From: Verrucosispora sp. WMMD573
Lineage (GTDB): Bacteria; Actinomycetota; Actinomycetes; Mycobacteriales; Micromonosporaceae
NCBI RefSeq assembly: GCF_027497175.1
Contig: NZ_CP114901.1
Coordinates: 2,418,001 to 2,482,000, forward strand
Direction: 5' to 3'
DNA length: 64,000 nt
Part shown: piece after piece, positions 1-64,000 of the stretch
Layout: each line of letters opens with the position of its first letter
Numbering within the stretch: position 1 is the first letter of the stretch
Notes under the pieces: generated by a model
Seen by the model: only the letters and a program-made list of their open reading frames with translations
Database searches by the model: none
Told to the model about the DNA's origin: nothing
Translations under genes and position numbers: made by a program

Positions 1-93
1 GGGGTCTGAATCGATAGGGCAGGGCGAGACCGGGTGGTACGGACGACCGTCCGGGAGGCGTGTCGGGAGGGCGACTCCATTATCAAGTTTGGC

Positions 94-123
94 TTGACGG
101 CGCACGCATTACACGCGTGTAAT
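94..123 (+). promoter_or_regulatory. Probable whiB2 promoter with a perfect 16-bp palindrome
   Basis: A TTGACG hexamer (94-99) is followed 18 bases later by TGTAAT (118-123), a plausible -35/-10 pair. The -10 lies inside a perfect palindrome, ATTACACGCGTGTAAT (108-123). A dyad covering the -10 is a likely operator. The leader to the whiB2 ATG is about 110 nt and ends in a strong AAGGAGG (227-233). The binding protein is unknown. Confidence 0.5.
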
Positions 124-240
124 TTGAATGGGGCTGTTCGCACGGAACGCACGATAACGGGACCGGACGGACAAAAGCACGCCTTTCGCGTGGGGGGTTG
201 CAGCGGCGACGACGCCGGTGCGCGACAAGGAGGCAACTGA

Positions 241-498
241 ATGGACGGCCAACTCGAGGCGGCCGACCTGCTCGGAAACGCGCCGGAGTGGCAGGAGCGG
301 GCCCTGTGCTCGCAGACCGATCCGGAGGCGTTCTTCCCCGAGAAGGGCGGCTCGACCCGCGAAGCGAAGCGCATCTGCTCGCGGTGCGAGGTCAAGACGG
401 AATGCCTCGAATACGCTCTCGGCCACGACGAGCGGTTCGGGATCTGGGGTGGACTCTCCGAACGGGAGCGGCGCAAGCTCAAGCGCCGGGCGGCCTGA
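241..498 (+). CDS. whiB2: WhiB-family iron-sulfur transcriptional regulator (WhiB2/WhmD type)
   Basis: This 85-residue protein has the full WhiB signature. Four cysteines (C23, C46, C49, C55) can hold a 4Fe-4S cluster, the turn motif FGIWGG sits at about 66-71, and a basic tail (RERRKLKRR) follows. WhiB2/WhmD proteins work with the principal sigma factor in septation and cell-division control; that role is family knowledge. The ATG is preceded by AAGGAGG at ideal spacing. The neighbouring metallopeptidase-like and DUF3499 genes are also neighbours of whiB2 in Mycobacterium (from memory), which supports the WhiB2 rather than WhiB1 assignment. Confidence 0.92.
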   Translation: MDGQLEAADLLGNAPEWQERALCSQTDPEAFFPEKGGSTREAKRICSRCEVKTECLEYALGHDERFGIWGGLSERERRKLKRRAA

Positions 499-518
499 GT
501 CGACGTGGGGCGGGGCGG

Positions 519-534
519 TTGGGGACCGTCCCCA
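519..534. terminator. Short GC hairpin between convergent genes
   Basis: GGGGA-CCG-TCCCC forms a 5-bp stem with a 3-base loop between the ends of whiB2 (+) and the metallopeptidase-family gene (-). There is no T-run. It may serve as a weak bidirectional terminator. Confidence 0.3.
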
Positions 535-574
535 CCCGGCGCGGTCAAGGTCGTTCCACCCGGCCCGGCGGTGA

Positions 575-1024
575 TCAGGCCAACTCGTCCGGATCGACGC
601 CGAGCAGGTTCGCGACCTGCTCGATGATGACATCGTGGACCAGATCGGCGAGATCCTCCCGGTCCATCGCCCGAAATTCCAGCGGTCGCCGGTACAGCAC
701 GATCCGGGGCGGAACCTCTTGGCGGCCGGGTCGCCCGGGTAGCAGCCGGGCCAGCGGCACCTCGCCATCCTCCAGCACGTCGGAGTCGTAGACGTTCAGG
801 TCGGGCGGGACGTCCTCGACGGCGAACTCCACCCCGGCCAGCTCCTTGGCGAACCGACGCTCCAGCGTCTCGACGGTGTCCAGCACCAGATCATCGAAGA
901 TCTCCGCCTTGGTCCGCGCCAGCGGCACGGTGGCCGGCACCAGCCGCCCACGCAGACCGCGGCCGTGCCGGTCGCGGTGCGCCCGCCGGCCGGTGCCGGG
1001 GCGGCGGTTCTCCGGGCTCGTCAT
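575..1024 (-). CDS. Metallopeptidase (zincin-like) family protein with degenerate HExxH
   Basis: This 149-residue protein resembles the small 'metallopeptidase family' proteins found beside whiB2 in actinobacteria. It has a basic N-terminus, then a conserved core (LYRRPLEF near the middle) ending in a helix where the zinc motif is expected. That helix reads LVHDVIIEQVANLLG, so the HExxH pair of histidines and glutamate is not intact and zinc hydrolysis is doubtful. I chose the ATG at 1024 because the protein aligns from MTSPENRR; the frame is open upstream to 1093. It converges on whiB2. Its function is unknown. Confidence 0.75.
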   Translation of the reverse strand: MTSPENRRPGTGRRAHRDRHGRGLRGRLVPATVPLARTKAEIFDDLVLDTVETLERRFAKELAGVEFAVEDVPPDLNVYDSDVLEDGEVPLARLLPGRPGRQEVPPRIVLYRRPLEFRAMDREDLADLVHDVIIEQVANLLGVDPDELA

Positions 1025-1176
1025 GAGCCAAAGAGTAGCTTCCGGCCCGCTGCTGGCCGCGTCAGCGCCGAACTCGTGGCGCGTTGCGGCCACGGACGAG
1101 AAATGTGATCACCAAGACGGGCGTGTCGTAACGCGAAGCGGTGCGCCGGAGCCGGTAATGGAGATACCCTGCGCCG

Positions 1177-1554
1177 GTGAGGTCACCACGGCGCTGCTCC
1201 CGCAACGGCTGCCCCCGGCAAGCGGTCGCCACGCTGACCTATGTCTACAACGAGTCGACCGCCGTGGTGGGCCCATTGGCCGCCTTCGCCGAGCCGCATA
1301 CGTACGACCTCTGTGAGCCGCACGCCCGCAGCCTGACTGCTCCGCGCGGCTGGGAGGTGGTCCGGCACGAGGGCGAGTTCGAGCCGCCGCCGCCGACCAC
1401 GGACGACCTGGTGGCCCTGGCCGAGGCGGTTCGGGAGGCCGCCCGCCCCGCCCCCCGTCCACCTCAGGACGACCAGAACCACCCCTCCGCACCCCCCGCC
1501 GCCTCCCCTTCCTCCCGCCGCGGCCACCTCCGCGTAATCCCCCCCACCCACTAA
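1177..1554 (+). CDS. DUF3499 family protein
   Basis: This 125-residue protein matches the actinobacterial DUF3499 family. Its N-terminus is MRSPRRCSRNGCPRQAVATL, a CxxxxC pair resembling a half zinc ribbon, followed by CEPHARSLTAPRGWEV, which supplies another Cys/His pair. The last 40 or so residues are Pro/Ser-rich and probably disordered. The start is a GTG. It is divergent from the metallopeptidase-like gene, with about 150 bp between them. The function is not known; a zinc-binding fold is inferred from the cysteines. Confidence 0.8.
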   Translation: MRSPRRCSRNGCPRQAVATLTYVYNESTAVVGPLAAFAEPHTYDLCEPHARSLTAPRGWEVVRHEGEFEPPPPTTDDLVALAEAVREAARPAPRPPQDDQNHPSAPPAASPSSRRGHLRVIPPTH

Positions 1555-1587
1555 CCCACCCCCTCCGCTACCCGGCGTCGCTGTCGT

Positions 1588-1652
1588 GCGTTGATCATGA
1601 GGTTAGCGGCGTTTTTGATCTCTAGAAATGCCGCTAACCTCATGATCAACGC
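1588..1652. repeat. Palindromic GATCATG-family repeat, copy 1
   Basis: Two perfect 23-bp inverted arms (1588-1610 and 1630-1652) surround a 19-nt AT-richer loop. The outer part of each arm is GCGTTGATCATGAGGTTAGC or its complement. Three related elements occur at 8624-8700, 9707-9781 and 28785-28853. It lies in the gap between DUF3499 and the XRE gene (1555-1857), which otherwise shows no gene. It could act as a bidirectional terminator or be a REP-like element. Confidence 0.85.
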
Positions 1653-1857
1653 TTGTGGCGGGGTGGGGGTCGGGTGGGCGGCCGCCGCGCTTTTGGGTTG
1701 GCCGTGATCGATGCCGTTTGCGGGGCGTCTCGGGGGCATCTGGAGCGCATCTCGGATGCGCGAAACAGTCCTGGCCGCAACACGCCGGCAGCCGGCGGAC
1801 ATGGCCACTCCTGGTGACTAGCGTGCGCCGGAGGGTGACGCGAGTCGGGAGGCTGCG

Positions 1858-2646
1858 ATGGGCAACGGGACAGTGGGCAACGAGGCGCTGCGGGTGGCGA
1901 TGGCGGACAAGGGCGAGACGGCCGAGTCCCTGGCCGGCAAGGTGGGCGTCGACCCGAAGACGGCGGCCCGCTGGCTGGCGGACGGGCGGATCCCGCATCC
2001 ACGGACCCGGATCGCCGTCGCCAACCTCCTCGGGCGCAGGGCCGCCGAACTCTGGCCGGAGCCATTCCGCCGCCGGGACCTGCCCTGGTTCCGGGCGTGG
2101 GCGGAACTGGAGCAGGACGTCAGGTCCCTCCGGTCGTACGAGCCGCTGCTCGTGCCGGGGCTGCTCCAGACCGAGGCGTACGCCCGGGCGGTGCTGGCCA
2201 CCGGCGGCCTTCTGTCGCCGACGGAGGTCGACGAGATCGTGGCGGCGCGGCTGGCGCGGCAGCTGGTGCTGGAGCGGGAGATTCCACTCCAGTTCGTCGC
2301 GGTGATCGACGAGGTGGTGCTGCGGCGGCCGGTCGGCCACGATCGAAGCGTGATGGCCGAGCAGTTGGCTCATCTGGCCGCGCTGGGCGAGCGGGAGCAC
2401 GTGCAGGTCCGGGTGATTCCGGCGGAGAACCCGTGGCACACCGGCCTGGCCGGGCCGTTCGTGCTGGCCCGGATGCCGGACGGCGCGGAGGCGGCCTATC
2501 TGGACAATCAACTGCGCGGTCAGGTGGTGACCGACAGTGCCGACCTTGCTAGCCTGGGCGCGAGGTGGGAGAGCGTCACCGGTGAGGCGCTGCCCCGCCG
2601 ACGGTCCATCGAGCTGATCAGGGAAGTGGCGACGACATGGAGTTGA
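1858..2646 (+). CDS. XRE-family regulator with C-terminal DUF5753
   Basis: The first 60 or so residues of this 262-residue protein form a helix-turn-helix (ESLAGKVGVDPKTAARWLADG). The rest matches the DUF5753 ligand/partner domain seen in actinobacterial XRE proteins (ARQLVLEREIPLQFVAVIDE and AAYLDNQ). The ATG follows GGGAGG at good spacing. The stop overlaps the DUF397 gene by 10 bp, so the two are translationally coupled. Such XRE-DUF397 pairs (WhiJ-like) are abundant in Streptomyces and relatives and have been linked to developmental control and toxin-antitoxin-like behaviour. The specific role here is unknown. Confidence 0.88.
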   Translation: MGNGTVGNEALRVAMADKGETAESLAGKVGVDPKTAARWLADGRIPHPRTRIAVANLLGRRAAELWPEPFRRRDLPWFRAWAELEQDVRSLRSYEPLLVPGLLQTEAYARAVLATGGLLSPTEVDEIVAARLARQLVLEREIPLQFVAVIDEVVLRRPVGHDRSVMAEQLAHLAALGEREHVQVRVIPAENPWHTGLAGPFVLARMPDGAEAAYLDNQLRGQVVTDSADLASLGARWESVTGEALPRRRSIELIREVATTWS

Positions 2647-2831
2647 CCGACGCCCGCTGGCGCACCGCCACCCGCAGCAGCAACAACGGCGGCAACTGTG
2701 TCGAGGTGGCCGACAACCTGCCCGGCCGGGTCCTGGTGCGCGACAGCAAGGACCGAACCGGCGGCACCCTGGCCTTCACCCCGACCGCCTGGCGTGCCTT
2801 CGTCATCAGCACCGTCCGCAGTACCGTCTGA
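2637..2831 (+). CDS. DUF397 domain-containing small protein
   Basis: This 64-residue protein is a single DUF397 domain. It has RWRTATRSSNNGGNCVEVAD at the N-terminus, then VLVRDSKDRTGG and LAFTPTAWRAFV, the classic family signatures. It starts inside the 3' end of the XRE gene and is almost certainly co-translated with it. DUF397 proteins are small partners of the adjacent XRE regulator; the molecular activity is not settled. Confidence 0.9.
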   Translation: MELTDARWRTATRSSNNGGNCVEVADNLPGRVLVRDSKDRTGGTLAFTPTAWRAFVISTVRSTV

Positions 2832-3042
2832 GCCGCCACTCGCCTTACGGCCCGGTCGCCGCATTCGGTGTCCCAGCCCGGGTTCGTCGCCCTCGCCCGG
2901 CCTCGGTCGCCCGGCTCCGTCACCGGTTGCCCTCGCCCCGCTCGGTCGTCCCGAGATGCGGCATCTTGCGGTTTTACGCGACCTGGATGACGCGGGATGC
3001 GGCATGTCGCGTGGATCAAGCAGCATGTCGACTGGATCAGGC

Positions 3043-3206
3043 GGCCTGGGTGGGTCGGGCGGCCTGGGTGGGTCGGGCGGCCTGGGTGAGCGAGTGGCCC
3101 GGGAGGGGCCGGCCTGGGTGAGCGAGTGGCCCGGGAGGGGCCGGCCTGGGTGAGCGGGTGGCCCGGGAGGGGCCGGCCTGGGTGAGCGGGTGGCCCGAGT
3201 GGATCA
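3043..3206. repeat. Minisatellite: 18-bp units switching to 32-bp units
   Basis: GGCCTGGGTG begins at 3043, 3061 and 3079 (18-bp spacing), then at 3079, 3111, 3143 and 3175 (32-bp spacing). The 32-bp unit is GGCCTGGGTGAGCGAGTGGC followed by CCGGGAGGGGCC, with small changes and a decayed last copy. A 32-bp period does not keep a reading frame, so the array is noncoding. The gap 2832-3473 contains this array, the array at 3292, and no convincing gene. Confidence 0.85.
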
Positions 3207-3291
3207 AGCGGTCTGGATGAAGAAAGCAGCCGACCGCCGGCGCCCTGCACGCATAGCGCAGCCTGTGGATGGAGCAGGTGGCCGCGGCGGC

Positions 3292-3356
3292 GAGGCAGGG
3301 GGGTGCCCAGGGCGAGGCAGGGGGGTGCCCAGGGCGAGGCAGGGGGTGCCCAGGGC
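3292..3356. repeat. Minisatellite: three 22-bp units
   Basis: GAGGCAGGGGGGTGCCCAGG plus GC repeats at 3292, 3314 and 3336; the third copy is one G shorter. Each unit contains a small GGGTGCCC dyad. It lies about 120 bp upstream of potD, so it may affect that leader. It shares no sequence with the first array except GC content. Confidence 0.8.
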
Positions 3357-3473
3357 GTGGTTGGCACCCTCGCCTCGTGTCAGGATCATTCGTCTGTCGC
3401 CGCCGGCTCTTCAGCCCCAGCCGGCAGGCTTACCCCCGTCCCGTCGCCGACGATCATCGATAGGAACCGTCAC

Positions 3474-4658
3474 ATGCGTAGTGCCCACCGGCCCTTCACC
3501 CGGCGTGGCCTGCTCACCGGCACCCTCGGCTCGGCCGCGCTGCTCGCGGCCGGTGGCACCCTGGGCGGCTGCGGCACCCCGGCCGCGCAGCAGACCGAGG
3601 AGGGATGCGTCAGCGAGGACCTGTCCGGCGCGGAGAAGATGTTGGCGTTCTCCAACTGGCCGCAGTACCTGGACGTGGACCCCGACGACGAGTCGAAGCG
3701 CCCCAGCCTGGACGGTTTCGTCAGCAGCACCGGCATCCAGGTGACCTACACCGAGGACATCAACGACAACAACGAGTTCTTCGGCAAGGTGCAGACCCAG
3801 TTCGCCGCCTGCCAGAGCACCGGGCGGGACATCATGGTGCTCACCGACTGGATGGCCGCTCGCATGATCCGGCTCGGCTGGATCCAGAAACTCGACCGGG
3901 CGAAGCTGCCGAACGTCGAGGCCAACCTCCTGCCGTCGCTGCGGAACCGCCCCTTCGACGCCGAGAACCAGTTTGCCGTCCCGTGGCAGTCCGGGCTCGC
4001 CGGACTGGCTTACAACGGCCGGGTCACCGGGGAGATCCGTACCATCGACGAGCTGCTCACCCGCCCCGATCTCAAGGGCAGGGTGACCGCGCTCAGCGAG
4101 ATGCACGACACCATGGGCCTGCTGTTGATGTCCAACGGCCACGATCCGGCGGACTTCACCGCCGCCCAGTTCGACGACGCGCTCAACAAGCTCAAGCGGG
4201 CCGTGGATTCGGGGCAGATCCGCCGGTTCACCGGCAACGACTACGCCCCGGAACTGGCGAAGGGCGACATCGCCGCGTGCGTCGGCTGGTCCGGCGACAT
4301 CATCCAACTCGGCTTCGAAGACGAACGGATCAAGTTCGTGGTGCCGGACTCCGGCGTGCTGCTCTGGTCCGACAACATGCTGGTGCCGAACCGGGCCAGT
4401 CACAAGGCCAACGCCGAAGAGCTGATCAATTACTACTACGATCCGGCGGTCGCCGCCCAGCTCGCCGCGTACGTGAACTACATCTGCCCGGTGCAGGGGG
4501 CACAGGCGGAGATGGAGAAGATCGATCCGGAGCTGGCCGCGAACCCGCTGATCTTCCCGGACGAGACCATGCTCGCCAGGTCCCGGGTCTTCATGGCGCT
4601 GGACGAGCAGCAGGAACGCGAGTACGAGAGCAAGTTCCAGCAGGTTGTCGGTGCGTGA
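3474..4658 (+). CDS. potD: Spermidine/putrescine-type ABC transporter substrate-binding lipoprotein
   Basis: This 394-residue protein begins with a twin-arginine signal (FTRRGLLTGTLG) and a lipobox-like LGGC, so it is probably a Tat-exported lipoprotein. The mature part is a PotD-like periplasmic-binding fold: LAFSNWPQYLDVD, FVSSTGIQVTYTEDIN, and WSDNMLVPNRASHKANAEE near the C-terminus. The ATG at 3474 was chosen because the signal peptide starts there; the upstream frame runs through the minisatellite. It is the first gene of a potD-A-B-C operon. Polyamine specificity is inferred from family resemblance; the ligand is untested. Confidence 0.88.
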   Translation: MRSAHRPFTRRGLLTGTLGSAALLAAGGTLGGCGTPAAQQTEEGCVSEDLSGAEKMLAFSNWPQYLDVDPDDESKRPSLDGFVSSTGIQVTYTEDINDNNEFFGKVQTQFAACQSTGRDIMVLTDWMAARMIRLGWIQKLDRAKLPNVEANLLPSLRNRPFDAENQFAVPWQSGLAGLAYNGRVTGEIRTIDELLTRPDLKGRVTALSEMHDTMGLLLMSNGHDPADFTAAQFDDALNKLKRAVDSGQIRRFTGNDYAPELAKGDIAACVGWSGDIIQLGFEDERIKFVVPDSGVLLWSDNMLVPNRASHKANAEELINYYYDPAVAAQLAAYVNYICPVQGAQAEMEKIDPELAANPLIFPDETMLARSRVFMALDEQQEREYESKFQQVVGA

Positions 4659-4659
4659 G

Positions 4660-5811
4660 ATGGCGCGGGAGACTCCGGCTGGTGACCTGACGCTGGCCAA
4701 CCTCACCAAGACCTTCGGCACCTTCACCGCGGTCGACGACCTCAGCCTGACCGTTCCGCAGGGCTCGTTCTTCGCCCTGCTGGGCGCGTCCGGCTGCGGC
4801 AAGACCACCACGCTTCGGATGGTCGCCGGTCTGGAGGAGCCGACCAGCGGGCAGGTCCTGCTCGGTGACCGCGACGTCTCCCGGCTGCGGCCGTACAAAC
4901 GACCTGTCAACACGGTGTTCCAGAGCTACGCGCTCTTCCCGCACCTGGACGTCTTCGAGAACGTCGCCTTCGGGCTGCGGCGGCGCGGTATCCGCTCGGT
5001 CGACGACCACGTACGGCAGATGCTGAATCTGGTGCAGCTCGACGGGTACGAGCGACGCCGCCCCGCCCAGCTCTCCGGCGGCCAGCAGCAGCGCGTCGCG
5101 TTGGCCCGGGCACTCATCAACCGCCCGGAGGTGCTGCTGCTCGACGAGCCGCTCGGCGCGCTCGACGTCAAGCTGCGTCGCCAGATGCAGATCGAACTCA
5201 AGCGAATCCAGACCGAGGTGGGCATCACCTTCGTGCACGTCACCCACGACCAGGAGGAAGCCATGACCATGGCGGACACGGTCGCGGTGATGAACGCCGG
5301 CCGGATCGAGCAACTCGGCCCGCCGGCCGAGATCTACGAATTCCCGGCGACCGCCTTCGTGGCCAATTTCCTCGGCCAGTCCAACCTGATCGCCGGTGCC
5401 GTCTCCAGCCGTAGCGGGGAAGACCTGCTGGTCACCGCGCACGGCGCGCGGTTCTCCGTGCCGTCGGCGCGGTCCCGCGCCGACCAGGGGCCGGTCTTTC
5501 TGGGCGTACGTCCCGAGAAGCTGCACCTGGCCGGGGCGGCGGTCCAGGTGCCCGCCGGCAACCAACATCTCGCCGGAACGATCTCCGATGCCGCCTACCT
5601 CGGGGTGAGCACGCAGTACCTGCTCCGTACCGGCTGGGGCACCGAGCTGAGCGTCTTCGTCGCCAACAGCGGTGCCCAGCAGCTTTTCAATGTCGGCGAA
5701 CGGGCCGTGGCGTACTGGAATCCGCAGCACGCCTTCCTGCTCGGCCGCCACGCCGACGAGGCGGACGCGACCAGCCCGGTCCGGAACGAGTCGGTCGGCG
5801 CGTCCCCGTGA
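4660..5811 (+). CDS. potA: Polyamine-type ABC transporter ATP-binding protein
   Basis: An ABC ATPase of about 383 residues with Walker A (GASGCGKTT), Q-loop ([10 protein letters not shown]), signature ([15 protein letters not shown]), Walker B ([12 protein letters not shown]) and H-loop (VHVTHD). A TOBE-like C-terminal regulatory domain follows ([12 protein letters not shown]). It couples ATP hydrolysis to uptake through PotB/PotC. The start is ambiguous: ATG 4660 directly follows the potD stop, while GTG 4651 would overlap it; neither has a clear ribosome site, so translational coupling is likely. Confidence 0.9.
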
Positions 5812-6734
5812 ATCGTGGACGCGAGGCCACGCTGGCTGACGTACCCACCGGGTCCGGGCAGCCCGCGTCGTCCCGGGCGGCCCGATCGGGGCGGCACCGG
5901 CTCCTGCCGTACCTGCTGTTGCTGCCGGGCACCGCCTGGCTGTTCCTCTTCTTCGCCGTGCCGTTGGCGCAGCTTGCCGCAGCCAGCCTCTACGACCCCA
6001 CCGGCTCACTCTCCACCGGGTACGAGCTGACCTGGTCTTTCAACAACTATCCGGCGGCGTTGCAGGCGTACTGGCCCCAGTTCGGTCGATCGTTCCTGTA
6101 CGCCGGCAGCGCGTTGGTGCTGGCGCTGCTGATGGGCTACCCCTTGGCGTACGCGATCGCGCAGAAGGCCGGTCGGTGGCAGAACCTGCTGCTGGTCTGC
6201 GTGATCGCGCCGATGTTCACCAGTCTCCTGGTGCGTACGCTGGCCTGGAAGACGATCCTGTCGGACAACGGTGCACTGGTCGGGCTGCTGCGCGACGTGC
6301 ACCTGCTCGGCCCGGACGGTCGGCTGCTGGCCACCCCGGTCGCGGTGGTGCTCGGCCTGACGTACAACTTCCTGCCGTTCCTGGTGCTGCCGCTGTACGC
6401 CAGCCTGGAACGGCTCGACCCTCGGCTGCTGGAGGCGGCCCGCGACCTGTACGCGAGCCCGCTGAGGACGTTCCGCCGGGTCACCCTGCCGCTGTCGATG
6501 CCCGGACTGATCGCCGGCACGCTGCTCTTCTTCATCCCGGCGACCGGCGACTACATCAACGCGGAACTGCTCGGCACCCCGAACGAGTACATGATCGGCA
6601 ATGTCATCGACTCGGCTTTCCTGGTCCGGCTCGACTACCCGCAGGGTGCGGCGCTGTCGTTCCTGCTGATGTCGGCGATCCTCGCGGTGGTCTTCGGCTA
6701 CCTGCGCCGTGCCGGCGCGGAGGAAGTCCTGTGA
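5808..6734 (+). CDS. potB: Polyamine-type ABC transporter permease
   Basis: This 308-residue inner-membrane protein has about six hydrophobic segments, the first at LLPYLLLLPGTAWLFLFFAV. The EAA loop that docks on the ATPase is present (LEAARDLYASPLRTFRRVTL). The GTG start overlaps the potA stop by 4 bp. It forms the heterodimeric channel with PotC. Assigned as PotB by operon position and by the conserved DYINAELLGTP segment near the last helices. Confidence 0.88.
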   Translation: MNRGREATLADVPTGSGQPASSRAARSGRHRLLPYLLLLPGTAWLFLFFAVPLAQLAAASLYDPTGSLSTGYELTWSFNNYPAALQAYWPQFGRSFLYAGSALVLALLMGYPLAYAIAQKAGRWQNLLLVCVIAPMFTSLLVRTLAWKTILSDNGALVGLLRDVHLLGPDGRLLATPVAVVLGLTYNFLPFLVLPLYASLERLDPRLLEAARDLYASPLRTFRRVTLPLSMPGLIAGTLLFFIPATGDYINAELLGTPNEYMIGNVIDSAFLVRLDYPQGAALSFLLMSAILAVVFGYLRRAGAEEVL

Positions 6735-6789
6735 GCGTGAGGAGTGCAGCGCAGCGGAGCCCCGCAGTCGCGAACGAAAGGCGGGCCCC
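6735..6789. repeat. Dispersed GAGGAGTG...GAGCCCCGCA repeat element
   Basis: The potB-potC gap contains GAGGAGTGCAGCGCAGCGGA followed by GCCCCGCAGTCGCGAACG. A similar inverted copy lies at 51173-51206 before prfB. It looks like a short dispersed intergenic element. In this operon it separates two genes that would normally overlap. Confidence 0.45.
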
Positions 6790-7605
6790 GTGACCCGCAT
6801 CTCCCGTTGGCTCGCCGAGCACTGGGTGATGGGCGTGGCCCTGCTGGTGCTCGGTTACCTCTTCCTGCCGATCGCCGTGGTCGCCGCACTGTCGTTCAAC
6901 CGCCCGTCGAGCCGGCTGTCGTACGACTTCAACGAGTTCACCCTCGACAACTGGCGCAATCCGTGCGCCAGTTCTGGGATGTGCGAAGCGGTGCTGCGCA
7001 GCGTGCAGATCGGGTTCCTCGCCACCGTGGCGGCCACCGTACTCGGCACGCTGATGGCCTTCGCCCTGGCCCGGCACCGGTTCCGGGGTCGGTCCGGGCT
7101 CAACGTGTTGATCTTCTTGCCGATGGCGACGCCGGAGCTGGTGCTGGGCACCTCGCTGCTCGCCCTCTTCGTCTCCGGCGGGGTGCCGCTCGGCTTCTGG
7201 ACCATCGTCATCGCCCACGTCATGTTCTGCGTGTCGTTCGTGGTGGTGACCGTCAAGGCGCGGCTGTCCGGAATGGACGGACGGCTGGAGGAGGCCGCGA
7301 TGGATCTGTACGCCAGTGAGTGGCAGACGTTCCGGCGGATCACCCTGCCGCTGGTGCTGCCCGGCATCGTGGCCGCCGCCCTGCTGGCGTTCTCGCTGAG
7401 CTTCGACGACTTCATCGTCACGAACTTCACCTCGGGCACCACGGTCACGTTCCCGATGTACGTCTGGGGCGCCGCCCAGCGGGGCATCCCACCGCAGGTC
7501 AACGTCATCGGCACGACCATGTTCGGAGTCGCGCTGCTAATGGTGCTGGCCACCTCGTTGGCGCGACCGGCAAGGGCCGGCGGTCAGCGGCCACCAGCCC
7601 CATGA
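6790..7605 (+). CDS. potC: Polyamine-type ABC transporter permease
   Basis: This 271-residue membrane protein has six predicted helices, starting at WVMGVALLVLGYLFLPIAVV. The EAA loop reads LEEAAMDLYASEWQTFRRIT, and FSLSFDDFIVTNFTSG is typical of PotC. The GTG at 6790 follows GGCGGGCC and gives a normal N-terminus; the frame extends upstream into the repeat. It is the last gene of the pot operon and pairs with PotB. Confidence 0.88.
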   Translation: MTRISRWLAEHWVMGVALLVLGYLFLPIAVVAALSFNRPSSRLSYDFNEFTLDNWRNPCASSGMCEAVLRSVQIGFLATVAATVLGTLMAFALARHRFRGRSGLNVLIFLPMATPELVLGTSLLALFVSGGVPLGFWTIVIAHVMFCVSFVVVTVKARLSGMDGRLEEAAMDLYASEWQTFRRITLPLVLPGIVAAALLAFSLSFDDFIVTNFTSGTTVTFPMYVWGAAQRGIPPQVNVIGTTMFGVALLMVLATSLARPARAGGQRPPAP

Positions 7606-7821
7606 CCCCCGGATCACCGACGACAGGCCGACCGGTTCCGGCTCATACCTTTGCACGCGTGGCGCTACCGGGCCGATAGCGGTCAGGAGCCAGTTGTTTC
7701 ATCAGGGTGACGATCGGAACCCAGCCATGACCTCTTGGTGAGCTGACCGGTGCATTTCGGTGCGGGCGACCGACGGAGCAGGGGATAGCGCCGCGAGTAC
7801 CGCCGATGAGACTCATTGAAT

Positions 7822-8613
7822 GTGACAACTCCGATGACCTTTCCTGGTCCGCCTCAGCCCGTTCCACCGTCGAGTTGGTTCAGTCGTCTCAGCCCTGCCC
7901 ATCGAGCCACGATGATCCTGGGTGGAGTGTTCATGTCGTTTGTCCTGCTCTGCTGCGCGGGCAGCACCGTCGTGGGCGCCTTCATTACTGAACCAGAACC
8001 CGGGCGAACAGGTGCTGCGGCCAACGAGGAGCCCGCCCCGGCCATCGTCGTACCCGAGCCGGTCGCGCCCGCTACTGGTGGTGCGGAGCCGGTACCCGCC
8101 ATCTCCGGTGACTCGACACCGATGCCCGCCGCCAGTGGTGACTCGGCCGTGACCGAACCCGCTGGACCGAGCAGCAATCCTGCAAGCCCGACTTCCGTCC
8201 CTACCCCTGTGGTGCAGACGCGCCGCCTCGTGGAGAAGAAGACCATCAGGCATGGCACCCGTACGGTGCAGGATTCCTCATTGGCCGAGGGGAAGCGGGT
8301 GGTCCGCACCCGGGGCGTGGATGGCGTACGCACACTGACCTACCGGGTGACCGTGGTGGATGGGGTGCGGACAGGTAAGGAACTGGTCAGCTCCGTCGTG
8401 ACGAAGAAGCCCGTCACCGAGGTCGTCGCCAAGGGCACCAAACCGACCTCCCGATGCGATCCGAACTACACGCCATGTGTGCCGATCGCCAGCGATGTCG
8501 ACTGCGCCGGCGGCAGCGGAAACGGACCCGCCTACGTGACCGGCCCGGTGAGAGTCGTCGGCACGGACATCTACGACCTCGACCGCGACAACGACGGCTG
8601 GGGCTGCGACTGA
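7822..8613 (+). CDS. Secreted or anchored G5-domain protein with Excalibur-like C-terminus
   Basis: An N-terminal membrane segment (ATMILGGVFMSFVLLCCAGS) is followed by a Pro/Ala/Ser-rich linker of about 90 residues. Next comes a G5 domain of about 75 residues (RRLVEKKTIRHGTRTVQDSS through VVTKKPVTEVVAKGTK). A cysteine-rich tail (CDPNYTPCVPIASDVDCAGG, ending YDLDRDNDGWGC) resembles the calcium-binding excalibur type. G5 domains bind cell-wall sugars or polysaccharides in other surface proteins. The start is uncertain: GTG 7822, TTG 7816 or ATG 7834; none has a clear ribosome site. The upstream gap from 7606 shows no gene. Confidence 0.75.
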   Translation: MTTPMTFPGPPQPVPPSSWFSRLSPAHRATMILGGVFMSFVLLCCAGSTVVGAFITEPEPGRTGAAANEEPAPAIVVPEPVAPATGGAEPVPAISGDSTPMPAASGDSAVTEPAGPSSNPASPTSVPTPVVQTRRLVEKKTIRHGTRTVQDSSLAEGKRVVRTRGVDGVRTLTYRVTVVDGVRTGKELVSSVVTKKPVTEVVAKGTKPTSRCDPNYTPCVPIASDVDCAGGSGNGPAYVTGPVRVVGTDIYDLDRDNDGWGCD

Positions 8614-8623
8614 TTACCCCTCG

Positions 8624-8700
8624 CGTCGATCATGCAGTTGTGGTCGTCGATATGTACCCAATACACCCCTTTATTGCATGCCAAAACTGCATGATCGACG
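8624..8700. repeat. Palindromic GATCATG-family repeat, copy 2
   Basis: Arms CGTCGATCATGCAGTT (8624-8639) and AACTGCATGATCGACG (8685-8700) are perfect 16-bp complements around a 45-nt loop. It starts about 10 bp after the G5 gene stop, so it could terminate that transcript. It shares the GATCATG core and flanking bases with copies 1, 3 and 4. Confidence 0.85.
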
Positions 8701-8744
8701 GGCGCGGGACCTTGGTCTAGCAGAAGTTGGGGGTGGGGTGGGGG

Positions 8745-8773
8745 TTGTCCACAGAGGCTGTGGTTGTCCACAG
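8745..8773. promoter_or_regulatory. Two perfect TTGTCCACA 9-mers (DnaA-box-like) forming alternative hairpins
   Basis: TTGTCCACA occurs at 8745-8753 and 8764-8772, 19 bp apart on the same strand. This 9-mer matches the DnaA box preferred in high-GC actinobacteria. The pieces CCACAG (8749), CTGTGG (8758) and CCACAG (8768) can form two mutually exclusive stems. They lie 40-70 bp upstream of the AbiEi/DUF559 start. Confidence 0.55.
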
Positions 8774-8814
8774 GGGGCGGAAACCGGCTCGCCGTCGGAG
8801 GACAGTGCGGCGGT

Positions 8815-9669
8815 GTGGCAGATGTGTTTCGGTACTCCGAGTTGTTGGCATCCGGCTGGAGTCGCGGGCAGGTTAGGTATCGGGTTGAGGCAGGGGCGCT
8901 CGCTCGGTTGAGCCGAGGGGTCTATGGGGCGATGACCAAATCTGGCCTCGACGACCAGCTCATCGCGGTGTTCGACCGGCTACCCGACGGGTGCGTCCTC
9001 GGCTACCACAGCGGCGCCTTCTTGCACGGCTTTGGTGACGCCCGCTCCGAGGATCTTCATGTGATCGTGCCCGCTGGCCTGGTGGTGCCCCGCCTCAGAG
9101 GAGTTGTGACGCACGAGTCTGTCGTGCCGGTACGGAATCCGATCTGGATTCGCGGCGTACCGTGTGCGCCTGCCGCCCGGTGCGCGATAGACCTCGCAAG
9201 GACGTTGCGGCGGATGGACGCCCTGCCAGTGCTGGATCTGTGTCTACGGGTCGGTGCCTGCGACCTCGGTGGACTGCGCAACGAGCTGGTGGCCCATCGC
9301 GCGTTGCGGGGCATTTGCCAAGCGCGACGTCTGGTCGATCTGGCCGACCCTCGGGCCGAATGCCGGCAGGAGAGCCAACTGAGATTACTTCTCGTGGATG
9401 CCGGGCTGCCGGTGCCAGAGCCTCAGTGCTGGGTCTACGACCGGGACGGCCTGGGGATCTATCGGCTCGACCTGGCCTACCGTGATTACCGGGTCGGTAT
9501 CGAGTACGACGGGCTCTCCCACCTCGACCCTGACCGTCTTCGGCAGGATCGAGCGCGGATGAATTGGCTGGCCGCCGAGGGCTGGCGCATGCGCCACTTC
9601 ACTGCCCACGATCTCTACCGCCGCCCCACCCACATCACTGCCACCATCCGCACCCTCCTCATCCCCTAA
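8815..9669 (+). CDS. AbiEi-type antitoxin-like protein with C-terminal DUF559 (Vsr-like endonuclease) domain
   Basis: The N-terminal half has the AbiEi-type winged-helix pattern (VFRYSELLASGWSRGQVRYR, AGALARLSRGVYG), followed by the DUF559 fold related to very-short-patch-repair nucleases. The latter shows the acidic strand YRLDLAYRDYRVGIEYDG and the end motif GWRMRHFTAHDL. D and E residues of LDLAY and IEYDG are candidate metal ligands. GTG 8815 was chosen because GGAGGA lies 12 nt upstream; a TTG at 8764 inside the second DnaA-like box is the alternative. No AbiEii toxin is adjacent. Such orphan genes are common in actinobacteria and their role is unknown. Confidence 0.78.
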   Translation: MADVFRYSELLASGWSRGQVRYRVEAGALARLSRGVYGAMTKSGLDDQLIAVFDRLPDGCVLGYHSGAFLHGFGDARSEDLHVIVPAGLVVPRLRGVVTHESVVPVRNPIWIRGVPCAPAARCAIDLARTLRRMDALPVLDLCLRVGACDLGGLRNELVAHRALRGICQARRLVDLADPRAECRQESQLRLLLVDAGLPVPEPQCWVYDRDGLGIYRLDLAYRDYRVGIEYDGLSHLDPDRLRQDRARMNWLAAEGWRMRHFTAHDLYRRPTHITATIRTLLIP

Positions 9670-9706
9670 CCACCACCACCGTCATCCCCGCGCCACCCCT
9701 GACGCC

Positions 9707-9781
9707 GCCGATCATGCACTTGTGGCATCAGGAATGTGGGGTTTAGTCCGTCCTGTCCGGTGCCACAACTGCATGATCGGC
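9707..9781. repeat. Palindromic GATCATG-family repeat, copy 3
   Basis: Arms at 9707-9727 and 9761-9781 are complementary over 21 bp with one mismatch. The inner core is GCCGATCATGCACTTGTGGC against its complement, with a 33-nt loop. It starts 38 bp after the DUF559 gene, so that gene is bracketed by copies 2 and 3, which are more like each other than like copies 1 and 4. Confidence 0.85.
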
Positions 9782-9833
9782 GAGCGAGGTGGGGAGGGGG
9801 GTGCGGTTACGTGGAGTATTGGTGGGGCGGGCA

Positions 9834-9866
9834 CTTACAGAACCCTTAACTCCTGCCTGAGAGCGT
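9834..9866 (+). promoter_or_regulatory. Candidate response-regulator site: three half-sites at 11-bp spacing
   Basis: CTTAC (9834), CTTAA (9845) and CCTGA (9856) begin exactly 11 bp apart, the spacing OmpR/PhoB-family regulators use for tandem half-sites. The run ends about 40 bp before the response-regulator start, which suggests autoregulation. The sequence match is weak and the proposal is inferential. Confidence 0.35.
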
Positions 9867-9900
9867 GTGGTCGACAGCGAGGAACACGGGGAGCGGAAGC

Positions 9901-10566
9901 GTGCGGGTGCTGGTGGCAGACGACGAGCGGTTGTTGGCGGACACCGTCGCGGAGGGGTTGCGTCGTCTCTCGATGGCGGTGGACGTCTGCTACGACGGTG
10001 ACGGAGCGTTGGAGCGGGTCGGGGTGAACCGGTACGACGTCGCGGTGCTGGACCGGGACATGCCGGGACATACCGGTGACGAGGTGTGTCGCAGCCTGGC
10101 GGCGTCCGGCTCCGGTACGCGGGTGCTGCTGCTCACCGCTGCCGCCGGCATCAGGGACCGGGTGGAGGGCCTGGGGCTGGGTGCCGACGACTACCTGACC
10201 AAGCCGTTCGCCTTCGCCGAACTGGTTGCGCGGGTGCAGGCGTTGGGCCGGCGCTCCGCCCCGGCAGTCCCGCCGGTGCTGGAGGCGCATGGCGTCGCCC
10301 TGGACGTGGCCCGGCACACCGTCACCCGCGACGGGCGGCCGGTCGGCCTGAGCCCGAAGGAGTTCGCGGTGCTGCACGTGCTGCTCCGCGCCGAGGGTCG
10401 GGTGGTCAGCGCCGAGGAACTGCTGGAACAGGCGTGGGACGAGTTCGCCGATCCGTTCACCAACGTTGTCCGGGTCACCGTGATGACGCTGCGCAAGAAG
10501 CTCGGTGAGCCTCAGGTCATCCACACGGTGCCCCGAGCCGGGTACCGCATCGGCGGTGCCGAGTGA
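9901..10566 (+). CDS. OmpR/PhoB-family response regulator (VanR-like by context)
   Basis: This 221-residue protein has a receiver domain with the acidic pair near residue 7, phosphoacceptor D51 (VAVLDRDMPG), T79 and K101 (DDYLTKPF). A winged-helix DNA-binding domain follows (LSPKEFAVLHVLLRA, VRVTVMTLRKKLG, VHTVPRAGYRIGG form). GTG 9901 follows GGAG. Its stop overlaps the kinase start (GTGA). Position directly before a ligase/dipeptidase gene set suggests it controls that set as VanR does, but this pair also resembles general envelope-stress systems. Confidence 0.85.
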   Translation: MRVLVADDERLLADTVAEGLRRLSMAVDVCYDGDGALERVGVNRYDVAVLDRDMPGHTGDEVCRSLAASGSGTRVLLLTAAAGIRDRVEGLGLGADDYLTKPFAFAELVARVQALGRRSAPAVPPVLEAHGVALDVARHTVTRDGRPVGLSPKEFAVLHVLLRAEGRVVSAEELLEQAWDEFADPFTNVVRVTVMTLRKKLGEPQVIHTVPRAGYRIGGAE

Positions 10567-11621
10567 CCCCGCGTTGGCGCATCGTGCTGGTCGGCGTGCT
10601 CGCCCTGCTGGTCGGGTACAGCCTGCCCGGCCTGACCAAGTCGGTGCTCAGCGAGCTGTGGGTGAGTGCCAGTGGGCTCTGCCACACCGGGCTGCCCGGC
10701 GTGAGTCTGGTGTGCCAGCCGGCACGCGAACTCGTGGGCCTGGCCGTCCCGCTCACCGGGCTGGGCATCCTCGTGCTCTCGATCGCCGGGATCTGGGCCG
10801 CCGCGCTGTGGTGCCTGCGTCCGGTGCGGGCCCTGGCCGGGCCGATCGCGCAGGTCGGGCCGCAGAATCTCGGTCACCGGCTCCGGCCGCGCGGCAACGA
10901 CGAACTTGCCCGGCTGGCCCGGTCCGTCGACGAGATGATGGAACGCATCGCCGCCGGCTACGAGGGACAGCGGCGGTTCGCCGCGAACGCCTCCCACGAA
11001 CTGCGTACGCCGTTGGCGGTGCAGCGGACGTTGATCGAGGTCGGGATGGCCCGCTCGCTCACCGGTGAGCAGCTGGAACTGCTGACCGGGCAGTTGCTGG
11101 AGACCAACGAACGCAACGAGCGGCTCATCGAGGGGCTGCTGGCGCTCAGTGAGAGCGATCAGGGGCTGCGTTCCCGTACCCCGCAGCGGCTCGACGAGAT
11201 CGTCACCGGGGTGCTTGCCGCGTACCAGGACCGGATCGCCGAGGCCGGGTTGACGGTGCACAGTCACCTGGAGCCGCGAATGGTGATGGGCGAGCGGGTG
11301 CTGCTGGAACGCCTGGTGACGAACCTCGTGGAGAACGCGATCAAGTACAACCGGCCGGGCGGCACCCTCACCGTCGCGGTCGGTCGCAACCCGGCCCTGA
11401 CCGTCGTCAACACGGGCCAGGTGGTGCCGGCCGAGGCGGTCGCCGGGCTCTTCGAACCATTCCGGCGGCTGGCCCGGGACCGGACGAACCACAGCGGTGG
11501 TGCCGGCCTCGGCCTGGCCATCGCTCGCTCGATCACGCAGGCCCACGACGGGCTGATCGCCGCCCGCCCCGCCGAGTACGGCGGGTTGAGGGTGGACGTC
11601 CAACTACCCACCGCACCCTGA
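10563..11621 (+). CDS. Sensor histidine kinase (VanS-like by context)
   Basis: This 352-residue kinase has TM1 at about 8-27, a short extracytoplasmic loop of about 30 residues with two cysteines (C40 and C51), and TM2 at about 60-84. HAMP, HisKA with H145 (ANASHELRTPLA), and HATPase with N-box (NLVENAIKYN) and G-box (GAGLGLAIA) follow. The two loop cysteines could form a redox-sensing disulfide, as proposed for CutS-type kinases, or the loop could sense glycopeptide. It is translationally coupled to the regulator. Confidence 0.87.
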   Translation: MTPRWRIVLVGVLALLVGYSLPGLTKSVLSELWVSASGLCHTGLPGVSLVCQPARELVGLAVPLTGLGILVLSIAGIWAAALWCLRPVRALAGPIAQVGPQNLGHRLRPRGNDELARLARSVDEMMERIAAGYEGQRRFAANASHELRTPLAVQRTLIEVGMARSLTGEQLELLTGQLLETNERNERLIEGLLALSESDQGLRSRTPQRLDEIVTGVLAAYQDRIAEAGLTVHSHLEPRMVMGERVLLERLVTNLVENAIKYNRPGGTLTVAVGRNPALTVVNTGQVVPAEAVAGLFEPFRRLARDRTNHSGGAGLGLAIARSITQAHDGLIAARPAEYGGLRVDVQLPTAP

Positions 11622-11692
11622 CCCGGCCGCCCGGCCGGCATCCGAACCAGCACCCGACGGACGGGACCGCACCCGCGGCACCCCGACCTTCG

Positions 11693-11718
11693 GCGTGCCC
11701 GTGAAGCGTGCCCGTGAA
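11693..11718. promoter_or_regulatory. Perfect tandem 13-bp direct repeat upstream of the acyltransferase gene
   Basis: GCGTGCCCGTGAA occurs twice head-to-tail (11693-11705, 11706-11718) in the 279-bp gap between the kinase and the acyltransferase gene. Tandem direct repeats are the usual target form for OmpR-family regulators. The rest of the gap holds no gene and no clear promoter hexamers. Confidence 0.4.
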
Positions 11719-11900
11719 ACGGCCCCGGCGGGCCCGAAAGACGAGCGCTCCCGCCATGCCCGGGAACCGACCCGGCCGCCGGTGACCTGTCCGGCGGGCG
11801 CGACCTGACTGGGCGGCCGGCGACCTCGGCCGCCTGCCAGCGGACGTGAGCGGCATGCCAGTCGCCTGGCCGGCGTGCCAGAGACGGAGAGGAGAGACCC

Positions 11901-13235
11901 ATGACCACCCGCGAACACACCGTGGTCGAGTCGGCCGTGGGCGGGTCCGCCCCCGTCGGTGCGGGCACCAGGCCGGTCTCGCCGGGCACCAGGTTGGCCT
12001 GGGCGGATGTCGCCAAGGGTGGCTGCATCCTGTTGGTACTGCTCTGGCACGTGATCGTCAAGGACTACCTCCAGATCGACTGGCGGCTGGACGTGCCGGT
12101 GCTGGGAGCCTGGGGGACCTTCGGCGAACTGCTGCTACCCATGCGGATGCCGCTGTTCTTCACCATCTCCGGGATGTTCGCGGCGACCGCCGTGCAGCGG
12201 CCCTGGCGGTCGGTCGCCCGGCCCAGGGCCGCCCGCTTCCTCTACCTGTACGGCGTCTGGCTGATGATCCACACTGCCGTACTGGCCCTCGCCCCGGATT
12301 TCCCGACCGACCGGGCGAGCGACCTCGGTGGCCTGTTGGCGCAGCTGACGGTCACCCCCTCGAACCTCTGGTACCTGTACGCGCTGGCGCTGTACTTCGT
12401 ACTGGCGAAGGCACTGCGACGGTTTCCTCCGGCGGTGCTGCTGGTAGCCGCCGGCACGCTGAGTGCCCTCGCCACGGCGGGGCTGGTCGACACTCCCGGT
12501 AACCGGGGCGGTCTGTACCAGAACCTGGTGTTCTTCCTGGCCGGACTGTACCTGCGCAGATACGTCCTTCGGTTCGCCGACGCCGTCACCGGCCGACGAT
12601 TGCTGCTGGCCGGAGCGGCGTACGCCCTCGCGTTGGCTGCCGTGGCGGCGACCGGCACCGCTCGGCTGCCCGGCGTGGCGTTGCTGGTCTCCGTCCTCGC
12701 GGTGCTGTTCGGCATCGCCGTGGCGGTCCGGCTGGTCCGACGGCCGGCGGTGGGCGAGCCGCTTGCCGCCCTCGGCCGGCAGACATTGCCGATCTATGTG
12801 CTCCACATGCCGGTGCTGGCGCTGCTGCATCGACTGATCGCCGAGCCGGTCGCTGGTCTGGACGAACCCGTCCGGCTCGCGTTGGCTCTCGGCTTCCCGT
12901 TCTCGCTCACCGTCGCCGTGCTGGCGATCAGCCTCGGCCTGCACCGGCTGCTGCTGGCGGTCCGGGCGTCGTGGCTGTTCGACCTGCCGGGCGAAGGCAG
13001 CGCCGCCCGGCGACCGACCTCCCGGTACGCCGTCGGCGGCAGAACCGCTCGCACCAACGGCGTCTCGCTGATCACTTCAGAGGAGAGGACATGTCCCACA
13101 CTGATTCGTCCGGAGCCGGCGCGGCTCCGATCGACGTGCCGGCGGCAGCCCGATGGCTGGCCGGCCGGGTGTTGCGTACCCCGGTGCTACGCGCACCCGC
13201 CATCGACCGGCTGCTCGGTGTCCGGGTGCTGCTGA
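11901..13235 (+). CDS. Acyltransferase-3 family membrane protein (VanT membrane-domain-like)
   Basis: The reading frame encodes 444 residues, of which about 1-370 form a polytopic acyltransferase-3 fold with about ten helices. The opening motif LAWADVAKGGCILLVLLWHV and PMRMPLFFTISGMFA carry the family's conserved residues. VanT serine racemases of VanC/E/G operons have a comparable N-terminal membrane domain; here it is a separate gene. AGAGACGGAGAGGAGAGACC precedes the ATG. The frame stays open 145 bp into the next gene, giving an unconvincing Cys/Pro-rich tail; a stop at 13069-13071 exists in another frame, so an indel near the 3' end is possible. Confidence 0.8.
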   Translation: MTTREHTVVESAVGGSAPVGAGTRPVSPGTRLAWADVAKGGCILLVLLWHVIVKDYLQIDWRLDVPVLGAWGTFGELLLPMRMPLFFTISGMFAATAVQRPWRSVARPRAARFLYLYGVWLMIHTAVLALAPDFPTDRASDLGGLLAQLTVTPSNLWYLYALALYFVLAKALRRFPPAVLLVAAGTLSALATAGLVDTPGNRGGLYQNLVFFLAGLYLRRYVLRFADAVTGRRLLLAGAAYALALAAVAATGTARLPGVALLVSVLAVLFGIAVAVRLVRRPAVGEPLAALGRQTLPIYVLHMPVLALLHRLIAEPVAGLDEPVRLALALGFPFSLTVAVLAISLGLHRLLLAVRASWLFDLPGEGSAARRPTSRYAVGGRTARTNGVSLITSEERTCPTLIRPEPARLRSTCRRQPDGWPAGCCVPRCYAHPPSTGCSVSGCC

Positions 13236-14155
13236 AGGCGGAGAACCTTCAGGCCGGGGGCTCGTACAAGATGCGCGGCGGGCTGTACGCGGTGAGCCGG
13301 CTGGCAGCGGCCGGGCACGGCGGGGTGGTCGCCCAGAGCACCGGTAACCACGCGGTGGCGGTGGCGCTCGCGGCTCGGCGGTTCGAACTGGCCGCCACGG
13401 TGGTACTTCCGGTCGACGCGGCAGCGACGAAGGTGGCCCGGGCCCGCGCGGCAGGAGCGCGGGTGGTGCTCGCCGGTACGACGGTCGAGGAGCGGCTGGC
13501 CGTGGCCCGCCGGGTGCGGGACGAGACCGGCCACCCGATCGTCGACGCGTACGACCATCCGGACGTCATCGCCGGGCAGGGCAGTGCCAGCCTCGAACTG
13601 ATCGAGGAAGCCGAACGGGCCGGTACCCCACTCGACGCCCTCGTGCTGCCGGTCGGTGGCGGGGGCGGTGCGGCCGGTGCCTGCCTGGCCGCGGCCGGTC
13701 GGCCGATCGAGGTGTACGGGGTGGAGCCGCATGGCTGTGACTCGCTGGCCCGCAGCCTGGCGGCCGGTCGGCCCGTTCCGGTCAGGCCCGCACCGACCAT
13801 CGCCGACGGACTGCGCCCCTCCTGTGTGGGTGAGCTGCCCTTCGCCATCCTGCGCACCCGGCTGCGCGGTGTGGTCCGGGTGGACGACGACGAGATCGCC
13901 GAGGCGTTCCGGCTGCTCCTGTTGGAGCTGAAGATGCTGGCCGAGCCGTCGGGGGCAGCCGGCCTGGCGGGCGCGCTACGGCTCGCCACCGTCGGCACGC
14001 TGCGGGCGCCTGCCGCCGAGCGGTTGCCGGACGGCGTCGCCGGTGCACGGCGGCGAACGGTTGGCGTGGTGCTGACCGGCGGAAACGTGGAGGCGGAACT
14101 GGTCGCCCGACTGGCGGCAGCCGCCCGACCCGAGGAAGAGGTGGCAGTGGCATGA
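13091..14155 (+). CDS. PLP-dependent serine racemase/threonine dehydratase-like enzyme (fold type II)
   Basis: This 354-residue protein has the fold-type II PLP signature: Schiff-base lysine K60 in GGSYKMRGGLYAV, the STGNHAVAVAL loop at 83-93, and the glycine-rich phosphate loop LPVGGGGGAAGACLA. Eukaryotic serine racemases use Ser84 of SSGNH as second catalytic acid, whereas dehydratases have SAGNH; the Thr here keeps a hydroxyl. D-serine production is inferred from this and from the ligase and dipeptidase downstream; serine/threonine dehydratase remains the alternative. ATG 13091 has AGAGGAGAGG just upstream. The stop overlaps the ligase ATG. Confidence 0.82.
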   Translation: MSHTDSSGAGAAPIDVPAAARWLAGRVLRTPVLRAPAIDRLLGVRVLLKAENLQAGGSYKMRGGLYAVSRLAAAGHGGVVAQSTGNHAVAVALAARRFELAATVVLPVDAAATKVARARAAGARVVLAGTTVEERLAVARRVRDETGHPIVDAYDHPDVIAGQGSASLELIEEAERAGTPLDALVLPVGGGGGAAGACLAAAGRPIEVYGVEPHGCDSLARSLAAGRPVPVRPAPTIADGLRPSCVGELPFAILRTRLRGVVRVDDDEIAEAFRLLLLELKMLAEPSGAAGLAGALRLATVGTLRAPAAERLPDGVAGARRRTVGVVLTGGNVEAELVARLAAAARPEEEVAVA

Positions 14156-15276
14156 GTGCACCCGTACGCATTGGAATTCTGTTCGGTGGTCCGTCGGCGG
14201 AACACGACGTGTCCTGCGCGTCCGCGCTCGGTGTGGCCCGGGCGCTTGCCGGCGGCGGCTACCGCATCGTCGCCATCGGGGTCACCCGCGCTGGTGGGCT
14301 GCGGCTCGTTCCGGACGCGGCGCTGTCCGGGTTCCTGGCTGGCACGGCATCGGAGCGCGCCATCGACGACCGGCTGACGGTGATCGGGCCGGCCGTGGAA
14401 CTGCGGGCCGGGCCGCGTGCCGGTACGGCGGTGGTGACCGGGATGGACGCGCCCGGCGCGGTGCACGCCGAGTTGGACGTGGTCTTCCCGGTGCTGCACG
14501 GCCCGTTCGGTGAGGACGGGGTGGTGCAGGGGGTGCTCGAATCCCTGGGCGTGCCGTACGTCGGGTGCGGCATCCTCGCCTCCGCCGTCGGGATGGACAA
14601 GGTGGCGATGAAGCGCGCGTTGCGGGCCGAGGGGGTGCCGATCACCCCGCACGTCTCCTTCGACGCGAGCACGTACCGGACGACGGAGGATCCGGAGAAG
14701 CTGGTGCTGGGGCTGAGTCGCCCGCTGTTCGTCAAGCCGGCCCGGATGGGCTCCTCGATCGGTATCTCCCGGGTGGCCGAGGGCGATGACCTGGGGGCGG
14801 CGATCGAGGAGGCGCTGCGGCACGACACGGTGGTCGTGGTGGAGCAGGGGGTCAGCGGCCGGGAGCTGGAGTGCGGGGTGCTCGGCGGTGCCCGTCCGGA
14901 CGCGTCCTCGGTCGGCGAGGTACGGGTCAGCGGTGGTTGGTTCGACTACCGCCAGAAGTACTTCGGCGACAGCGATCCGATGGTCGTCCCGGCCCCGCTG
15001 TCACGGGAGGTGACCGAGCGGATCAGGGAGCTGTCGGTGCGGGCGTTCGCTGCGATCGGTGGCTGGGGCCTGGCCCGGGTCGACTTCCTCTACGACGAGG
15101 CCGGCGGCGAGTTGTACGTCAACGAGTTGAACACGATGCCGGGCTTCACCGCCCACTCGATGTACCCGAAGGTGTGGGCGGCGGCCGGCATCGGCTACCG
15201 GGAGATCCTGGACCGTCTCGTCGCGCTGGCCTTCGCCTGGCACGCGGAGCGGCCCCGTGGGGGAGGCGAGCGATGA
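14152..15276 (+). CDS. D-alanine--D-X ligase (Ddl/VanC-like, candidate D-Ala-D-Ser ligase)
   Basis: This 374-residue ATP-grasp ligase has E17 of GGPSAEHDVS, VGMDKVAMK, FVKPARMGSSIGISRV, and ELNTMPGFTAHSMYPK near the C-terminus. The omega loop reads WFDYRQKY (263-270), matching Ddl and D-Ser ligases such as VanC/E/G rather than the His-containing loop of D-lactate ligases VanA/VanB. D-Ser as second substrate is inferred from the adjacent racemase-like gene and absence of vanH. It could instead be a glycopeptide-insensitive extra Ddl. The ATGA overlap on both sides shows tight coupling. Confidence 0.85.
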   Translation: MSAPVRIGILFGGPSAEHDVSCASALGVARALAGGGYRIVAIGVTRAGGLRLVPDAALSGFLAGTASERAIDDRLTVIGPAVELRAGPRAGTAVVTGMDAPGAVHAELDVVFPVLHGPFGEDGVVQGVLESLGVPYVGCGILASAVGMDKVAMKRALRAEGVPITPHVSFDASTYRTTEDPEKLVLGLSRPLFVKPARMGSSIGISRVAEGDDLGAAIEEALRHDTVVVVEQGVSGRELECGVLGGARPDASSVGEVRVSGGWFDYRQKYFGDSDPMVVPAPLSREVTERIRELSVRAFAAIGGWGLARVDFLYDEAGGELYVNELNTMPGFTAHSMYPKVWAAAGIGYREILDRLVALAFAWHAERPRGGGER

Positions 15277-15908
15277 TCCTCCTCTGTGATCCGCGGGTCG
15301 CGGCGGTACGCGGTGTCGACGACGGTGAGCCGCTGGTCGACCTGCGCGAGGTCCCCGAGCTGCGATTGGATTCTCGGGCGGCCGATCCGGCCGGCGCGTA
15401 CGCCCGATTGCGCCAGCCGGTGGTGGACCGGTTGCTGGCGGCGCAGCGGGCGCTGCCCGACGGCCTGCGCCTGCTGATCGTCGAGGGGTATCGGCCCTAC
15501 CAGGCGCAGCTGAACATCTTCACCGGCTACCAGGAGGAGTTGCGGCGCGCCCACCCGGACTGGTCGCCGGAGCGGCTGTACCGGGAGACGACCAAGTTCG
15601 TCTCACCGGTGGAGGTGGCGCCGCACAGCACCGGTGGCGCGGTGGATCTCACCCTGTGCACCGTGGACGGCGTCGAACTGGACATGGGCACGGCGGTGGA
15701 CGCCACCCCGGAGGCGAGCGACGACGCCTGTTTCACCGCAGCGTCGTCGATCGGCCGCGACGCCCGCCGGCACCGGCAGATCATGGCTGCTGCCCTACGC
15801 GGCGTCGGCCTGGTGAATTACCCCACCGAGTGGTGGCACTGGTCGTACGGGGATCGCTACTGGGCGTTGCTGACCGGCGCGCCGCACACCCGATACGGAC
15901 CGATATGA
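15273..15908 (+). CDS. VanX-type D-Ala-D-Ala dipeptidase (peptidase M15D)
   Basis: This 211-residue protein carries the VanX catalytic set: R74 in VEGYRPYQ, zinc ligands H118 and D125 in APHSTGGAVDL, and E186/H189 in TEWWHW. It has no signal peptide, so it acts in the cytoplasm on D-Ala-D-Ala, removing the normal precursor in favour of the ligase product. The length matches VanX (about 202). GGGAGG precedes the ATG, which overlaps the ligase stop. It is the last gene of the van-like unit; carboxypeptidase (VanY) activity cannot be judged. Confidence 0.9.
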   Translation: MILLCDPRVAAVRGVDDGEPLVDLREVPELRLDSRAADPAGAYARLRQPVVDRLLAAQRALPDGLRLLIVEGYRPYQAQLNIFTGYQEELRRAHPDWSPERLYRETTKFVSPVEVAPHSTGGAVDLTLCTVDGVELDMGTAVDATPEASDDACFTAASSIGRDARRHRQIMAAALRGVGLVNYPTEWWHWSYGDRYWALLTGAPHTRYGPI

Positions 15909-16028
15909 CCGGTGCTGTCGCTGGTTCACCCGGGGCATTGTTTCGATAAGTGTCACGGCGATGAACTGGAAGGCGCTCCCTGGCCGTACCAGCCTGCGAA
16001 CACAAAGATGTGAGGACGGGAGAAACAG

Positions 16029-16706
16029 GTGAAGCTGCAGCGGAAGCACATGCTGGCGGCGGGGGTGGCGGTGGTCGCCGCGGCGACGGTGGCGGTCGGC
16101 ACCGGGCTGGGATTCGCTGACAGCGCACCGAATCGGCAGAGCGTCTGCGCGGGATCGATCACGTTCTCGGCCGAGGCGGGTGCACCGGCGGCCACCAGCA
16201 ACCAGTTCCCGGTCGGTACCCGGCTGCGGGTGACGAACCTCGACAACGACAGATCGGCCGAGGTGACCGTGGTCGGCCCGTCGGGCAGTTGCGTGTTGCT
16301 CAACGCCGCCGCGATGGAACTCGTCCGCGAGCCCGGCAAGAACGTGATCCGGAACAACGTGGTCGAGCGCATCGGCGCCGCCGCGCAGCCGGGCGCGGGA
16401 CAGCCGGGCGTGATCGGCGACCGGCCAGGTTCAGCCTCACCGCCGGCGGCCCGTCCGGTCACCGGGTCGGCCTGTCAGGGCGCGATCACCTTCTTCGAGG
16501 AGGCCGCCGGACCGGCCGCGACGAGCGACCGCTTCCCGGTCGGCACCCGGCTCCGGGTGACCAACGTGGACAACAACAGGGCGACCACGGTCACCATCAC
16601 CGGCCCGTCCGGCAGCTGCGTGCTGCTGAACTCCGCCGCCATGGAGCAGATCCGGGAGCCGGGCAAGAACCTGGTACGCAACAACATCGTCGAGGTGCTG
16701 CGCTGA
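16029..16706 (+). CDS. Secreted protein with two RlpA-like double-psi beta-barrel repeats
   Basis: This 225-residue protein has a signal peptide (MLAAGVAVVAAATVAVGTGL) and two copies of a domain of about 75 residues, at roughly 38-113 and 147-225. Each contains ITF.EEA.GPAATS-type starts, FPVGTRLRVTN and GPSGSCVLLN.AAME..REPGKN. FPVGTRLRVTN is the hallmark of RlpA/DPBB folds. The lytic transglycosylase Asp seems absent (GPSGSC instead of DRGPF), so it may be a binding protein. GGGAG precedes the GTG start. It follows the van-like cluster in the same direction after 120 bp and may belong functionally with cell-wall stress. Confidence 0.72.
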   Translation: MKLQRKHMLAAGVAVVAAATVAVGTGLGFADSAPNRQSVCAGSITFSAEAGAPAATSNQFPVGTRLRVTNLDNDRSAEVTVVGPSGSCVLLNAAAMELVREPGKNVIRNNVVERIGAAAQPGAGQPGVIGDRPGSASPPAARPVTGSACQGAITFFEEAAGPAATSDRFPVGTRLRVTNVDNNRATTVTITGPSGSCVLLNSAAMEQIREPGKNLVRNNIVEVLR

Positions 16707-16763
16707 GCTGCGGGGCGCAATGTCGCATGACGTCGCGGCCGGCTCGGTCGACGATCGGCGGTG

Positions 16764-17972
16764 TCACCAGCCGCCGTCGTCGCGTACCCGGGCCGGGGCG
16801 CGGCCGAGTAGCAATGTGGTGAGCGCGGCGTCGATGTCGACTCCGAGGAACCATTCACCGGCCTGGTCCAGGGCGAAGATCCGACCCCGTTCGTCGGCTG
16901 CGATCATGCTGTGTCGGCTCTCGGTGCCGATCGGGAACAGTCGGGCGCCGAGCACCGCCGCGAAGTCATGCAGCGATTCGGCGGATCGGGCGACCTGACG
17001 GGGATGGATGTCGAAGCGGGAGATCCACACCTGCTCACCGGGGCCGCGCCGCCGGCTGAACAGTCGTGGAAGGGCGTTGACTGCGGCGGGCCCGTGCGCG
17101 CTGGCACTGCTGGCGGCCGGGTGACCTGCCGAGGTCGCGGCGGCTGCGTCGGCGGTCTGGGTCCGCCAACCGGCGGCGACCAGCGCCCGCGCCACCTCTG
17201 ACGGAAACCGGCCGGGCGCCGGATCCGGCGCCGGTTGCGGAAACCAGGGCTCGGTGTGGGCTCGTTCGGCGTGGGGCAGGACGTTGAACTCCACAAGCAT
17301 GTTCAGGCAGGAGTCGCAGGGGCGCTCAGCTTGCCCACCGTGCGGATCGCCCGGCTCACGGACCTGGAACACCTCGATGCGGGCGGAGGTCAGCAACTCC
17401 CTCGCGTCGCCCATGCTCATGGCGGTGATGCCTTCGGCGGCGCGGCGGTGGTCGTACTCGTGCAGGACGTCGGAGACCACGACGAACTCCGCGTGCCGGG
17501 GTCCGCCGCGCACCAGATGACCGACGGGCCGACCGTCGAGGTACGCGCGGACCAGCGGGTGGTGATTGAGGTCCACGTCCCCCTTGGCCCCCTGGGCGCT
17601 GAAGATCCTCCCCTCGACGGTGAGTCGTGCGGTGGTGGTCGGTGCGGGCATCCGGCGGATCTCGCGTAGCAGCTGACCGGCCGGATCGACAGTGCGCGGG
17701 ACCGGTGGGCGGGTGGCCCGGCTGCGACGGTAGAGCCGTGCCACCGCGTCGGGCGAGACCCGTGGCCAGGTGGTCACCTCACCGGTCCGTTTGTCGACCA
17801 CGGTCGTGGGCAGATCACCGGAGAATGACCTGACCGCTGTGGACACCGTTGAGGTGATGACGTAACCGAGGTCGAACTCGACGACCGCCGGTCGGCACTC
17901 GTGCCCCAGGCGCAGCGAGTCGCGGCGGGCCCACACTGCGGCGAGCTGCTCGGCCTGTTCGCGGTCGATCAC
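16764..17972 (-). CDS. YwqJ-related deaminase-like protein with C-terminal SUKH-3-like domain
   Basis: In this 402-residue protein the N-terminal 85 or so residues (VVEFDLGYVITS, VVDKRTGEVTTWP) match the region preceding YwqJ-like deaminases. The middle has the zinc-deaminase pattern H160-A-E162 and C219-x-x-C222 (RPCDSCLNMLVEF). An Ala-rich linker leads to a SUKH-3-like C-terminus (LFPIGTESRHSMIAADERGR, FALDQAGEWFLG). SUKH proteins are usually immunity proteins and YwqJ a toxin domain, so having both in one chain without a secretion signal is notable. It is convergent with the RlpA-like gene. Confidence 0.72.
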   Translation of the reverse strand: MIDREQAEQLAAVWARRDSLRLGHECRPAVVEFDLGYVITSTVSTAVRSFSGDLPTTVVDKRTGEVTTWPRVSPDAVARLYRRSRATRPPVPRTVDPAGQLLREIRRMPAPTTTARLTVEGRIFSAQGAKGDVDLNHHPLVRAYLDGRPVGHLVRGGPRHAEFVVVSDVLHEYDHRRAAEGITAMSMGDARELLTSARIEVFQVREPGDPHGGQAERPCDSCLNMLVEFNVLPHAERAHTEPWFPQPAPDPAPGRFPSEVARALVAAGWRTQTADAAAATSAGHPAASSASAHGPAAVNALPRLFSRRRGPGEQVWISRFDIHPRQVARSAESLHDFAAVLGARLFPIGTESRHSMIAADERGRIFALDQAGEWFLGVDIDAALTTLLLGRAPARVRDDGGW

Positions 17973-18108
17973 ACCCGGTAACCTATCGGACTACGTCGTT
18001 GTGTGGCCCTGCGTGCGGCGGAGCCTACCCTTCGTGAGGCGAGCGGTCGTCCTGCCGCGCCGAGCGGTGCCCGCTGCGGGTCTCGACCGGGGGCAATACC
18101 CTCGCGGA

Positions 18109-18339
18109 ATGGCAGCTCCGGAGAGGAAGGGCCGTGATCGACGGCTCTGGGCCTGGCCGCCGGGAATCCTGCTCGGCCTGGTGATCGGGATGGCGGCCCT
18201 GGATGGTGTCGCCGGCATCGCCTTCGGGGTGGCCATCGGCGTGGTTCTCGCTCTGGCTCTTGGTGCGGGGGGTGGCGACGGCGACGCGGACGGCCCCGGC
18301 GAGCTCGGTCCCGGCAAGGGGCCGGACCGTTCGGTATGA
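18109..18339 (+). CDS. Small membrane protein
   Basis: This 76-residue protein has a basic N-terminus (MAAPERKGRDRR), two hydrophobic stretches (WPPGILLGLVIGMAALDGVA and IAFGVAIGVVLALALGAGG), and an acidic Gly/Asp-rich tail. I do not recognise a family. The ATG at 18109 lies close to CGCGGA; an in-frame GTG at 18001 is less likely because its extension is Arg-rich and lacks homologous features. It is divergent from the deaminase-like gene. Confidence 0.6.
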   Translation: MAAPERKGRDRRLWAWPPGILLGLVIGMAALDGVAGIAFGVAIGVVLALALGAGGGDGDADGPGELGPGKGPDRSV

Positions 18340-18451
18340 CCGGCGCGACGTGGCGCGGCGCACATGCGGGGTGCTCGATGGCCAGCCGAGGTCAGGCCCC
18401 GGTAGTAGCCTGACCGGCGTTCCCCCGTCGGGGGAGGAACGGTGGTTGATC

Positions 18452-19810
18452 ATGTCGGTACGTCGGCACACGGCGCGGCTCGCGACGGTATGCGTGTTCC
18501 TGGGTGCCCTGGTGGCGCTCGGTGGCGCTCCCGCGCACGCCGACGAGGACCGGGTGCGGGTGCGTTCGGCGGGCAGCTTCACCGCGGGCCGTTCCGTCCA
18601 GGGGGTGACCGTCGAGGTGCGCAAGCGCACCAACGGATGCGTGCGGGTGCGCACCGCGCTGGGTCTGAGCCTGCCCGACGTGCGAGCCGACCAGGTGGCG
18701 GTGCAGGCCAACGTGGGAGGCAGTTGGGTGCCGGTCGGCATCTCGGGCGCGGCAGGGCTGGTCACCACCGCGCCGGTCGCCCCGGCTCGGGACGAGATCT
18801 GCAAGGGCAAGGGTGTGGCGATGCGGTACCGCGTCGCCTTCGCCGCAGATGCCCCCAACGGCCGACTGGTGGTGACCGGTGAGGCGACCACGGCCCGCGG
18901 TGTCGTGCTGGGCCGGGCCGCCGCCTCGTCGCGGGTGGTCGGCGGGCGGGCCTCGGCGTCGCCCTCCCCGTCGCCCACCCCGTCACCGTCACCCAGCGAG
19001 GAGGTGGCCGAGGAACCGACCGTCGAGGCCACGCCCACCGTGGCGCTCGCCGCAGAGACGACGGACGATCTCGCCCAGACGGCCGGTGAGTCCTCCGGCG
19101 GGTCGCCGGTGATGTACTTCGGGATCGCCATGGTCGCCGCTGGCGCACTGCTCATCGGGGTGTTGATCCACCGCTCCCGCAAAGACCGCAAGAATCGCGG
19201 ACAACCGACCGACGGGTTCGCGATCCCACCGTCGCGCAACCCGGGCGGCACCACCTACCGATCCGCCGGCCAAGGTGCCGCGCCGGTCTCGTCCGCCCCG
19301 GGCACCGTGCCGGTTGCACCGGGCCCGAATGCCGCGCCGGCATCGCCGCCCGGCCTGGGCAACATGCCGCCGGCGCCGCCCGGTCAGGCGTACGGGGCGA
19401 GCCGGGCCGGCACGCCACGGGTCTACGGCGGCACCGCAGCGCCCCGTCCGACCGGTGGGGTGTACGGTGCCCGGCCGGCCGACCCGATCGAGGCGATCCG
19501 GCCGGGTGAACCGGCTGGACCGACCCGCCCACCCGGCACGTCCGCCCGGGCGGCGGTGCCGCCGGCGCGGATCGTCCCGCCCAGTTCCGCCCCACCGGCA
19601 CCGTCTACCCCCGGCCCGGCCGTACCGCCCGCGGGGTCGGCCAGGCCGCTGTCGGGTCCACCGGCCGCGCCGGCCTCGGGCCTGTCAGCCGCGCCGACCT
19701 CCGGGCCGCCGGTGGAGCCCGCTCAGGGCGGGGCGCCGGGGCGACCGGACCGGTCGCCGGGTGCCGGGACGGGTGACGAGCCGGAGTACGGACGCGGGCT
19801 CGGCGGCTGA
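18452..19810 (+). CDS. Membrane-anchored surface protein with Pro-rich tail
   Basis: This 452-residue protein has a signal peptide (LATVCVFLGALVALGGAPAHA), an extracellular domain of about 150 residues with two cysteines, and a Ser/Pro linker. One transmembrane helix follows at about 215-240 (VMYFGIAMVAAGALLIGVLI), then RSRKDRKNR and a Pro/Ala/Gly-rich tail of about 200 residues facing the cytoplasm. I do not recognise the extracellular domain. GGGGGAGGAAC lies upstream of the ATG. It is the last gene before the mannose block. Confidence 0.7.
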   Translation: MSVRRHTARLATVCVFLGALVALGGAPAHADEDRVRVRSAGSFTAGRSVQGVTVEVRKRTNGCVRVRTALGLSLPDVRADQVAVQANVGGSWVPVGISGAAGLVTTAPVAPARDEICKGKGVAMRYRVAFAADAPNGRLVVTGEATTARGVVLGRAAASSRVVGGRASASPSPSPTPSPSPSEEVAEEPTVEATPTVALAAETTDDLAQTAGESSGGSPVMYFGIAMVAAGALLIGVLIHRSRKDRKNRGQPTDGFAIPPSRNPGGTTYRSAGQGAAPVSSAPGTVPVAPGPNAAPASPPGLGNMPPAPPGQAYGASRAGTPRVYGGTAAPRPTGGVYGARPADPIEAIRPGEPAGPTRPPGTSARAAVPPARIVPPSSAPPAPSTPGPAVPPAGSARPLSGPPAAPASGLSAAPTSGPPVEPAQGGAPGRPDRSPGAGTGDEPEYGRGLGG

Positions 19811-19879
19811 GCCGGGGCGGGTGCCGCCGCTCCGATACGCTCAGGTTCGTTGACGACCCGCAGGCGAGGAGTGGAATCG

Positions 19880-21259
19880 GTGTCTGATCTGTCCCGGATC
19901 GTGAAGGCGTACGACGTCCGTGGGACGGTGCCGGACCAGTGGGACGAGCGTGTCGCCGGTGCCCTCGGCGTCGCCTTCGCCCAGATGCTCGACGCCGCCG
20001 GTGAACCGGGGCAGGCGGTGCTGATCGGGCACGACATGCGGGCCTCCGGTCCCGGGCTGGCCGCCGCCTTCGCAGCCGGGGTACGCGCCGAGGGCCGCCC
20101 GGTCATCGAGATCGGACTCGCCTCGACCGACATGGTCTACTACGCCTCCGGTGCGCTCGGGCTGCCCGGCGCGATGTTCACCGCCAGCCACAACCCGGCG
20201 CAGTACAACGGCATCAAGCTCTGTCACGCCGGCGCTCGCCCGGTCGGGCAGGACAGCGGGCTGGCCGAGATCCGCGACCGGGCGCAGGCCCTGCTCGACA
20301 AGGACGAGCCGATCGGCGAGCCGACCGCGCCGACGCAGCGGCGCGACCTGCTGCCCGACTACGCGGCACACCTGCGCACGCTGGTGGACCTCTCCGGCAT
20401 CCGGCCGCTGACCGTGGTGGTCGACGCCGGCAACGGGATGGGCGGGCACACCGTGCCGAGCGTGCTCGGCGACGCCGCCCTGGCAGCCCTGCCGTTGCGG
20501 ATCGTGCCGCTGTACTTCGAGCTGGACGGGACGTTCCCCAACCACGAGGCCAACCCGCTGGATCCGGCCAACCTGGTCGACCTGCAACGCGCCGTGGTGG
20601 CGCACGGCGCGGACATCGGCCTGGCGTTCGACGGAGACGCCGACCGCTGCTTCGTGGTGGACGAGCGCGGCGAGCCGGTCTCCCCGTCGGCGATCACCGC
20701 GTTGGTGGCCGCTCGGGAGTTGGCCAAGCATCCCGGCTCGACGGTGATCCACAACCTGATCACCTCCAGCGCGGTGCCCGAGATCATTAGGGAGCACGGC
20801 GGTGAGCCGGTGGTGGCCCGGGTGGGTCACTCCTTCATCAAGGCGGAGATGGCGCGCACCAACGCGGTCTTCGGTGGGGAGCACTCGGCGCACTACTACT
20901 TCCGGGACTTCTGGTTCGCCGACACCGGCATGCTGGCGGCGATGCACACCCTGGCGGCGCTCGGCGAGCAGCCGCTGCCGCTGTCCACGCTCGCCGCCGA
21001 GTACGAGCGGTACGTCGCCTCGGGCGAGATCAACTCCACGGTGGCGGACCAGGCGGCCAAGGTCGCCGAGGTGCGTGCCGCGTACCCGGACGCCGAGGCC
21101 GACGAGATGGACGGTCTCACCCTGCGCTTTGCCGACGGGGCATGGTTCAACCTGCGCGCCTCGAACACCGAGCCGCTGCTGCGGCTCAACGTCGAGGCCC
21201 CGACCGCCGAGCGGATGACCGCACTGCGCGACGAGGTGCTCGACCTGGTTCGCCGATAA
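19880..21259 (+). CDS. manB: Phosphomannomutase/phosphoglucomutase
   Basis: This 459-residue alpha-D-phosphohexomutase has the catalytic serine loop (TASHNPAQYNG), the magnesium loop (FDGDADRC), the sugar-binding motif GEHSAHYYFRD and the C-terminal phosphate loop (RASNTEPLLRLNVE). It interconverts mannose-6-phosphate and mannose-1-phosphate for GDP-mannose and cell-envelope mannosides. GTG 19880 sits about 9 nt after GCGAGGAG; the N-terminus SDLSRIVKAYDVRG fits actinobacterial ManB. It is followed by Trm112-like, SIS and ManA genes, as in the mycobacterial manB region. Confidence 0.92.
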   Translation: MSDLSRIVKAYDVRGTVPDQWDERVAGALGVAFAQMLDAAGEPGQAVLIGHDMRASGPGLAAAFAAGVRAEGRPVIEIGLASTDMVYYASGALGLPGAMFTASHNPAQYNGIKLCHAGARPVGQDSGLAEIRDRAQALLDKDEPIGEPTAPTQRRDLLPDYAAHLRTLVDLSGIRPLTVVVDAGNGMGGHTVPSVLGDAALAALPLRIVPLYFELDGTFPNHEANPLDPANLVDLQRAVVAHGADIGLAFDGDADRCFVVDERGEPVSPSAITALVAARELAKHPGSTVIHNLITSSAVPEIIREHGGEPVVARVGHSFIKAEMARTNAVFGGEHSAHYYFRDFWFADTGMLAAMHTLAALGEQPLPLSTLAAEYERYVASGEINSTVADQAAKVAEVRAAYPDAEADEMDGLTLRFADGAWFNLRASNTEPLLRLNVEAPTAERMTALRDEVLDLVRR

Positions 21260-21321
21260 GATCGCTCGCGTCGGTCGGCACCCCCGACCGGTGAAGCCGC
21301 ACACGTGGAAGGAGCCGCGCA

Positions 21322-21504
21322 GTGGCCCTCGACCCGCAGTTGCTGGAAATCCTCGCCTGCCCGGACACACACCATGCCCCGCTGACCTACGACGCGCAGG
21401 CGCAGACGCTGACGTGCACCGAGTGCGGCCGGATCTTCGAGGTCCGCGACGATGTGCCGGTGCTGCTGCTGGACGAGGCGCGCGGCCCCGCGGAGGGATC
21501 GTGA
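21322..21504 (+). CDS. Trm112-family small protein
   Basis: This 60-residue protein has the Trm112 pattern: LDPQLLEILACPDTHHAPL at the N-terminus, CTECGRIFEVRDDVPVLL in the second half. Cysteines CxxxxH and CxxC could bind zinc. Bacterial members resemble YcaR, thought to be zinc-binding accessory factors. Its stop overlaps the GTG of the SIS gene. A homologue between manB and the SIS gene is usual in actinobacteria. Confidence 0.85.
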   Translation: MALDPQLLEILACPDTHHAPLTYDAQAQTLTCTECGRIFEVRDDVPVLLLDEARGPAEGS

Positions 21505-22697
21505 TCGACGGAACGGCCGGCGTCAGCGGGCACCGCAACGCCGACGAAGGACTGCTCGACGACCCAAAGGCGCTCGCCGAGCGCGATCCGGGGGGCATGC
21601 TGCGGCACACCGCCTCGGCGGGCGCACAGGTACGCGAGTCGGCCGCGCTGGCCGCCGAGGCGAACCTCGCCGTACTCGCCGACGACGGACGTCCCCGGGC
21701 GGTGGTGATCGCCGGTATCGGCACCGCCGGGCGTACCGGTGATGTGCTGGCCACGGTCGCCGGGCCGCGCTGCCCGGTACCGGTGATCGCGCACCGCCTC
21801 GCCGGAGTGCCGGGCTGGGTGGGCGCGGCCGACGTGGTGATCGCGGTCAGCGCATCCGGCCGCAGCCCGGAGGCGCTGGGTGCCGCCGAGGCCGCTCACC
21901 GGCGGGGTGCCCGGCTGGTCGCGGTGGGTCCGGCGGACTCGCAACTGCACTCGGTCGCCGAGCGGGCCCGTGCTCCGTTCATTCCGGTACCCCGGCGGGC
22001 GCCCGCCCGGGCCAGCCTCTGGGGGCTTACCGTGCCGGTCCTGCTCGCCGCCCGGGCCCTCGGCCTGGTCAAGGTCAACGAGGCGGATCTGGCGGAGACG
22101 GCGGCCCGGCTGGACGCCGACGCGGATCGCAGTCGTCCGACCGCTGAATCGTTCGTCAATCCGGCGAAATCTCTCGCCCTGGGGCTGGCCGGGTCGATCC
22201 CGATCGTCTGGGGCTCGTCTCCGCTGGCGGCGGTCGCCGCGCGTCGCTTCGGCGACACCCTGTCCGCCAACGCCCGGTACCCGGTGGTCACCGGTGCGCT
22301 CGGCGAGGCGGGTCGCGGCCGGGTCGGCCTGCTCGACGGCGTGTTCGGGGGCCTGGCCGAGGGGGAGCGGGACATCTTCGCCGATCCCGACGAGTCGGAC
22401 GGTGAGGGCACCCGACTCCGGTTGGTGCTGCTGCGCGACGGTGGCCTGAACGCCGAGGACGACGCCGACGAGCCCCTCGCTGTCGAGGAGCGGCGCGCGG
22501 ACGCGGTGCAGACCCTCGCCGAGCGCCGGGGCGTACGGTGCGACGTGGTCACCGCCGAGGGTGGTTCGGCACTGGAGCGGCTCGCCTCCCTGGTGGCGGT
22601 GCCGGACTTCGCGTCGATCTACCTGGCGTTGGCGCACGGACTGGACCCGATGGCGGTGCCGGCGATCACCGAGATGAAGGAACTGGCCAACCAGTGA
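21501..22697 (+). CDS. SIS-domain protein (phosphoglucose/phosphomannose isomerase-like)
   Basis: This 398-residue protein contains an N-terminal SIS domain (AVVIAGIGTAGRTGDVLATV, DVVIAVSASGRSPEALGAAE) and a C-terminal half like bifunctional glucose/mannose-6-phosphate isomerases (NPAKSLALGLAGSIPIVWGS). It probably acts on hexose phosphates, supplying mannose-6-phosphate together with ManA. The start is the GTG at 21501, 4-bp overlapped with the Trm112 gene. Its stop overlaps the CDF transporter start. Substrate specificity is inferred from context. Confidence 0.82.
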   Translation: MIDGTAGVSGHRNADEGLLDDPKALAERDPGGMLRHTASAGAQVRESAALAAEANLAVLADDGRPRAVVIAGIGTAGRTGDVLATVAGPRCPVPVIAHRLAGVPGWVGAADVVIAVSASGRSPEALGAAEAAHRRGARLVAVGPADSQLHSVAERARAPFIPVPRRAPARASLWGLTVPVLLAARALGLVKVNEADLAETAARLDADADRSRPTAESFVNPAKSLALGLAGSIPIVWGSSPLAAVAARRFGDTLSANARYPVVTGALGEAGRGRVGLLDGVFGGLAEGERDIFADPDESDGEGTRLRLVLLRDGGLNAEDDADEPLAVEERRADAVQTLAERRGVRCDVVTAEGGSALERLASLVAVPDFASIYLALAHGLDPMAVPAITEMKELANQ

Positions 22698-23647
22698 GCA
22701 CCCAGGGTGGCAGCAAGGCGATCATCGCGGCGCTGCTCGCCAACGTCGGCATCGCCGTGACCAAGTTCGTGGCCTTCCTGTTGACCAGCTCGTCGTCGAT
22801 GCTCGCCGAGTCCATCCACTCGGTCGCCGACTCGGGCAACCAGGCACTGCTGCTGCTCGGTGGCAAGCGGGCCCGGCGGGCCGCCACCCCGCAACACCCG
22901 TTCGGGTACGGGCGGGAGCGCTACGTCTACGCGTTCATCGTCGCGATCGTGCTGTTCAGCCTGGGCGGCCTGTTCGCGCTCTACGAGGCGTGGCACAAGT
23001 GGTCCGACCCGCACGGCATCACCAGTTGGCAGTGGGTGCCGGTGACCGTGCTACTCGCGGCGATCGTGATGGAGTCGTTCTCCTTTCGTACCGCCATCAG
23101 GGAGTCGAACCTGGTCCGGGGCCGCGAGTCGTGGACCAGGTTCATCCGCCGGTCGAAGGCGCCGGAGCTGCCGGTGGTGCTGCTGGAGGATTTCGGCGCA
23201 CTTGTCGGCCTGGTCTTCGCCCTGCTCGGGGTGGGCATGACCCTGGCCACCGGCAACGGCCGGTGGGACGCGGCCGGCACCGCGATGATCGGCCTGCTGC
23301 TGGTGACCATCGCGATAGTGCTGGCCGTGGAGACCAAGAGCCTGCTGCTGGGGGAGGGGGCCGAGCCGGCGGACGTCTCGGCCATAGAGCAGGCGGTCAC
23401 CGCCGGACCCGAGGTGGAGCGGATCATCCACATGAAGACGCTGTACCTCGGTCCGGAGGAGTTGATGGTGGCCGCGAAGATCGCGGTGTCGCGGTGCGAG
23501 AGCGCCGAGGAGGTGGCCCAGGGCATCGACGCGGTGGAGGAGCGGATCCGGGCCGCCGTGCCGGTCGCCCGCGTCATCTATCTCGAACCGGACATCTACC
23601 GGCTCCCGGCCGGGTCCTCCACCACCTCCGGGCCTGCTGGGAGCTGA
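22694..23647 (+). CDS. Cation diffusion facilitator (CDF) family transporter
   Basis: This 317-residue membrane protein has about six helices. The first metal-site helix is LAESIHSVADSGNQALLLLG (HxxxD plus upstream acidic residues). The second site helix has VVLLEDFGALVGL, with E-D instead of the usual H-x-x-x-D, so metal preference may differ from zinc exporters. The cytoplasmic C-terminal domain is present (VERIIHMKTLYLGPEELMVA). It sits inside the mannose operon by 4-bp overlap; the metal may serve the ManA or ManB enzymes, but that is speculation. Confidence 0.85.
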   Translation: MSTQGGSKAIIAALLANVGIAVTKFVAFLLTSSSSMLAESIHSVADSGNQALLLLGGKRARRAATPQHPFGYGRERYVYAFIVAIVLFSLGGLFALYEAWHKWSDPHGITSWQWVPVTVLLAAIVMESFSFRTAIRESNLVRGRESWTRFIRRSKAPELPVVLLEDFGALVGLVFALLGVGMTLATGNGRWDAAGTAMIGLLLVTIAIVLAVETKSLLLGEGAEPADVSAIEQAVTAGPEVERIIHMKTLYLGPEELMVAAKIAVSRCESAEEVAQGIDAVEERIRAAVPVARVIYLEPDIYRLPAGSSTTSGPAGS

Positions 23648-23650
23648 CCG

Positions 23651-24808
23651 GTGGAACCGCTACACGGGCCGATCAAGGACTACGCCTGGGGATCCCGCTC
23701 GGCGATCGCCGAGCTTCAGGGGCGGCCGGCGCCGAGCGCGGCACCCGAGGCGGAGCTCTGGCTCGGTGCGCATCCGGGCGCGCCGGCCGCCGTCGAGCGC
23801 GACGGTGGGCGGGTCGCGCTCACCGACGTACTCGCCGCCGAGCCCGTCCGTTGGCTCGGCCGCCCGGTGCTCGACCGGTTCGGACCCCGGCTGCCGTTCC
23901 TGCTCAAGGTGTTGGCCGCGGCGGCTCCGCTGAGCCTTCAGGCCCATCCCGACGCCGAACAGGCGCGGGCCGGTCACGCCGCCGAGCTGGCCCGCTCCGG
24001 TGGGCACCGCAACTACGTCGACCCGTTCCACAAGCCGGAACTGCTGGTGGCGCTGGGGCCGATGGAGGCGCTGTGCGGCTTTCGGGACCCCGCAGCCTCG
24101 GCGCGGGCGCTCGCCGCGCTGGGCGTACCGCAGCTGCGGCCGGTGCTCGACGCGTTGACCGCCGGGACGGCGGGGCTGGCCGAGGCCGTACGCCGGCTGC
24201 TGGAATGGCCGACGGCGGAGCGTGCCGGCCTGGTGGCAGTGGCCCGGGCGGCGGATGGTCCGGATGCGGACCTGGTGGCGCTGTTGGCCGAGGCGTACCC
24301 GGCTGATCCCGGAGTGTTGGTGGCGTTGCTGCTGAACCGGGTGCGGCTGGCCGCCGGCGAGGCGATCTGGATGCCGGCCGGGAACCTGCACGCCTACCTG
24401 CGCGGCATCGGCGTGGAGGTGATGGCCGCCAGCGACAACGTGCTGCGGGGCGGGTTGACCCCGAAGCACGTGGACGTCGCCGAACTGCTGCGGGTGCTCC
24501 GCTTCGAGGTGCTCGACCGGCCGGTGGTCGCGCCCCGCCAGGTCGCCGACGGGGTGGTGACCTGGCCGGTGCCGGTGGACGACTTCGCGCTGCACCGGGT
24601 GACCGTCGGCGACGGGCGGCGCGAGGTGACGTTGCCGGTGCCGGGCCCCCGGGTGGTGCTCTGCACTGCCGGCCGGATCACCGTGACCGACGAGGTTGCG
24701 CCGGTGACTCTCGGCCCCGGTCGGGCCGCGGTCGGACCGGCCGCTGGCGGTTCGCTCACGGTCACCGGTGCGGGTGAGACGTACATCGCCTCCACCGGTC
24801 AGTTCTGA
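23651..24808 (+). CDS. manA: Mannose-6-phosphate isomerase, class I
   Basis: This 385-residue cupin enzyme begins VEPLHGPIKDYAWGS, typical of type I PMI. Zinc-ligand regions are LSLQAHPDAEQARAGH, YVDPFHKPELLVAL and WMPAGNLHAYLRGIGVEVMA. It interconverts fructose-6-phosphate and mannose-6-phosphate, feeding ManB. GTG 23651 lies 3 bp after the CDF stop, and is the last gene of the operon. Confidence 0.92.
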   Translation: MEPLHGPIKDYAWGSRSAIAELQGRPAPSAAPEAELWLGAHPGAPAAVERDGGRVALTDVLAAEPVRWLGRPVLDRFGPRLPFLLKVLAAAAPLSLQAHPDAEQARAGHAAELARSGGHRNYVDPFHKPELLVALGPMEALCGFRDPAASARALAALGVPQLRPVLDALTAGTAGLAEAVRRLLEWPTAERAGLVAVARAADGPDADLVALLAEAYPADPGVLVALLLNRVRLAAGEAIWMPAGNLHAYLRGIGVEVMAASDNVLRGGLTPKHVDVAELLRVLRFEVLDRPVVAPRQVADGVVTWPVPVDDFALHRVTVGDGRREVTLPVPGPRVVLCTAGRITVTDEVAPVTLGPGRAAVGPAAGGSLTVTGAGETYIASTGQF

Positions 24809-24962
24809 GTCAGGCGAGCCTCGGATGAAGCCATGCGCCGACCGACAAGTCCGACTTTTCCGGAATAGCTTGACGCCGGTCTTGCTCAGTGTGACTCTAA
24901 GGGTGCGTAGCGTTATCGCGACGATGGTCCGAGAACGCGCGGGGGAACCAAACCGGGGGGAT

Positions 24963-25014
24963 GCACGGGGCGGACGGCGATGGACGGCACACGTCCACAC
25001 CGGCCGCCCCGTGC
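24963..25014. other. Structured leader region upstream of ahcY
   Basis: The 290-bp gap 24809-25098 has no gene. It contains an 11-bp perfect stem, GCACGGGGCGG (24963-24973) with CCGCCCCGTGC (25004-25014), enclosing a smaller GGAC...GTCC stem. Just before it is GGGGGAACCAAACC. I could not match it to a known SAH or other riboswitch. Confidence 0.35.
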
Positions 25015-25098
25015 GCTGTCCGTAACCGCCCCGACCGCGCGTCGTCAACGCGCGTAAGGTGGGAGGTTGCGCAGCACCATCGTCCGACAGGAGCTTTC

Positions 25099-26598
<1,500 letters not shown>

Positions 26599-26608
26599 GC
26601 ATCGATGT

Positions 26609-26648
26609 CACCTCCGGGGCCGGAGCACACCGGCCGACCCCGGAGGTG
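26609..26648 (+). terminator. Terminator hairpin after ahcY
   Basis: CACCTCCGGGG (26609-26619) pairs perfectly with CCCCGGAGGTG (26638-26648), and an inner CCGG/CCGG pair closes a 6-nt loop. There is no T-run, as is common in high-GC actinobacteria. Confidence 0.65.
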
Positions 26649-26741
26649 GCTGTTCCGGTCGCGGCGTGGCGGCCGGCGAGGCACCCGAGCTGGTGGGCGC
26701 GGTGCCGCGCCGCCCACCGCACGACCATCCGTGCGCGATGG

Positions 26742-26897
26742 TCAGCGGGAACGGCGGTGACGGGTGGGGCGGATCCAGGTCCAGACACACCAGAGCAGCC
26801 AGGCCACCGACACCAGTGCCGCCAGGGTGCGCAGCCGCAGCGCGCTGAGCAGCAGCACCACCGCGAGCACCGCAAGCCAGGGTCCGAAACCTCTCAT
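26742..26897 (-). CDS. Small two-helix membrane protein
   Basis: This 51-residue protein is almost entirely hydrophobic: MRGFGPWLAVLAVVLLLSAL, then TLAALVSVAWLLWCVWTWI, and a basic tail (RPTRHRRSR). Its ATG overlaps the stop of the upstream RDD gene (ATGA), the best evidence that it is a real gene. I know no function; it may accompany the RDD protein in the membrane. Confidence 0.6.
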   Translation of the reverse strand: MRGFGPWLAVLAVVLLLSALRLRTLAALVSVAWLLWCVWTWIRPTRHRRSR

Positions 26898-27787
26898 GCC
26901 GACCGCCCAGGTTGACTTTCGGTGGGAGTTGCCCGGAACTGCGGCCACAGCGCCTCGGTGAGCGTGCGTTCACCGGCGAGGAGACGACGGGCCCGCCGAT
27001 GCCGCTCGGCGGTGACGGCGGCCAGACAGGCCACCTCCGATGGCCCGGCCGGTGGTGGCGGGCTGGTCACCGTGGCGACCTGCCGCCACAGCAGTCGGGC
27101 CAGCTCGCCGCGTGCCGGCTCGCTGAATCCGTGGGCCCGAGCCAGGTACTGCCGGACGGCCAGCGCCAGCTTCGCGTCCAGCCGGCTCAGGTCCAGCGAG
27201 TACGCCCAACCGGCCAGCTCCGGCACCGTCGCCGGCACCGGCCGCCACCTCGTCGCCGGCCGGGTGTGCACCACCAGGGTGCCCGCCGCCAGGTCACCAA
27301 GACGCCGGCCACGGGCGTCGCTGAGCATCACGGTCAGCCCGACCGCCCAGGACAGCAGCGGCAGCACCAGGCCCGGCCATTCCACGGCGACCCCGACCAG
27401 CGCCCGGGTCAGCGACTGCCGGAGCCCGACGGGGGCGCCGTCGAGGCTCACCACTCGCAGCCCGACCGCCGCCTTGCCCGGCGTCCGGCCGTCGTTGAAC
27501 CGCTCGCAGAGCACCGGATAGCCGACCAGCAGCAGCACGAGCCCGACGGTGAGCAGGGCGCGTTCCATCGCGGCGTCGAGCACCCCGTACGGCAGGGCGG
27601 CCAGGACCAGCCCGGTCAACGTGGCGAGTAGCAGCCCGGCCACCAGTTGCACCAGCACGTCGAGCAGGAGTGCGAGCGCCCGGGAGCCGACCCGCGCGGC
27701 CCGTACGTCCAGCTCGACGGCTTCGCCGCTGACCAGCCCGGCGTCGCCCCAACCCGGGGCGGTCCACGCTCGCGCCGCTGTGCTCAC
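26894..27787 (-). CDS. RDD-family membrane protein
   Basis: This 297-residue protein begins GWGDAGLVSGEAVELDVRAA, followed by the RDD-domain pattern (RVGSRALALLLDVLVQLVAG, FNDGRTPGKAAVGLRVVSLDG, LSDARGRRLGDLAAGTLVVH). A cytoplasmic C-terminal region of about 110 residues follows the membrane part. GTG 27787 was chosen because it gives the usual MSTAA..W start; GTG 27802 is possible. It is divergent from the SpoIIM gene with about 40 bp between. RDD proteins are candidate ion or lipid transport factors; the function here is unknown. Confidence 0.82.
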   Translation of the reverse strand: MSTAARAWTAPGWGDAGLVSGEAVELDVRAARVGSRALALLLDVLVQLVAGLLLATLTGLVLAALPYGVLDAAMERALLTVGLVLLLVGYPVLCERFNDGRTPGKAAVGLRVVSLDGAPVGLRQSLTRALVGVAVEWPGLVLPLLSWAVGLTVMLSDARGRRLGDLAAGTLVVHTRPATRWRPVPATVPELAGWAYSLDLSRLDAKLALAVRQYLARAHGFSEPARGELARLLWRQVATVTSPPPPAGPSEVACLAAVTAERHRRARRLLAGERTLTEALWPQFRATPTESQPGRSA

Positions 27788-27828
27788 CCCGACAGTGAAC
27801 ACTATGATCGCGCCGTCGGAGGTGGCCG

Positions 27829-28836
27829 GTGGATGTCGACGCGTACGTCGCGGAGCACGGCGGGCAGTGGCGTCGGCTGAATCAGCTCTGTGATCAGCGA
27901 CGGCTCGACCCGGTCGAGGTCGACGAGCTGGTCGCGCTCTATCAGCGGGCCACCACACAACTGTCGGTGCTGCGCAGCCGCTCGCCGGATCCGGCGCTGG
28001 TCAGCGAGCTTTCCCAGGTGGTGCTACGGGCGCGGGCGCGGCTCACCGGCCGGCCCCGACCCTCCTGGTCGGCCGTACGTCGATTCCTGCTGGCCGGTCT
28101 GCCGGGAGCGGTCTGGCGGGCGGCGCCGTGGTGGTGTGCGGTGGCGACCGCTTTCACACTGCTCACCTTCACCCTGATGTGGTTCGTCGCGGACAATCCA
28201 GAGACGGCGGCGGCGTTCATCGGCGACGACGAGGCCGCCAACCTGGTCGAGTCCGGCTTCGCCGGCTACTACACGGAGTTCTCCGCGCCGACGTTCGCCT
28301 TCCACCTGTGGACGCACAACGCCTGGTTGGCGGCGAAGTGTCTGGCGGCGGGGGTGCTGATCGTGCCTGTCGGTTACCTGCTCTGGCAGAACGCGATGAA
28401 CATCGGCGTGGTCGGCGGGGTGATGGTCTCCTACGGCCGGGCGGATGTCTTCTTCGGCCTGATCACCCCGCACGGCCTGCTGGAGCTGACCGGGGTGTTC
28501 GTCGCCGCCGGGGTGGGCCTGCGTATCGGGTGGGCGTGGATCGCACCGCCGGAGCAGTTGACCCGGGGACAGGCGGTGGCTCGGGCGGGACGCGACGGCG
28601 TGCTGGTCGCTGTCGGCCTGGTCGCCCTCTTCGCCGTCGCAGCGCTGATCGAGGCCTTCATCACCCCCGCCCCCCTGCCGGCGCCCCTCCGCATCGCGCT
28701 AGGCGCCACCGCCTGGCTCGCCTTCCTCGCCTACGTCCTCCTCCTCGGCCCCCGCCCCGCTGCCCCCCGCACCCCCACCGACACCCCCGTCGATCATGAA
28801 GTTGTTACCCGCGACACGCCGCCCGGGTGGCAATAA
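27829..28836 (+). CDS. Stage II sporulation protein M (SpoIIM)-like membrane protein
   Basis: This 335-residue protein has an N-terminal soluble part (MDVDAYVAEHGGQWRRLNQL) and about five helices in the SpoIIM/DUF95 arrangement, including FAFHLWTHNAWLAAKCLAAG and GLITPHGLLELTGVFVAAGV. GGAGG lies before the GTG start. SpoIIM homologues outside endospore formers usually pair with an RDD protein, as here. The last 15 or so residues (VDHEVVTRDTPPGWQ) are encoded by a palindromic repeat, so the natural C-terminus may have been extended by the repeat. Confidence 0.8.
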   Translation: MDVDAYVAEHGGQWRRLNQLCDQRRLDPVEVDELVALYQRATTQLSVLRSRSPDPALVSELSQVVLRARARLTGRPRPSWSAVRRFLLAGLPGAVWRAAPWWCAVATAFTLLTFTLMWFVADNPETAAAFIGDDEAANLVESGFAGYYTEFSAPTFAFHLWTHNAWLAAKCLAAGVLIVPVGYLLWQNAMNIGVVGGVMVSYGRADVFFGLITPHGLLELTGVFVAAGVGLRIGWAWIAPPEQLTRGQAVARAGRDGVLVAVGLVALFAVAALIEAFITPAPLPAPLRIALGATAWLAFLAYVLLLGPRPAAPRTPTDTPVDHEVVTRDTPPGWQ

Positions 28837-28853
28837 GTTCATGATCAACGGGG
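28785..28853. repeat. Palindromic GATCATG-family repeat, copy 4
   Basis: Arms CCCCGTCGATCATGAAGTTG (28785-28804) and the complementary AAGTTCATGATCAACGGGG (28835-28853) match with two or three mismatches around a GC-rich loop. It overlaps the 3' end of the SpoIIM gene and supplies its last codons and stop. It lies between two convergent genes. Confidence 0.8.
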
Positions 28854-28877
28854 TGGTCGGCGGGGGCGTGGGTGGGG

Positions 28878-30188
28878 TCAGAGCTGGGCTTGGGATTTGA
28901 GGGTCAGGTAGGTGTCGGCCAGGGCGGGGGCCAGGTGGGTGGCGGGGGCGTCCACCACTGTGACGTTGTGGCGGGTGAGCACCTGGGTGAGGCGGTCGCG
29001 TTCGGCGATGGTGCGCCAGGCGGCGGCTGCGGCGTAGGCGTCCGCCGGACGTCGCGGGGGCGCGGCGGTGAGTTGGGCGAGCACCGGATCCTGGGCCGCC
29101 GCCACCAACACCCGGTGCCGGGCGGCCAGCCGGGGCAGCACCGGCAGCAGACCCTCGCCGAGCGCGCCGGGTTCCAGGGCGGTGAGCAGCACCACCAGGC
29201 TGCGCGGGCGGTGCCGCCGGAGCAACTCGCCCGCGATCAGCCGGAAGTCGGTCTCGACAAGCGCGGGTTGCAGCGGGGCCAACGCGTGGGCCAGCCGGTT
29301 CCACTGCCCGGGCCGTTCGGCGCCACCCAGCGAGGCCCGGGTCACGGCGTCCGCCGCGAGCACGTCCACCCGATCGCCGGCCCGCGCCGCCAACGCGCTG
29401 AGCAGCAGCGCTGCCTCGATCGAGGCATCCAACCGCGGCTCGTCGCCCACCCGCACCGCCGAGGTGCGCCCGGTGTCCAGCACGCAGACCAGCCGCCGGT
29501 CCCGCTCCGGACGCCAGGTCCGGACCAGCACCTCGGCCCGCCGGGCGCTGGCTCGCCAGTCGATGGACCGGACGTCGTCGCCGGACACGTACTCCCGCAA
29601 CGCGTCGAACTCGGTGCCCGGTCCGCGTCCCCGACCGACCTGTGTACCGTCGATGACGCGCAGCCGCGACAGCCGCTCCGGCAGGTGCCGGCGCGAGTCG
29701 AAGCGGGGCAGCACCCGTAGGGTCCACGGTGGCGTGCCCGGCCGGCCATCCCACTGCCGGAACGCCAGCCCGAGCGGCCCGAACGAGCGGACGGTCAGGG
29801 CCACGGCCGGTCGATCACCCCGGCGGGTGGGGGTGAGGTGATTGGGCAGCGCGAGCACCTCGCCGGAGGCGGCCCGCACCACCCGGTTCGGCGGCACCTC
29901 CGGCCGGGCCCCGGCCGAGGGCACCCAGGCGTCGCGCACCCGGGCCCGCAGCGGCCGACCGGAGGCGTTGCGTAGGTACAGGGTGACCGTGGCGGTGCCG
30001 CCGAGCCGTACGGACCGCTGACCGGTCCGTTCGGCGGTCAGCGCCCGCAGCGGCACGGCGAGCGCAAGGTCGAGCCCGACCAGCAGCAGGACCACGCCGA
30101 CCATCACCGCCACCCCGACGAAGGGTGCCGGCCACAGCGGCAGGGTCGACGCCCCTGCCGCCAGCAGCGCCGCCACCCGCCAGGTCAT
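28878..30188 (-). CDS. DUF58 domain-containing membrane protein
   Basis: This 436-residue protein has two N-terminal helices (VAALLAAGASTLPLW, FVGVAVMVGVVLLLVGLDLA), then a beta-rich part and the DUF58 core (GTEFDALREYVSGDDVRSID, WRASARRAEVLVRTW), followed by a von Willebrand factor A-like domain (RRLVCVLDTGRTSA). DUF58 proteins are partners of MoxR AAA ATPases. Its start overlaps the moxR stop by 4 bp. Its role is presumed envelope- or complex-maturation related. Confidence 0.87.
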   Translation of the reverse strand: MTWRVAALLAAGASTLPLWPAPFVGVAVMVGVVLLLVGLDLALAVPLRALTAERTGQRSVRLGGTATVTLYLRNASGRPLRARVRDAWVPSAGARPEVPPNRVVRAASGEVLALPNHLTPTRRGDRPAVALTVRSFGPLGLAFRQWDGRPGTPPWTLRVLPRFDSRRHLPERLSRLRVIDGTQVGRGRGPGTEFDALREYVSGDDVRSIDWRASARRAEVLVRTWRPERDRRLVCVLDTGRTSAVRVGDEPRLDASIEAALLLSALAARAGDRVDVLAADAVTRASLGGAERPGQWNRLAHALAPLQPALVETDFRLIAGELLRRHRPRSLVVLLTALEPGALGEGLLPVLPRLAARHRVLVAAAQDPVLAQLTAAPPRRPADAYAAAAAWRTIAERDRLTQVLTRHNVTVVDAPATHLAPALADTYLTLKSQAQL

Positions 30189-31171
30189 CGCGGAGTCGGC
30201 ACGGTGGCCAGCACCGTGTCCAGGATCGGATCCACCCCGACACCCTCAAGTTCGGCCTCCGGCCGCAGGCGGAGCCGGTGTCGCAGGGTCGGTCGCGCCA
30301 TCGCCTTGACGTCGTCGGGAAGCACGTGATCGCGTCCGTTCAGCCACGCCCACGCCTTCGCCGTGCCGAGCAGGGCCGTCGCACCGCGCGGCGAGGCGCC
30401 CAACTCCAGCGCCGGGGTGGCGCGGGTGGCCCGGCAGAGGTCGACGACATAGCCGAGCAGCGGTTCGGCAACGTGCACGCCGCCCACCGCCGCACGCGCG
30501 GCGGCGAGGTCGGCCGCGTCCGCCACCGGGCGTACGCCGGCTGCGGTCAGATCCCGGGGATCGAAACCGGCGTGGTGGGCCCGGAGCACACCCAGTTCCT
30601 CGTCCCGACTGGGCAGCGGCACGGTGAGTTTGAGCAGGAACCGGTCGAGCTGGGCCTCCGGCAACGGATAGGTGCCCTCGTACTCCACCGGGTTCTGAGT
30701 GGCGGCGACGATGAACGGGTCGGGCAGCACGCGTTGCTCGCCCTCGACGGTGACCTGCCGTTCCTCCATCACCTCCAGCAGTGCGGACTGGGTCTTCGGT
30801 GGGGTGCGGTTGATCTCGTCGGCGAGCAGCAGGTTGGTGAAGACCGGCCCCTCCCGGAAGGTGAACGCCGCGGTCCGCGCGTCGAAGACCATCGAGCCGG
30901 TGACGTCGCCGGGCATCAGGTCGGGGGTGAACTGCACCCGCCGCGAGGTCAGGTCGAGCGCCGCGGCCACGGTACGCACCAGCAGCGTCTTCGCGACCCC
31001 CGGCACGCCTTCGAGCAGCACGTGACCACGGCAGAGCAGAGCGACGATCAGCCCGGTGACCACGCCCTCCTGACCCACGACCGCCTTGGCCACCTCGGCG
31101 CGGAGCCGGTGCAGCGCGGCCCGGGTGGGGTCGGCGGCGAGCTGGTCCACGGTTGTCGCGGGTCGGGTCAC
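30185..31171 (-). CDS. MoxR-family AAA+ ATPase
   Basis: This 328-residue ATPase has the MoxR pattern: GLIVALLCRGHVLLEGVPGV with Walker A GVPGVAKT, Walker B LLADEINRTPPKTQSALLE, sensor 1 (VAATQNPVEYEGTYPLPEAQ) and a C-terminal lid with SPRGATALLGTAKAWAWLNG. MoxR ATPases act as chaperones with vWA-domain partners, here DUF58. It is the centre of a five-gene overlapping operon read on the minus strand. Confidence 0.92.
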   Translation of the reverse strand: MTRPATTVDQLAADPTRAALHRLRAEVAKAVVGQEGVVTGLIVALLCRGHVLLEGVPGVAKTLLVRTVAAALDLTSRRVQFTPDLMPGDVTGSMVFDARTAAFTFREGPVFTNLLLADEINRTPPKTQSALLEVMEERQVTVEGEQRVLPDPFIVAATQNPVEYEGTYPLPEAQLDRFLLKLTVPLPSRDEELGVLRAHHAGFDPRDLTAAGVRPVADAADLAAARAAVGGVHVAEPLLGYVVDLCRATRATPALELGASPRGATALLGTAKAWAWLNGRDHVLPDDVKAMARPTLRHRLRLRPEAELEGVGVDPILDTVLATVPTPR

Positions 31172-32547
31172 CGGATGTCTCCTTCGGATCGGGGCTTCGG
31201 CAGCCGGGGCGGGGCCGGCGGGTCGGCGACGGGCTGCCCGGGCCTCGGCCCGCCGGTACGCGTCAACCGGTCCAGGTCACCGGCCAGCTCCAGCAGGTCC
31301 CGGTCGGTTGGTGGCGCGTCGCCGTAGAGCAGGTCGTGAATGGCGTCGGGCCGGTCGCCGGTGCGGGCGGCGACGGTGGCGGCGACCGTGGCGGGCGGCG
31401 CCTCGGCGGGCAGGTGCACCCGTCGTGCCAGCCGGGTGAGCGTCGCGGTCCGGAGCACCCGGGCGGTGTTCTCGCGGGCCTGCGCCCGCTGGTAGAGCCG
31501 GCCCCGACCGAGGACCGTCTCGGCGGCGGATACGGACACCGGCAGCGGTTCCGGCGTGGGTGGGCCGAGGCGGCGGGCTCGGCCGATGGCGATCAGCAGC
31601 GCGGCCAGGCCGAGTTGCAGCAGCAGTGCCCAGAACCACGGCGGAAAGGCCGACCAGAGCGGGTTGGGCTCTGCGGAGGAGCCGCGTGAGCCGGGGCCGG
31701 ACGCCTCACCGTCCGGACGGCCACCCGGTGCCGGGTCGCCGTTCTCCCCGCTGTCCAGGTCCTCCGGCGCGCCGGGGTCGTCGATGCCGTCGTCGCGTTC
31801 CGGCAGCGGTCGGGTGGGTGCGGGGCTGGGCTCGGGTGGCGGCGGTGCCGGGCCGTCCAGGTCGAGCCAGACCACCCGGCCGGAGGTGGCGAGCAGACCG
31901 GTGGCGAAGGCGAGGTTGTCCCATTCGTCGATCCGGCCGTTGCGGAACGGGTCACTGGCACCCACCACCACGCTCTCGGCGGCTCCGGGCAGGTGCGCCA
32001 GCCCGCCGGCATAGCAGAGATCGACGCTGCCGGGAGCGCCGGTCGATGCGTACCGCTGGCGGGCGACGGCGGCGGTGGCGGTGGACGCGACCCCGGCCAG
32101 CGGGCAGGACCTGTCGACGCCGTGCGGTGACACGGCCCGGGTCGCCCACCGCCGGCCCGCCGGGCGCAGCGGCAGCCCGGCGGCGGCGAGCACCCGACGG
32201 GGCGGGTCCACCAGCACCAGCCGGGTGCCTCCGGGCAACAGACCCAGGTAGCCGACGGTGCGCGGGTGCAGTAGTTCGGGTGCCGGAACGAACAGGGTGG
32301 TCGGGGCGGACCGGGTGGCCAGCAACGCCCGGACCGTGTCGGTCTCCCGTTGCACCACCACCCCGCGCTCACCCAGGCTGGCGGCGAGCCGGCTGCCACC
32401 GTGGTCGTCGGTCACCACCGGGGAGAGGAAGCCACGGTCCGTCTGGTCCGGCTGGTCGATCTCACGAGTGACAAGTGTGACGGCCATCAGCAGCACTCCG
32501 ACCAGCACCGGAACGATGATCCGATGGCGTCGCCCGGGTGCGCTCAC
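31168..32547 (-). CDS. DUF4350 domain-containing membrane protein
   Basis: This 459-residue protein has an N-terminal helix (IIVPVLVGVLLMAVTLV), a DUF4350 region (RGFLSPVVTDDHGGSRLAAS, VRALLATRSAPTTLFVPAPE), a Pro/Gly-rich linker near residues 235-285 and a second helix (WFWALLLQLGLAALLIAIG), then a cytoplasmic domain (LGRGRLYQRAQARENTARVL). It overlaps genes on both sides. This order is usual for the actinobacterial MoxR-DUF58 cluster. Function unknown. Confidence 0.82.
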   Translation of the reverse strand: MSAPGRRHRIIVPVLVGVLLMAVTLVTREIDQPDQTDRGFLSPVVTDDHGGSRLAASLGERGVVVQRETDTVRALLATRSAPTTLFVPAPELLHPRTVGYLGLLPGGTRLVLVDPPRRVLAAAGLPLRPAGRRWATRAVSPHGVDRSCPLAGVASTATAAVARQRYASTGAPGSVDLCYAGGLAHLPGAAESVVVGASDPFRNGRIDEWDNLAFATGLLATSGRVVWLDLDGPAPPPPEPSPAPTRPLPERDDGIDDPGAPEDLDSGENGDPAPGGRPDGEASGPGSRGSSAEPNPLWSAFPPWFWALLLQLGLAALLIAIGRARRLGPPTPEPLPVSVSAAETVLGRGRLYQRAQARENTARVLRTATLTRLARRVHLPAEAPPATVAATVAARTGDRPDAIHDLLYGDAPPTDRDLLELAGDLDRLTRTGGPRPGQPVADPPAPPRLPKPRSEGDIR

Positions 32548-33116
32548 CGGTCGTCGTCCTTCGCAGACGGGGCCGCGGCGAGCAGGTCGCCCAGCTGACC
32601 GGCGTGGTCGCGCATCCGGTGATCATGCTCGGCGGTGGCCGGGCGCTGGGCGTACCACACCTCCGAGAAGATGGTGGCGGCGGCGGCCAGCGGTGGTTCG
32701 GCCGGTGGATGGTGGGCGGCGGCCTCGGTGACCACCTCGGCGACGGTCATGCCGGGCCGGACCTGCACCACACGTCGGTCGGTGAGCTGGCGCAGCATGC
32801 CGCGCAACCGCTCGCGGACCGCCTCGCCGTAGCGGCCCTCGGCGGCCAGTCGGTCGGCCACCACTTCGAAGTCGACCGGGTCGGCAGACGGCGGTGGGGC
32901 GACGGTCACCGGCACGGTCGCCGGCCCGCGTGCGGTGCCCGGGGCGCGGCGGCGTCGGCGGGGCCGGGGAAGCCGGCGGGGCAGCCAGGCGGGGAAGGTG
33001 TACCAGGCCGCTGCGGTCAGCGCCGTGGCCAGCACCAGCAGCAGCGCGGCCAGCGGCAGTGGCAGGTGATCGCCGAGGGCTGCGGTGGTCTCGGTCCACC
33101 ACCGGCTGACGCTCAT
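32544..33116 (-). CDS. DUF4129 domain-containing membrane protein
   Basis: This 190-residue protein has one helix (LPLAALLLVLATALTAAAWY), a basic linker, then the DUF4129 domain (YGEAVRERLRGMLRQLTDRR, PPLAAAATIFSEVWYAQRPA). DUF4129 is often associated with transglutaminase-like or MoxR clusters. ATG 33116 overlaps the stop of the upstream gene. Function unknown, likely part of a membrane complex with its neighbours. Confidence 0.82.
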   Translation of the reverse strand: MSVSRWWTETTAALGDHLPLPLAALLLVLATALTAAAWYTFPAWLPRRLPRPRRRRRAPGTARGPATVPVTVAPPPSADPVDFEVVADRLAAEGRYGEAVRERLRGMLRQLTDRRVVQVRPGMTVAEVVTEAAAHHPPAEPPLAAAATIFSEVWYAQRPATAEHDHRMRDHAGQLGDLLAAAPSAKDDDR

Positions 33117-33955
33117 CCGCCGACCGCCAGCAGGTCCGTGGCGCGCGGTGCGGCGGGCGTACGGGCGAGCCGGATGTCCAGGCCCTCGCTGCGGATCCGG
33201 GTCTCCAGATGCACGACCGCGTCCAGGCAGGCCAGCGCGGCGTACGCGACCGCGTTCACGGCCGCCCAGACCAGCATCGCCACGGCCTCGGCCCAGCCCT
33301 CGGTGACCAGATCGAGTGTGGTCAGCCCGGTGAACAACCCCCAACCGAGCCCGACCCTGATGATCCACCAGACGAGGTATCCGAGTACCCGCAGCGCGGC
33401 GGCCCGTCCGGTCAGGCGCAGCGCCAGCGCGACGGAGCGGGTGATCGCGCGTACCGGTGCGACCCGGTCGACGACGAGCGCCGGTGCCACCGCGCCCAGC
33501 AGGGCGAATCCGATGAACCAGGCGGGGCCGAGCAGGGCCGCGAGCAGCATGACCGCGCCGACCGCGGGACAGAGCAGGACGGTGGCGCCCCAGCGGCCGC
33601 CGGGTCCCCACGCGTCCGTGGCGGCGGGGCGGCGGCCGACCAGCGCGCCGGCGGCGGCGTGGGCGGCGGGGTTGCCGAGCAGCAGGATGATCATCGCCTC
33701 GGTCGCCGCGCCGAGGGCGAGCAGGAACCAGAAGACGCCGAACTCGCTCAGGCCGGCCGGCCACCACAACGGCCCCGTGGCACCCACGACGGTCCGTAGG
33801 GGCAGCAGCAGGAGTTGTTCGCCCGCGGCCAGCACTGCGGCGAGGGGCAGCAGGACCGCCGCCTGGCCGCGCAGCAGCAGCACTGCGGAGTCGAGCAGTT
33901 CCCCGCTGGTGAGCGGGCGACCGGGGAGTACGACGGTCGGGCCTGTTTCGGGCAC
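33113..33955 (-). CDS. Multi-pass membrane protein, first gene of the MoxR operon
   Basis: This protein of about 280 residues has six or more hydrophobic helices (VLLPLAAVLAAGEQLLLLPL, FWFLLALGAATEAMIILLLG, WFIGFALLGAVAPALVV). It resembles the membrane domain associated with glycerophosphoryl diester phosphodiesterases. I chose the GTG at 33955 because AGGAGTACGC lies directly upstream; an ATG at 34009 is the alternative. It is divergent from mtrA with about 200 bp between. No catalytic residues are visible. Confidence 0.72.
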   Translation of the reverse strand: MPETGPTVVLPGRPLTSGELLDSAVLLLRGQAAVLLPLAAVLAAGEQLLLLPLRTVVGATGPLWWPAGLSEFGVFWFLLALGAATEAMIILLLGNPAAHAAAGALVGRRPAATDAWGPGGRWGATVLLCPAVGAVMLLAALLGPAWFIGFALLGAVAPALVVDRVAPVRAITRSVALALRLTGRAAALRVLGYLVWWIIRVGLGWGLFTGLTTLDLVTEGWAEAVAMLVWAAVNAVAYAALACLDAVVHLETRIRSEGLDIRLARTPAAPRATDLLAVGG

Positions 33956-34162
33956 GCGTACTCCTGGAAGGCGGTGATGGTGGCGCGCTGCGGCGCACCC
34001 GGGGATCATGTTGACACGCGCGGTCGCCCGGGGTGCAGACCCGCCCCCGGGTGGCACGCGCGGGCGGTACAACCGAGCGGTGCTGGGCACGGCCCACCTG
34101 ACGGCAGTAGCGTGCGGGTGACGCCGAGCCCACCGAACTGACGGGATGGAACCATTAACCCC

Positions 34163-34852
34163 ATGAGAGCCCGGGTACTGGTGGTCGACGACGACCCCGC
34201 GCTCGCCGAGATGCTCGGCATCGTGCTGCGTAGCGAGGGCTTCATGCCCTCGTTCGTGGCGGACGGGGAACGGGCGTTGGCCGCGTTCCGCGACAATCGT
34301 CCCGATATCGTCCTGCTTGACCTGATGCTGCCCGGAATGAGTGGTATCGACGTGGCGCGGGCGATCCGGGGCGAGTCCGGAGTGCCGATCGTGATGCTTA
34401 CTGCCAAGAGCGACACGGTCGACGTCGTGCTCGGTCTGGAGTCGGGTGCCGACGACTACGTGGTCAAGCCGTTCAAGCCGAAGGAACTGGTGGCCCGGAT
34501 GCGGGCGCGGCTGCGTCGCGGTGAGGACGCCGCGCCGGAGCTGCTCACCATCGGCCCGCCCGGCAACCAGATCGCCATAGACGTGCCGGCGCACACCGTC
34601 AGCCGCAACGGCGAGGAGGTGAAGCTGACGCCGCTGGAGTTCGACCTGCTGGTCGCGCTCGCCCGCAAACCGCGTCAGGTCTTCACCCGGGAGGTGCTGC
34701 TCGAGCAGGTCTGGGGATACCGGCACGCGGCGGACACCCGGCTGGTCAACGTGCACGTGCAGCGGCTCCGCGCCAAGATCGAACCGGATCCGGAGCGCCC
34801 CGAAATCATCCTCACCGTTCGTGGCGTGGGCTACAAGGCGGGCACCGGATAG
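34163..34852 (+). CDS. mtrA: Two-component response regulator MtrA
   Basis: This 229-residue OmpR-family regulator has phosphoacceptor D53 (DIVLLDLMLPGMSG), K in DDYVVKPFKPKEL, and a winged helix ending ILTVRGVGYKAGTG. These are near-invariant MtrA sequences in actinobacteria. MtrA controls cell-cycle, cell-wall and developmental genes and is usually essential or central. mtrB and lpqB follow directly. Confidence 0.96.
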   Translation: MRARVLVVDDDPALAEMLGIVLRSEGFMPSFVADGERALAAFRDNRPDIVLLDLMLPGMSGIDVARAIRGESGVPIVMLTAKSDTVDVVLGLESGADDYVVKPFKPKELVARMRARLRRGEDAAPELLTIGPPGNQIAIDVPAHTVSRNGEEVKLTPLEFDLLVALARKPRQVFTREVLLEQVWGYRHAADTRLVNVHVQRLRAKIEPDPERPEIILTVRGVGYKAGTG

Positions 34853-34865
34853 CCTTGGTCGCACT

Positions 34866-36635
34866 GTGACCACCTCCCCGACCCCCGATCTCGACCCGAC
34901 CTCCCGCCGGCACGGTGCCGCGTGGGAGTTGTGGCGTGGGGTGAGTGGGCGACTGGCCCGATCACTGGCGAGGCTGCACCAGACCTGGCGCCGGTCGTTG
35001 CAGGTACGGGTGGTGACCATCACGTTGGTGACGTCCAGCCTGCTGGTCGGCGGTTTCGCCTACCTGATCGCCGACAAGATCACCAGCATTCTGCTGGACA
35101 ACGCCAAGACCGACGTCCAGCTGCGGCTGCTCAATGGCGCGGAGTACGCGGCCAAGCAGTTCAGCCTCTACAGCCAGCCCCAGGAGGCCCAGCTCCAGGA
35201 GACGATCGACGGCACAGTCAACTACCTCGCCGGTGGCGACCCCCAGCAGAACAGCGGCGTGGTCGTGGCCCTCACCGCGGACAACTGGCCCGGAGTGATC
35301 GAGGCGCGTACCTCACCGTCGGCGAACGTCCGGCCCCTGATCAGCCCCGAGCTGCGCGCCGCGGTGGCCGACGGGAACGTGGCCAACCAGATCCGTACCG
35401 GCCGGCTGACCGGTGACGCCGAGACGAAGTACCTCGTCTACGGCTCTCCGGTGCCGACCCGCTTCGGCCAGGTGGAGCTCTACTACTTCGTCCCGCTGAC
35501 CCTGCAGGACACCACGGCCGCGCAGGCGCGGGCCACGGTGGTGGCCACCGGAGTCGCCCTGGTGTTGCTGCTCGGCCTGCTCGCCGCCCTGGTGACCCGG
35601 CTGGTGGTGATCCCGGTACGGGTCGCCGCCCGGACCGCCCAGCGACTCTCGGCCGGCCTGCTCGACCAGCGGATGGCCGTCAACGGTGAGGACGACCTGG
35701 CGCTGCTCGCGGCCTCGTTCAACCAGATGGCCACCAACCTGCAACGACAGATCCTGCGACTGGAGGAGATGTCCCGACTGCAACGTCGGTTCACCTCCGA
35801 CGTGTCGCATGAACTGCGGACCCCGCTGACCACGGTACGGATGGCCGCTGATCTGATCTTCGCCGAACGCGACGAGTTCGATCCGGCGGTGGCACGCAGC
35901 GCCGAGCTGCTCCAGGCCGAGCTGGACCGCTTCGAGGAACTGCTGACCGACCTGCTGGAGATCAGCCGGTTCGACGCGGGCTTCGCGGTGCTCGATGCCG
36001 AGCCGACCGATCTGGTGCCGGTGGTGCACCGGGTGGCCGACCGGCTGGCGGGGTTGGCCGAGCGGGTCGGGGTGGCCATCGAGCTGGACGTCCCGGCCGC
36101 GCCGGTGATCGCCGAGATCGACCCACGACGGGTCGAACGGGTGCTGCGCAACCTGGTCGGCAACGCCGTCGAGCACGGCGAGGGCCGGCCGGTGCGGATC
36201 ACGCTCGGCATGGACGAGACCGCTGTCGCGCTTACCGTCCGCGACCACGGCGTCGGGCTCAAACCGGGCGAGGAGAAGCTGGTTTTCAACCGGTTCTGGC
36301 GGGCTGACCCGTCGCGGGCCCGGCAGACCGGCGGGACCGGCCTGGGGCTGTCGATCAGCCTGGAGGACGCCCGACTGCACGGCGGCTGGCTGGAGGCGTG
36401 GGGTGCGCCGGGACAGGGCGCGCAGTTCCGGCTCACCCTGCCGGCGCGCGCCGGCGACCGGCTCACCACTTCGCCGCTGCGGCTGGTGCCGGCCGACGCC
36501 ACACTGCCGTTCGGTGGTGCGCCCGCCGGTGGGCTGCTGGCCATCGGGCCCGGCCCGGCCGGCGCGCTCGCCGTCGGTCCGGCCCCGGACGCGGTGCCGC
36601 CGGCCGGACAGCCGCGCGCGGAGGTGGGCTCGTGA
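34866..36635 (+). CDS. mtrB: Sensor histidine kinase MtrB
   Basis: This 589-residue kinase has TM1 (VVTITLVTSSLLVGGFAYLI), an extracytoplasmic region of about 150 residues, TM2 (VVATGVALVLLLGLLAALVT), HAMP, HisKA with the phosphorylated histidine in DVSHELRTPLTTVR, and HATPase (GNAVEHGEG, GGTGLGLSI). The C-terminal 60 or so residues are Pro/Ala/Gly-rich. GTG 34866 follows the mtrA stop by 13 bp; the frame extends upstream without features. Partner of MtrA; LpqB modulates it in other actinobacteria. Confidence 0.94.
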   Translation: MTTSPTPDLDPTSRRHGAAWELWRGVSGRLARSLARLHQTWRRSLQVRVVTITLVTSSLLVGGFAYLIADKITSILLDNAKTDVQLRLLNGAEYAAKQFSLYSQPQEAQLQETIDGTVNYLAGGDPQQNSGVVVALTADNWPGVIEARTSPSANVRPLISPELRAAVADGNVANQIRTGRLTGDAETKYLVYGSPVPTRFGQVELYYFVPLTLQDTTAAQARATVVATGVALVLLLGLLAALVTRLVVIPVRVAARTAQRLSAGLLDQRMAVNGEDDLALLAASFNQMATNLQRQILRLEEMSRLQRRFTSDVSHELRTPLTTVRMAADLIFAERDEFDPAVARSAELLQAELDRFEELLTDLLEISRFDAGFAVLDAEPTDLVPVVHRVADRLAGLAERVGVAIELDVPAAPVIAEIDPRRVERVLRNLVGNAVEHGEGRPVRITLGMDETAVALTVRDHGVGLKPGEEKLVFNRFWRADPSRARQTGGTGLGLSISLEDARLHGGWLEAWGAPGQGAQFRLTLPARAGDRLTTSPLRLVPADATLPFGGAPAGGLLAIGPGPAGALAVGPAPDAVPPAGQPRAEVGS

Positions 36636-38431
36636 GGCGACGGTTGCTGAGCGGGGCCCTCGGCGGCGTGCTGGTGCTGGGCGTCGCCGCCGGCTGCGGG
36701 ATCCCCGACCGCAGCGAGGTGCAGATCGAGCAGCGTGGGCCGGCCGCGGAGACGAACTGGTCGCTGGGACGCGGTACCGAGCCGCCGACGCGGGAGGCCA
36801 GCGGCAGCGACGCCGAGGCGTTCGTGCGCAACTTTCTGGCCGCGGCGGCCGGCGAGCCAGACCGGGCGTACGAGCGGGTGAAGCGGTTCATCGCGACCGC
36901 AGACCGCAGCGGGCTGCCGGACAAGCAGGGCAGCGAGGTGGCGCTGTCGGTGGTGCGGCTCACCGACGACCCGGTGATCGAGCCTGACGTGGACAGCATG
37001 AAGGTCACCATCAGCGTGCAGCAGGTCGGGCTGCTACGGGCCAACGGAATGCTGGTGCCGCCGGTGGCCACCGAGCCGACGTACGAGTTCCGGCTGATCA
37101 GTGCCGGCCCGGCCGGTGAGGACGATGCCGGCTACTACGTCAGCGACCCGCCGAACGTGCTGCTGCTCAGCGACGATGCGCTGCGCCGGTACTACCAGGC
37201 GGAGGCGATCTACTTCTGGAACTCCGACCGCACCCAGCTCGTGCCCGACCAGCGGTACCTCTCCTCGGCGGTACCCCCGCAGCGGCGGGTGAGCGAGGTC
37301 GTCCGGTGGTTGACCGCCGGCCCGTCGGACTGGCTGCGGATCGGTGTCTCCGGTCTGCCCGACCGCACCGAGATGATCAACAATGCCACCGGTTCGGACG
37401 GCCGGTGGGAGGTCAACCTCGACATGCCGGGCGCTGACGAGCGCCGGCTGGAGCAGTTCGGTACCCAGTTGGCGTGGTCCCTGCGGGAGTTGCACGGCAC
37501 CGTCGAGGTGAAGATCCTCAACCAGTCCCGCAAGGTGATCGACCTCGCGGAGCAGCGCAGGCTGAATCCGCTGGACCTGATCGAGGTCAACGCCCGGCGA
37601 TACTGCGTCTACGAAGGGGCGATCCACTCGCTGACGGTGGCCGGCGAGGCCGCCGGCTCGGTACCGCTGGCGCCCGAGGCCAACCACGACATCGTCTCGG
37701 TCGGGCTGCGTCGCGTCGACGCGGACGTCCTGGTCGCCGTCGTGGTGGCCGGTGAGAACGGGCGGCAGCGGCTGGCCGTCGGGCGCAGCAGTGGCGTGGT
37801 GGAAACCCTCACCAGCGGCCCCAGCAGGTACGCCGAGATGAGCCGCCCGGTCTGGATCCGCAGCGACGGTGCCCGCCCGGCCGGCCTGGTGGTCGCCGAC
37901 GGCCGGCTCTACCGCTTCGACGGCCAGGCGGCGACGCGGCAGGTGCAGCTCAGCCTGCCGGGCCGAGTGACCGCGGTGGCGCCCGCCCTGGACGGGCACC
38001 GGCTGGCGCTGATCGTCGACGGCACGCTGCACGTCGCCGCGATCAACTGGGAGGGCGGGGTGCCCACCGTGGGACCGGCCCGACGGCTGGTCAGCTCGCT
38101 GACCGATGCCACCGCGGTGGACTGGTCGGCGGCGAACCGCCTGCTGGTGGCCGGCTCGGCGGGCCGTCCGGCGATCTACGACGTGACCGTCGACGGCGCC
38201 CTGGAGACCCCGCTGCGGGAGGACACCGGCAGCCAGGTCGACCACCTTGCCGCGTACCCGGCCACCGCCGAGCGGTCCCCGCTGGCCGGCTCGTTCATGT
38301 ACGAGGCGAACGGGGTGGCGTACCGCAGCAATCCGTTCGACCGGATCAACCGCGACCAGGTCCAGGACGTGACACCGCCCCCGGCGGGGGTACGTCCGGG
38401 CAACCCCACCGCCCCCGTCTTCCTCTACTGA
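36632..38431 (+). CDS. lpqB: Lipoprotein LpqB, MtrB accessory protein
   Basis: This 599-residue lipoprotein has a signal with lipobox VAAGC, a GerMN-like domain near 200-300 (FWNSDRTQLVPDQRYLSSAV, EVVRWLTAGPSDWLRIG) and a C-terminal beta-propeller-like half. LpqB interacts with the MtrB sensor domain and affects signalling in mycobacteria and Streptomyces. The GTG start overlaps the mtrB stop by 4 bp. Confidence 0.93.
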   Translation: MRRRLLSGALGGVLVLGVAAGCGIPDRSEVQIEQRGPAAETNWSLGRGTEPPTREASGSDAEAFVRNFLAAAAGEPDRAYERVKRFIATADRSGLPDKQGSEVALSVVRLTDDPVIEPDVDSMKVTISVQQVGLLRANGMLVPPVATEPTYEFRLISAGPAGEDDAGYYVSDPPNVLLLSDDALRRYYQAEAIYFWNSDRTQLVPDQRYLSSAVPPQRRVSEVVRWLTAGPSDWLRIGVSGLPDRTEMINNATGSDGRWEVNLDMPGADERRLEQFGTQLAWSLRELHGTVEVKILNQSRKVIDLAEQRRLNPLDLIEVNARRYCVYEGAIHSLTVAGEAAGSVPLAPEANHDIVSVGLRRVDADVLVAVVVAGENGRQRLAVGRSSGVVETLTSGPSRYAEMSRPVWIRSDGARPAGLVVADGRLYRFDGQAATRQVQLSLPGRVTAVAPALDGHRLALIVDGTLHVAAINWEGGVPTVGPARRLVSSLTDATAVDWSAANRLLVAGSAGRPAIYDVTVDGALETPLREDTGSQVDHLAAYPATAERSPLAGSFMYEANGVAYRSNPFDRINRDQVQDVTPPPAGVRPGNPTAPVFLY

Positions 38432-38438
38432 GCGGGCC

Positions 38439-39137
38439 GTGACGGGCGGGCTCTGGGCGGACCTGGCCGACCTGGTGCTGCCCACCGACTGCGCCGGCTG
38501 CCGGGAACGCCGCCCGGGGCTGCGGCACGGGGTCTGCCCGGACTGCGTCACCGCGCTGCGGGCGCTGCGCCCCGGTCCGGTGCGCCCGGTCGCGGCCCCA
38601 CCCGGTTTACCGCCCTGTCACGCCCTCGGCGGGTACGGCGGGCCGCTGCGGGAGACGCTGTTGGCGTACAAGGAACACGGCCGGCACGGTCTGGCCCGGC
38701 CACTCGGCGCGCTGCTCGCCGAGGTCGTCGCCGCGGCGGTCGGCCCGGTGGGGCCGGTGCTGCTGGTGCCGGTGCCGGACACCGCGGCGGCGGCCCGGGC
38801 CCGCTACGGGGATCACCTGGGCCGGTTGACCCGGCACTGCGCCCGTCGGTTGCGGGCGGCGGGCTGGCCGGTGCGGGTGCACAACGCGGTACGTGCCGCG
38901 CCCCGTCCGGACTCGGTGACGCTGGACAGCGCCGGCCGGGCGGCGGCGGCCACGGCGGCCTTCCGCGCCCGTTCGGGCCGGGGTCCGGCCATTGCGGGGG
39001 CGCGGGTCGTCCTGCTGGACGACATCGTCACCACCGGGGTGACCCTCGCGGCGGTCAGTCGGGTGCTGACCGTGCGCGGTTTGTCGCCGTACGGGGCGGC
39101 GGTGCTTGCCGCGACACGGAAAAGGCACCAACAGTGA
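38439..39137 (+). CDS. ComF-family phosphoribosyltransferase-like protein
   Basis: This 232-residue protein has an N-terminal zinc-finger-like CAGCRERR...CPDC region and a phosphoribosyltransferase core with the PRPP loop VVLLDDIVTTGVTLAA. ComF proteins are linked to DNA uptake in competent bacteria, but in actinobacteria this gene follows lpqB without competence genes, so the role is unclear. The GTG start is 7 bp after the lpqB stop. Confidence 0.85.
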   Translation: MTGGLWADLADLVLPTDCAGCRERRPGLRHGVCPDCVTALRALRPGPVRPVAAPPGLPPCHALGGYGGPLRETLLAYKEHGRHGLARPLGALLAEVVAAAVGPVGPVLLVPVPDTAAAARARYGDHLGRLTRHCARRLRAAGWPVRVHNAVRAAPRPDSVTLDSAGRAAAATAAFRARSGRGPAIAGARVVLLDDIVTTGVTLAAVSRVLTVRGLSPYGAAVLAATRKRHQQ

Positions 39138-39145
39138 CCGATCGT

Positions 39146-39170
39146 GTTTCCGTTTCACCCCTTCGTGTAT
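39146..39170 (+). promoter_or_regulatory. Candidate stress-sigma promoter for hpf
   Basis: GTTT (39146-39149), 15 nt, then GTGTAT (39165-39170) resembles the SigB/SigF-type consensus GTTT-N14-16-GGGTAT with one mismatch. The downstream leader to hpf is about 210 nt and contains a GCTAAC-AGGA-GTTAGC hairpin (39221-39236). Confidence 0.35.
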
Positions 39171-39383
39171 GAGGTGTGGAAATTCTCCGGGTGGTCTTGG
39201 CGACCGGGGGTGACTGGTGGGCTAACAGGAGTTAGCGTTTGGCTGTCGGGGGTAGGAAGGCCATCCCACCACCCCCGGCGGTGAGAGGAGGCGTAGCCGC
39301 ATTGACCGGTCGGCGCCGAATGGGGCCGTCCCCGGGCACGACCGGAGTTCCGGATCGAAGACCGTCCGAACGAGGGAGGTCAC

Positions 39384-40034
39384 GTGGACATCGTGGTCAA
39401 GGGCCGTAACGTCGAAGTGCCGGACCATTACCGGGTGCACGTAGCAGACAAGCTTGCGAAGATCGAACGCTACGACCACAAGCTCATTCGTGTCGATGTC
39501 GAACTGTTCCACGAGCGCAATCCGCGCCAGGCCGATCATTGCCAGCGGGTGGAGATCACCTGCTATTCCCGTGGTCCGGTGATCCGGGCCGAGGCCTGCA
39601 CCAGCGACTTCTACAGCGCTCTGGACTCGGCGATCGCCAAGCTCGACTCCCGGCTGCGTCGCGCGGCCGACCGGCGTCGGGTACACCGAGGCCGCCACGC
39701 GCCGCTGTCGGTCGCCGCCGCGACCGCCGGCCTGCCGGTGACCGACCTCCCCGCGCTGTCCGCCCCCGCGGAGACCAGCAGCGCCGCCGTGGAGACCAGC
39801 ACCGCCACCGCGCTGGCCGAACGGCCCGAGGAGGAGTACGCCGACGATCAGCCGTGGCACATCGCCCGGGAGAAGGTGCACCCCGCCGAGCCGATGACCA
39901 TCGACGACGCCCTGTTCCAGATGGAACTGGTGGGCCACGACTTCTATCTCTTCCAGGACAAGGAATCCGGCCGCCCGAGCGTGGTCTACCGGCGGCACGC
40001 GTACGACTACGGCATCATCTCGCTGGACATCTGA
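39384..40034 (+). CDS. hpf: Long-form ribosome hibernation promoting factor
   Basis: This 216-residue protein has an N-terminal S30AE domain (MDIVVKGRNVEVPDHYRVHV, ETCHRVEI-like basic strand) of about 100 residues, an Ala/Thr-rich linker, and the C-terminal dimerization domain (PMTIDDALFQMELVGHDFYL, YGIISLDI). Long HPF drives 100S ribosome dimers in stationary phase. GAGGGAGG lies before the GTG start. A hairpin follows the stop. Confidence 0.93.
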   Translation: MDIVVKGRNVEVPDHYRVHVADKLAKIERYDHKLIRVDVELFHERNPRQADHCQRVEITCYSRGPVIRAEACTSDFYSALDSAIAKLDSRLRRAADRRRVHRGRHAPLSVAAATAGLPVTDLPALSAPAETSSAAVETSTATALAERPEEEYADDQPWHIAREKVHPAEPMTIDDALFQMELVGHDFYLFQDKESGRPSVVYRRHAYDYGIISLDI

Positions 40035-40038
40035 CCGT

Positions 40039-40081
40039 GACGGCGGCCCGGGTCGGTACCCACCCGACCCGGGCCGCCGTC
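40039..40081. terminator. Bidirectional terminator, 18-bp perfect stem
   Basis: GACGGCGGCCCGGGTCGG (40039-40056) pairs without mismatch with its complement at 40064-40081 around a 7-nt loop. It lies between the convergent hpf and GNAT genes. No T-run follows. Confidence 0.75.
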
Positions 40082-40120
40082 GCGGCACCGCTCCTGGGCC
40101 GCCGTCGCCACCGGCCGTCG

Positions 40121-41248
40121 TCAGGCCATCGGATCCGTCGGTAGCAGACCGTAGATCGTCGAGTCGGCCCGGCTGCCGGCCGCGCCGGGCAGCCGGCCGC
40201 GCAGCAGCCCCTCCCGCCGGAAGCCGGCCTTCTCCAGCACCCGCTGGGAGGCGGCGTTCTCCGGCAGGGTGCCGGCCCACAACCGGGACAGGCCGACGTG
40301 GTCGAACCCCCACCGGGTGAGCAGTCGTACGGCCCGGGTGGCGTAGCCGCGTCCGCGCCACCGGGGCAGCAGGCTGTAGCCGAGCATCGCCTGGTCGCTG
40401 GCGGGCTGGTCGGGGAGGAGCATGCAGCTGCCGGCGAACTCCCCGGAGACGGCGTCCAGGATGGTCATGGCCGCGGCGGTGCCGACCAGCCATTGATTCT
40501 CCGCACCCTGGCAGCGTCGCTCGATCTCGTTCCCGGCCGGCGCGCCCGGGGGCACCCGGCTGGCCACCACCTCCGGATCGCTGTGCAGGCGGTACGCCTG
40601 CTCGGTGTCGTCCGGTCCGAGCCGACGCAGCACGACCACCCCGTCGGCGAGTCGGCCGTCGGGCAGGTCCGGCAGCGGACGCGGCGACGGACCGGGCGGG
40701 TCGTCGGCAAGCCGTACCCACACCGTCAGGTCCCGCCGGTCCCCGCCCCGAACCGGCGTGGCGGACCGGCGTACCCCTTCGGGCCGGAAGCCGGCGGCCA
40801 GCGCGACCCGCTGGCTGGCCGTGTTCTCCACCCGGGTGAGCAGCTCCAACCGGGCGGTGCCGCTGGCGAAGGCGTGCCCGGACAGGGCGCGGGTGGCGGC
40901 GGTGGCCACCCCTCGGCCCCGCGCCCACGGTGCCACCCAGTAGCCGATCTCCGCCTGCCCCCGCTGCGGCACCGGATGGCTCAGGCCCACGGTGCCGAGC
41001 AGCCGGTCGGTCGCCGGGTCGGCCACGGCGTACGCGGCACCACCGCTGGCGAAGGCGGCCGACGCGCCCTGGGTGACCCACCGGCGCGCGTCGGCCAAGG
41101 TGTACGGGTCGGGCAGGCCGTCGAGGAAACGCCGGGTGAGCGGATCGGCGCAGCCGGCCGCGACGTCCTCGACGTCGTCGAGGCGGAACGGCCGTAGGAG
41201 CACCCCGTGCGCCTCGATCCGCTGCCCGCTGCCCAGAGGTTCGCTCAT
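40121..41248 (-). CDS. Double-domain GNAT N-acetyltransferase
   Basis: This 375-residue protein has two GNAT domains. The N-terminal (about 1-175) has GYWVAPWARGRGVATAATRA, the acetyl-CoA loop; the C-terminal (about 200-375) has GYSLLPRWRGRGYATRAVRL. Both end with a typical QRV...KAGF strand (FRPEGVRR, FRREGLLRG). The substrate cannot be inferred. It is followed upstream by another double GNAT gene in the same direction. Confidence 0.83.
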   Translation of the reverse strand: MSEPLGSGQRIEAHGVLLRPFRLDDVEDVAAGCADPLTRRFLDGLPDPYTLADARRWVTQGASAAFASGGAAYAVADPATDRLLGTVGLSHPVPQRGQAEIGYWVAPWARGRGVATAATRALSGHAFASGTARLELLTRVENTASQRVALAAGFRPEGVRRSATPVRGGDRRDLTVWVRLADDPPGPSPRPLPDLPDGRLADGVVVLRRLGPDDTEQAYRLHSDPEVVASRVPPGAPAGNEIERRCQGAENQWLVGTAAAMTILDAVSGEFAGSCMLLPDQPASDQAMLGYSLLPRWRGRGYATRAVRLLTRWGFDHVGLSRLWAGTLPENAASQRVLEKAGFRREGLLRGRLPGAAGSRADSTIYGLLPTDPMA

Positions 41249-41315
41249 GACGACCCTTCGCGACGCTGCGGGCCGTCATGAGCGTCCAAGGCGCTGCTTC
41301 GATGACTCGCTTCGC

Positions 41316-42461
41316 TCATGACAGGTCCTCGGCGAGCAGCGCACCGACCCAGGCGTCGACCCGGGTGCCGCGGTGGTTCAGGGCCCGGCGGGCGGTGCCC
41401 TCCATCGCGAAACCGGCCTTCTCGGCGGCCCGCCGGGAGGCGACGTTGCCGATGTTGGCCCGCCATTCGATCCGGGCCAGCCCCAGGGTGGTGAAGCCCC
41501 AGGTGCAGAGGGCCGCCAACGCCGCCGGCTGGTAGCCCCGCCCTCGGGCGTGCGGCGCGGTCATGAAGCCCACATCGGCCAGGAGCGGGTCGGTGGCCGA
41601 CAGCCGGAGGTCGATGGAGCCGGCGTACCGGTCCGTGGCATCGGTGAAGACGAAGTTGGCGCTGGTGCCGGCGGCCCAGGTGGCTCGCACGAACCGCAGG
41701 AAATCCTCGGCGTCCGCGCGCGTGTAGCTCTCCGGCACGGTCGTCCAGCGCAGCGTCTCCGGGTCCCGGCAGGTGGTGACGATCGCGTCGAGGTCGCGTT
41801 CGTCCATGGGGCGCAGGCTCAGCTCGCGCGTGCCGGTGGTGGCGAACAGGGTCGGTTGCGGCCGGCCGAAGACGACCGCGCGTCGGGCGTCCAGGGTGCC
41901 CGCACCGGCCGGGCCGACCTCGCCGGGTGTCGGTACGTCACCGGGCAGCAACGTGCCGAACCACTCGTGCGCGCTGCCGGCCGGGTCGGCGGCCCGCAGC
42001 CGCCCCTCGATCCGGATACCGGAGCGCAGGGCGACCAGTCGGGAGGCGTGGTTGCCCACCTCGGCCCCCCAGAGCAGCCGGCGCAGCTTCAGTTCGTCGA
42101 AGGACCACCGGGCAACGGCCCGGACGGCGCGGACCGCGACCCGCTGGCCCCGCGCCCACGGTGCGGTCCAGTATCCGATCTCGCTGAGTTCGTGGTCGCG
42201 GTCGATGGTGTTGAGCCCGCAGGCACCGAGTACCTCGCCGCTGGCGGCGTCGCAGACCGCGAAGCCCGCGCTGGTGCCGAGTTCCCACTGACGGGCGCGG
42301 TCCGCGACGAAGCTCTGCGCGTGTTCGTGCCGGTACGGGCGAGGTACGGTGGTCCAGCGCTGGATATCCGGATCCTGGCAGGCGCGGTAGACGGCGTCGG
42401 CGTCGGTCGCTCGCCACGGCCGCAGCAGCAGACCGTCCTCGGTGATCTCCACGGGCTCCAC
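41316..42461 (-). CDS. Double-domain GNAT N-acetyltransferase
   Basis: This 381-residue protein has two GNAT domains, with GYWTAPWARGQRVAVRAVRA in the first and GFMTAPHARGRGYQPAALAA in the second. The loop in the first domain reads RGQRVA instead of RGxGxA, so acetyl-CoA binding may be weaker there. GTG 42461 is chosen because the domain starts directly after; GTG 42452 is possible and the frame continues to 42710 without features. It is divergent from secA. Confidence 0.8.
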   Translation of the reverse strand: MEPVEITEDGLLLRPWRATDADAVYRACQDPDIQRWTTVPRPYRHEHAQSFVADRARQWELGTSAGFAVCDAASGEVLGACGLNTIDRDHELSEIGYWTAPWARGQRVAVRAVRAVARWSFDELKLRRLLWGAEVGNHASRLVALRSGIRIEGRLRAADPAGSAHEWFGTLLPGDVPTPGEVGPAGAGTLDARRAVVFGRPQPTLFATTGTRELSLRPMDERDLDAIVTTCRDPETLRWTTVPESYTRADAEDFLRFVRATWAAGTSANFVFTDATDRYAGSIDLRLSATDPLLADVGFMTAPHARGRGYQPAALAALCTWGFTTLGLARIEWRANIGNVASRRAAEKAGFAMEGTARRALNHRGTRVDAWVGALLAEDLS

Positions 42462-42630
42462 CGGGCCATCGTGCCGGATCGTTCGCGCACGGCGTAACCG
42501 GATAACCGGGACGCGGACGGGAGCGGGGAGTGTTATGTCGGTTTCGCGGCGGCCGACCACCGCCACCAGTGACCATCGGCCGGATGGAACGCCTACGATG
42601 GTTCGAGACTGTCTAGGGGAGCGTTGATCC

Positions 42631-45558
<2,928 letters not shown>

Positions 45559-45575
45559 TCCCGCCGACTTCGCAA

Positions 45576-45642
45576 GATCGCGCCCGATCCCGGGCGAGTG
45601 GCCGCGCACCGCGAAGCCCTCGCCCGGGATCCGGGCGCGATC
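45576..45642. terminator. Bidirectional terminator after secA
   Basis: A 23-nt arm (45576-45598) starting GATCGCGCCCGATCCCGGGC is complementary to 45619-45642 with one extra base, around a 20-nt loop. It lies between the convergent secA and the Rv3235-like gene. Confidence 0.75.
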
Positions 45643-45685
45643 TCGTGCGGGCTGCCGTCCGGGGCGGTCAGGCCGCAGCGGTCGG

Positions 45686-46366
45686 TCAGAGGACGCGCAG
45701 GTCGGTGCAGAGCCAGTTGCCGCGCCGCTGCTCCAGGCGCAGCGCCATCGCCCAGCTACGACCACCGGCGCCGGTGAGTACGGCAGCGGCCTCGATGGCG
45801 CTGGTGCGAGGTTCGCAGACACGCAGGCGACGCAGCCGTACCCCGGGTCGCGCCGAGCGCCGTCGGGCCGGTGTCCCGTACGCGGTGGCGCGGGCCAGCT
45901 CGGGCAGCAGCACGGCGACCCGAGCCGGGTCGAGCTGACGTCGTAGCTGCACCGGGGGCCGGAAGCCGTTGAACACCTCCAGGCAGGTGGCGACGAAGCG
46001 GTGGGCGACCCGGGTGGCCGCCGGGGTGGCTGTGGTCAGGGCCCCGGCCGGCAGATGCCGGGCCGGCGCGTGGCCGGGCCCCGGCGGCCCGGATCCGGTG
46101 GGCCGGCCGGGCTCACCCGACCACGGCACTCCCGGCGCGACCGGCCGGCCGCCGGAGCGCGAGGCCGCCCCCGGCAGTGGCGGCCGGGCCGGGCCACGGC
46201 TACCGGGCCACTGCCGGGCGGCGGCGAAGAGGTCGAGGGCGAGTTGCCCATCCGCCGGTCTGGGCCAACCGGTGGTGTCCTCGTCGACGGAGGGCGGCTC
46301 GAAGGCGGGCGCTGGCCGCAGCCGCACGGGTGGGCGTGCCGGCCCGGGCCGCCGGAGGTCGGTCAT
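45686..46366 (-). CDS. Rv3235-family protein
   Basis: This 226-residue protein has a Pro/Gly/Arg-rich, probably disordered N-terminal 110 residues and a C-terminal domain of about 100 residues: RFVATCLEVFNGFRPPVQLR, VRLRRLRVCEPRTSAIEAAA, EQRRGNWLCTDLRVL. The C-terminal domain matches the Rv3235 family often encoded near secA1. ATG 46366 follows GGGGGC. Function unknown. Confidence 0.8.
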   Translation of the reverse strand: MTDLRRPGPARPPVRLRPAPAFEPPSVDEDTTGWPRPADGQLALDLFAAARQWPGSRGPARPPLPGAASRSGGRPVAPGVPWSGEPGRPTGSGPPGPGHAPARHLPAGALTTATPAATRVAHRFVATCLEVFNGFRPPVQLRRQLDPARVAVLLPELARATAYGTPARRRSARPGVRLRRLRVCEPRTSAIEAAAVLTGAGGRSWAMALRLEQRRGNWLCTDLRVL

Positions 46367-46476
46367 GGCGCTGCCCCCTGCCATCAAAGCTTGCGTTTGC
46401 CTTCGTTTGCTTTCGACAGGCTTGATTGTCGGGCATCAGAGAGTTGGCGGTCAATGCCATGTCCGGGGTGCTACCG

Positions 46477-46704
46477 CTAGTCGGAGTCGCGCTCCGCCAA
46501 CGGGTTACCGCGTACCCACTCGGCGGTTTCGGCGTACTTGCGCTCGATGTACTCCTCCAGGCGGGCGCGCTCCACCCGCCACTGCCCCCGGCCGCCGATC
46601 TTGATCGCGGGCAGCTCTCCGCTGCGTACCATGTGGTAGACCTGCGAATCCGACACGTTCAGCTCGGTGGCCACGTCGGACAGGAGCAGGAACCTCGGTT
46701 CCAC
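46477..46704 (-). CDS. Small excisionase-type helix-turn-helix protein
   Basis: This 75-residue protein begins VEPRFLLLSDVATELNVSDS and contains a MerR/excisionase-like winged HTH (SQVYHMVRSGELPAIKIGG, GQWRVERARLEEYIERKYAE). GTG 46704 has GGGGAG 8 nt upstream; an in-frame ATG at 46752 is the alternative. It resembles BldC-like or excisionase-type DNA-binding proteins conserved near secA1 in actinobacteria. No phage genes are adjacent. Confidence 0.82.
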   Translation of the reverse strand: MEPRFLLLSDVATELNVSDSQVYHMVRSGELPAIKIGGRGQWRVERARLEEYIERKYAETAEWVRGNPLAERDSD

Positions 46705-46915
46705 CGAAACTCCCCGGGTTGACGTCGTTCGCCTCAGTTTGCCACCGGTCATCCCCTCCCGACCAATCCGCTCGTCGACCGACGGGGACACACCGGCCGT
46801 CGCCGGAACTTCCACCAGAGCGATACGGGGTGTATGACGGTCAGGGCGGACGGGCAGGGCCGTACGCCCGGCCTGGCGCGTCGTCGCCGGGCGGAGCAGA
46901 GCGGGGGAGACCACG

Positions 46916-47434
46916 GTGACCGACGAGCTTGTCCGGGTCTACGTGCCGGCGACCGTGCCGATGCTGGCAGGGCTGCCGGAGCAGGGGCTCGCCGCGACGC
47001 AGGCGCACGCGGTGACCCCGACGCTACGCGAGTGGTATGCGGAAGGCGATGAGGAGGAGTTGGAGTACGTAGCCTTCACCCGCGCCGCCCAGGACGCCCT
47101 GCAACTGATCCGGCACGATCCGGCCGCACCCCGTCGACGCGTGGTCGTCTCGGCGGACCTGCCCGCGACGGCGATCGGCCGGGGCGACGGGGAACTCGGC
47201 TCCAGCGTGGTCGAGCTGCGGGCCCCGGTGCCGGTCGCAGCCGTCGCGGCCGTGCACGTGGACGGGGCGGACGCCGCCACCGACGTCGCCGCCGCCGTCC
47301 AGGTGGTACTGGAGGCATTGGCCGGAGACCCCGATGCCCAGTTCACCGTCGACGGTGCCGAGGACCATGAGCTGGAGTGGTACGACCCCAGCGAACTGGA
47401 GTCGCTGCTGCGTGCCACCGCCACGGAAAGCTGA
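46916..47434 (+). CDS. DUF6912 family protein
   Basis: This 172-residue acidic protein begins [20 protein letters not shown] after a short lead, with [18 protein letters not shown] and a C-terminal [15 protein letters not shown]. This matches the actinobacterial DUF6912 family. The GTG lies after GGGGGAG. It is divergent from the HTH gene with about 200 bp between. Function unknown. Confidence 0.78.
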
Positions 47435-47461
47435 CCGCCGTCCGGGTCGGCCGACCGCCGG

Positions 47462-48499
47462 CTACGCCTCGTCGTCGGTCGGCGAGCCGAGCGTACGGCC
47501 GAAGCTGACCACGGCGGTCAGCGCGCCGACGAACAGCACCCAGATGGCGTTGTCCACCCGTGAGGTGCCGAGTGAGGTCTGCGCGACGGCGTCCGCCTCG
47601 CTGAGCGCGGCGGCCAGGTCGATCAGCGACCGTCCACCGATCCGGATGATCACTTCGCTGAGCAAGAGCAGGAGTCCCGGTCCCGCGCCCGCCACCAGGT
47701 ACGCCGGCCAGCGCGGTCCCGCCGCGCCGCCGTCGCGTACGACTCGTCGCCGTGCCCAAATGAGGTAGCCGAAGGCCAAACCACCGGCGATGAGCCCAGC
47801 CAGCAGGGACTCGGTCCGGGAGACCCAGCTGGCCGCGTTGACCAGCGACTGCTGGTTGTCACCGGCACCGAAGAGGTTGAACAGCGGATCCCGGGCCACG
47901 CTGAAGGCCACCACGAAGATCAGGGTGCCCAGCGCGGCGGCGGCCACGGCACCCACCACGGCACCGTTGCGGGCCCCGGCGAGCGCGCCGCCGATGACGG
48001 CCGCGGCGGCCGTGGTGCCGGCGATCGTGCGGGTGGTGACGTCACCCGCGTAGCTGAGATCGATCGCGAGCGCGGCGAGCAGCCCGACGAGCAGGCCCGC
48101 GCCGATCGCCACCGCGAAGCGCAGAGTCACCCGGTCGGTCCGGCGGGCAACCGGCTCCCCGGCCGCCAACCCGACGGCGGCACCGGCCACCAGCGCGGCC
48201 GAGATCACGCCGGGCAGCGCGAAGGCGGAGAGACTCACCGCGGTGACCCCGGCCGTCGCCGAACTGATCGCCTCCCGGGTCGACCAGAGCATCGCGGCCA
48301 GCCAACCGGTCGCCAGCAGCGCCAGCGCCGTCGTTGCCGGTGCGGGTGCCGGGCGACCGGCATCGAGGTGGTTGCCGACAGCTCCGGTCTGGTCGTCCGC
48401 GTCGAGGCCGGTGGCCTCGGACTGGTCGTCCGTGCCCGGGTCGACGGTGGCGGACTGGTCGGGCTGCGCGGCGGTCGGCCCACCGGGCTCGTTGCTCAT
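47462..48499 (-). CDS. Polytopic membrane protein of unknown function
   Basis: This 345-residue protein has an acidic, Gln/Asp-rich N-terminal 55 residues, then about seven to eight helices (ALALLATGWLAAMLW, FAVAIGAGLLVGLLAALAI, ALGTLIFVVAFSVARDPLFN, WPAYLVAGAGPGLLLLLSEV). I do not recognise the family. It converges with the DUF6912 gene and is divergent from pruA, with a 283-bp gap that shows no gene. Confidence 0.72.
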   Translation of the reverse strand: MSNEPGGPTAAQPDQSATVDPGTDDQSEATGLDADDQTGAVGNHLDAGRPAPAPATTALALLATGWLAAMLWSTREAISSATAGVTAVSLSAFALPGVISAALVAGAAVGLAAGEPVARRTDRVTLRFAVAIGAGLLVGLLAALAIDLSYAGDVTTRTIAGTTAAAAVIGGALAGARNGAVVGAVAAAALGTLIFVVAFSVARDPLFNLFGAGDNQQSLVNAASWVSRTESLLAGLIAGGLAFGYLIWARRRVVRDGGAAGPRWPAYLVAGAGPGLLLLLSEVIIRIGGRSLIDLAAALSEADAVAQTSLGTSRVDNAIWVLFVGALTAVVSFGRTLGSPTDDEA

Positions 48500-48782
48500 G
48501 GTCTCCCTCTCGCCGCCGGGCCCGACCGGGCCGGAACGTCACGGCAACCCAGCGTACGCGGCCGGAACAGGGGTGCGCCTGAAGCCCGCACGGCCTGCAT
48601 TTCTTCGGCCAGGTATCTCTTTCGGGTACGAATCGGTTCCGGTGGACGTGAAATGCCTCCTGATCATTGGCCTGCGGGTGGCCGGGGTGTGATCGACCGA
48701 TGCTGGGCGTGGGAGGATTGGCGCAGGTCCCGCCACCCCGGGGCCGGTTTCGCCACCGCCGTCGAGATCGCCAGGAGCCCTG

Positions 48783-50411
48783 ATGGACGCCGTGTTCTCC
48801 GTACCCGAGCCACGTAACGAGCCGGTGCGCAGCTATGAGCCGGGCAGCACCGACCGCGAACGTCTCCAGCGGAGGCTCACCGAGCTGGCCGCCGAGCGCA
48901 TCGACCTGCCGATGACCATCGCGGGCGAACAGCGGATGGCCGGTGGCGAGCCGATCCTGGTGGTGCAGCCGCACCGGCACGCGCACGTCCTCGGCGTCAC
49001 CGGGCACGCCACCCACGACGACGCGCGGGCGGCCGTCAAGGCCGCCAAGGACGCCGCGCCGGGCTGGCGCACGCTGCCCTTCGAGGAGCGCGCCGCGATC
49101 TTCCTGCGCGCCGCCGAGCTGCTCTCCGGGCCGTGGCGGGACACCCTGAACGCGGCCACCATGCTCGGCCAGTCGAAGACCGCCGTGCAGGCCGAGATCG
49201 ACTCGGCCTGCGAGTTCATCGACTTCCTGCGGTTCAACGTGCACTTCGCCCGCAAGCTGCTGGCCGAGCAGCCGATGTCGTCGCCCGGCGTGTGGAACCG
49301 CTTCGACCACCGGCCACTGGAAGGCTTCGTCTACGCGGTCACCCCGTTCAACTTCACCGCCATCGCCGGCAATCTGCCCTCGGCGCCGGCCCTGCTCGGC
49401 AACACGGTGGTCTGGAAGCCGGGTCCGACCCAGCAGTTCGCCGCCCACTTCACCATGCGCCTGTTCGAGGCGGCCGGGCTGCCGCCCGGGGTGATCAACC
49501 TGGTGACCGGCCGGGGTGAGGAGGTCTCCGACGTGGTGCTGGCCGACCCCGACCTGGCCGGCATCCACTTCACCGGCTCCACCAAGGTCTTCCAGCACCT
49601 CTGGCGCACGGTCGGGGAGAACATCGCGAGCTACCGGGGCTACCCCAGGCTGGTCGGCGAGACCGGCGGCAAGGACTTCGTGGTCGCGCACTCCAGCGCC
49701 GACATCGACGCGCTGCACACTGCGCTGATCCGGGGGGCCTTCGAGTACCAGGGGCAGAAGTGCTCGGCGGCCTCCCGCGCGTACGTCCCGCGCTCCCTCT
49801 GGGAGGGTGGCCTGCGTGACCGGCTGGCCGCGACCGCTGACGGGCTGGCCTACGGAGACGTCACCGACTTCCGCAACTTCGGTGGCGCGGTCATCGACGA
49901 CAAGGCGTACTCCCGGCACACCGCCGCACTGGAGCTGATCTCCTCCGACGACAGTTGCCGGATCATCGCCGGTGGCACCGCCGACGACTCGGTCGGCTGG
50001 TTCGTGCGCCCGACGATCTTCGAGTGTGGCGACCCGGCACACGAGACGTTCACGACCGAGTACTTCGGCCCGATCCTCGGCGTGCACGTCTTCGACGACG
50101 CCCGCTTCGACGAGGTGGTCACGCAGGCCGAGGCCATCGCTCCGTACGCACTGACCGGGTCGATCTTCGCCACCGACCGGCGGGTGGTCGACGCGGTGGC
50201 CGAGAAGATGCGGTACGCGGCCGGCAACTTCTACATCAACGACAAGCCGACCGGCGCGGTGGTCGGTCAGCAGCCGTTCGGCGGTGCCCGGGCCAGCGGC
50301 ACCAACGACAAGGCCGGCTCCTGGCACAACCTGGTCCGCTGGATGTCCCCCCGGACGATCAAGGAGACCTTCGTGCCGCCGACCGACCACACCTACCCCC
50401 ACATGGGCTGA
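48783..50411 (+). CDS. pruA: L-glutamate gamma-semialdehyde (1-pyrroline-5-carboxylate) dehydrogenase
   Basis: This 542-residue aldehyde dehydrogenase has FTGSTKVFQHLW, the catalytic GETGGKDFVVAH (Glu) and FEYQGQKCSAASRAYVP (nucleophile Cys), and the C-terminal GGARASGTNDKAGSWHN typical of P5C dehydrogenases. It oxidises glutamate semialdehyde to glutamate in proline and arginine catabolism. No proline dehydrogenase is adjacent. The ATG follows GGAGCCCTG. A hairpin follows the stop. Confidence 0.92.
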   Translation: MDAVFSVPEPRNEPVRSYEPGSTDRERLQRRLTELAAERIDLPMTIAGEQRMAGGEPILVVQPHRHAHVLGVTGHATHDDARAAVKAAKDAAPGWRTLPFEERAAIFLRAAELLSGPWRDTLNAATMLGQSKTAVQAEIDSACEFIDFLRFNVHFARKLLAEQPMSSPGVWNRFDHRPLEGFVYAVTPFNFTAIAGNLPSAPALLGNTVVWKPGPTQQFAAHFTMRLFEAAGLPPGVINLVTGRGEEVSDVVLADPDLAGIHFTGSTKVFQHLWRTVGENIASYRGYPRLVGETGGKDFVVAHSSADIDALHTALIRGAFEYQGQKCSAASRAYVPRSLWEGGLRDRLAATADGLAYGDVTDFRNFGGAVIDDKAYSRHTAALELISSDDSCRIIAGGTADDSVGWFVRPTIFECGDPAHETFTTEYFGPILGVHVFDDARFDEVVTQAEAIAPYALTGSIFATDRRVVDAVAEKMRYAAGNFYINDKPTGAVVGQQPFGGARASGTNDKAGSWHNLVRWMSPRTIKETFVPPTDHTYPHMG

Positions 50412-50423
50412 AGTTGTAACGAA

Positions 50424-50461
50424 GGGGCCCCTCCCGACGCCTCCTCTACGGGAGGGGCCCT
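50424..50461 (+). terminator. Terminator hairpin after pruA
   Basis: GGGCCCCTCCC at 50425-50435 pairs with GGGAGGGGCCC at 50450-50460 around a 14-nt loop. Same GGGCCC style as the hairpin after ftsX. Confidence 0.65.
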
Positions 50462-50621
50462 CCGCACGCCACGCTTTTGGGGAGAGAATCCTGCCCGGCA
50501 TCCGGCAGGTGGGTGGCTCCGGTGGACCGTCGCGCGCCGACAGTGCACATAGGAAACCCCGATCGGTGGCGAAAAGGGGAAATCCTGGACGCCGGCCCGG
50601 CAAAGTGGCAGCGTAAGGGGC

Positions 50622-51137
50622 ATGGCGGAATCCGGAGTGAACCCCACGGCGGCGGCCCTACTCGGGCTGCTCCACGAGGGTCCCATGACAGGTGGCCAGT
50701 TGATGGCCGCCGCCGAGCGCCGACTGGCGCCGTACTGGTCGATGACCCGAAGCCAGGTCTACCGCGAGTTGCCGGTGCTGGCCGAGCGAGGTTTCGTCCG
50801 GTTGGGTAAGCCCGGGCCGCGGATGAGTCAGCCGTACGCGATCACCGCAGCCGGGAAACGGACATTCTCCCGCTGGCTGGCCGAGGATCCGGGGCGGGAC
50901 ACCATCCGCAACCCGATCGCCCTACGCATCGCCTTCGGGAACCTGCACTCCCCGAACCAGCTGAAGAACCTCCAGACCGCAGCCAACGAGTACCACACCG
51001 ACGCGCTGGCCCGGGTCCGCGAGCAGGTCAAGAACGCCAAGAAGGAAGGCGACACGTACGACGCGAGCGCGCTTGAGTTCGCCGTGGCGTACCACCGTGC
51101 CGCCCTGTCCTGGCTCAAGAGCGCCGCCACCGGCTGA
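50622..51137 (+). CDS. PadR-family transcriptional regulator
   Basis: This 171-residue protein has the PadR winged helix (ALLGLLHEGPMTGGQLMAAA, MTRSQVYRELPVLAERGFVR) and a helical C-terminal domain (Vir_alpha-like: YHTDALARVREQVKNAKKEG, EFAVAYHRAALSWLKSA). GTAAGGGGC lies before the ATG. PadR proteins repress nearby detox or efflux genes, but no such partner is adjacent; the target is unknown. Confidence 0.87.
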   Translation: MAESGVNPTAAALLGLLHEGPMTGGQLMAAAERRLAPYWSMTRSQVYRELPVLAERGFVRLGKPGPRMSQPYAITAAGKRTFSRWLAEDPGRDTIRNPIALRIAFGNLHSPNQLKNLQTAANEYHTDALARVREQVKNAKKEGDTYDASALEFAVAYHRAALSWLKSAATG

Positions 51138-51172
51138 CCGCACACCGGCCCGAGCTGGGTTTGTTTGGCTCG

Positions 51173-51206
51173 GAGTGCGGGGCTCGCAAGCTCACTCCTC
51201 CTCCGA
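51173..51206. repeat. Dispersed GAGGAGTG-type repeat element, inverted copy
   Basis: Read on the minus strand this contains GGAGGAGTGAGCTTGCGAGC followed by CCCGCACTCC, similar to the element in the potB-potC gap. It also forms its own imperfect dyad (TCGGAG...CTCCGA). It occupies most of the padR-prfB gap. Confidence 0.45.
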
Positions 51207-51224
51207 GCAGTACCCTTGTCTGTC

Positions 51225-52346
51225 GTGACCGCTGCCGACTTCGCCGAACAGCTCAAGGAACTCGACGCCACCCTGCGCAACATCGAGGCGGTGCTCGACC
51301 TCGACCGTCTCCGCGCGGACAAGGCCCGCCTGGAGCAGGAGGCGTCCGCCCCGGACCTCTGGGACGACCAGGCCCGCGCCCAGCAGGTGACCTCGCAGCT
51401 GTCGTACGTCAACGGCGAGATCGACAAGCTCGGTAGCCTGCGCTCTCGGCTGGACGACGCCCACGTGCTGCTGGAGTTGGCCGAGGCGGAGTCCGACTCG
51501 GGGGTGCTCACCGAGGTCGAGACCGAGATCGCCGGGCTGACCAAGGCCATCCAGGAGATGGAGGTCCGCACGCTCCTGTCCGGCGAGTACGACTCGCGGG
51601 AGGCGCTTGTCGCCATCCGGGCCGGCGCCGGCGGCGTGGACGCGGCCGACTTCGCGGAGATGCTGCTGCGGATGTACCTGCGCTGGGCCGAGCGGCACGG
51701 CTACCCGACCGAGGTCTACGAGACCTCGTACGCCGAGGAGGCCGGTTTGAAGTCGGCCACCTTCACGGTCAAGGTCCCGTACGCGTACGGCACGCTCAGC
51801 GTCGAATCCGGCACCCACCGGCTGGTGCGGATCAGCCCGTTCGACAACCAGGGGCGGCGGCAGACCAGCTTCGCGGGGGTCGAGGTGCTGCCGGTGGTGG
51901 AGCAGACCGACCACATCGACATCCCCGAGAACGAGATGCGGGTCGACGTCTACCGCTCCTCGGGTCCGGGCGGGCAGAGCGTCAACACCACCGACTCGGC
52001 GGTACGGATCACCCACATTCCGACCGGCATCGTGGTGACCTGCCAGAACGAGAAGTCGCAGTTGCAGAACAAGGCCTCCGCGCTGCGGGTGCTCCAGGCC
52101 CGGCTGCTGGAGCGCAAGCGCCAGGAGGAGCAGGCCAAGCTCCAGGGACTCAAGACCGACGCCGCCGGGTCCTGGGGCGACCAGATGCGTTCGTACGTGC
52201 TGCACCCTTATCAGATGGTGAAGGATCTGCGGACCGAGCAGGAGACCGGCAACCCGGGTTCCGTCTTCGACGGCGACCTGGACTCCTTTATCGAGGCGGG
52301 CATCCGATGGCGCAAGCAACAGCAACTGGCTGGCGACCGTGCGTGA
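51225..52346 (+). CDS. prfB: Peptide chain release factor 2
   Basis: This 373-residue class I release factor carries the GGQ loop in [20 protein letters not shown]. The codon-recognition region holds [20 protein letters not shown], with the SPF motif (SPFDNQG) diagnostic for RF2. The start is GTG 51225; no clear ribosome site is visible. The gene reads in one frame with no internal TGA, so it lacks the E. coli type +1 programmed frameshift. Its neighbours ftsE-ftsX-smpB-ssrA match other actinobacteria. Confidence 0.95.
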
Positions 52347-52428
52347 TCGATCGTGGGCGGAGCGCGCCGTCGATCTCCACCTGACGTGCTGATTTGATGA
52401 CTTGCCCCGCAACGGCGGGGCGTGGGAC

Positions 52429-52456
52429 TTGGCACGACAGTTACACGGCGTAGACT
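52429..52456 (+). promoter_or_regulatory. Probable ftsE promoter giving a leaderless or near-leaderless mRNA
   Basis: TTGGCA (52429-52434), a 16-nt spacer and TAGACT (52451-52456) form a good -35/-10 pair. The ftsE GTG starts at 52465, only 8 nt after the -10, so the transcript likely starts at or next to the start codon. No ribosome site is present, consistent with leaderless translation. Confidence 0.55.
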
Positions 52457-52464
52457 CACCACCC

Positions 52465-53145
52465 GTGATTCAGCTTGAGCAAGTGACGAAGACGTACCCG
52501 AAGGCGTCGCGGCCTTCGCTCGACAACGTGTCCGTGTCGATCGACAAGGGCGAGTTCGTCTTCTTCATCGGCCCATCCGGCTCCGGCAAGTCCACCATCG
52601 TCAAGATGCTGCTGCACGAGGTGGTCCCCAACAAGGGACGCGTCGTCGTCAACGGCAAGGACGTCACGTCGATGCGGTCCTGGAAGCGCCCGCACTTCCG
52701 CCGCTCGATCGGCTGCGTCTTCCAGGACTTCCGGCTGCTGCCCAACCGCACCGCGTACGAGAACGTGGCCTTCGCGCTGGAGGTGATCGGCAAGACCAAG
52801 GCGGTGGCCCGCCGGGTCGTGCCGGAGGTGCTGGAACTGGTCGGCCTCGGCGGCAAGGAGCACCGCTACCCGCACGAGCTCTCCGGCGGTGAGCAGCAGC
52901 GGGTGGCGGTGGCGCGGGCGTTCGTGAACCGGCCACTGATCCTGCTGGCGGACGAGCCGACCGGAAACCTGGACCCGGACACCTCGATCGAGATCATGCG
53001 CCTGCTGGATCGGATCAACCGCACCGGCACCACAGTCGTGATGGTCACGCACGACTCCAACATCGTGAACCAGATGCGCCGCCGGGTCATCGAGATCGAG
53101 AGTGGCCGCATCGTTCGCGACCAGGCCCGCGGCGTCTACGGGTGA
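52465..53145 (+). CDS. ftsE: Cell-division ATP-binding protein FtsE
   Basis: This 226-residue ABC ATPase has Walker A ([13 protein letters not shown]), Q-loop ([20 protein letters not shown]), signature ([15 protein letters not shown]) and Walker B ([13 protein letters not shown]). It begins [20 protein letters not shown], the usual FtsE start. With FtsX it activates peptidoglycan hydrolases at the septum. The gene is followed by ftsX after 67 bp. Confidence 0.95.
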
Positions 53146-53212
53146 CGGCCCTACCCACCGCACCCCGATCTGACGACGAACACCTCACGCCGGAGAGCCG
53201 GAGGAAATCCCG

Positions 53213-54088
53213 ATGCGGATGAAATACGTCATGTCCGAGGTACTGGTCGGACTGTGGCGCAACGTGACCATGACCATCGCGATGATCATCACGATGGCGG
53301 TCTCGCTGACCATGCTCGGTGCCAGCGGCCTGATCTACACCAAGGTCGCGGACATGAAGCAGCTGTACTTCGAGAACATCGAGGTCTCGATCTTCCTGGA
53401 AGCCGAGGTGACGGACGAGCAGCGCGGCGCGATCGCTGCCCAGCTGGAGTCCGACCCGCTGATCTCGCAGGCCACGTACGTCAACAAGGACGAGGCCTTC
53501 CAGCGCTTCCAGGAGATGTTCCGCGACTCGCCGGACCTGCTCAGCGCGGTCAAGGCGGACCAGCTTCCGGAGTCGTACCGGCTCAAGCTGGTGAACCCGG
53601 AGGAGTACAAGACCATCGCGGACCAGTACACCGCGGTCGAGGGGGTCGACCAGGTCGTCGACCAGAGTCAGGTGCTCGACAAGATCTTCAACCTGTTCAC
53701 CGCCGGGCAGAACATCGCCCTGGTCGCCGCGATCGCGATGGCCGTCGCCGCGCTGCTGCTGGTCGCCAACACCATCCAGGTCGCCGCATACAGCAAGCGG
53801 CGTGAGGTCGCGGTCATGAAGCTGGTCGGCGCGTCGAACTGGTTCATCCAGGCGCCGTTCGTGCTGGAGGCGGTGGTCGCCGGTCTGATCGGCTCGATCC
53901 TGGGCCTCGGTGCCCTGATCGCGCTCAAGATATTCCTCTTCGATGGTGCGCTCAGCGCCCTACAGGGTCTCTTCGCGCCGGTGAGCTGGGGCGAGGTGTT
54001 CCTGACCTTCCCGGTGATGGCCGGCGTCGGCGGTCTGATCAGCGCGGTCACCGCCTGGGTCACGCTCCGGTTCTACCTGCGGGTCTAG
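53213..54088 (+). CDS. ftsX: Cell-division permease-like protein FtsX
   Basis: This 291-residue protein has TM1 (VTMTIAMIITMAVSLTMLGA), an extracytoplasmic domain of about 120 residues that in mycobacteria recruits RipC-type hydrolases, and three C-terminal helices (IALVAAIAMAVAALLLVANT and following). GGAGAGCCGGAGGAAATCCC gives a strong ribosome site. No NlpC/P60 hydrolase gene follows, though one often does in relatives. Confidence 0.95.
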   Translation: MRMKYVMSEVLVGLWRNVTMTIAMIITMAVSLTMLGASGLIYTKVADMKQLYFENIEVSIFLEAEVTDEQRGAIAAQLESDPLISQATYVNKDEAFQRFQEMFRDSPDLLSAVKADQLPESYRLKLVNPEEYKTIADQYTAVEGVDQVVDQSQVLDKIFNLFTAGQNIALVAAIAMAVAALLLVANTIQVAAYSKRREVAVMKLVGASNWFIQAPFVLEAVVAGLIGSILGLGALIALKIFLFDGALSALQGLFAPVSWGEVFLTFPVMAGVGGLISAVTAWVTLRFYLRV

Positions 54089-54098
54089 TTCGTCGACC

Positions 54099-54141
54099 AG
54101 GGGCCCTTCCACGCCGGAATAAACGGCGCGGAAGGGCCCTT
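54099..54141 (+). terminator. Terminator hairpin after ftsX
   Basis: GGGCCCTTCC (54101-54110) pairs with GGAAGGGCCC (54130-54139), and an inner CGCC/GGCG pair closes a 9-nt loop. TTGTCG follows, a short T-poor tail. Confidence 0.65.
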
Positions 54142-54219
54142 GTCGTTCGGGTAGCATGATCTCCGCTCGGCGGCCGGCCAGGTCGGTCACGGGCGGCCTG
54201 GAAAGGAGGTGGCGCGGCG

Positions 54220-54699
54220 ATGCCACGGGAGAAGGGGCGCAAGGTCGTCGCCTCCAACAAGAAGGCGCGTCACGACTACGCCATCCTCGACACGTACGAG
54301 GCGGGCATGGCGCTCACCGGCACCGAAGTGAAGTCGCTGCGGGCCGGTCGGGCCTCGCTGGTCGACGCGTTCGCTCAGGAGCGGGACGGCGAACTCTACC
54401 TGCACAGCATGCACATCCCCGAGTACGTGCAGGGCACCTGGACCAACCATGAGCCCCGGCGTACCCGGAAACTGCTGCTCAAGCGGTTGGAGATCGACCG
54501 ACTGATCGGCAAGCTCCGGGAGAGCGGGCTGACCCTGGTGCCGCTCCAGGTCTACTTCTCCGACGGCTGGGCCAAGGTGGAGATCGGCCTCGCCAAGGGT
54601 AAGAAGGCGTACGACAAGCGCCAGGACCTCGCCAAGCGGGACGCCGACCGGGAGATCCAACGGGCGGTGGGCCGGCGAGGCAAAGGAATGAACGACTGA
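54220..54699 (+). CDS. smpB: SsrA-binding protein SmpB
   Basis: This 159-residue protein has the SmpB core: [60 protein letters not shown], and the basic C-terminal tail ([20 protein letters not shown]). It delivers tmRNA to stalled ribosomes. AAAGGAGG lies before the ATG. ssrA follows 105 bp downstream. Confidence 0.96.
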
Positions 54700-54804
54700 T
54701 TTATCCGTTTTGTCGCATCCGACGTGTCGCTCCGGGCTCGGGATGAATCCGATTGCGGCAGGCGTTAGTCTTGTCAGAGCCGCCGGAGATCGGCGGCCTG
54801 TCGA

Positions 54805-55180
54805 GGGGGTGACTGGTTTCGACTTCGTACGTTGCGGCAGGGGAAGCGAGCCGAGGAAGCCGACGTCGTCTCGAGAATCGTTCGTCGGAAACCAATAAGC
54901 GCCAAGAACAATCGCGCTGACTTCGCTCTCGCCGCCTGAGGCGAGTAGCAAGTCTGTCGGCCTGGGAGCGCCTTCGACCCAGCTAGCCGGCATCAGCTAG
55001 AAGGCTGGCCAACCGGACCCGGTCGCGGGGTCCGTGCGGCGAGATCAATCAGCGACTGGGCCCGTCACACCGACTCGCTCGCGTGATCGGAGGGGCCGAG
55101 TAGAGGCACAGCGAGCTGCGCTCGGAGAAGCCCTGACAAGGCGGCGAAGGACCCGGGTTCGATTCCCGGCACCTCCACCA
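54805..55180 (+). ncRNA. ssrA: Transfer-messenger RNA (tmRNA)
   Basis: The 5' end GGGGGTG pairs with CACCTCC just before the encoded CCA (55178-55180), forming the tRNA-like acceptor; the T-arm GGGTTCGATTCCC is intact. The tag reading frame starts at GCC 54901 and ends at TGA 54937-54939, encoding AKNNRADFALAA, which ends in the ALAA degron. It lies directly after smpB, as in many actinobacteria. Confidence 0.97.
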
Positions 55181-55187
55181 CCTGACA

Positions 55188-55217
55188 GCGCGCCCCGGTC
55201 ACCCGACCGGGGCGCGC
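55188..55217 (+). terminator. tmRNA terminator
   Basis: A 13-bp perfect stem (GCGCGCCCCGGTC, 55188-55200, with 55205-55217) and the 4-nt loop ACCC begin 8 nt after the tmRNA CCA end. Confidence 0.8.
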
Positions 55218-55387
55218 AGTCGTCTTCCGAACCGGTCGACCGACGTGCGAGGTATCAGGACGACAAGCCGTGCGGGCCTCCGGCCGGCGAGCGGGGCGGA
55301 GAACCGCGGGCCGCGAAGGCCGGGCGAGGTGACGGCCGGCATCGGGGGCACGGGAACCAGCGGGGGATCGCTGCCGTCAAAGTGGGT

Positions 55388-56338
55388 ATGCGCCGCGTCC
55401 TCGCCCTGTTGGGCCTGCCACTGCTGATGATGATGGCCGGTTGCGCCCGTCCGGGCACCGAACCGACCGGCCCGGGCATTCCGAACGACCGGCACGAGGC
55501 GTTCGAGCAGCGTGCGACGGCGGTCGCCCAGGCGTGGCGCCCGGGTGCGGCGTGGGCCACCGGCTACGTGCCGCTTGAGGAGCCCACGGTGCTCGTCGGC
55601 GAGCCCGCGTTCACCGAGGAGACCAAGCTCGCCTTCCACGCCGGCTGGTACCGGCAGCAGGTGCCGTTGCCGCCGGGGACGCCAGCCGACGGCACCGTCC
55701 GCTTCCCGGACGGTGAACTCCGCGTACCACTGGTCAGTGCCGCCGAGGCGTATCGGCAGGTCGACCAGGGCGACCCGCCGCCCTGTCCCGGGCGGCCGAA
55801 GGACCCGGGCACGCCCCCGCCGGCGAACCCGCCGGACGGGCCGGACGCCCCGGTGAGCAGCGGCCCGCAGGCCGCCTGCATCCCGCTCACCGTCACCGGC
55901 GTCGAGCTGGGTGCTGCGCCAGTGCGGACCAGCCGGGGTGAGGCGCATGTGCCGGCCTGGCTGTTCACCGTCGAGGAGATCGACGCCGTGGTGGCCCGGC
56001 TCGCGGTGGCACCCGACGCCGTGGGCGACCTGCCCGACCCGGTCGAGCCGTCCGCGCCCGCGCCGCAGGATCTGGTCAGCGCGCAGGACGTCGAGTCCGC
56101 CGACGGTACGACGTTGAACTTCCGGCTCGGCGTCGGTAGCTGCGACACCGGTATCACCCCACTGGTGCAGGAGCACGATCATGTGGTCGTGGTCGGCGGC
56201 ACGGTGGTGCGGAGCACCGGAGTCTGCGACGACATGCTCAGGCTGGAGCCGGTCACGGTGACGCTGCGGGCGCCGTTGGCGGACCGACCGGTCCTCGACG
56301 TGGTCAGCGCGACGCCGCTGCGCTTCACCGTGGGCTGA
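55388..56338 (+). CDS. Putative lipoprotein
   Basis: This 316-residue protein begins VGMRRVLALLGLPLLMMMAGC with lipobox MAGC (after ATG 55388; a GTG two codons earlier is possible). The mature part contains YVPLEEPTVLVGEPAFTEET, a Pro/Gly linker with one Cys pair, PAWLFTVEEIDAVVARLAVA and a C-terminal VGGTVVRSTGVCDDMLRLEP. I do not recognise a family. Two or more disulfides are possible. It is convergent with the decarboxylase gene. Confidence 0.72.
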   Translation: MRRVLALLGLPLLMMMAGCARPGTEPTGPGIPNDRHEAFEQRATAVAQAWRPGAAWATGYVPLEEPTVLVGEPAFTEETKLAFHAGWYRQQVPLPPGTPADGTVRFPDGELRVPLVSAAEAYRQVDQGDPPPCPGRPKDPGTPPPANPPDGPDAPVSSGPQAACIPLTVTGVELGAAPVRTSRGEAHVPAWLFTVEEIDAVVARLAVAPDAVGDLPDPVEPSAPAPQDLVSAQDVESADGTTLNFRLGVGSCDTGITPLVQEHDHVVVVGGTVVRSTGVCDDMLRLEPVTVTLRAPLADRPVLDVVSATPLRFTVG

Positions 56339-56343
56339 CCGTG

Positions 56344-56382
56344 CCGGCCGACGCCGTCCGGTCCCGGGGCGGCGTCGGCCGG
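56344..56382. terminator. Bidirectional terminator between lipoprotein and decarboxylase genes
   Basis: CCGGCCGACGCCG (56344-56356) pairs perfectly with CGGCGTCGGCCGG (56370-56382) around a 13-nt loop, between convergent genes. Confidence 0.7.
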
Positions 56383-56408
56383 TGCTGCCCTGCCCCGTCC
56401 GCCACCGG

Positions 56409-58004
56409 TCAGAGGATCGGCGGCACGTCGGTGCGGATCGGCACCGGCAGCACCGTCGGCCCCTCGGCCCGGAGCGCGGTGGCCAGCGCCTCGCCGAGCT
56501 GATCGGGATCGTCGACCACGGTGGTGGCACACCCGTAACCGCGGGCTATCGCCGTGACGTCGATGCCGGGAAGGTCCAGCCCGGGGACCCCCGGCGTCTG
56601 CTTGAGTTCGGCGAACGACTTGAGGATCGCGTACTGCTGGTTGACCGGCACGACGATCACCAGCGGCAGCCGCAACTGGCTGGCGGTCCAGAGCGCTTGG
56701 ACCGAGTAGTGGAACGAGCCGTCGCCGATCACCGCGATGACCGGCCGGTGGCGGCCGGTGTCACGCTGAGCCAGCGCGATGCCGACGGCCGCCGGCAGGC
56801 CGTAGCCGAGACCGCCGCTGGCCATCGTGAAGTACGAGCCGGGGGTGTCGAACCTCAGCCGGCGTCGCAGTGCCGACAGGTTGGACGGAGACTCCTGCAC
56901 CAGCACGCCGTCTGCGGGCCAGTGCCGGGCCAGTGCGGCGAAGAGCGCATCGGCGCTGAGCGGAACCGAATCCTCCACCGGCGACGGTACTGCCCGGGCG
57001 GGTGGTGGCGGCCGGTCCGCCGGTGGCATCAGCTCGGTCAGCGCGGCGAGGGTGAGACCGGCATCGCCGAGGAGGCTGTCGCCGACGGGTGCCCGGGCCG
57101 CCTCCTCGGGATCGTCGGTGACGTGCAGCAGCCGGGCACCATCCGGCAGCGTCTCGCCGGGCACGTGCGGGTAGTACCGGAACACCGGGGCGCCGACCAC
57201 CAGCACGATGTCGTGCCCCCGGAGCTGGTCGGCCAACGGGCCGATCGCGAAGGGCAGCACCCCCTGGAAATGCGGATGACTCTCGGGAAAGGCGGTCCGC
57301 TCGGGCGCGGGCGCCGACCAGACCGGAGCGACCAGCCGCTCCGCGAGCGCGACCCCGGCCGCCCAGGCACCGGCCCGGTCCACGGCGGCCCCGAACACCA
57401 GGGCCGGTGACCGGCTCGTCGCCAGTGCCGCGGCGAACTGACGCAGCCGCTCCGGGTCGGGAGCGAAGCGGGTGGCCACCGTGCGGGCCTGCGGAGGCGG
57501 ATCGGCGGGCTGCGCCCAGTCGTCCAGCGGAAGCGAGAGGAAGACGGGCCCGGCCGGCGGCTGGACCGCGGTCGCGTACGCCCGCATGAGCGCCGCCGGG
57601 ACGTCCTGGGCCCGGACCGGCTCGTGGGCCCACTTGACGTAGGGCTGGGGGAGCTCGGTGGGATGACGGGCGGTGAGCCGAGGTTCGAGCAGCAGCATCT
57701 CCCGGGTCTGCTGGCCGGCGGTGACGATCAGTGGGGTCCGGTTGTGCCAGGCGGTGACGATGTTGCCCATGGCATTGCCGGTGCCCGGTGCCGTGTGCAG
57801 GTTGACGTGCGCCGGTGCCCCGGTGACCTGCGCGTACCCATCGGCCATGCCCACCGCCGACGCCTCGTGCAGGGCGAGCACATAGTGGAAGTCGTCGGGA
57901 AAGGCATGCAGGAACGGCTCCTCGGTGGAGCCGGGGTTGCCGAAGACGGTGGTCATGCCCAGGGCCCGGAGCAGGTCGTAGGTGGTGTCGCGGACCGTTG
58001 CCAT
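56409..58004 (-). CDS. mdlC: Thiamine-diphosphate enzyme, benzoylformate decarboxylase-like
   Basis: This 531-residue ThDP enzyme shows the benzoylformate decarboxylase catalytic residues: S26 (FGNPGSTEEP), E47 (LHEASAVGMADGYAQ), H70 (VNLHTAPGTGNAMG) and H280 (YYPHVPGE, equivalent to H281 of the Pseudomonas enzyme). The ThDP-Mg motif is GDGSFHYSVQAL...NQQYAILKSF. It decarboxylates benzoylformate or a related 2-oxo acid. No mandelate genes are adjacent, so the natural substrate is uncertain. Confidence 0.88.
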   Translation of the reverse strand: MATVRDTTYDLLRALGMTTVFGNPGSTEEPFLHAFPDDFHYVLALHEASAVGMADGYAQVTGAPAHVNLHTAPGTGNAMGNIVTAWHNRTPLIVTAGQQTREMLLLEPRLTARHPTELPQPYVKWAHEPVRAQDVPAALMRAYATAVQPPAGPVFLSLPLDDWAQPADPPPQARTVATRFAPDPERLRQFAAALATSRSPALVFGAAVDRAGAWAAGVALAERLVAPVWSAPAPERTAFPESHPHFQGVLPFAIGPLADQLRGHDIVLVVGAPVFRYYPHVPGETLPDGARLLHVTDDPEEAARAPVGDSLLGDAGLTLAALTELMPPADRPPPPARAVPSPVEDSVPLSADALFAALARHWPADGVLVQESPSNLSALRRRLRFDTPGSYFTMASGGLGYGLPAAVGIALAQRDTGRHRPVIAVIGDGSFHYSVQALWTASQLRLPLVIVVPVNQQYAILKSFAELKQTPGVPGLDLPGIDVTAIARGYGCATTVVDDPDQLGEALATALRAEGPTVLPVPIRTDVPPIL

Positions 58005-58278
58005 CGCTTCTGAATGTATCGGGGCAAGTCGGGAGTGAAGACCTTTTCGCCGCTGCTGTGACGTCAGCTTCCTGGCGGCACCGGGCCGCCGTCGCGCCGG
58101 CGGCGAGGCGTCGCCCCGGCCCAGCCGACCGTCTGTCGATCACCCGACTGTCAGACCTTCGCCTGGATCGGGGGCGCAAGCTATGGTGCCAGGCATGGCG
58201 ATGACAGCGCAGATGTCACCGGTTGGGCCCACCGTCGATGAGTGTCACCGGTTCCGCCTGTCCGTGCACGACTGACGG

Positions 58279-58878
58279 GTGCGTGTGATGCAGGGAGAGG
58301 GGCAGGCGATCGGCGGGCGGGCGACGGAGTCGATGGCGGGGAAGCTGCTGGTGGCGACACCGGCGCTGAAGGACCCGAATTTCGACCGTACGGTCGTGCT
58401 GTTGGTCGCGCACGAGCCCGGCGGCGCGCTCGGCGTGGTGCTCAACCGGGCCACCGAGGTGCCGGTGGCCGACGTGCTGCGGGACTGGGGCGACCTGGCC
58501 CGCCACCCGGCGGTGCTGTTCGAGGGTGGCCCCGTGCAGCCCGACTCCGCGATCTGTCTGGCCCGCATGCGGGCGCCGGTGCGCCGCCTCAAGGGCTTCC
58601 ATCAGGTCTCCGGCGCGGTAGGCACGCTCGACCTGTCGGTCGATCCGCAGCGGCTACGGGAGAACGTGCAGAGCATTCGGGTCTTCGCCGGGTACGCGGG
58701 CTGGGGCACCGGCCAACTGGAGCAGGAGATCGAGGACGGTTCCTGGTTCGTGCTGGACGCGTTGCCCGGTGACGCGTTCGTCGACCGGCCCGATGACCTT
58801 TGGCCGATGGTGCTGCGCCGACAGGGCGGCATGATGGCCGCGGTCGCACACTTCCCGCCGGACGTGGCGCTGAACTGA
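58279..58878 (+). CDS. YqgE/AlgH family protein (DUF179)
   Basis: This 199-residue protein has the YqgE/AlgH core: AGKLLVATPALKDPNFDRTV, VLLVAHEPGGALGVVLNRAT, FEGGPVQPDS and FAGYAGWGTGQLEQEIEDGS. The function of this widespread family is not established. Start choices are GTG 58279, ATG 58288 and ATG 58333; the last has GGAG upstream and would remove a short variable leader. The gap 58005-58278 holds no gene. Confidence 0.87.
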   Translation: MRVMQGEGQAIGGRATESMAGKLLVATPALKDPNFDRTVVLLVAHEPGGALGVVLNRATEVPVADVLRDWGDLARHPAVLFEGGPVQPDSAICLARMRAPVRRLKGFHQVSGAVGTLDLSVDPQRLRENVQSIRVFAGYAGWGTGQLEQEIEDGSWFVLDALPGDAFVDRPDDLWPMVLRRQGGMMAAVAHFPPDVALN

Positions 58879-58968
58879 CAGGCGTCGGCGGGCACCCCCG
58901 CGAGATGACCATGCCGACGGGCGTGTGTATAGTTCTTCCAGTGCCCGGGCGACCGGGTGTGACAGCAA

Positions 58969-59041
58969 GGGGCCGTGGCGCAGCTGGTAGCGCACCACAC
59001 TGGCAGTGTGGGGGTCAGGGGTTCGAGTCCCCTCGGCTCCA
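58969..59041 (+). tRNA. tRNA-Ala (anticodon GGC)
   Basis: A complete cloverleaf is visible. Acceptor GGGGCCG pairs with CGGCTCC, the D-stem is GCGC/GCGC, the anticodon stem CCACA/TGTGG encloses CTGGCAG (anticodon GGC), and the T-arm is AGGGGTTCGAGTCCCCT. The CCA end is not encoded (ACCT follows). tRNA-Ala genes are common integration sites. Confidence 0.96.
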
Positions 59042-59059
59042 CCTTGTGTTTGTGCAGGT

Positions 59060-59092
59060 CAATCGGCATTGGTCATCGACCGATGCCGATTG
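59060..59092 (+). terminator. Hairpin after tRNA-Ala
   Basis: CAATCGGCATTGGTC (59060-59074) pairs with GACCGATGCCGATTG (59078-59092) around a 3-nt loop, with one G-T pair. It starts 19 nt after the tRNA and probably ends its transcript. Confidence 0.7.
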
Positions 59093-59232
59093 TTCGTGAT
59101 CTCGTGGTCACAGCCGTGGTCACACTGCGCCCCACACTACGCCTCGCCGAACGGTGTTGAGATTTCGAAGAAAAACGCCTCTGAGCAGGGATCCTTCTGC
59201 CGCTCTGGCTGCCCGGGCGTTGTGGGGGCGAA

Positions 59233-59580
59233 ATGTGGGGCGCAAAGCCGTGTGGTACCCGGTGCCAGCCCGTGCCGTCGGGTACGGCACGATCTGCGCG
59301 AGGGTCGGCGGCCACGGCCCTGGGCCGGTCGGTGTTCATCCGGGTCAGGCCCTACATCGGGGCCTGTCCGGTGGGGGTGTCACCCCGGCGGTGGCCGCTG
59401 CCGCGCGGCGGGCCGGGTTGGGTGAGCGGCGCCCATCGGCTGCGGCGCAGTGCCGCCACGTCGATGCTGGTCACGGGCGCCACGCTCGTGGAGATCGCCC
59501 AGGTGCTGTGTCACCGGCGCTGACCACCGTTGTCGACGCGAAGGTCGACCGACGGCCCTGGGGGTGCTGGCGCACTCGAC
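59233..59580 (+). pseudogene. Tyrosine recombinase (integrase) remnant, frameshifted
   Basis: One frame encodes GAHRLRRSAATSMLVTGATL followed by VEIAQVLCHRR and a stop (59521). This matches the integrase C-terminal box with the HxLR(H)SAA and VLGHR motifs. The continuation TTVVDAKVDRRPW, expected after HRS, appears immediately after in another frame (from about 59522), so a frameshift has broken the gene. The catalytic R-H-R pattern is partly kept (HRLRR) but the final Tyr is replaced (VVDAKVD for VYAKVD). The remnant lies 200-500 bp behind tRNA-Ala, the usual position for an integrated element. The rest of the gap 59093-59747 holds no gene. Confidence 0.7.
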
Positions 59581-59747
59581 GAGCGATGGTGGCGTCAGGT
59601 GGGAGTTGTGGAGTTACCTTCAGTGAATTTGTAGGGTGATTTAACCCTGCCTGCCTGCTTTGTGGTGCCAACTTGTGACGGGCCTTTACATAGATCATCG
59701 AGCATCCCTACAGTCCGGTGCACTGCTGGTATGCACGGGGGTGTCCG

Positions 59748-62700
59748 ATGGCTGGTGCACGTACGGGTCTGTCGCGTCGCTGGTGGGCTGCGACGGTCGT
59801 CGCGATGTTTGTGGCTACCGGCCTGGCGGCGCCGGCGAGAGTCGAGGCGGCGCCACCGACGCCGATATGCGTGGATGAGCAGCCGGATGCGGCTTCGGCG
59901 CGGCGGATGGTGGGGGTGTGCGGCCGGCGGGTGGAGATCCTCGCCGAGCGGACGGAGTGGTCGCAGACCTTCCTCAACGCCGACGACTCCCGCACGTTGG
60001 AGCAGACCATCGAGCCGACGCGGGTGCGTAAGGGAAATTCCTGGGCGCCGGTGGACGCCACGCTCAAGGTGTCCGGCCAGGGGGTGGAACCGCGGGCGAC
60101 GGTGCTGCCGATGGTCTTCTCCGCCGGTGGTGACGCTCCCCTGGCTCGGCTGAAGGACGGCTCGCGGGAACTGGCGATGAGCTGGCCGGGCCGACTGCCG
60201 AAGCCCGTGTTGGAGGGTGCTACGGCGGTCTACCGGGACGTCCTGCCGGATGTGGATCTGCGGGTCACCGCGCAGCCGTTGGGTTTCTCCGAGGTTCTGG
60301 TGGTGAAGTCGCGTCAGGCGGCAGCGAATCCCAAGCTGTCGACGCTGCGGTTCGGGTTGGCGACCAAGGGCGTCACGGTGAGCCCGAACAGCTCCGGCGG
60401 CCTGGTAGCCCGGGATGCCAAAGGTGCCGCCGTGTTCGCGGCTCCAGCACCGCTGATGTGGGACTCCTCGGATGCTGCGGGCCGCGACACCGGTGGTGCG
60501 GTCGCCCCGGACGAGAAGCGGGCACCCGGCAACGATGATCGTCAGCGCAAGCCCAGTTCAATCGAGCAGGAGCCGCAGTCGAGCCAGGAGCGCTCCGCCA
60601 CGGCGACGCCGGGCGAACCGGCGTTGGCGGAGACGGCGCGGCGGGCGGTCATGCCGGTACGGCTTGACGGTGACGCGATTACGTTGCTGCCGGACAAGAA
60701 GATGCTGGCCGACCCTCGGACAAAGCTGCCGATCTACATCGATCCGTCGTGGACGGGTGGGATCGTCAGCAACTCGTGGACGTCGGTGTGGAGCAAGTAC
60801 AAGTCGAGTTCTTTCTGGAAGAACTCGTCGGCGCTGAACAACGGCTCGACGTACGGCTCGGCGGGTGCCGGGCGTACGGAGGACTGCTCCGGTTGCGCGG
60901 ACCACATCATCCGGTCGCTGTTCCGAATGAACACGTCGAAGGTGGCCGGCAAACACATCCTCGCCGCGCAGTTCCGTATCGAGCAGCGGCACGCGTGGAC
61001 GTGTAGTCCGAAGAGCAACGCGAAGTTGTGGTTGACGGGTTCGATCTCGTCGAGCACGACGTGGAACAACCAGCCGACCTGGAACAGCAGCTACACGGCC
61101 CAGACCGTCGGCAACCGCAAGTACGGCGCGGCGCACGGTTGCCTGGGTACCGGCACCATCGAGTTCAACGTGAAGTCGATGGTGGCCAAGGCGGCGTCGA
61201 GCAAGTGGTCGAACATGACGGTTGGTCTGCGGGCGGTTGACGAGGGCACCAAGAACCAATGGAAGCGGTTCAACCACTCATCACCGAAGCTGGCGATCAC
61301 CTACAACACGAGCCCGAACGCTCCGTCGGACCGCAAGTCCGACGGCAAGAACTGCGCTACCGGGTCCGGCCGTCCGTATGTGCTGACAACGACGCCGGTA
61401 CTTGCCGCAAAGCACTCTGACCCGGACTCCGCGCAGCAGTCGTTGACCACCGACTTCTACTGGTGGCCGGTCGGTGGCGCGCGGAGCGAGTCGAACAAGG
61501 TCGCACAGGCGGCCGGTAACCCGTCGACCGTGTCGAAAGCCATCCCCTCGAGCCGGCTGACCGATGGCACCAGTTATGTGTGGCAGGCCCGGACCTGGGA
61601 CGGCTCTCACCACAGCGCCTGGTCCGGTACGTGCGAGTTCACCGTGGACGCCACTCCACCACCGCCACCGGCCAACGTCGGCTCCACCTACTACCTAAAC
61701 GACGGCACGCCGCGGGGCGGCGTAGGTGTCTCGGGCACATTCAACATCACCGCGCCCACCACCCGCCCCTACGAGGTGAAGGAGTACGCCTACAGCCTCG
61801 ACTCCGGTGTGCTGACCGCGGCGAAAACCGTCGCGGCGCGGACGACGGACTACGGCGCGTCGGTCAACCTGGCTCCGTTGCACGACGGTGTGAACGTGCT
61901 GTACGTCTGGTCGAAGGACCACGCTGGACGCTTTTCCACCCCCGTGACGTACACCTTCAGCGTGCGGGCCGGGTCCGGTCCGGCCGCCGAGTGGACGTTC
62001 GAGGAGACCGGCACCACCGCCGCCGACGTCTCCGGGCACGGCAACAGCCTCACCGTCGGCGCGTCGGCGACGCGGGTCGCCGGCCGGTCCGGAGTAGGAA
62101 CTGCGCTGTCGCTGCCGGGCACGGCCGTGGCCACCAGGGCCGGCGCGATCAACACGCCGAACCCCGACACCGGAGTCTCGACGCCGGTCCGCACCGACGC
62201 GGATTTCACCGTCGCCGCCTGGGTCAAGATCAGTTCACTGTCGGGCTCCGGTGCGCAGGCGGTGGTGAGTGCGAACGGTTCCCGCATGCCGGCCTACCAC
62301 CTGGGTTACGTCGTCAGTGGCCAACGGTGGCGGTTCACCATGGCCACGGCTGACATCGACAACGCCCCGATGGTCAGCGTGCACTCCAACGCCGCACCCA
62401 CAGCGGGTAAGTGGACACATCTGGCCGCCACCTTCGACGGGGCGTCCAAGAAGCTGACCCTGTATGTCAATGGAGTGGCGCAGACCGAAACCGCGACGCT
62501 GTCCGGCGGGTTCAACGCCACCAGCGACTTCTTCGTCGGCCGGCGTAAGTGGAACGGCGGCTACGACAGCTTTTTCACCGGCGTCGTGGACGACGTGCGG
62601 TTCTACAACTTCACCGAGACCGCGGCCAACCTGGCGAAACTCGCCGTGCCGCTGCAGCCGAAGATCACCTTCCCCGACGGGGCCGACGTCACGGCCGGGG

Positions 62701-64000
62701 GCCAGCTGACGGTCAGGTTCGACGCCGGTGGAGACACCAACGTCACCAAGTTCCGGTACAGCATCGACGACACCGAGCTCGGAAGCACGGTGAACGCCAC
62801 CACGGCGGGCGGCACCGCTACCGTCACGATCAACCTGGGCAGTTCATTGGGCGAGCTGCCGGTTTACGCCGTGGCGGTTGACGACGGCAACCGGGCCGGC
62901 GGTATGGGCGAGGGTGTGATTACGGTGTCTGCTGCGGCGAGCCTGTCGGGCACCGTGTGGGATCCGAACTTCTTCCCGCAAGCGGGAGCCATCGTAAGGC
63001 TGCAACCTGGTGGCTACCAGGCGATATCGCAGGCCGACGGCACCTACGCCCTGGCTAACTTTCCCACCGGCTCGTACACGATCACCGTCACGTACGGCGG
63101 GCGATGCGGGTTGGCGTTCAACGAGCCGGTCGAGATTGATGGTCGAGGGCTGACGACTGACATCTTCCTCGCCTTCGTTAGCGACGACCTCGGTCACACC
63201 TGCTCTGAGCAGACCATGCCCTTCATCGGGGCCAGTACGGTGCTCGCTTTGACCGGTGACGATGCGGTCGCTGCGGTGTCGTTGCCCTTCGCGTTCCCCT
63301 TCTACGGTGGCGCGTACCGCAGTGCCTGGGTGGACACCAACGGCTTGCTGACCTTCACCGATCCGGGTGGCTCACACCCGTACACCGGTCAGCAGCCTGC
63401 TCCGGTGGCACCGGCAGCCGCGGTGGCTCCGTTCTGGGACGATCTTGTCGTCGACGCTTCAGCGAGCGTGCGCACCGCGACCACCGGCTCGGGAGCCGGC
63501 CAGCGGTTCGTGGTGGAGTGGCGCAACGTGCACCGCAAGGGCAACACCGGGCAGCGGGTGTCCTTCGCGACGGTCCTGGCCCCTGACGGCACCGTGACGA
63601 CCAACTACGACCAGCTCGACAACGCCGCAGAGCGCGGTGCCCACGCCATCGTCGGCATCGAAGCGGAAGACGGCCAGGACCGGTTGCGGTACTCCACCGC
63701 CGAGCCGGTACTGGCCAGCAGCCAGGCAATCACCTTCACCCGCCCCGAGTCGGAAGGGGAGTTGGAGCTGCACAGCCTGTCCGGCACGCTCACCAACGCC
63801 GCCGGCGCCGCAGTGGTCGGTGCGACGGTCACCCTCGACCCGAGCGGGGTAAGCACCACGACCGGCGCGGGTGGCGCGTACAGCTTCACCGGCCTGGTCG
63901 CCGACAGCTACACCGTCAGCGCGCAGATGGCGGGACGGTGTGGCGCGCTGGTACGTAGCCAGGTGGAGTTGTTCGCCGATGTGGTCCGTGACCTGCGACT
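59748..64000 (+). CDS. Giant secreted multidomain protein with LamG and carboxypeptidase-regulatory-like repeats (3' end outside window)
   Basis: From ATG 59748 one frame stays open to the window edge (over 1,417 codons). It has a signal peptide (residues 1-34), a conserved N-terminal region (RTLEQTIEPTRVRKGNSWAP), a DNRLRE-like beta region (about 341-518), a fibronectin-like segment (525-638) and a LamG/concanavalin-like domain (about 743-968). Next come a carboxypeptidase-regulatory-like domain (about 1065-1128), a domain with FPFYGGAYRSAWVDTNGLLT and APFWDDLVVD (about 1161-1334), and a second regulatory-like repeat from about 1343. Such actinobacterial proteins can end in RHS repeats or toxins; the end is not visible. 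Confidence 0.82.
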   Translation, partial: MAGARTGLSRRWWAATVVAMFVATGLAAPARVEAAPPTPICVDEQPDAASARRMVGVCGRRVEILAERTEWSQTFLNADDSRTLEQTIEPTRVRKGNSWAPVDATLKVSGQGVEPRATVLPMVFSAGGDAPLARLKDGSRELAMSWPGRLPKPVLEGATAVYRDVLPDVDLRVTAQPLGFSEVLVVKSRQAAANPKLSTLRFGLATKGVTVSPNSSGGLVARDAKGAAVFAAPAPLMWDSSDAAGRDTGGAVAPDEKRAPGNDDRQRKPSSIEQEPQSSQERSATATPGEPALAETARRAVMPVRLDGDAITLLPDKKMLADPRTKLPIYIDPSWTGGIVSNSWTSVWSKYKSSSFWKNSSALNNGSTYGSAGAGRTEDCSGCADHIIRSLFRMNTSKVAGKHILAAQFRIEQRHAWTCSPKSNAKLWLTGSISSSTTWNNQPTWNSSYTAQTVGNRKYGAAHGCLGTGTIEFNVKSMVAKAASSKWSNMTVGLRAVDEGTKNQWKRFNHSSPKLAITYNTSPNAPSDRKSDGKNCATGSGRPYVLTTTPVLAAKHSDPDSAQQSLTTDFYWWPVGGARSESNKVAQAAGNPSTVSKAIPSSRLTDGTSYVWQARTWDGSHHSAWSGTCEFTVDATPPPPPANVGSTYYLNDGTPRGGVGVSGTFNITAPTTRPYEVKEYAYSLDSGVLTAAKTVAARTTDYGASVNLAPLHDGVNVLYVWSKDHAGRFSTPVTYTFSVRAGSGPAAEWTFEETGTTAADVSGHGNSLTVGASATRVAGRSGVGTALSLPGTAVATRAGAINTPNPDTGVSTPVRTDADFTVAAWVKISSLSGSGAQAVVSANGSRMPAYHLGYVVSGQRWRFTMATADIDNAPMVSVHSNAAPTAGKWTHLAATFDGASKKLTLYVNGVAQTETATLSGGFNATSDFFVGRRKWNGGYDSFFTGVVDDVRFYNFTETAANLAKLAVPLQPKITFPDGADVTAGGQLTVRFDAGGDTNVTKFRYSIDDTELGSTVNATTAGGTATVTINLGSSLGELPVYAVAVDDGNRAGGMGEGVITVSAAASLSGTVWDPNFFPQAGAIVRLQPGGYQAISQADGTYALANFPTGSYTITVTYGGRCGLAFNEPVEIDGRGLTTDIFLAFVSDDLGHTCSEQTMPFIGASTVLALTGDDAVAAVSLPFAFPFYGGAYRSAWVDTNGLLTFTDPGGSHPYTGQQPAPVAPAAAVAPFWDDLVVDASASVRTATTGSGAGQRFVVEWRNVHRKGNTGQRVSFATVLAPDGTVTTNYDQLDNAAERGAHAIVGIEAEDGQDRLRYSTAEPVLASSQAITFTRPESEGELELHSLSGTLTNAAGAAVVGATVTLDPSGVSTTTGAGGAYSFTGLVADSYTVSAQMAGRCGALVRSQVELFADVVRDLR

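Follow-up and report, generated by a model that had tools for sequence, protein, structure and literature searches.

This locus raises the question of whether a Van-like gene cluster in an actinobacterium replaces the D-Ala-D-Ala end of the cell-wall precursor and, if so, with what. The cluster lies in a stretch of 64,000 nucleotides from Verrucosispora sp. WMMD573 (contig NZ_CP114901.1, positions 2,418,001 to 2,482,000), which is called the window here; an earlier note on this DNA had taken its gene content to predict D-Ala-D-Ser. The open reading frame list gives six genes in the order VanR, VanS, AT3, PLP, ligase and VanX, and the families proposed in that note agree with Pfam and NCBIfam. 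Together with a candidate operator the features are:

9834..9848, + strand: candidate VanR operator, pattern CTTAC-N6-CTTA upstream of vanR (tandem half-sites, 11-bp spacing)
9865..10566, + strand: VanR-like OmpR-family response regulator (PF00072 and PF00486; best NCBIfam model vanR-O, 269.6 bits, below the curated cut-off of 505)
10563..11621, + strand: VanS-like sensor kinase (HAMP, HisKA and HATPase_c; HK_VanS_O 138.1 bits, below the curated cut-off of 720)
11901..13235, + strand: AT3 (Acyl_transf_3) membrane protein (PF01757, E 1.7e-31)
13091..14155, + strand: fold-type II PLP enzyme (PALP), a candidate amino-acid racemase (PF00291, E 2.4e-70)
14152..15276, + strand: Ddl-like ligase with a WF signature (PF07478/PF01820)
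15273..15908, + strand: VanX-like M15 dipeptidase (PF01427, E 3.1e-18)

The earlier note began the cluster at 9901; the cluster is real, but this position falls inside the VanR gene. Its junctions were described correctly, with ATGA/GTGA-type overlaps at 10563, 14152 and 15273 and, from the ORF coordinates, an AT3/PLP overlap of 145 bp and a VanS-AT3 gap of 279 bp (11622-11900). The PLP frame spans 12971-14155, its likely start being the ATG at 13091 with AGAGGAGAGGAC just before it; the VanX frame ends at 15908 and has an ATG at 15273. Two non-Van kinase models in NCBIfam outscore HK_VanS_O on the sensor kinase. The VanX-like protein scores 45.1 of the 320 bits of its equivalog model (NF033115) and keeps the catalytic motifs: R75, H119, D126, E187 and H190 (numbered from codon 15270), whose roles we take to be those known from VanX, are present in 39 of 39 relatives. 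Since the same gene order is found again across many Micromonospora loci, the arrangement is not due to chance. The counts of 62, 63 and 39 relatives used in this text leave out loci of the window's own genome.

The core operator pattern is found ahead of vanR both in the window and in 36 of the 39 named loci, and a stricter pattern derived from this box has one match in the 6.5-Mb genome (reversed control, none). Transcription probably starts upstream of vanR and not at 11901.

The locus had been named the Micromonosporales 'pdx operon' in 2021 (PMC8698665). As defined in the passages of that paper at hand, PALP, Ddl-like and VanX-like genes adjoin VanRS in Micromonosporales; the window has all of these, and the host group is the same. 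The authors also suggested, in those passages, D-Ala-D-Ser-like remodelling, and neither the cluster nor this idea is new. We found no AT3 gene in the main text at hand, nor residue determinants, AT3-Alr-Ddl clusters or an operator in its passages. What would be new is the link of one AT3 subfamily to either PLP or Alr-fold partners, in which we see a resemblance to VanT, together with the ligase determinants, the invariant Thr84 of the PLP enzyme, the separate housekeeping ddl and the candidate VanR operator.

We read the locus, with a probability of about 0.5, as an operon for remodelling the cell-wall precursor under VanR/VanS control, i.e. the published pdx operon, in which AT3 and the PLP enzyme would jointly do the work of VanT from two genes, beside a D-Ala-D-amino-acid ligase and VanX. 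The AT3 protein would supply or handle an amino acid at the membrane, the fold-II PLP enzyme would racemise it (most likely L-Ser to D-Ser), the Ddl-like ligase would couple D-Ala to the resulting D-amino acid, VanX, to judge by family and motif, would remove D-Ala-D-Ala, and the housekeeping MurF would, from general knowledge, load the ligase product. The conserved gene order, a separate housekeeping ddl and Phe at ligase position 252 argue for such an operon, and the candidate operator is counted toward its control by VanRS. The Van-like logic of the earlier note stands, and the pdx ligase is not the sole ddl, a separate copy being found elsewhere in the genome. A terminus other than D-Ala is the most likely product, and D-Ser would, from the sequence, be a plausible one.

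As determinants of D-Ser ligases we assume Asp243, Phe252 and Arg324 of VanG (letters and numbering agree with 4FU0). At these positions the ligase of the window has G255, F264 and M337, and all 62 pdx relatives, which comprise 47 distinct sequences, likewise show Gly/Phe/Met, one determinant of the three. Position 252 is Tyr in all 31 Ddl examined and Phe in VanG (5/5) and VanI (1/1); Gly and Met at the other two positions are the state of most Ddl. VanI, a D-Lac-type ligase, also has D/F/R, so the three determinants are not unique to D-Ser ligases; with only one of them present, D-Ser is neither predicted nor excluded. The prediction of D-Ala-D-Ser from gene content was not borne out: two of three determinants are Ddl-like, and the ligase stays far below the cut-offs of the curated D-Ala-D-Ser models (244.3 bits against 520 for NF000207, 276.4 against 495 for VanG). 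The D-Lac ligase model is likewise not reached (231.9 of 550). The phylogeny proposed in that note groups the pdx ligases with actinobacterial Ddl, apart from VanG and VanI, but their position 252 is unlike Ddl. The Trp preceding this position is uninformative, since 4 of 29 Ddl of the phylum carry it. One sequence (L094), an RGI 'vanG' match in an E. coli record, resembles E. coli DdlA and was used as a Ddl only. One locus (L036) is without the ligase and two (L034/L054) keep only a remnant of it, yet PLP and VanX persist there.

The PLP enzyme is not a VanT-type serine racemase, as it belongs to PF00291 and not PF01168. It has instead the residues expected of a candidate fold-II serine racemase: the si-face lysine K60, a re-face hydroxyl at T84 (not Ser) and Arg135, which, with K114, are invariant in 63 of 63 relatives (47 distinct). 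Of the metal ligands E210 and D216 of human serine racemase, the former is kept as E212 and the latter is S218 in 63/63. According to the part of PMC6424897 at hand, S84T is the only position-84 mutant of the human enzyme described as retaining L-Ser racemisation, reduced tenfold; Thr84 and Arg135, invariant here, would fit a racemase. The gene exceeds no curated cut-off among the matches listed (25 of 42 NCBIfam models). A structure of the enzyme predicted without an alignment was set aside (mean pLDDT 40.7).

The AT3 protein matches PF01757 and, at E 1e-3, no VanT model. Direct homology to the membrane domain of VanT beyond the shared PF01757 was rejected (BLASTP E 2.2; best hmmsearch full-sequence E 0.033; hhalign probability 3%). 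The role of that VanT domain is stated to be unknown, L-serine transport being merely proposed, in the part of PMC9558356 at hand. The subfamily sits beside the PLP gene or, in 5 of 20 AT3-bearing genomes, close to a gene of alanine-racemase fold accompanied by a further Ddl; this, and the clostridial-class VanT in which AT3 and Alr form one protein, support a VanT-like pair. AT3 is absent from 16 of the 39 named clusters, it adjoins VanX in L139-L142, where a racemase and ligase were not found, and 8 of the 20 AT3 loci lack all these partners within the DNA examined. Apparent AT3-PLP 'fusion proteins' of ~700-750 aa, seen among the best 120 of 524 listed, were rejected as proof of a VanT-like protein: the AAGGAGA...ATG start is kept at PLP in 10 of 10 joined-frame named loci (8 by script; L064 and L062 individually), and we therefore treat them as gene pairs with readable linkers. 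Two further candidate fusions failed, P0086 (AT3+Ala_racemase_N) having by eye only the beginning of the racemase and L149/L150 having AT3 and racemase in different frames.

Among known systems the VanG-type operon (clostridial-class loci L124-L128; VanG 4FU0) shares a Phe252 ligase and an AT3-class membrane part with a racemase. Its racemase is of fold III and fused to AT3, whereas that of pdx would be the separate fold-II enzyme; its ligase has Asp243 and Arg324 in contrast to Gly and Met, and a ~250-aa ORF, presumed VanXY, stands between ligase and VanT. Like pdx, the AT3-Alr-Ddl clusters of the Micromonosporaceae (L149-L151, L154, L155) combine an AT3 of this subfamily (48-65% identity) with a gene of racemase fold and with a Ddl paralogue in which position 252 is Phe. 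They differ in their Alr-fold racemase, which lacks a Tyr354-type residue, in ligases of L/F/Q pattern forming a separate clade, and in a variable gene order (L154 has an opposite-strand ORF between AT3 and racemase). With vanHAX (D-Ala-D-Lac) the common features are VanRS and the VanX logic, but, as the earlier note had seen, the six pdx genes include no D-lactate dehydrogenase (VanH) and the ligase retains the K-Y omega loop (WFDYRQKY).

Several findings weigh against the remodelling operon with its VanT-like pair: Gly and Met in the ligase and its loss or decay in three loci, the patchy presence and company of AT3, its want of similarity to VanT beyond PF01757, Ser218 at a metal ligand, and the ammonia-lyase models nearest to the PLP enzyme. 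The last point bears on an unlikely alternative, in which this enzyme is, as in the published annotation, a true L-Ser/L-Thr (or hydroxyaspartate) dehydratase and the operon, making no D-Ser, adjusts the pools of precursors or clears inhibitory amino acids. Among the matches listed, the models for threo-3-hydroxy-L-Asp ammonia-lyase (243 bits, cut-off 452) and for threonine ammonia-lyase come closest, the top solved structure is the threonine deaminase 1ve5, and S84 and R135 are conserved also in L-THA dehydratases (PMC6424897, in part). However, none of the six genes encodes a dehydrogenase that could use a keto acid, the genome's other PALP (at 2382713) has a SAGNH motif with Ala at position 84, and the same AT3 subfamily occurs elsewhere near a racemase-fold gene.

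We consider it quite improbable that the ligase makes D-Ala-D-Ala, the operon being an inducible extra Ddl (e.g. under a Ddl inhibitor) whose VanX-like enzyme cuts another dipeptide. The two Ddl-like determinants, the retained KY, the position in the tree and the general Ddl models passed (NF002528, 392.4 of 262 bits; TIGR01205, 328.1 of 245.65) favour it, but Phe252 is present in all relatives and none of the Ddl examined, VanX, encoded alongside, would destroy the product, and the PLP enzyme would be unneeded. A role of the operon's wall remodelling in development or stress, and not in glycopeptide resistance, concerns purpose and is compatible with the remodelling reading; the occurrence of the operon in many Micromonospora genomes and the natural remodelling role raised in the passages of PMC8698665 at hand speak for it, the VanRS-like regulators against it, and we hold it somewhat doubtful.

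Returning to the remodelling operon, we tentatively suggest a more specific form, possible though short of even odds, in which VanT-like pairs of the Micromonosporaceae have been built with two racemase folds unrelated to each other: a single AT3 subfamily is coupled in pdx to the fold-II PLP enzyme and elsewhere to an Alr-fold enzyme that is accompanied by a second Ddl. Having Phe252 together with Met at 324, the pdx ligase would then make D-Ala-D-X by a code other than that of VanC/E/G, where X is D-Ser or some other D-amino acid. If this is right, a further route to altered peptidoglycan ends exists in environmental actinobacteria, with a racemase module from an unrelated fold, and the AT3 domain of VanT has a natural counterpart with which it can be compared; the published pdx operon gains specific, testable residue and substrate predictions.

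Lastly, the final 48 AT3 residues are encoded within the PLP gene, in a different frame. Residues beyond ~375 are unconserved, the alignment with L043 stopping at residue 375, and an overlap of 145 bp is found in 0 of 19 other separate-frame rows. In the nearest relatives (L039, L040, L042-L044) AT3 ends 19-20 bp before PLP, and the overlap is 49 bp in L041, L051, L076 and L013.

The window carries six genes in one direction, assigned by Pfam and NCBIfam matches, in a genome of 6,495,827 bases:

9834-9848, just upstream of vanR: tandem box CTTAC-N6-CTTA, candidate VanR operator (pattern match)
9865-10566, same direction as the other five genes: VanR
10563-11621, same direction as the other five: VanS
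11901-13235, same direction as the other five: AT3 (Acyl_transf_3 membrane protein)
13091-14155, same direction as the other five: PLP (fold-type II PALP enzyme, candidate amino-acid racemase)
14152-15276, same direction as the other five: ligase
15273-15908, same direction as the other five: VanX

The ORF coordinates bear out the gene junctions claimed by the earlier note. The same arrangement was named the 'pdx operon' of Micromonosporales in 2021 (PMC8698665), the main text of which gives pdx ligases a clade of their own among housekeeping Ddl and already raises D-Ala-D-Ser-like remodelling; the window operon is a variant within this published kind. What is new is that one AT3 subfamily is associated with two racemase-type folds unrelated to each other. 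AT3-type terms ('acyltransferase', 'transmembrane', 'membrane protein') occur in that main text in one reference title only.

The most likely reading, to which we give a probability of about one half, is VanRS-controlled remodelling that would yield a cell-wall precursor with a terminus other than D-Ala. D-Ser is the leading candidate for this terminus, by the logic of VanT rather than by ligase residues. A dehydratase, an extra Ddl and a developmental role are possible alternative readings.

The operon ligase is not the sole ddl, since a separate housekeeping ddl is located at 2831547-2832686 of the genome, as the D-Ala-D-Ser prediction of the earlier note would have it. The D-Ser determinants of VanG, which we take to be D243, F252 and R324, correspond to D, F and R in the numbering of PDB 4FU0. 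The pdx ligases share one of the three, having G, F and M in 62/62 relatives (47 distinct sequences, 36 named loci; >60% identity over >330 aligned residues; loci with an incomplete or absent ligase, e.g. L054, L070 and L075, are outside the count). Because the D-Lac-type ligase VanI has D/F/R as well, the trio is a marker for a wider range of Van ligases. All 31 Ddl compared have Tyr at position 252 (29 from a phylum search, the genome's own housekeeping enzyme and E. coli DdlA). That search gave 47 places, of which the 16 weaker and that of the window's own ligase had no locus and are outside this Ddl count. Position 252 is Phe in all five VanG compared (six passed the curated cut-off), in the one VanI, in 5/5 ligases associated with AT3 and an alanine-racemase-fold gene and, in the wider ligase set, in 13 pdx rows plus the window. 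D-Ser specificity is neither predicted nor excluded. In a quick tree (SH-aLRT only) the pdx ligases form a single clade (support 100) separate from VanG and VanI (100) and from the genome's own housekeeping Ddl, which falls together with relatives from the same order and the AT3-Alr ligases (98); the nearest named relative of the window's ligase in this tree is Verrucosispora sediminis L043, among Micromonospora. This is consistent with the tree as described in the main text of PMC8698665. A third Ddl-like ATP-grasp protein (33% identity) is encoded at G000:C1:1470176 (L093 5808-6809), by eye directly 3' of an aminotransferase-like gene. A second Peptidase_M15 match, at G000:C1:4586569-4587234, is not close to the genome's Ddl-type ligase matches.

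The best PDB matches of the PLP enzyme are threonine deaminase (1ve5) and serine racemases (5cvc, 1v71), and no curated cut-off was passed among the matches listed (25 of 42 NCBIfam models). Residue 84, aligned with S84, the re-face base of human serine racemase (hSR), is Thr in 63/63 relative rows (47 distinct) and in all 30 rows of an alignment that extends to 61% identity; K60, K114 and R135 are likewise invariant in the 63 rows. In hSR the S84T change keeps racemisation with a tenfold loss, and S84A, S84D and S84N lose it, according to PMC6424897, which also reports S84 and R135 as conserved in L-THA dehydratases. The loop at 152-155 is DAYD where human SR has HPNQ, and the hSR metal ligand D216 is replaced by Ser. 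The motif SAGNH is found in a further PALP paralogue of this genome.

An AT3 search at E<=1e-40 found matches in 20 of 121 family genomes, with wider flanks examined for 10 of the 20 loci. Three are pdx clusters (L129-L131), and five (L132, L133, L143, L145, L146; wider regions L149, L150, L151, L154, L155) have a Ddl and a gene of the alanine-racemase fold nearby. Gene order varies among the latter, L154 having an opposite-strand ORF in between and L155 a flanking MurG-like gene (GT28). Their racemases have His (4/5) or Asn (1/5) in the alignment at the position of alanine racemase Tyr354, where the genome's own housekeeping Alr has Tyr (TINYEI). In L155 the racemase is also missing a segment close to the catalytic Tyr and, from its sequence, may be inactive. 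VanT has Asn at the Tyr354 position (PMC3485190), and P0241, a clostridial-class VanT that passes the vanT-G cut-off, combines AT3 and Alr in one protein. No closeness of the pdx AT3 to VanT was detected beyond PF01757 membership. The AT3 role in VanT is described as unknown, with L-Ser transport proposed, in PMC9558356. Four further AT3 loci (L139-L142) adjoin a VanX-like gene 62-65% identical to that of the window; in these and in L152 and L153, where AT3 likewise sits beside a VanX-like gene, a racemase or ligase was not found nearby (wider flanks for L139 and L142 only). In the other eight, racemase, ligase and VanX were all not found in the DNA examined, and some have VanR/VanS-like matches, a common match type.

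Of 250 Micromonosporaceae genomes, 56 have a PLP relative at E<=1e-60, with identity down to 46-51% for the weakest; among 296 genomes spread over the phylum, the window's own is the only one with a match at E<=1e-70. A contig scan gave 53 loci, of which 39 have an orthologue (>=65% identity) and 14 distant ones (<=36%) were dropped. AT3 has a frame of its own in 12 of the 39, shares one with PLP in 10, is absent from 16 and is unassigned in one. Since AT3 fragments persist in three of the 16 (L057, L061, L070), the pattern points to repeated loss of AT3 from pdx clusters. A survey of 69 rows (39 named and 29 unnamed loci plus the window, overlapping in species and hence not independent) gave 20 separate, 17 joined, 31 without AT3 and one unassigned. 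The ligase was not found between PLP and VanX in L036 and is reduced to a C-terminal piece in L034 and L054; all three retain PLP and VanX. The 145 bp AT3/PLP overlap is not conserved among relatives: the AT3 frame stops 19-20 bp ahead of PLP in L039, L040 and L042-L044, and overlaps it by 49 in L041, L051, L076 and L013. The window AT3 aligns to L043 as far as residue 375, and the final 48 residues of this AT3 come from PLP DNA read in a different frame.

The core of the tandem box lies upstream of vanR in 36 of the 39 named loci, the exceptions being L045 (variant box), L040 (contig end, DNA missing) and L071 (no VanR match). A tighter pattern derived from the box gave one match in the whole genome and none when reversed; in the ten wider AT3 loci that lack pdx, no such box was seen. 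A single promoter probably serves the whole operon. Downstream, at 16029-16706, is a gene whose best match is the SCO2207 family (219.9/250 bits, under the cut-off), and a similar gene follows the operon in many relatives. Upstream, between an AbiEi-like gene and vanR, an imperfect 22-nt inverted repeat (9707-9728 / 9760-9781; fold -46 kcal/mol) is possibly a terminator; in L042 its arms differ in sequence and, by eye, still seem complementary.
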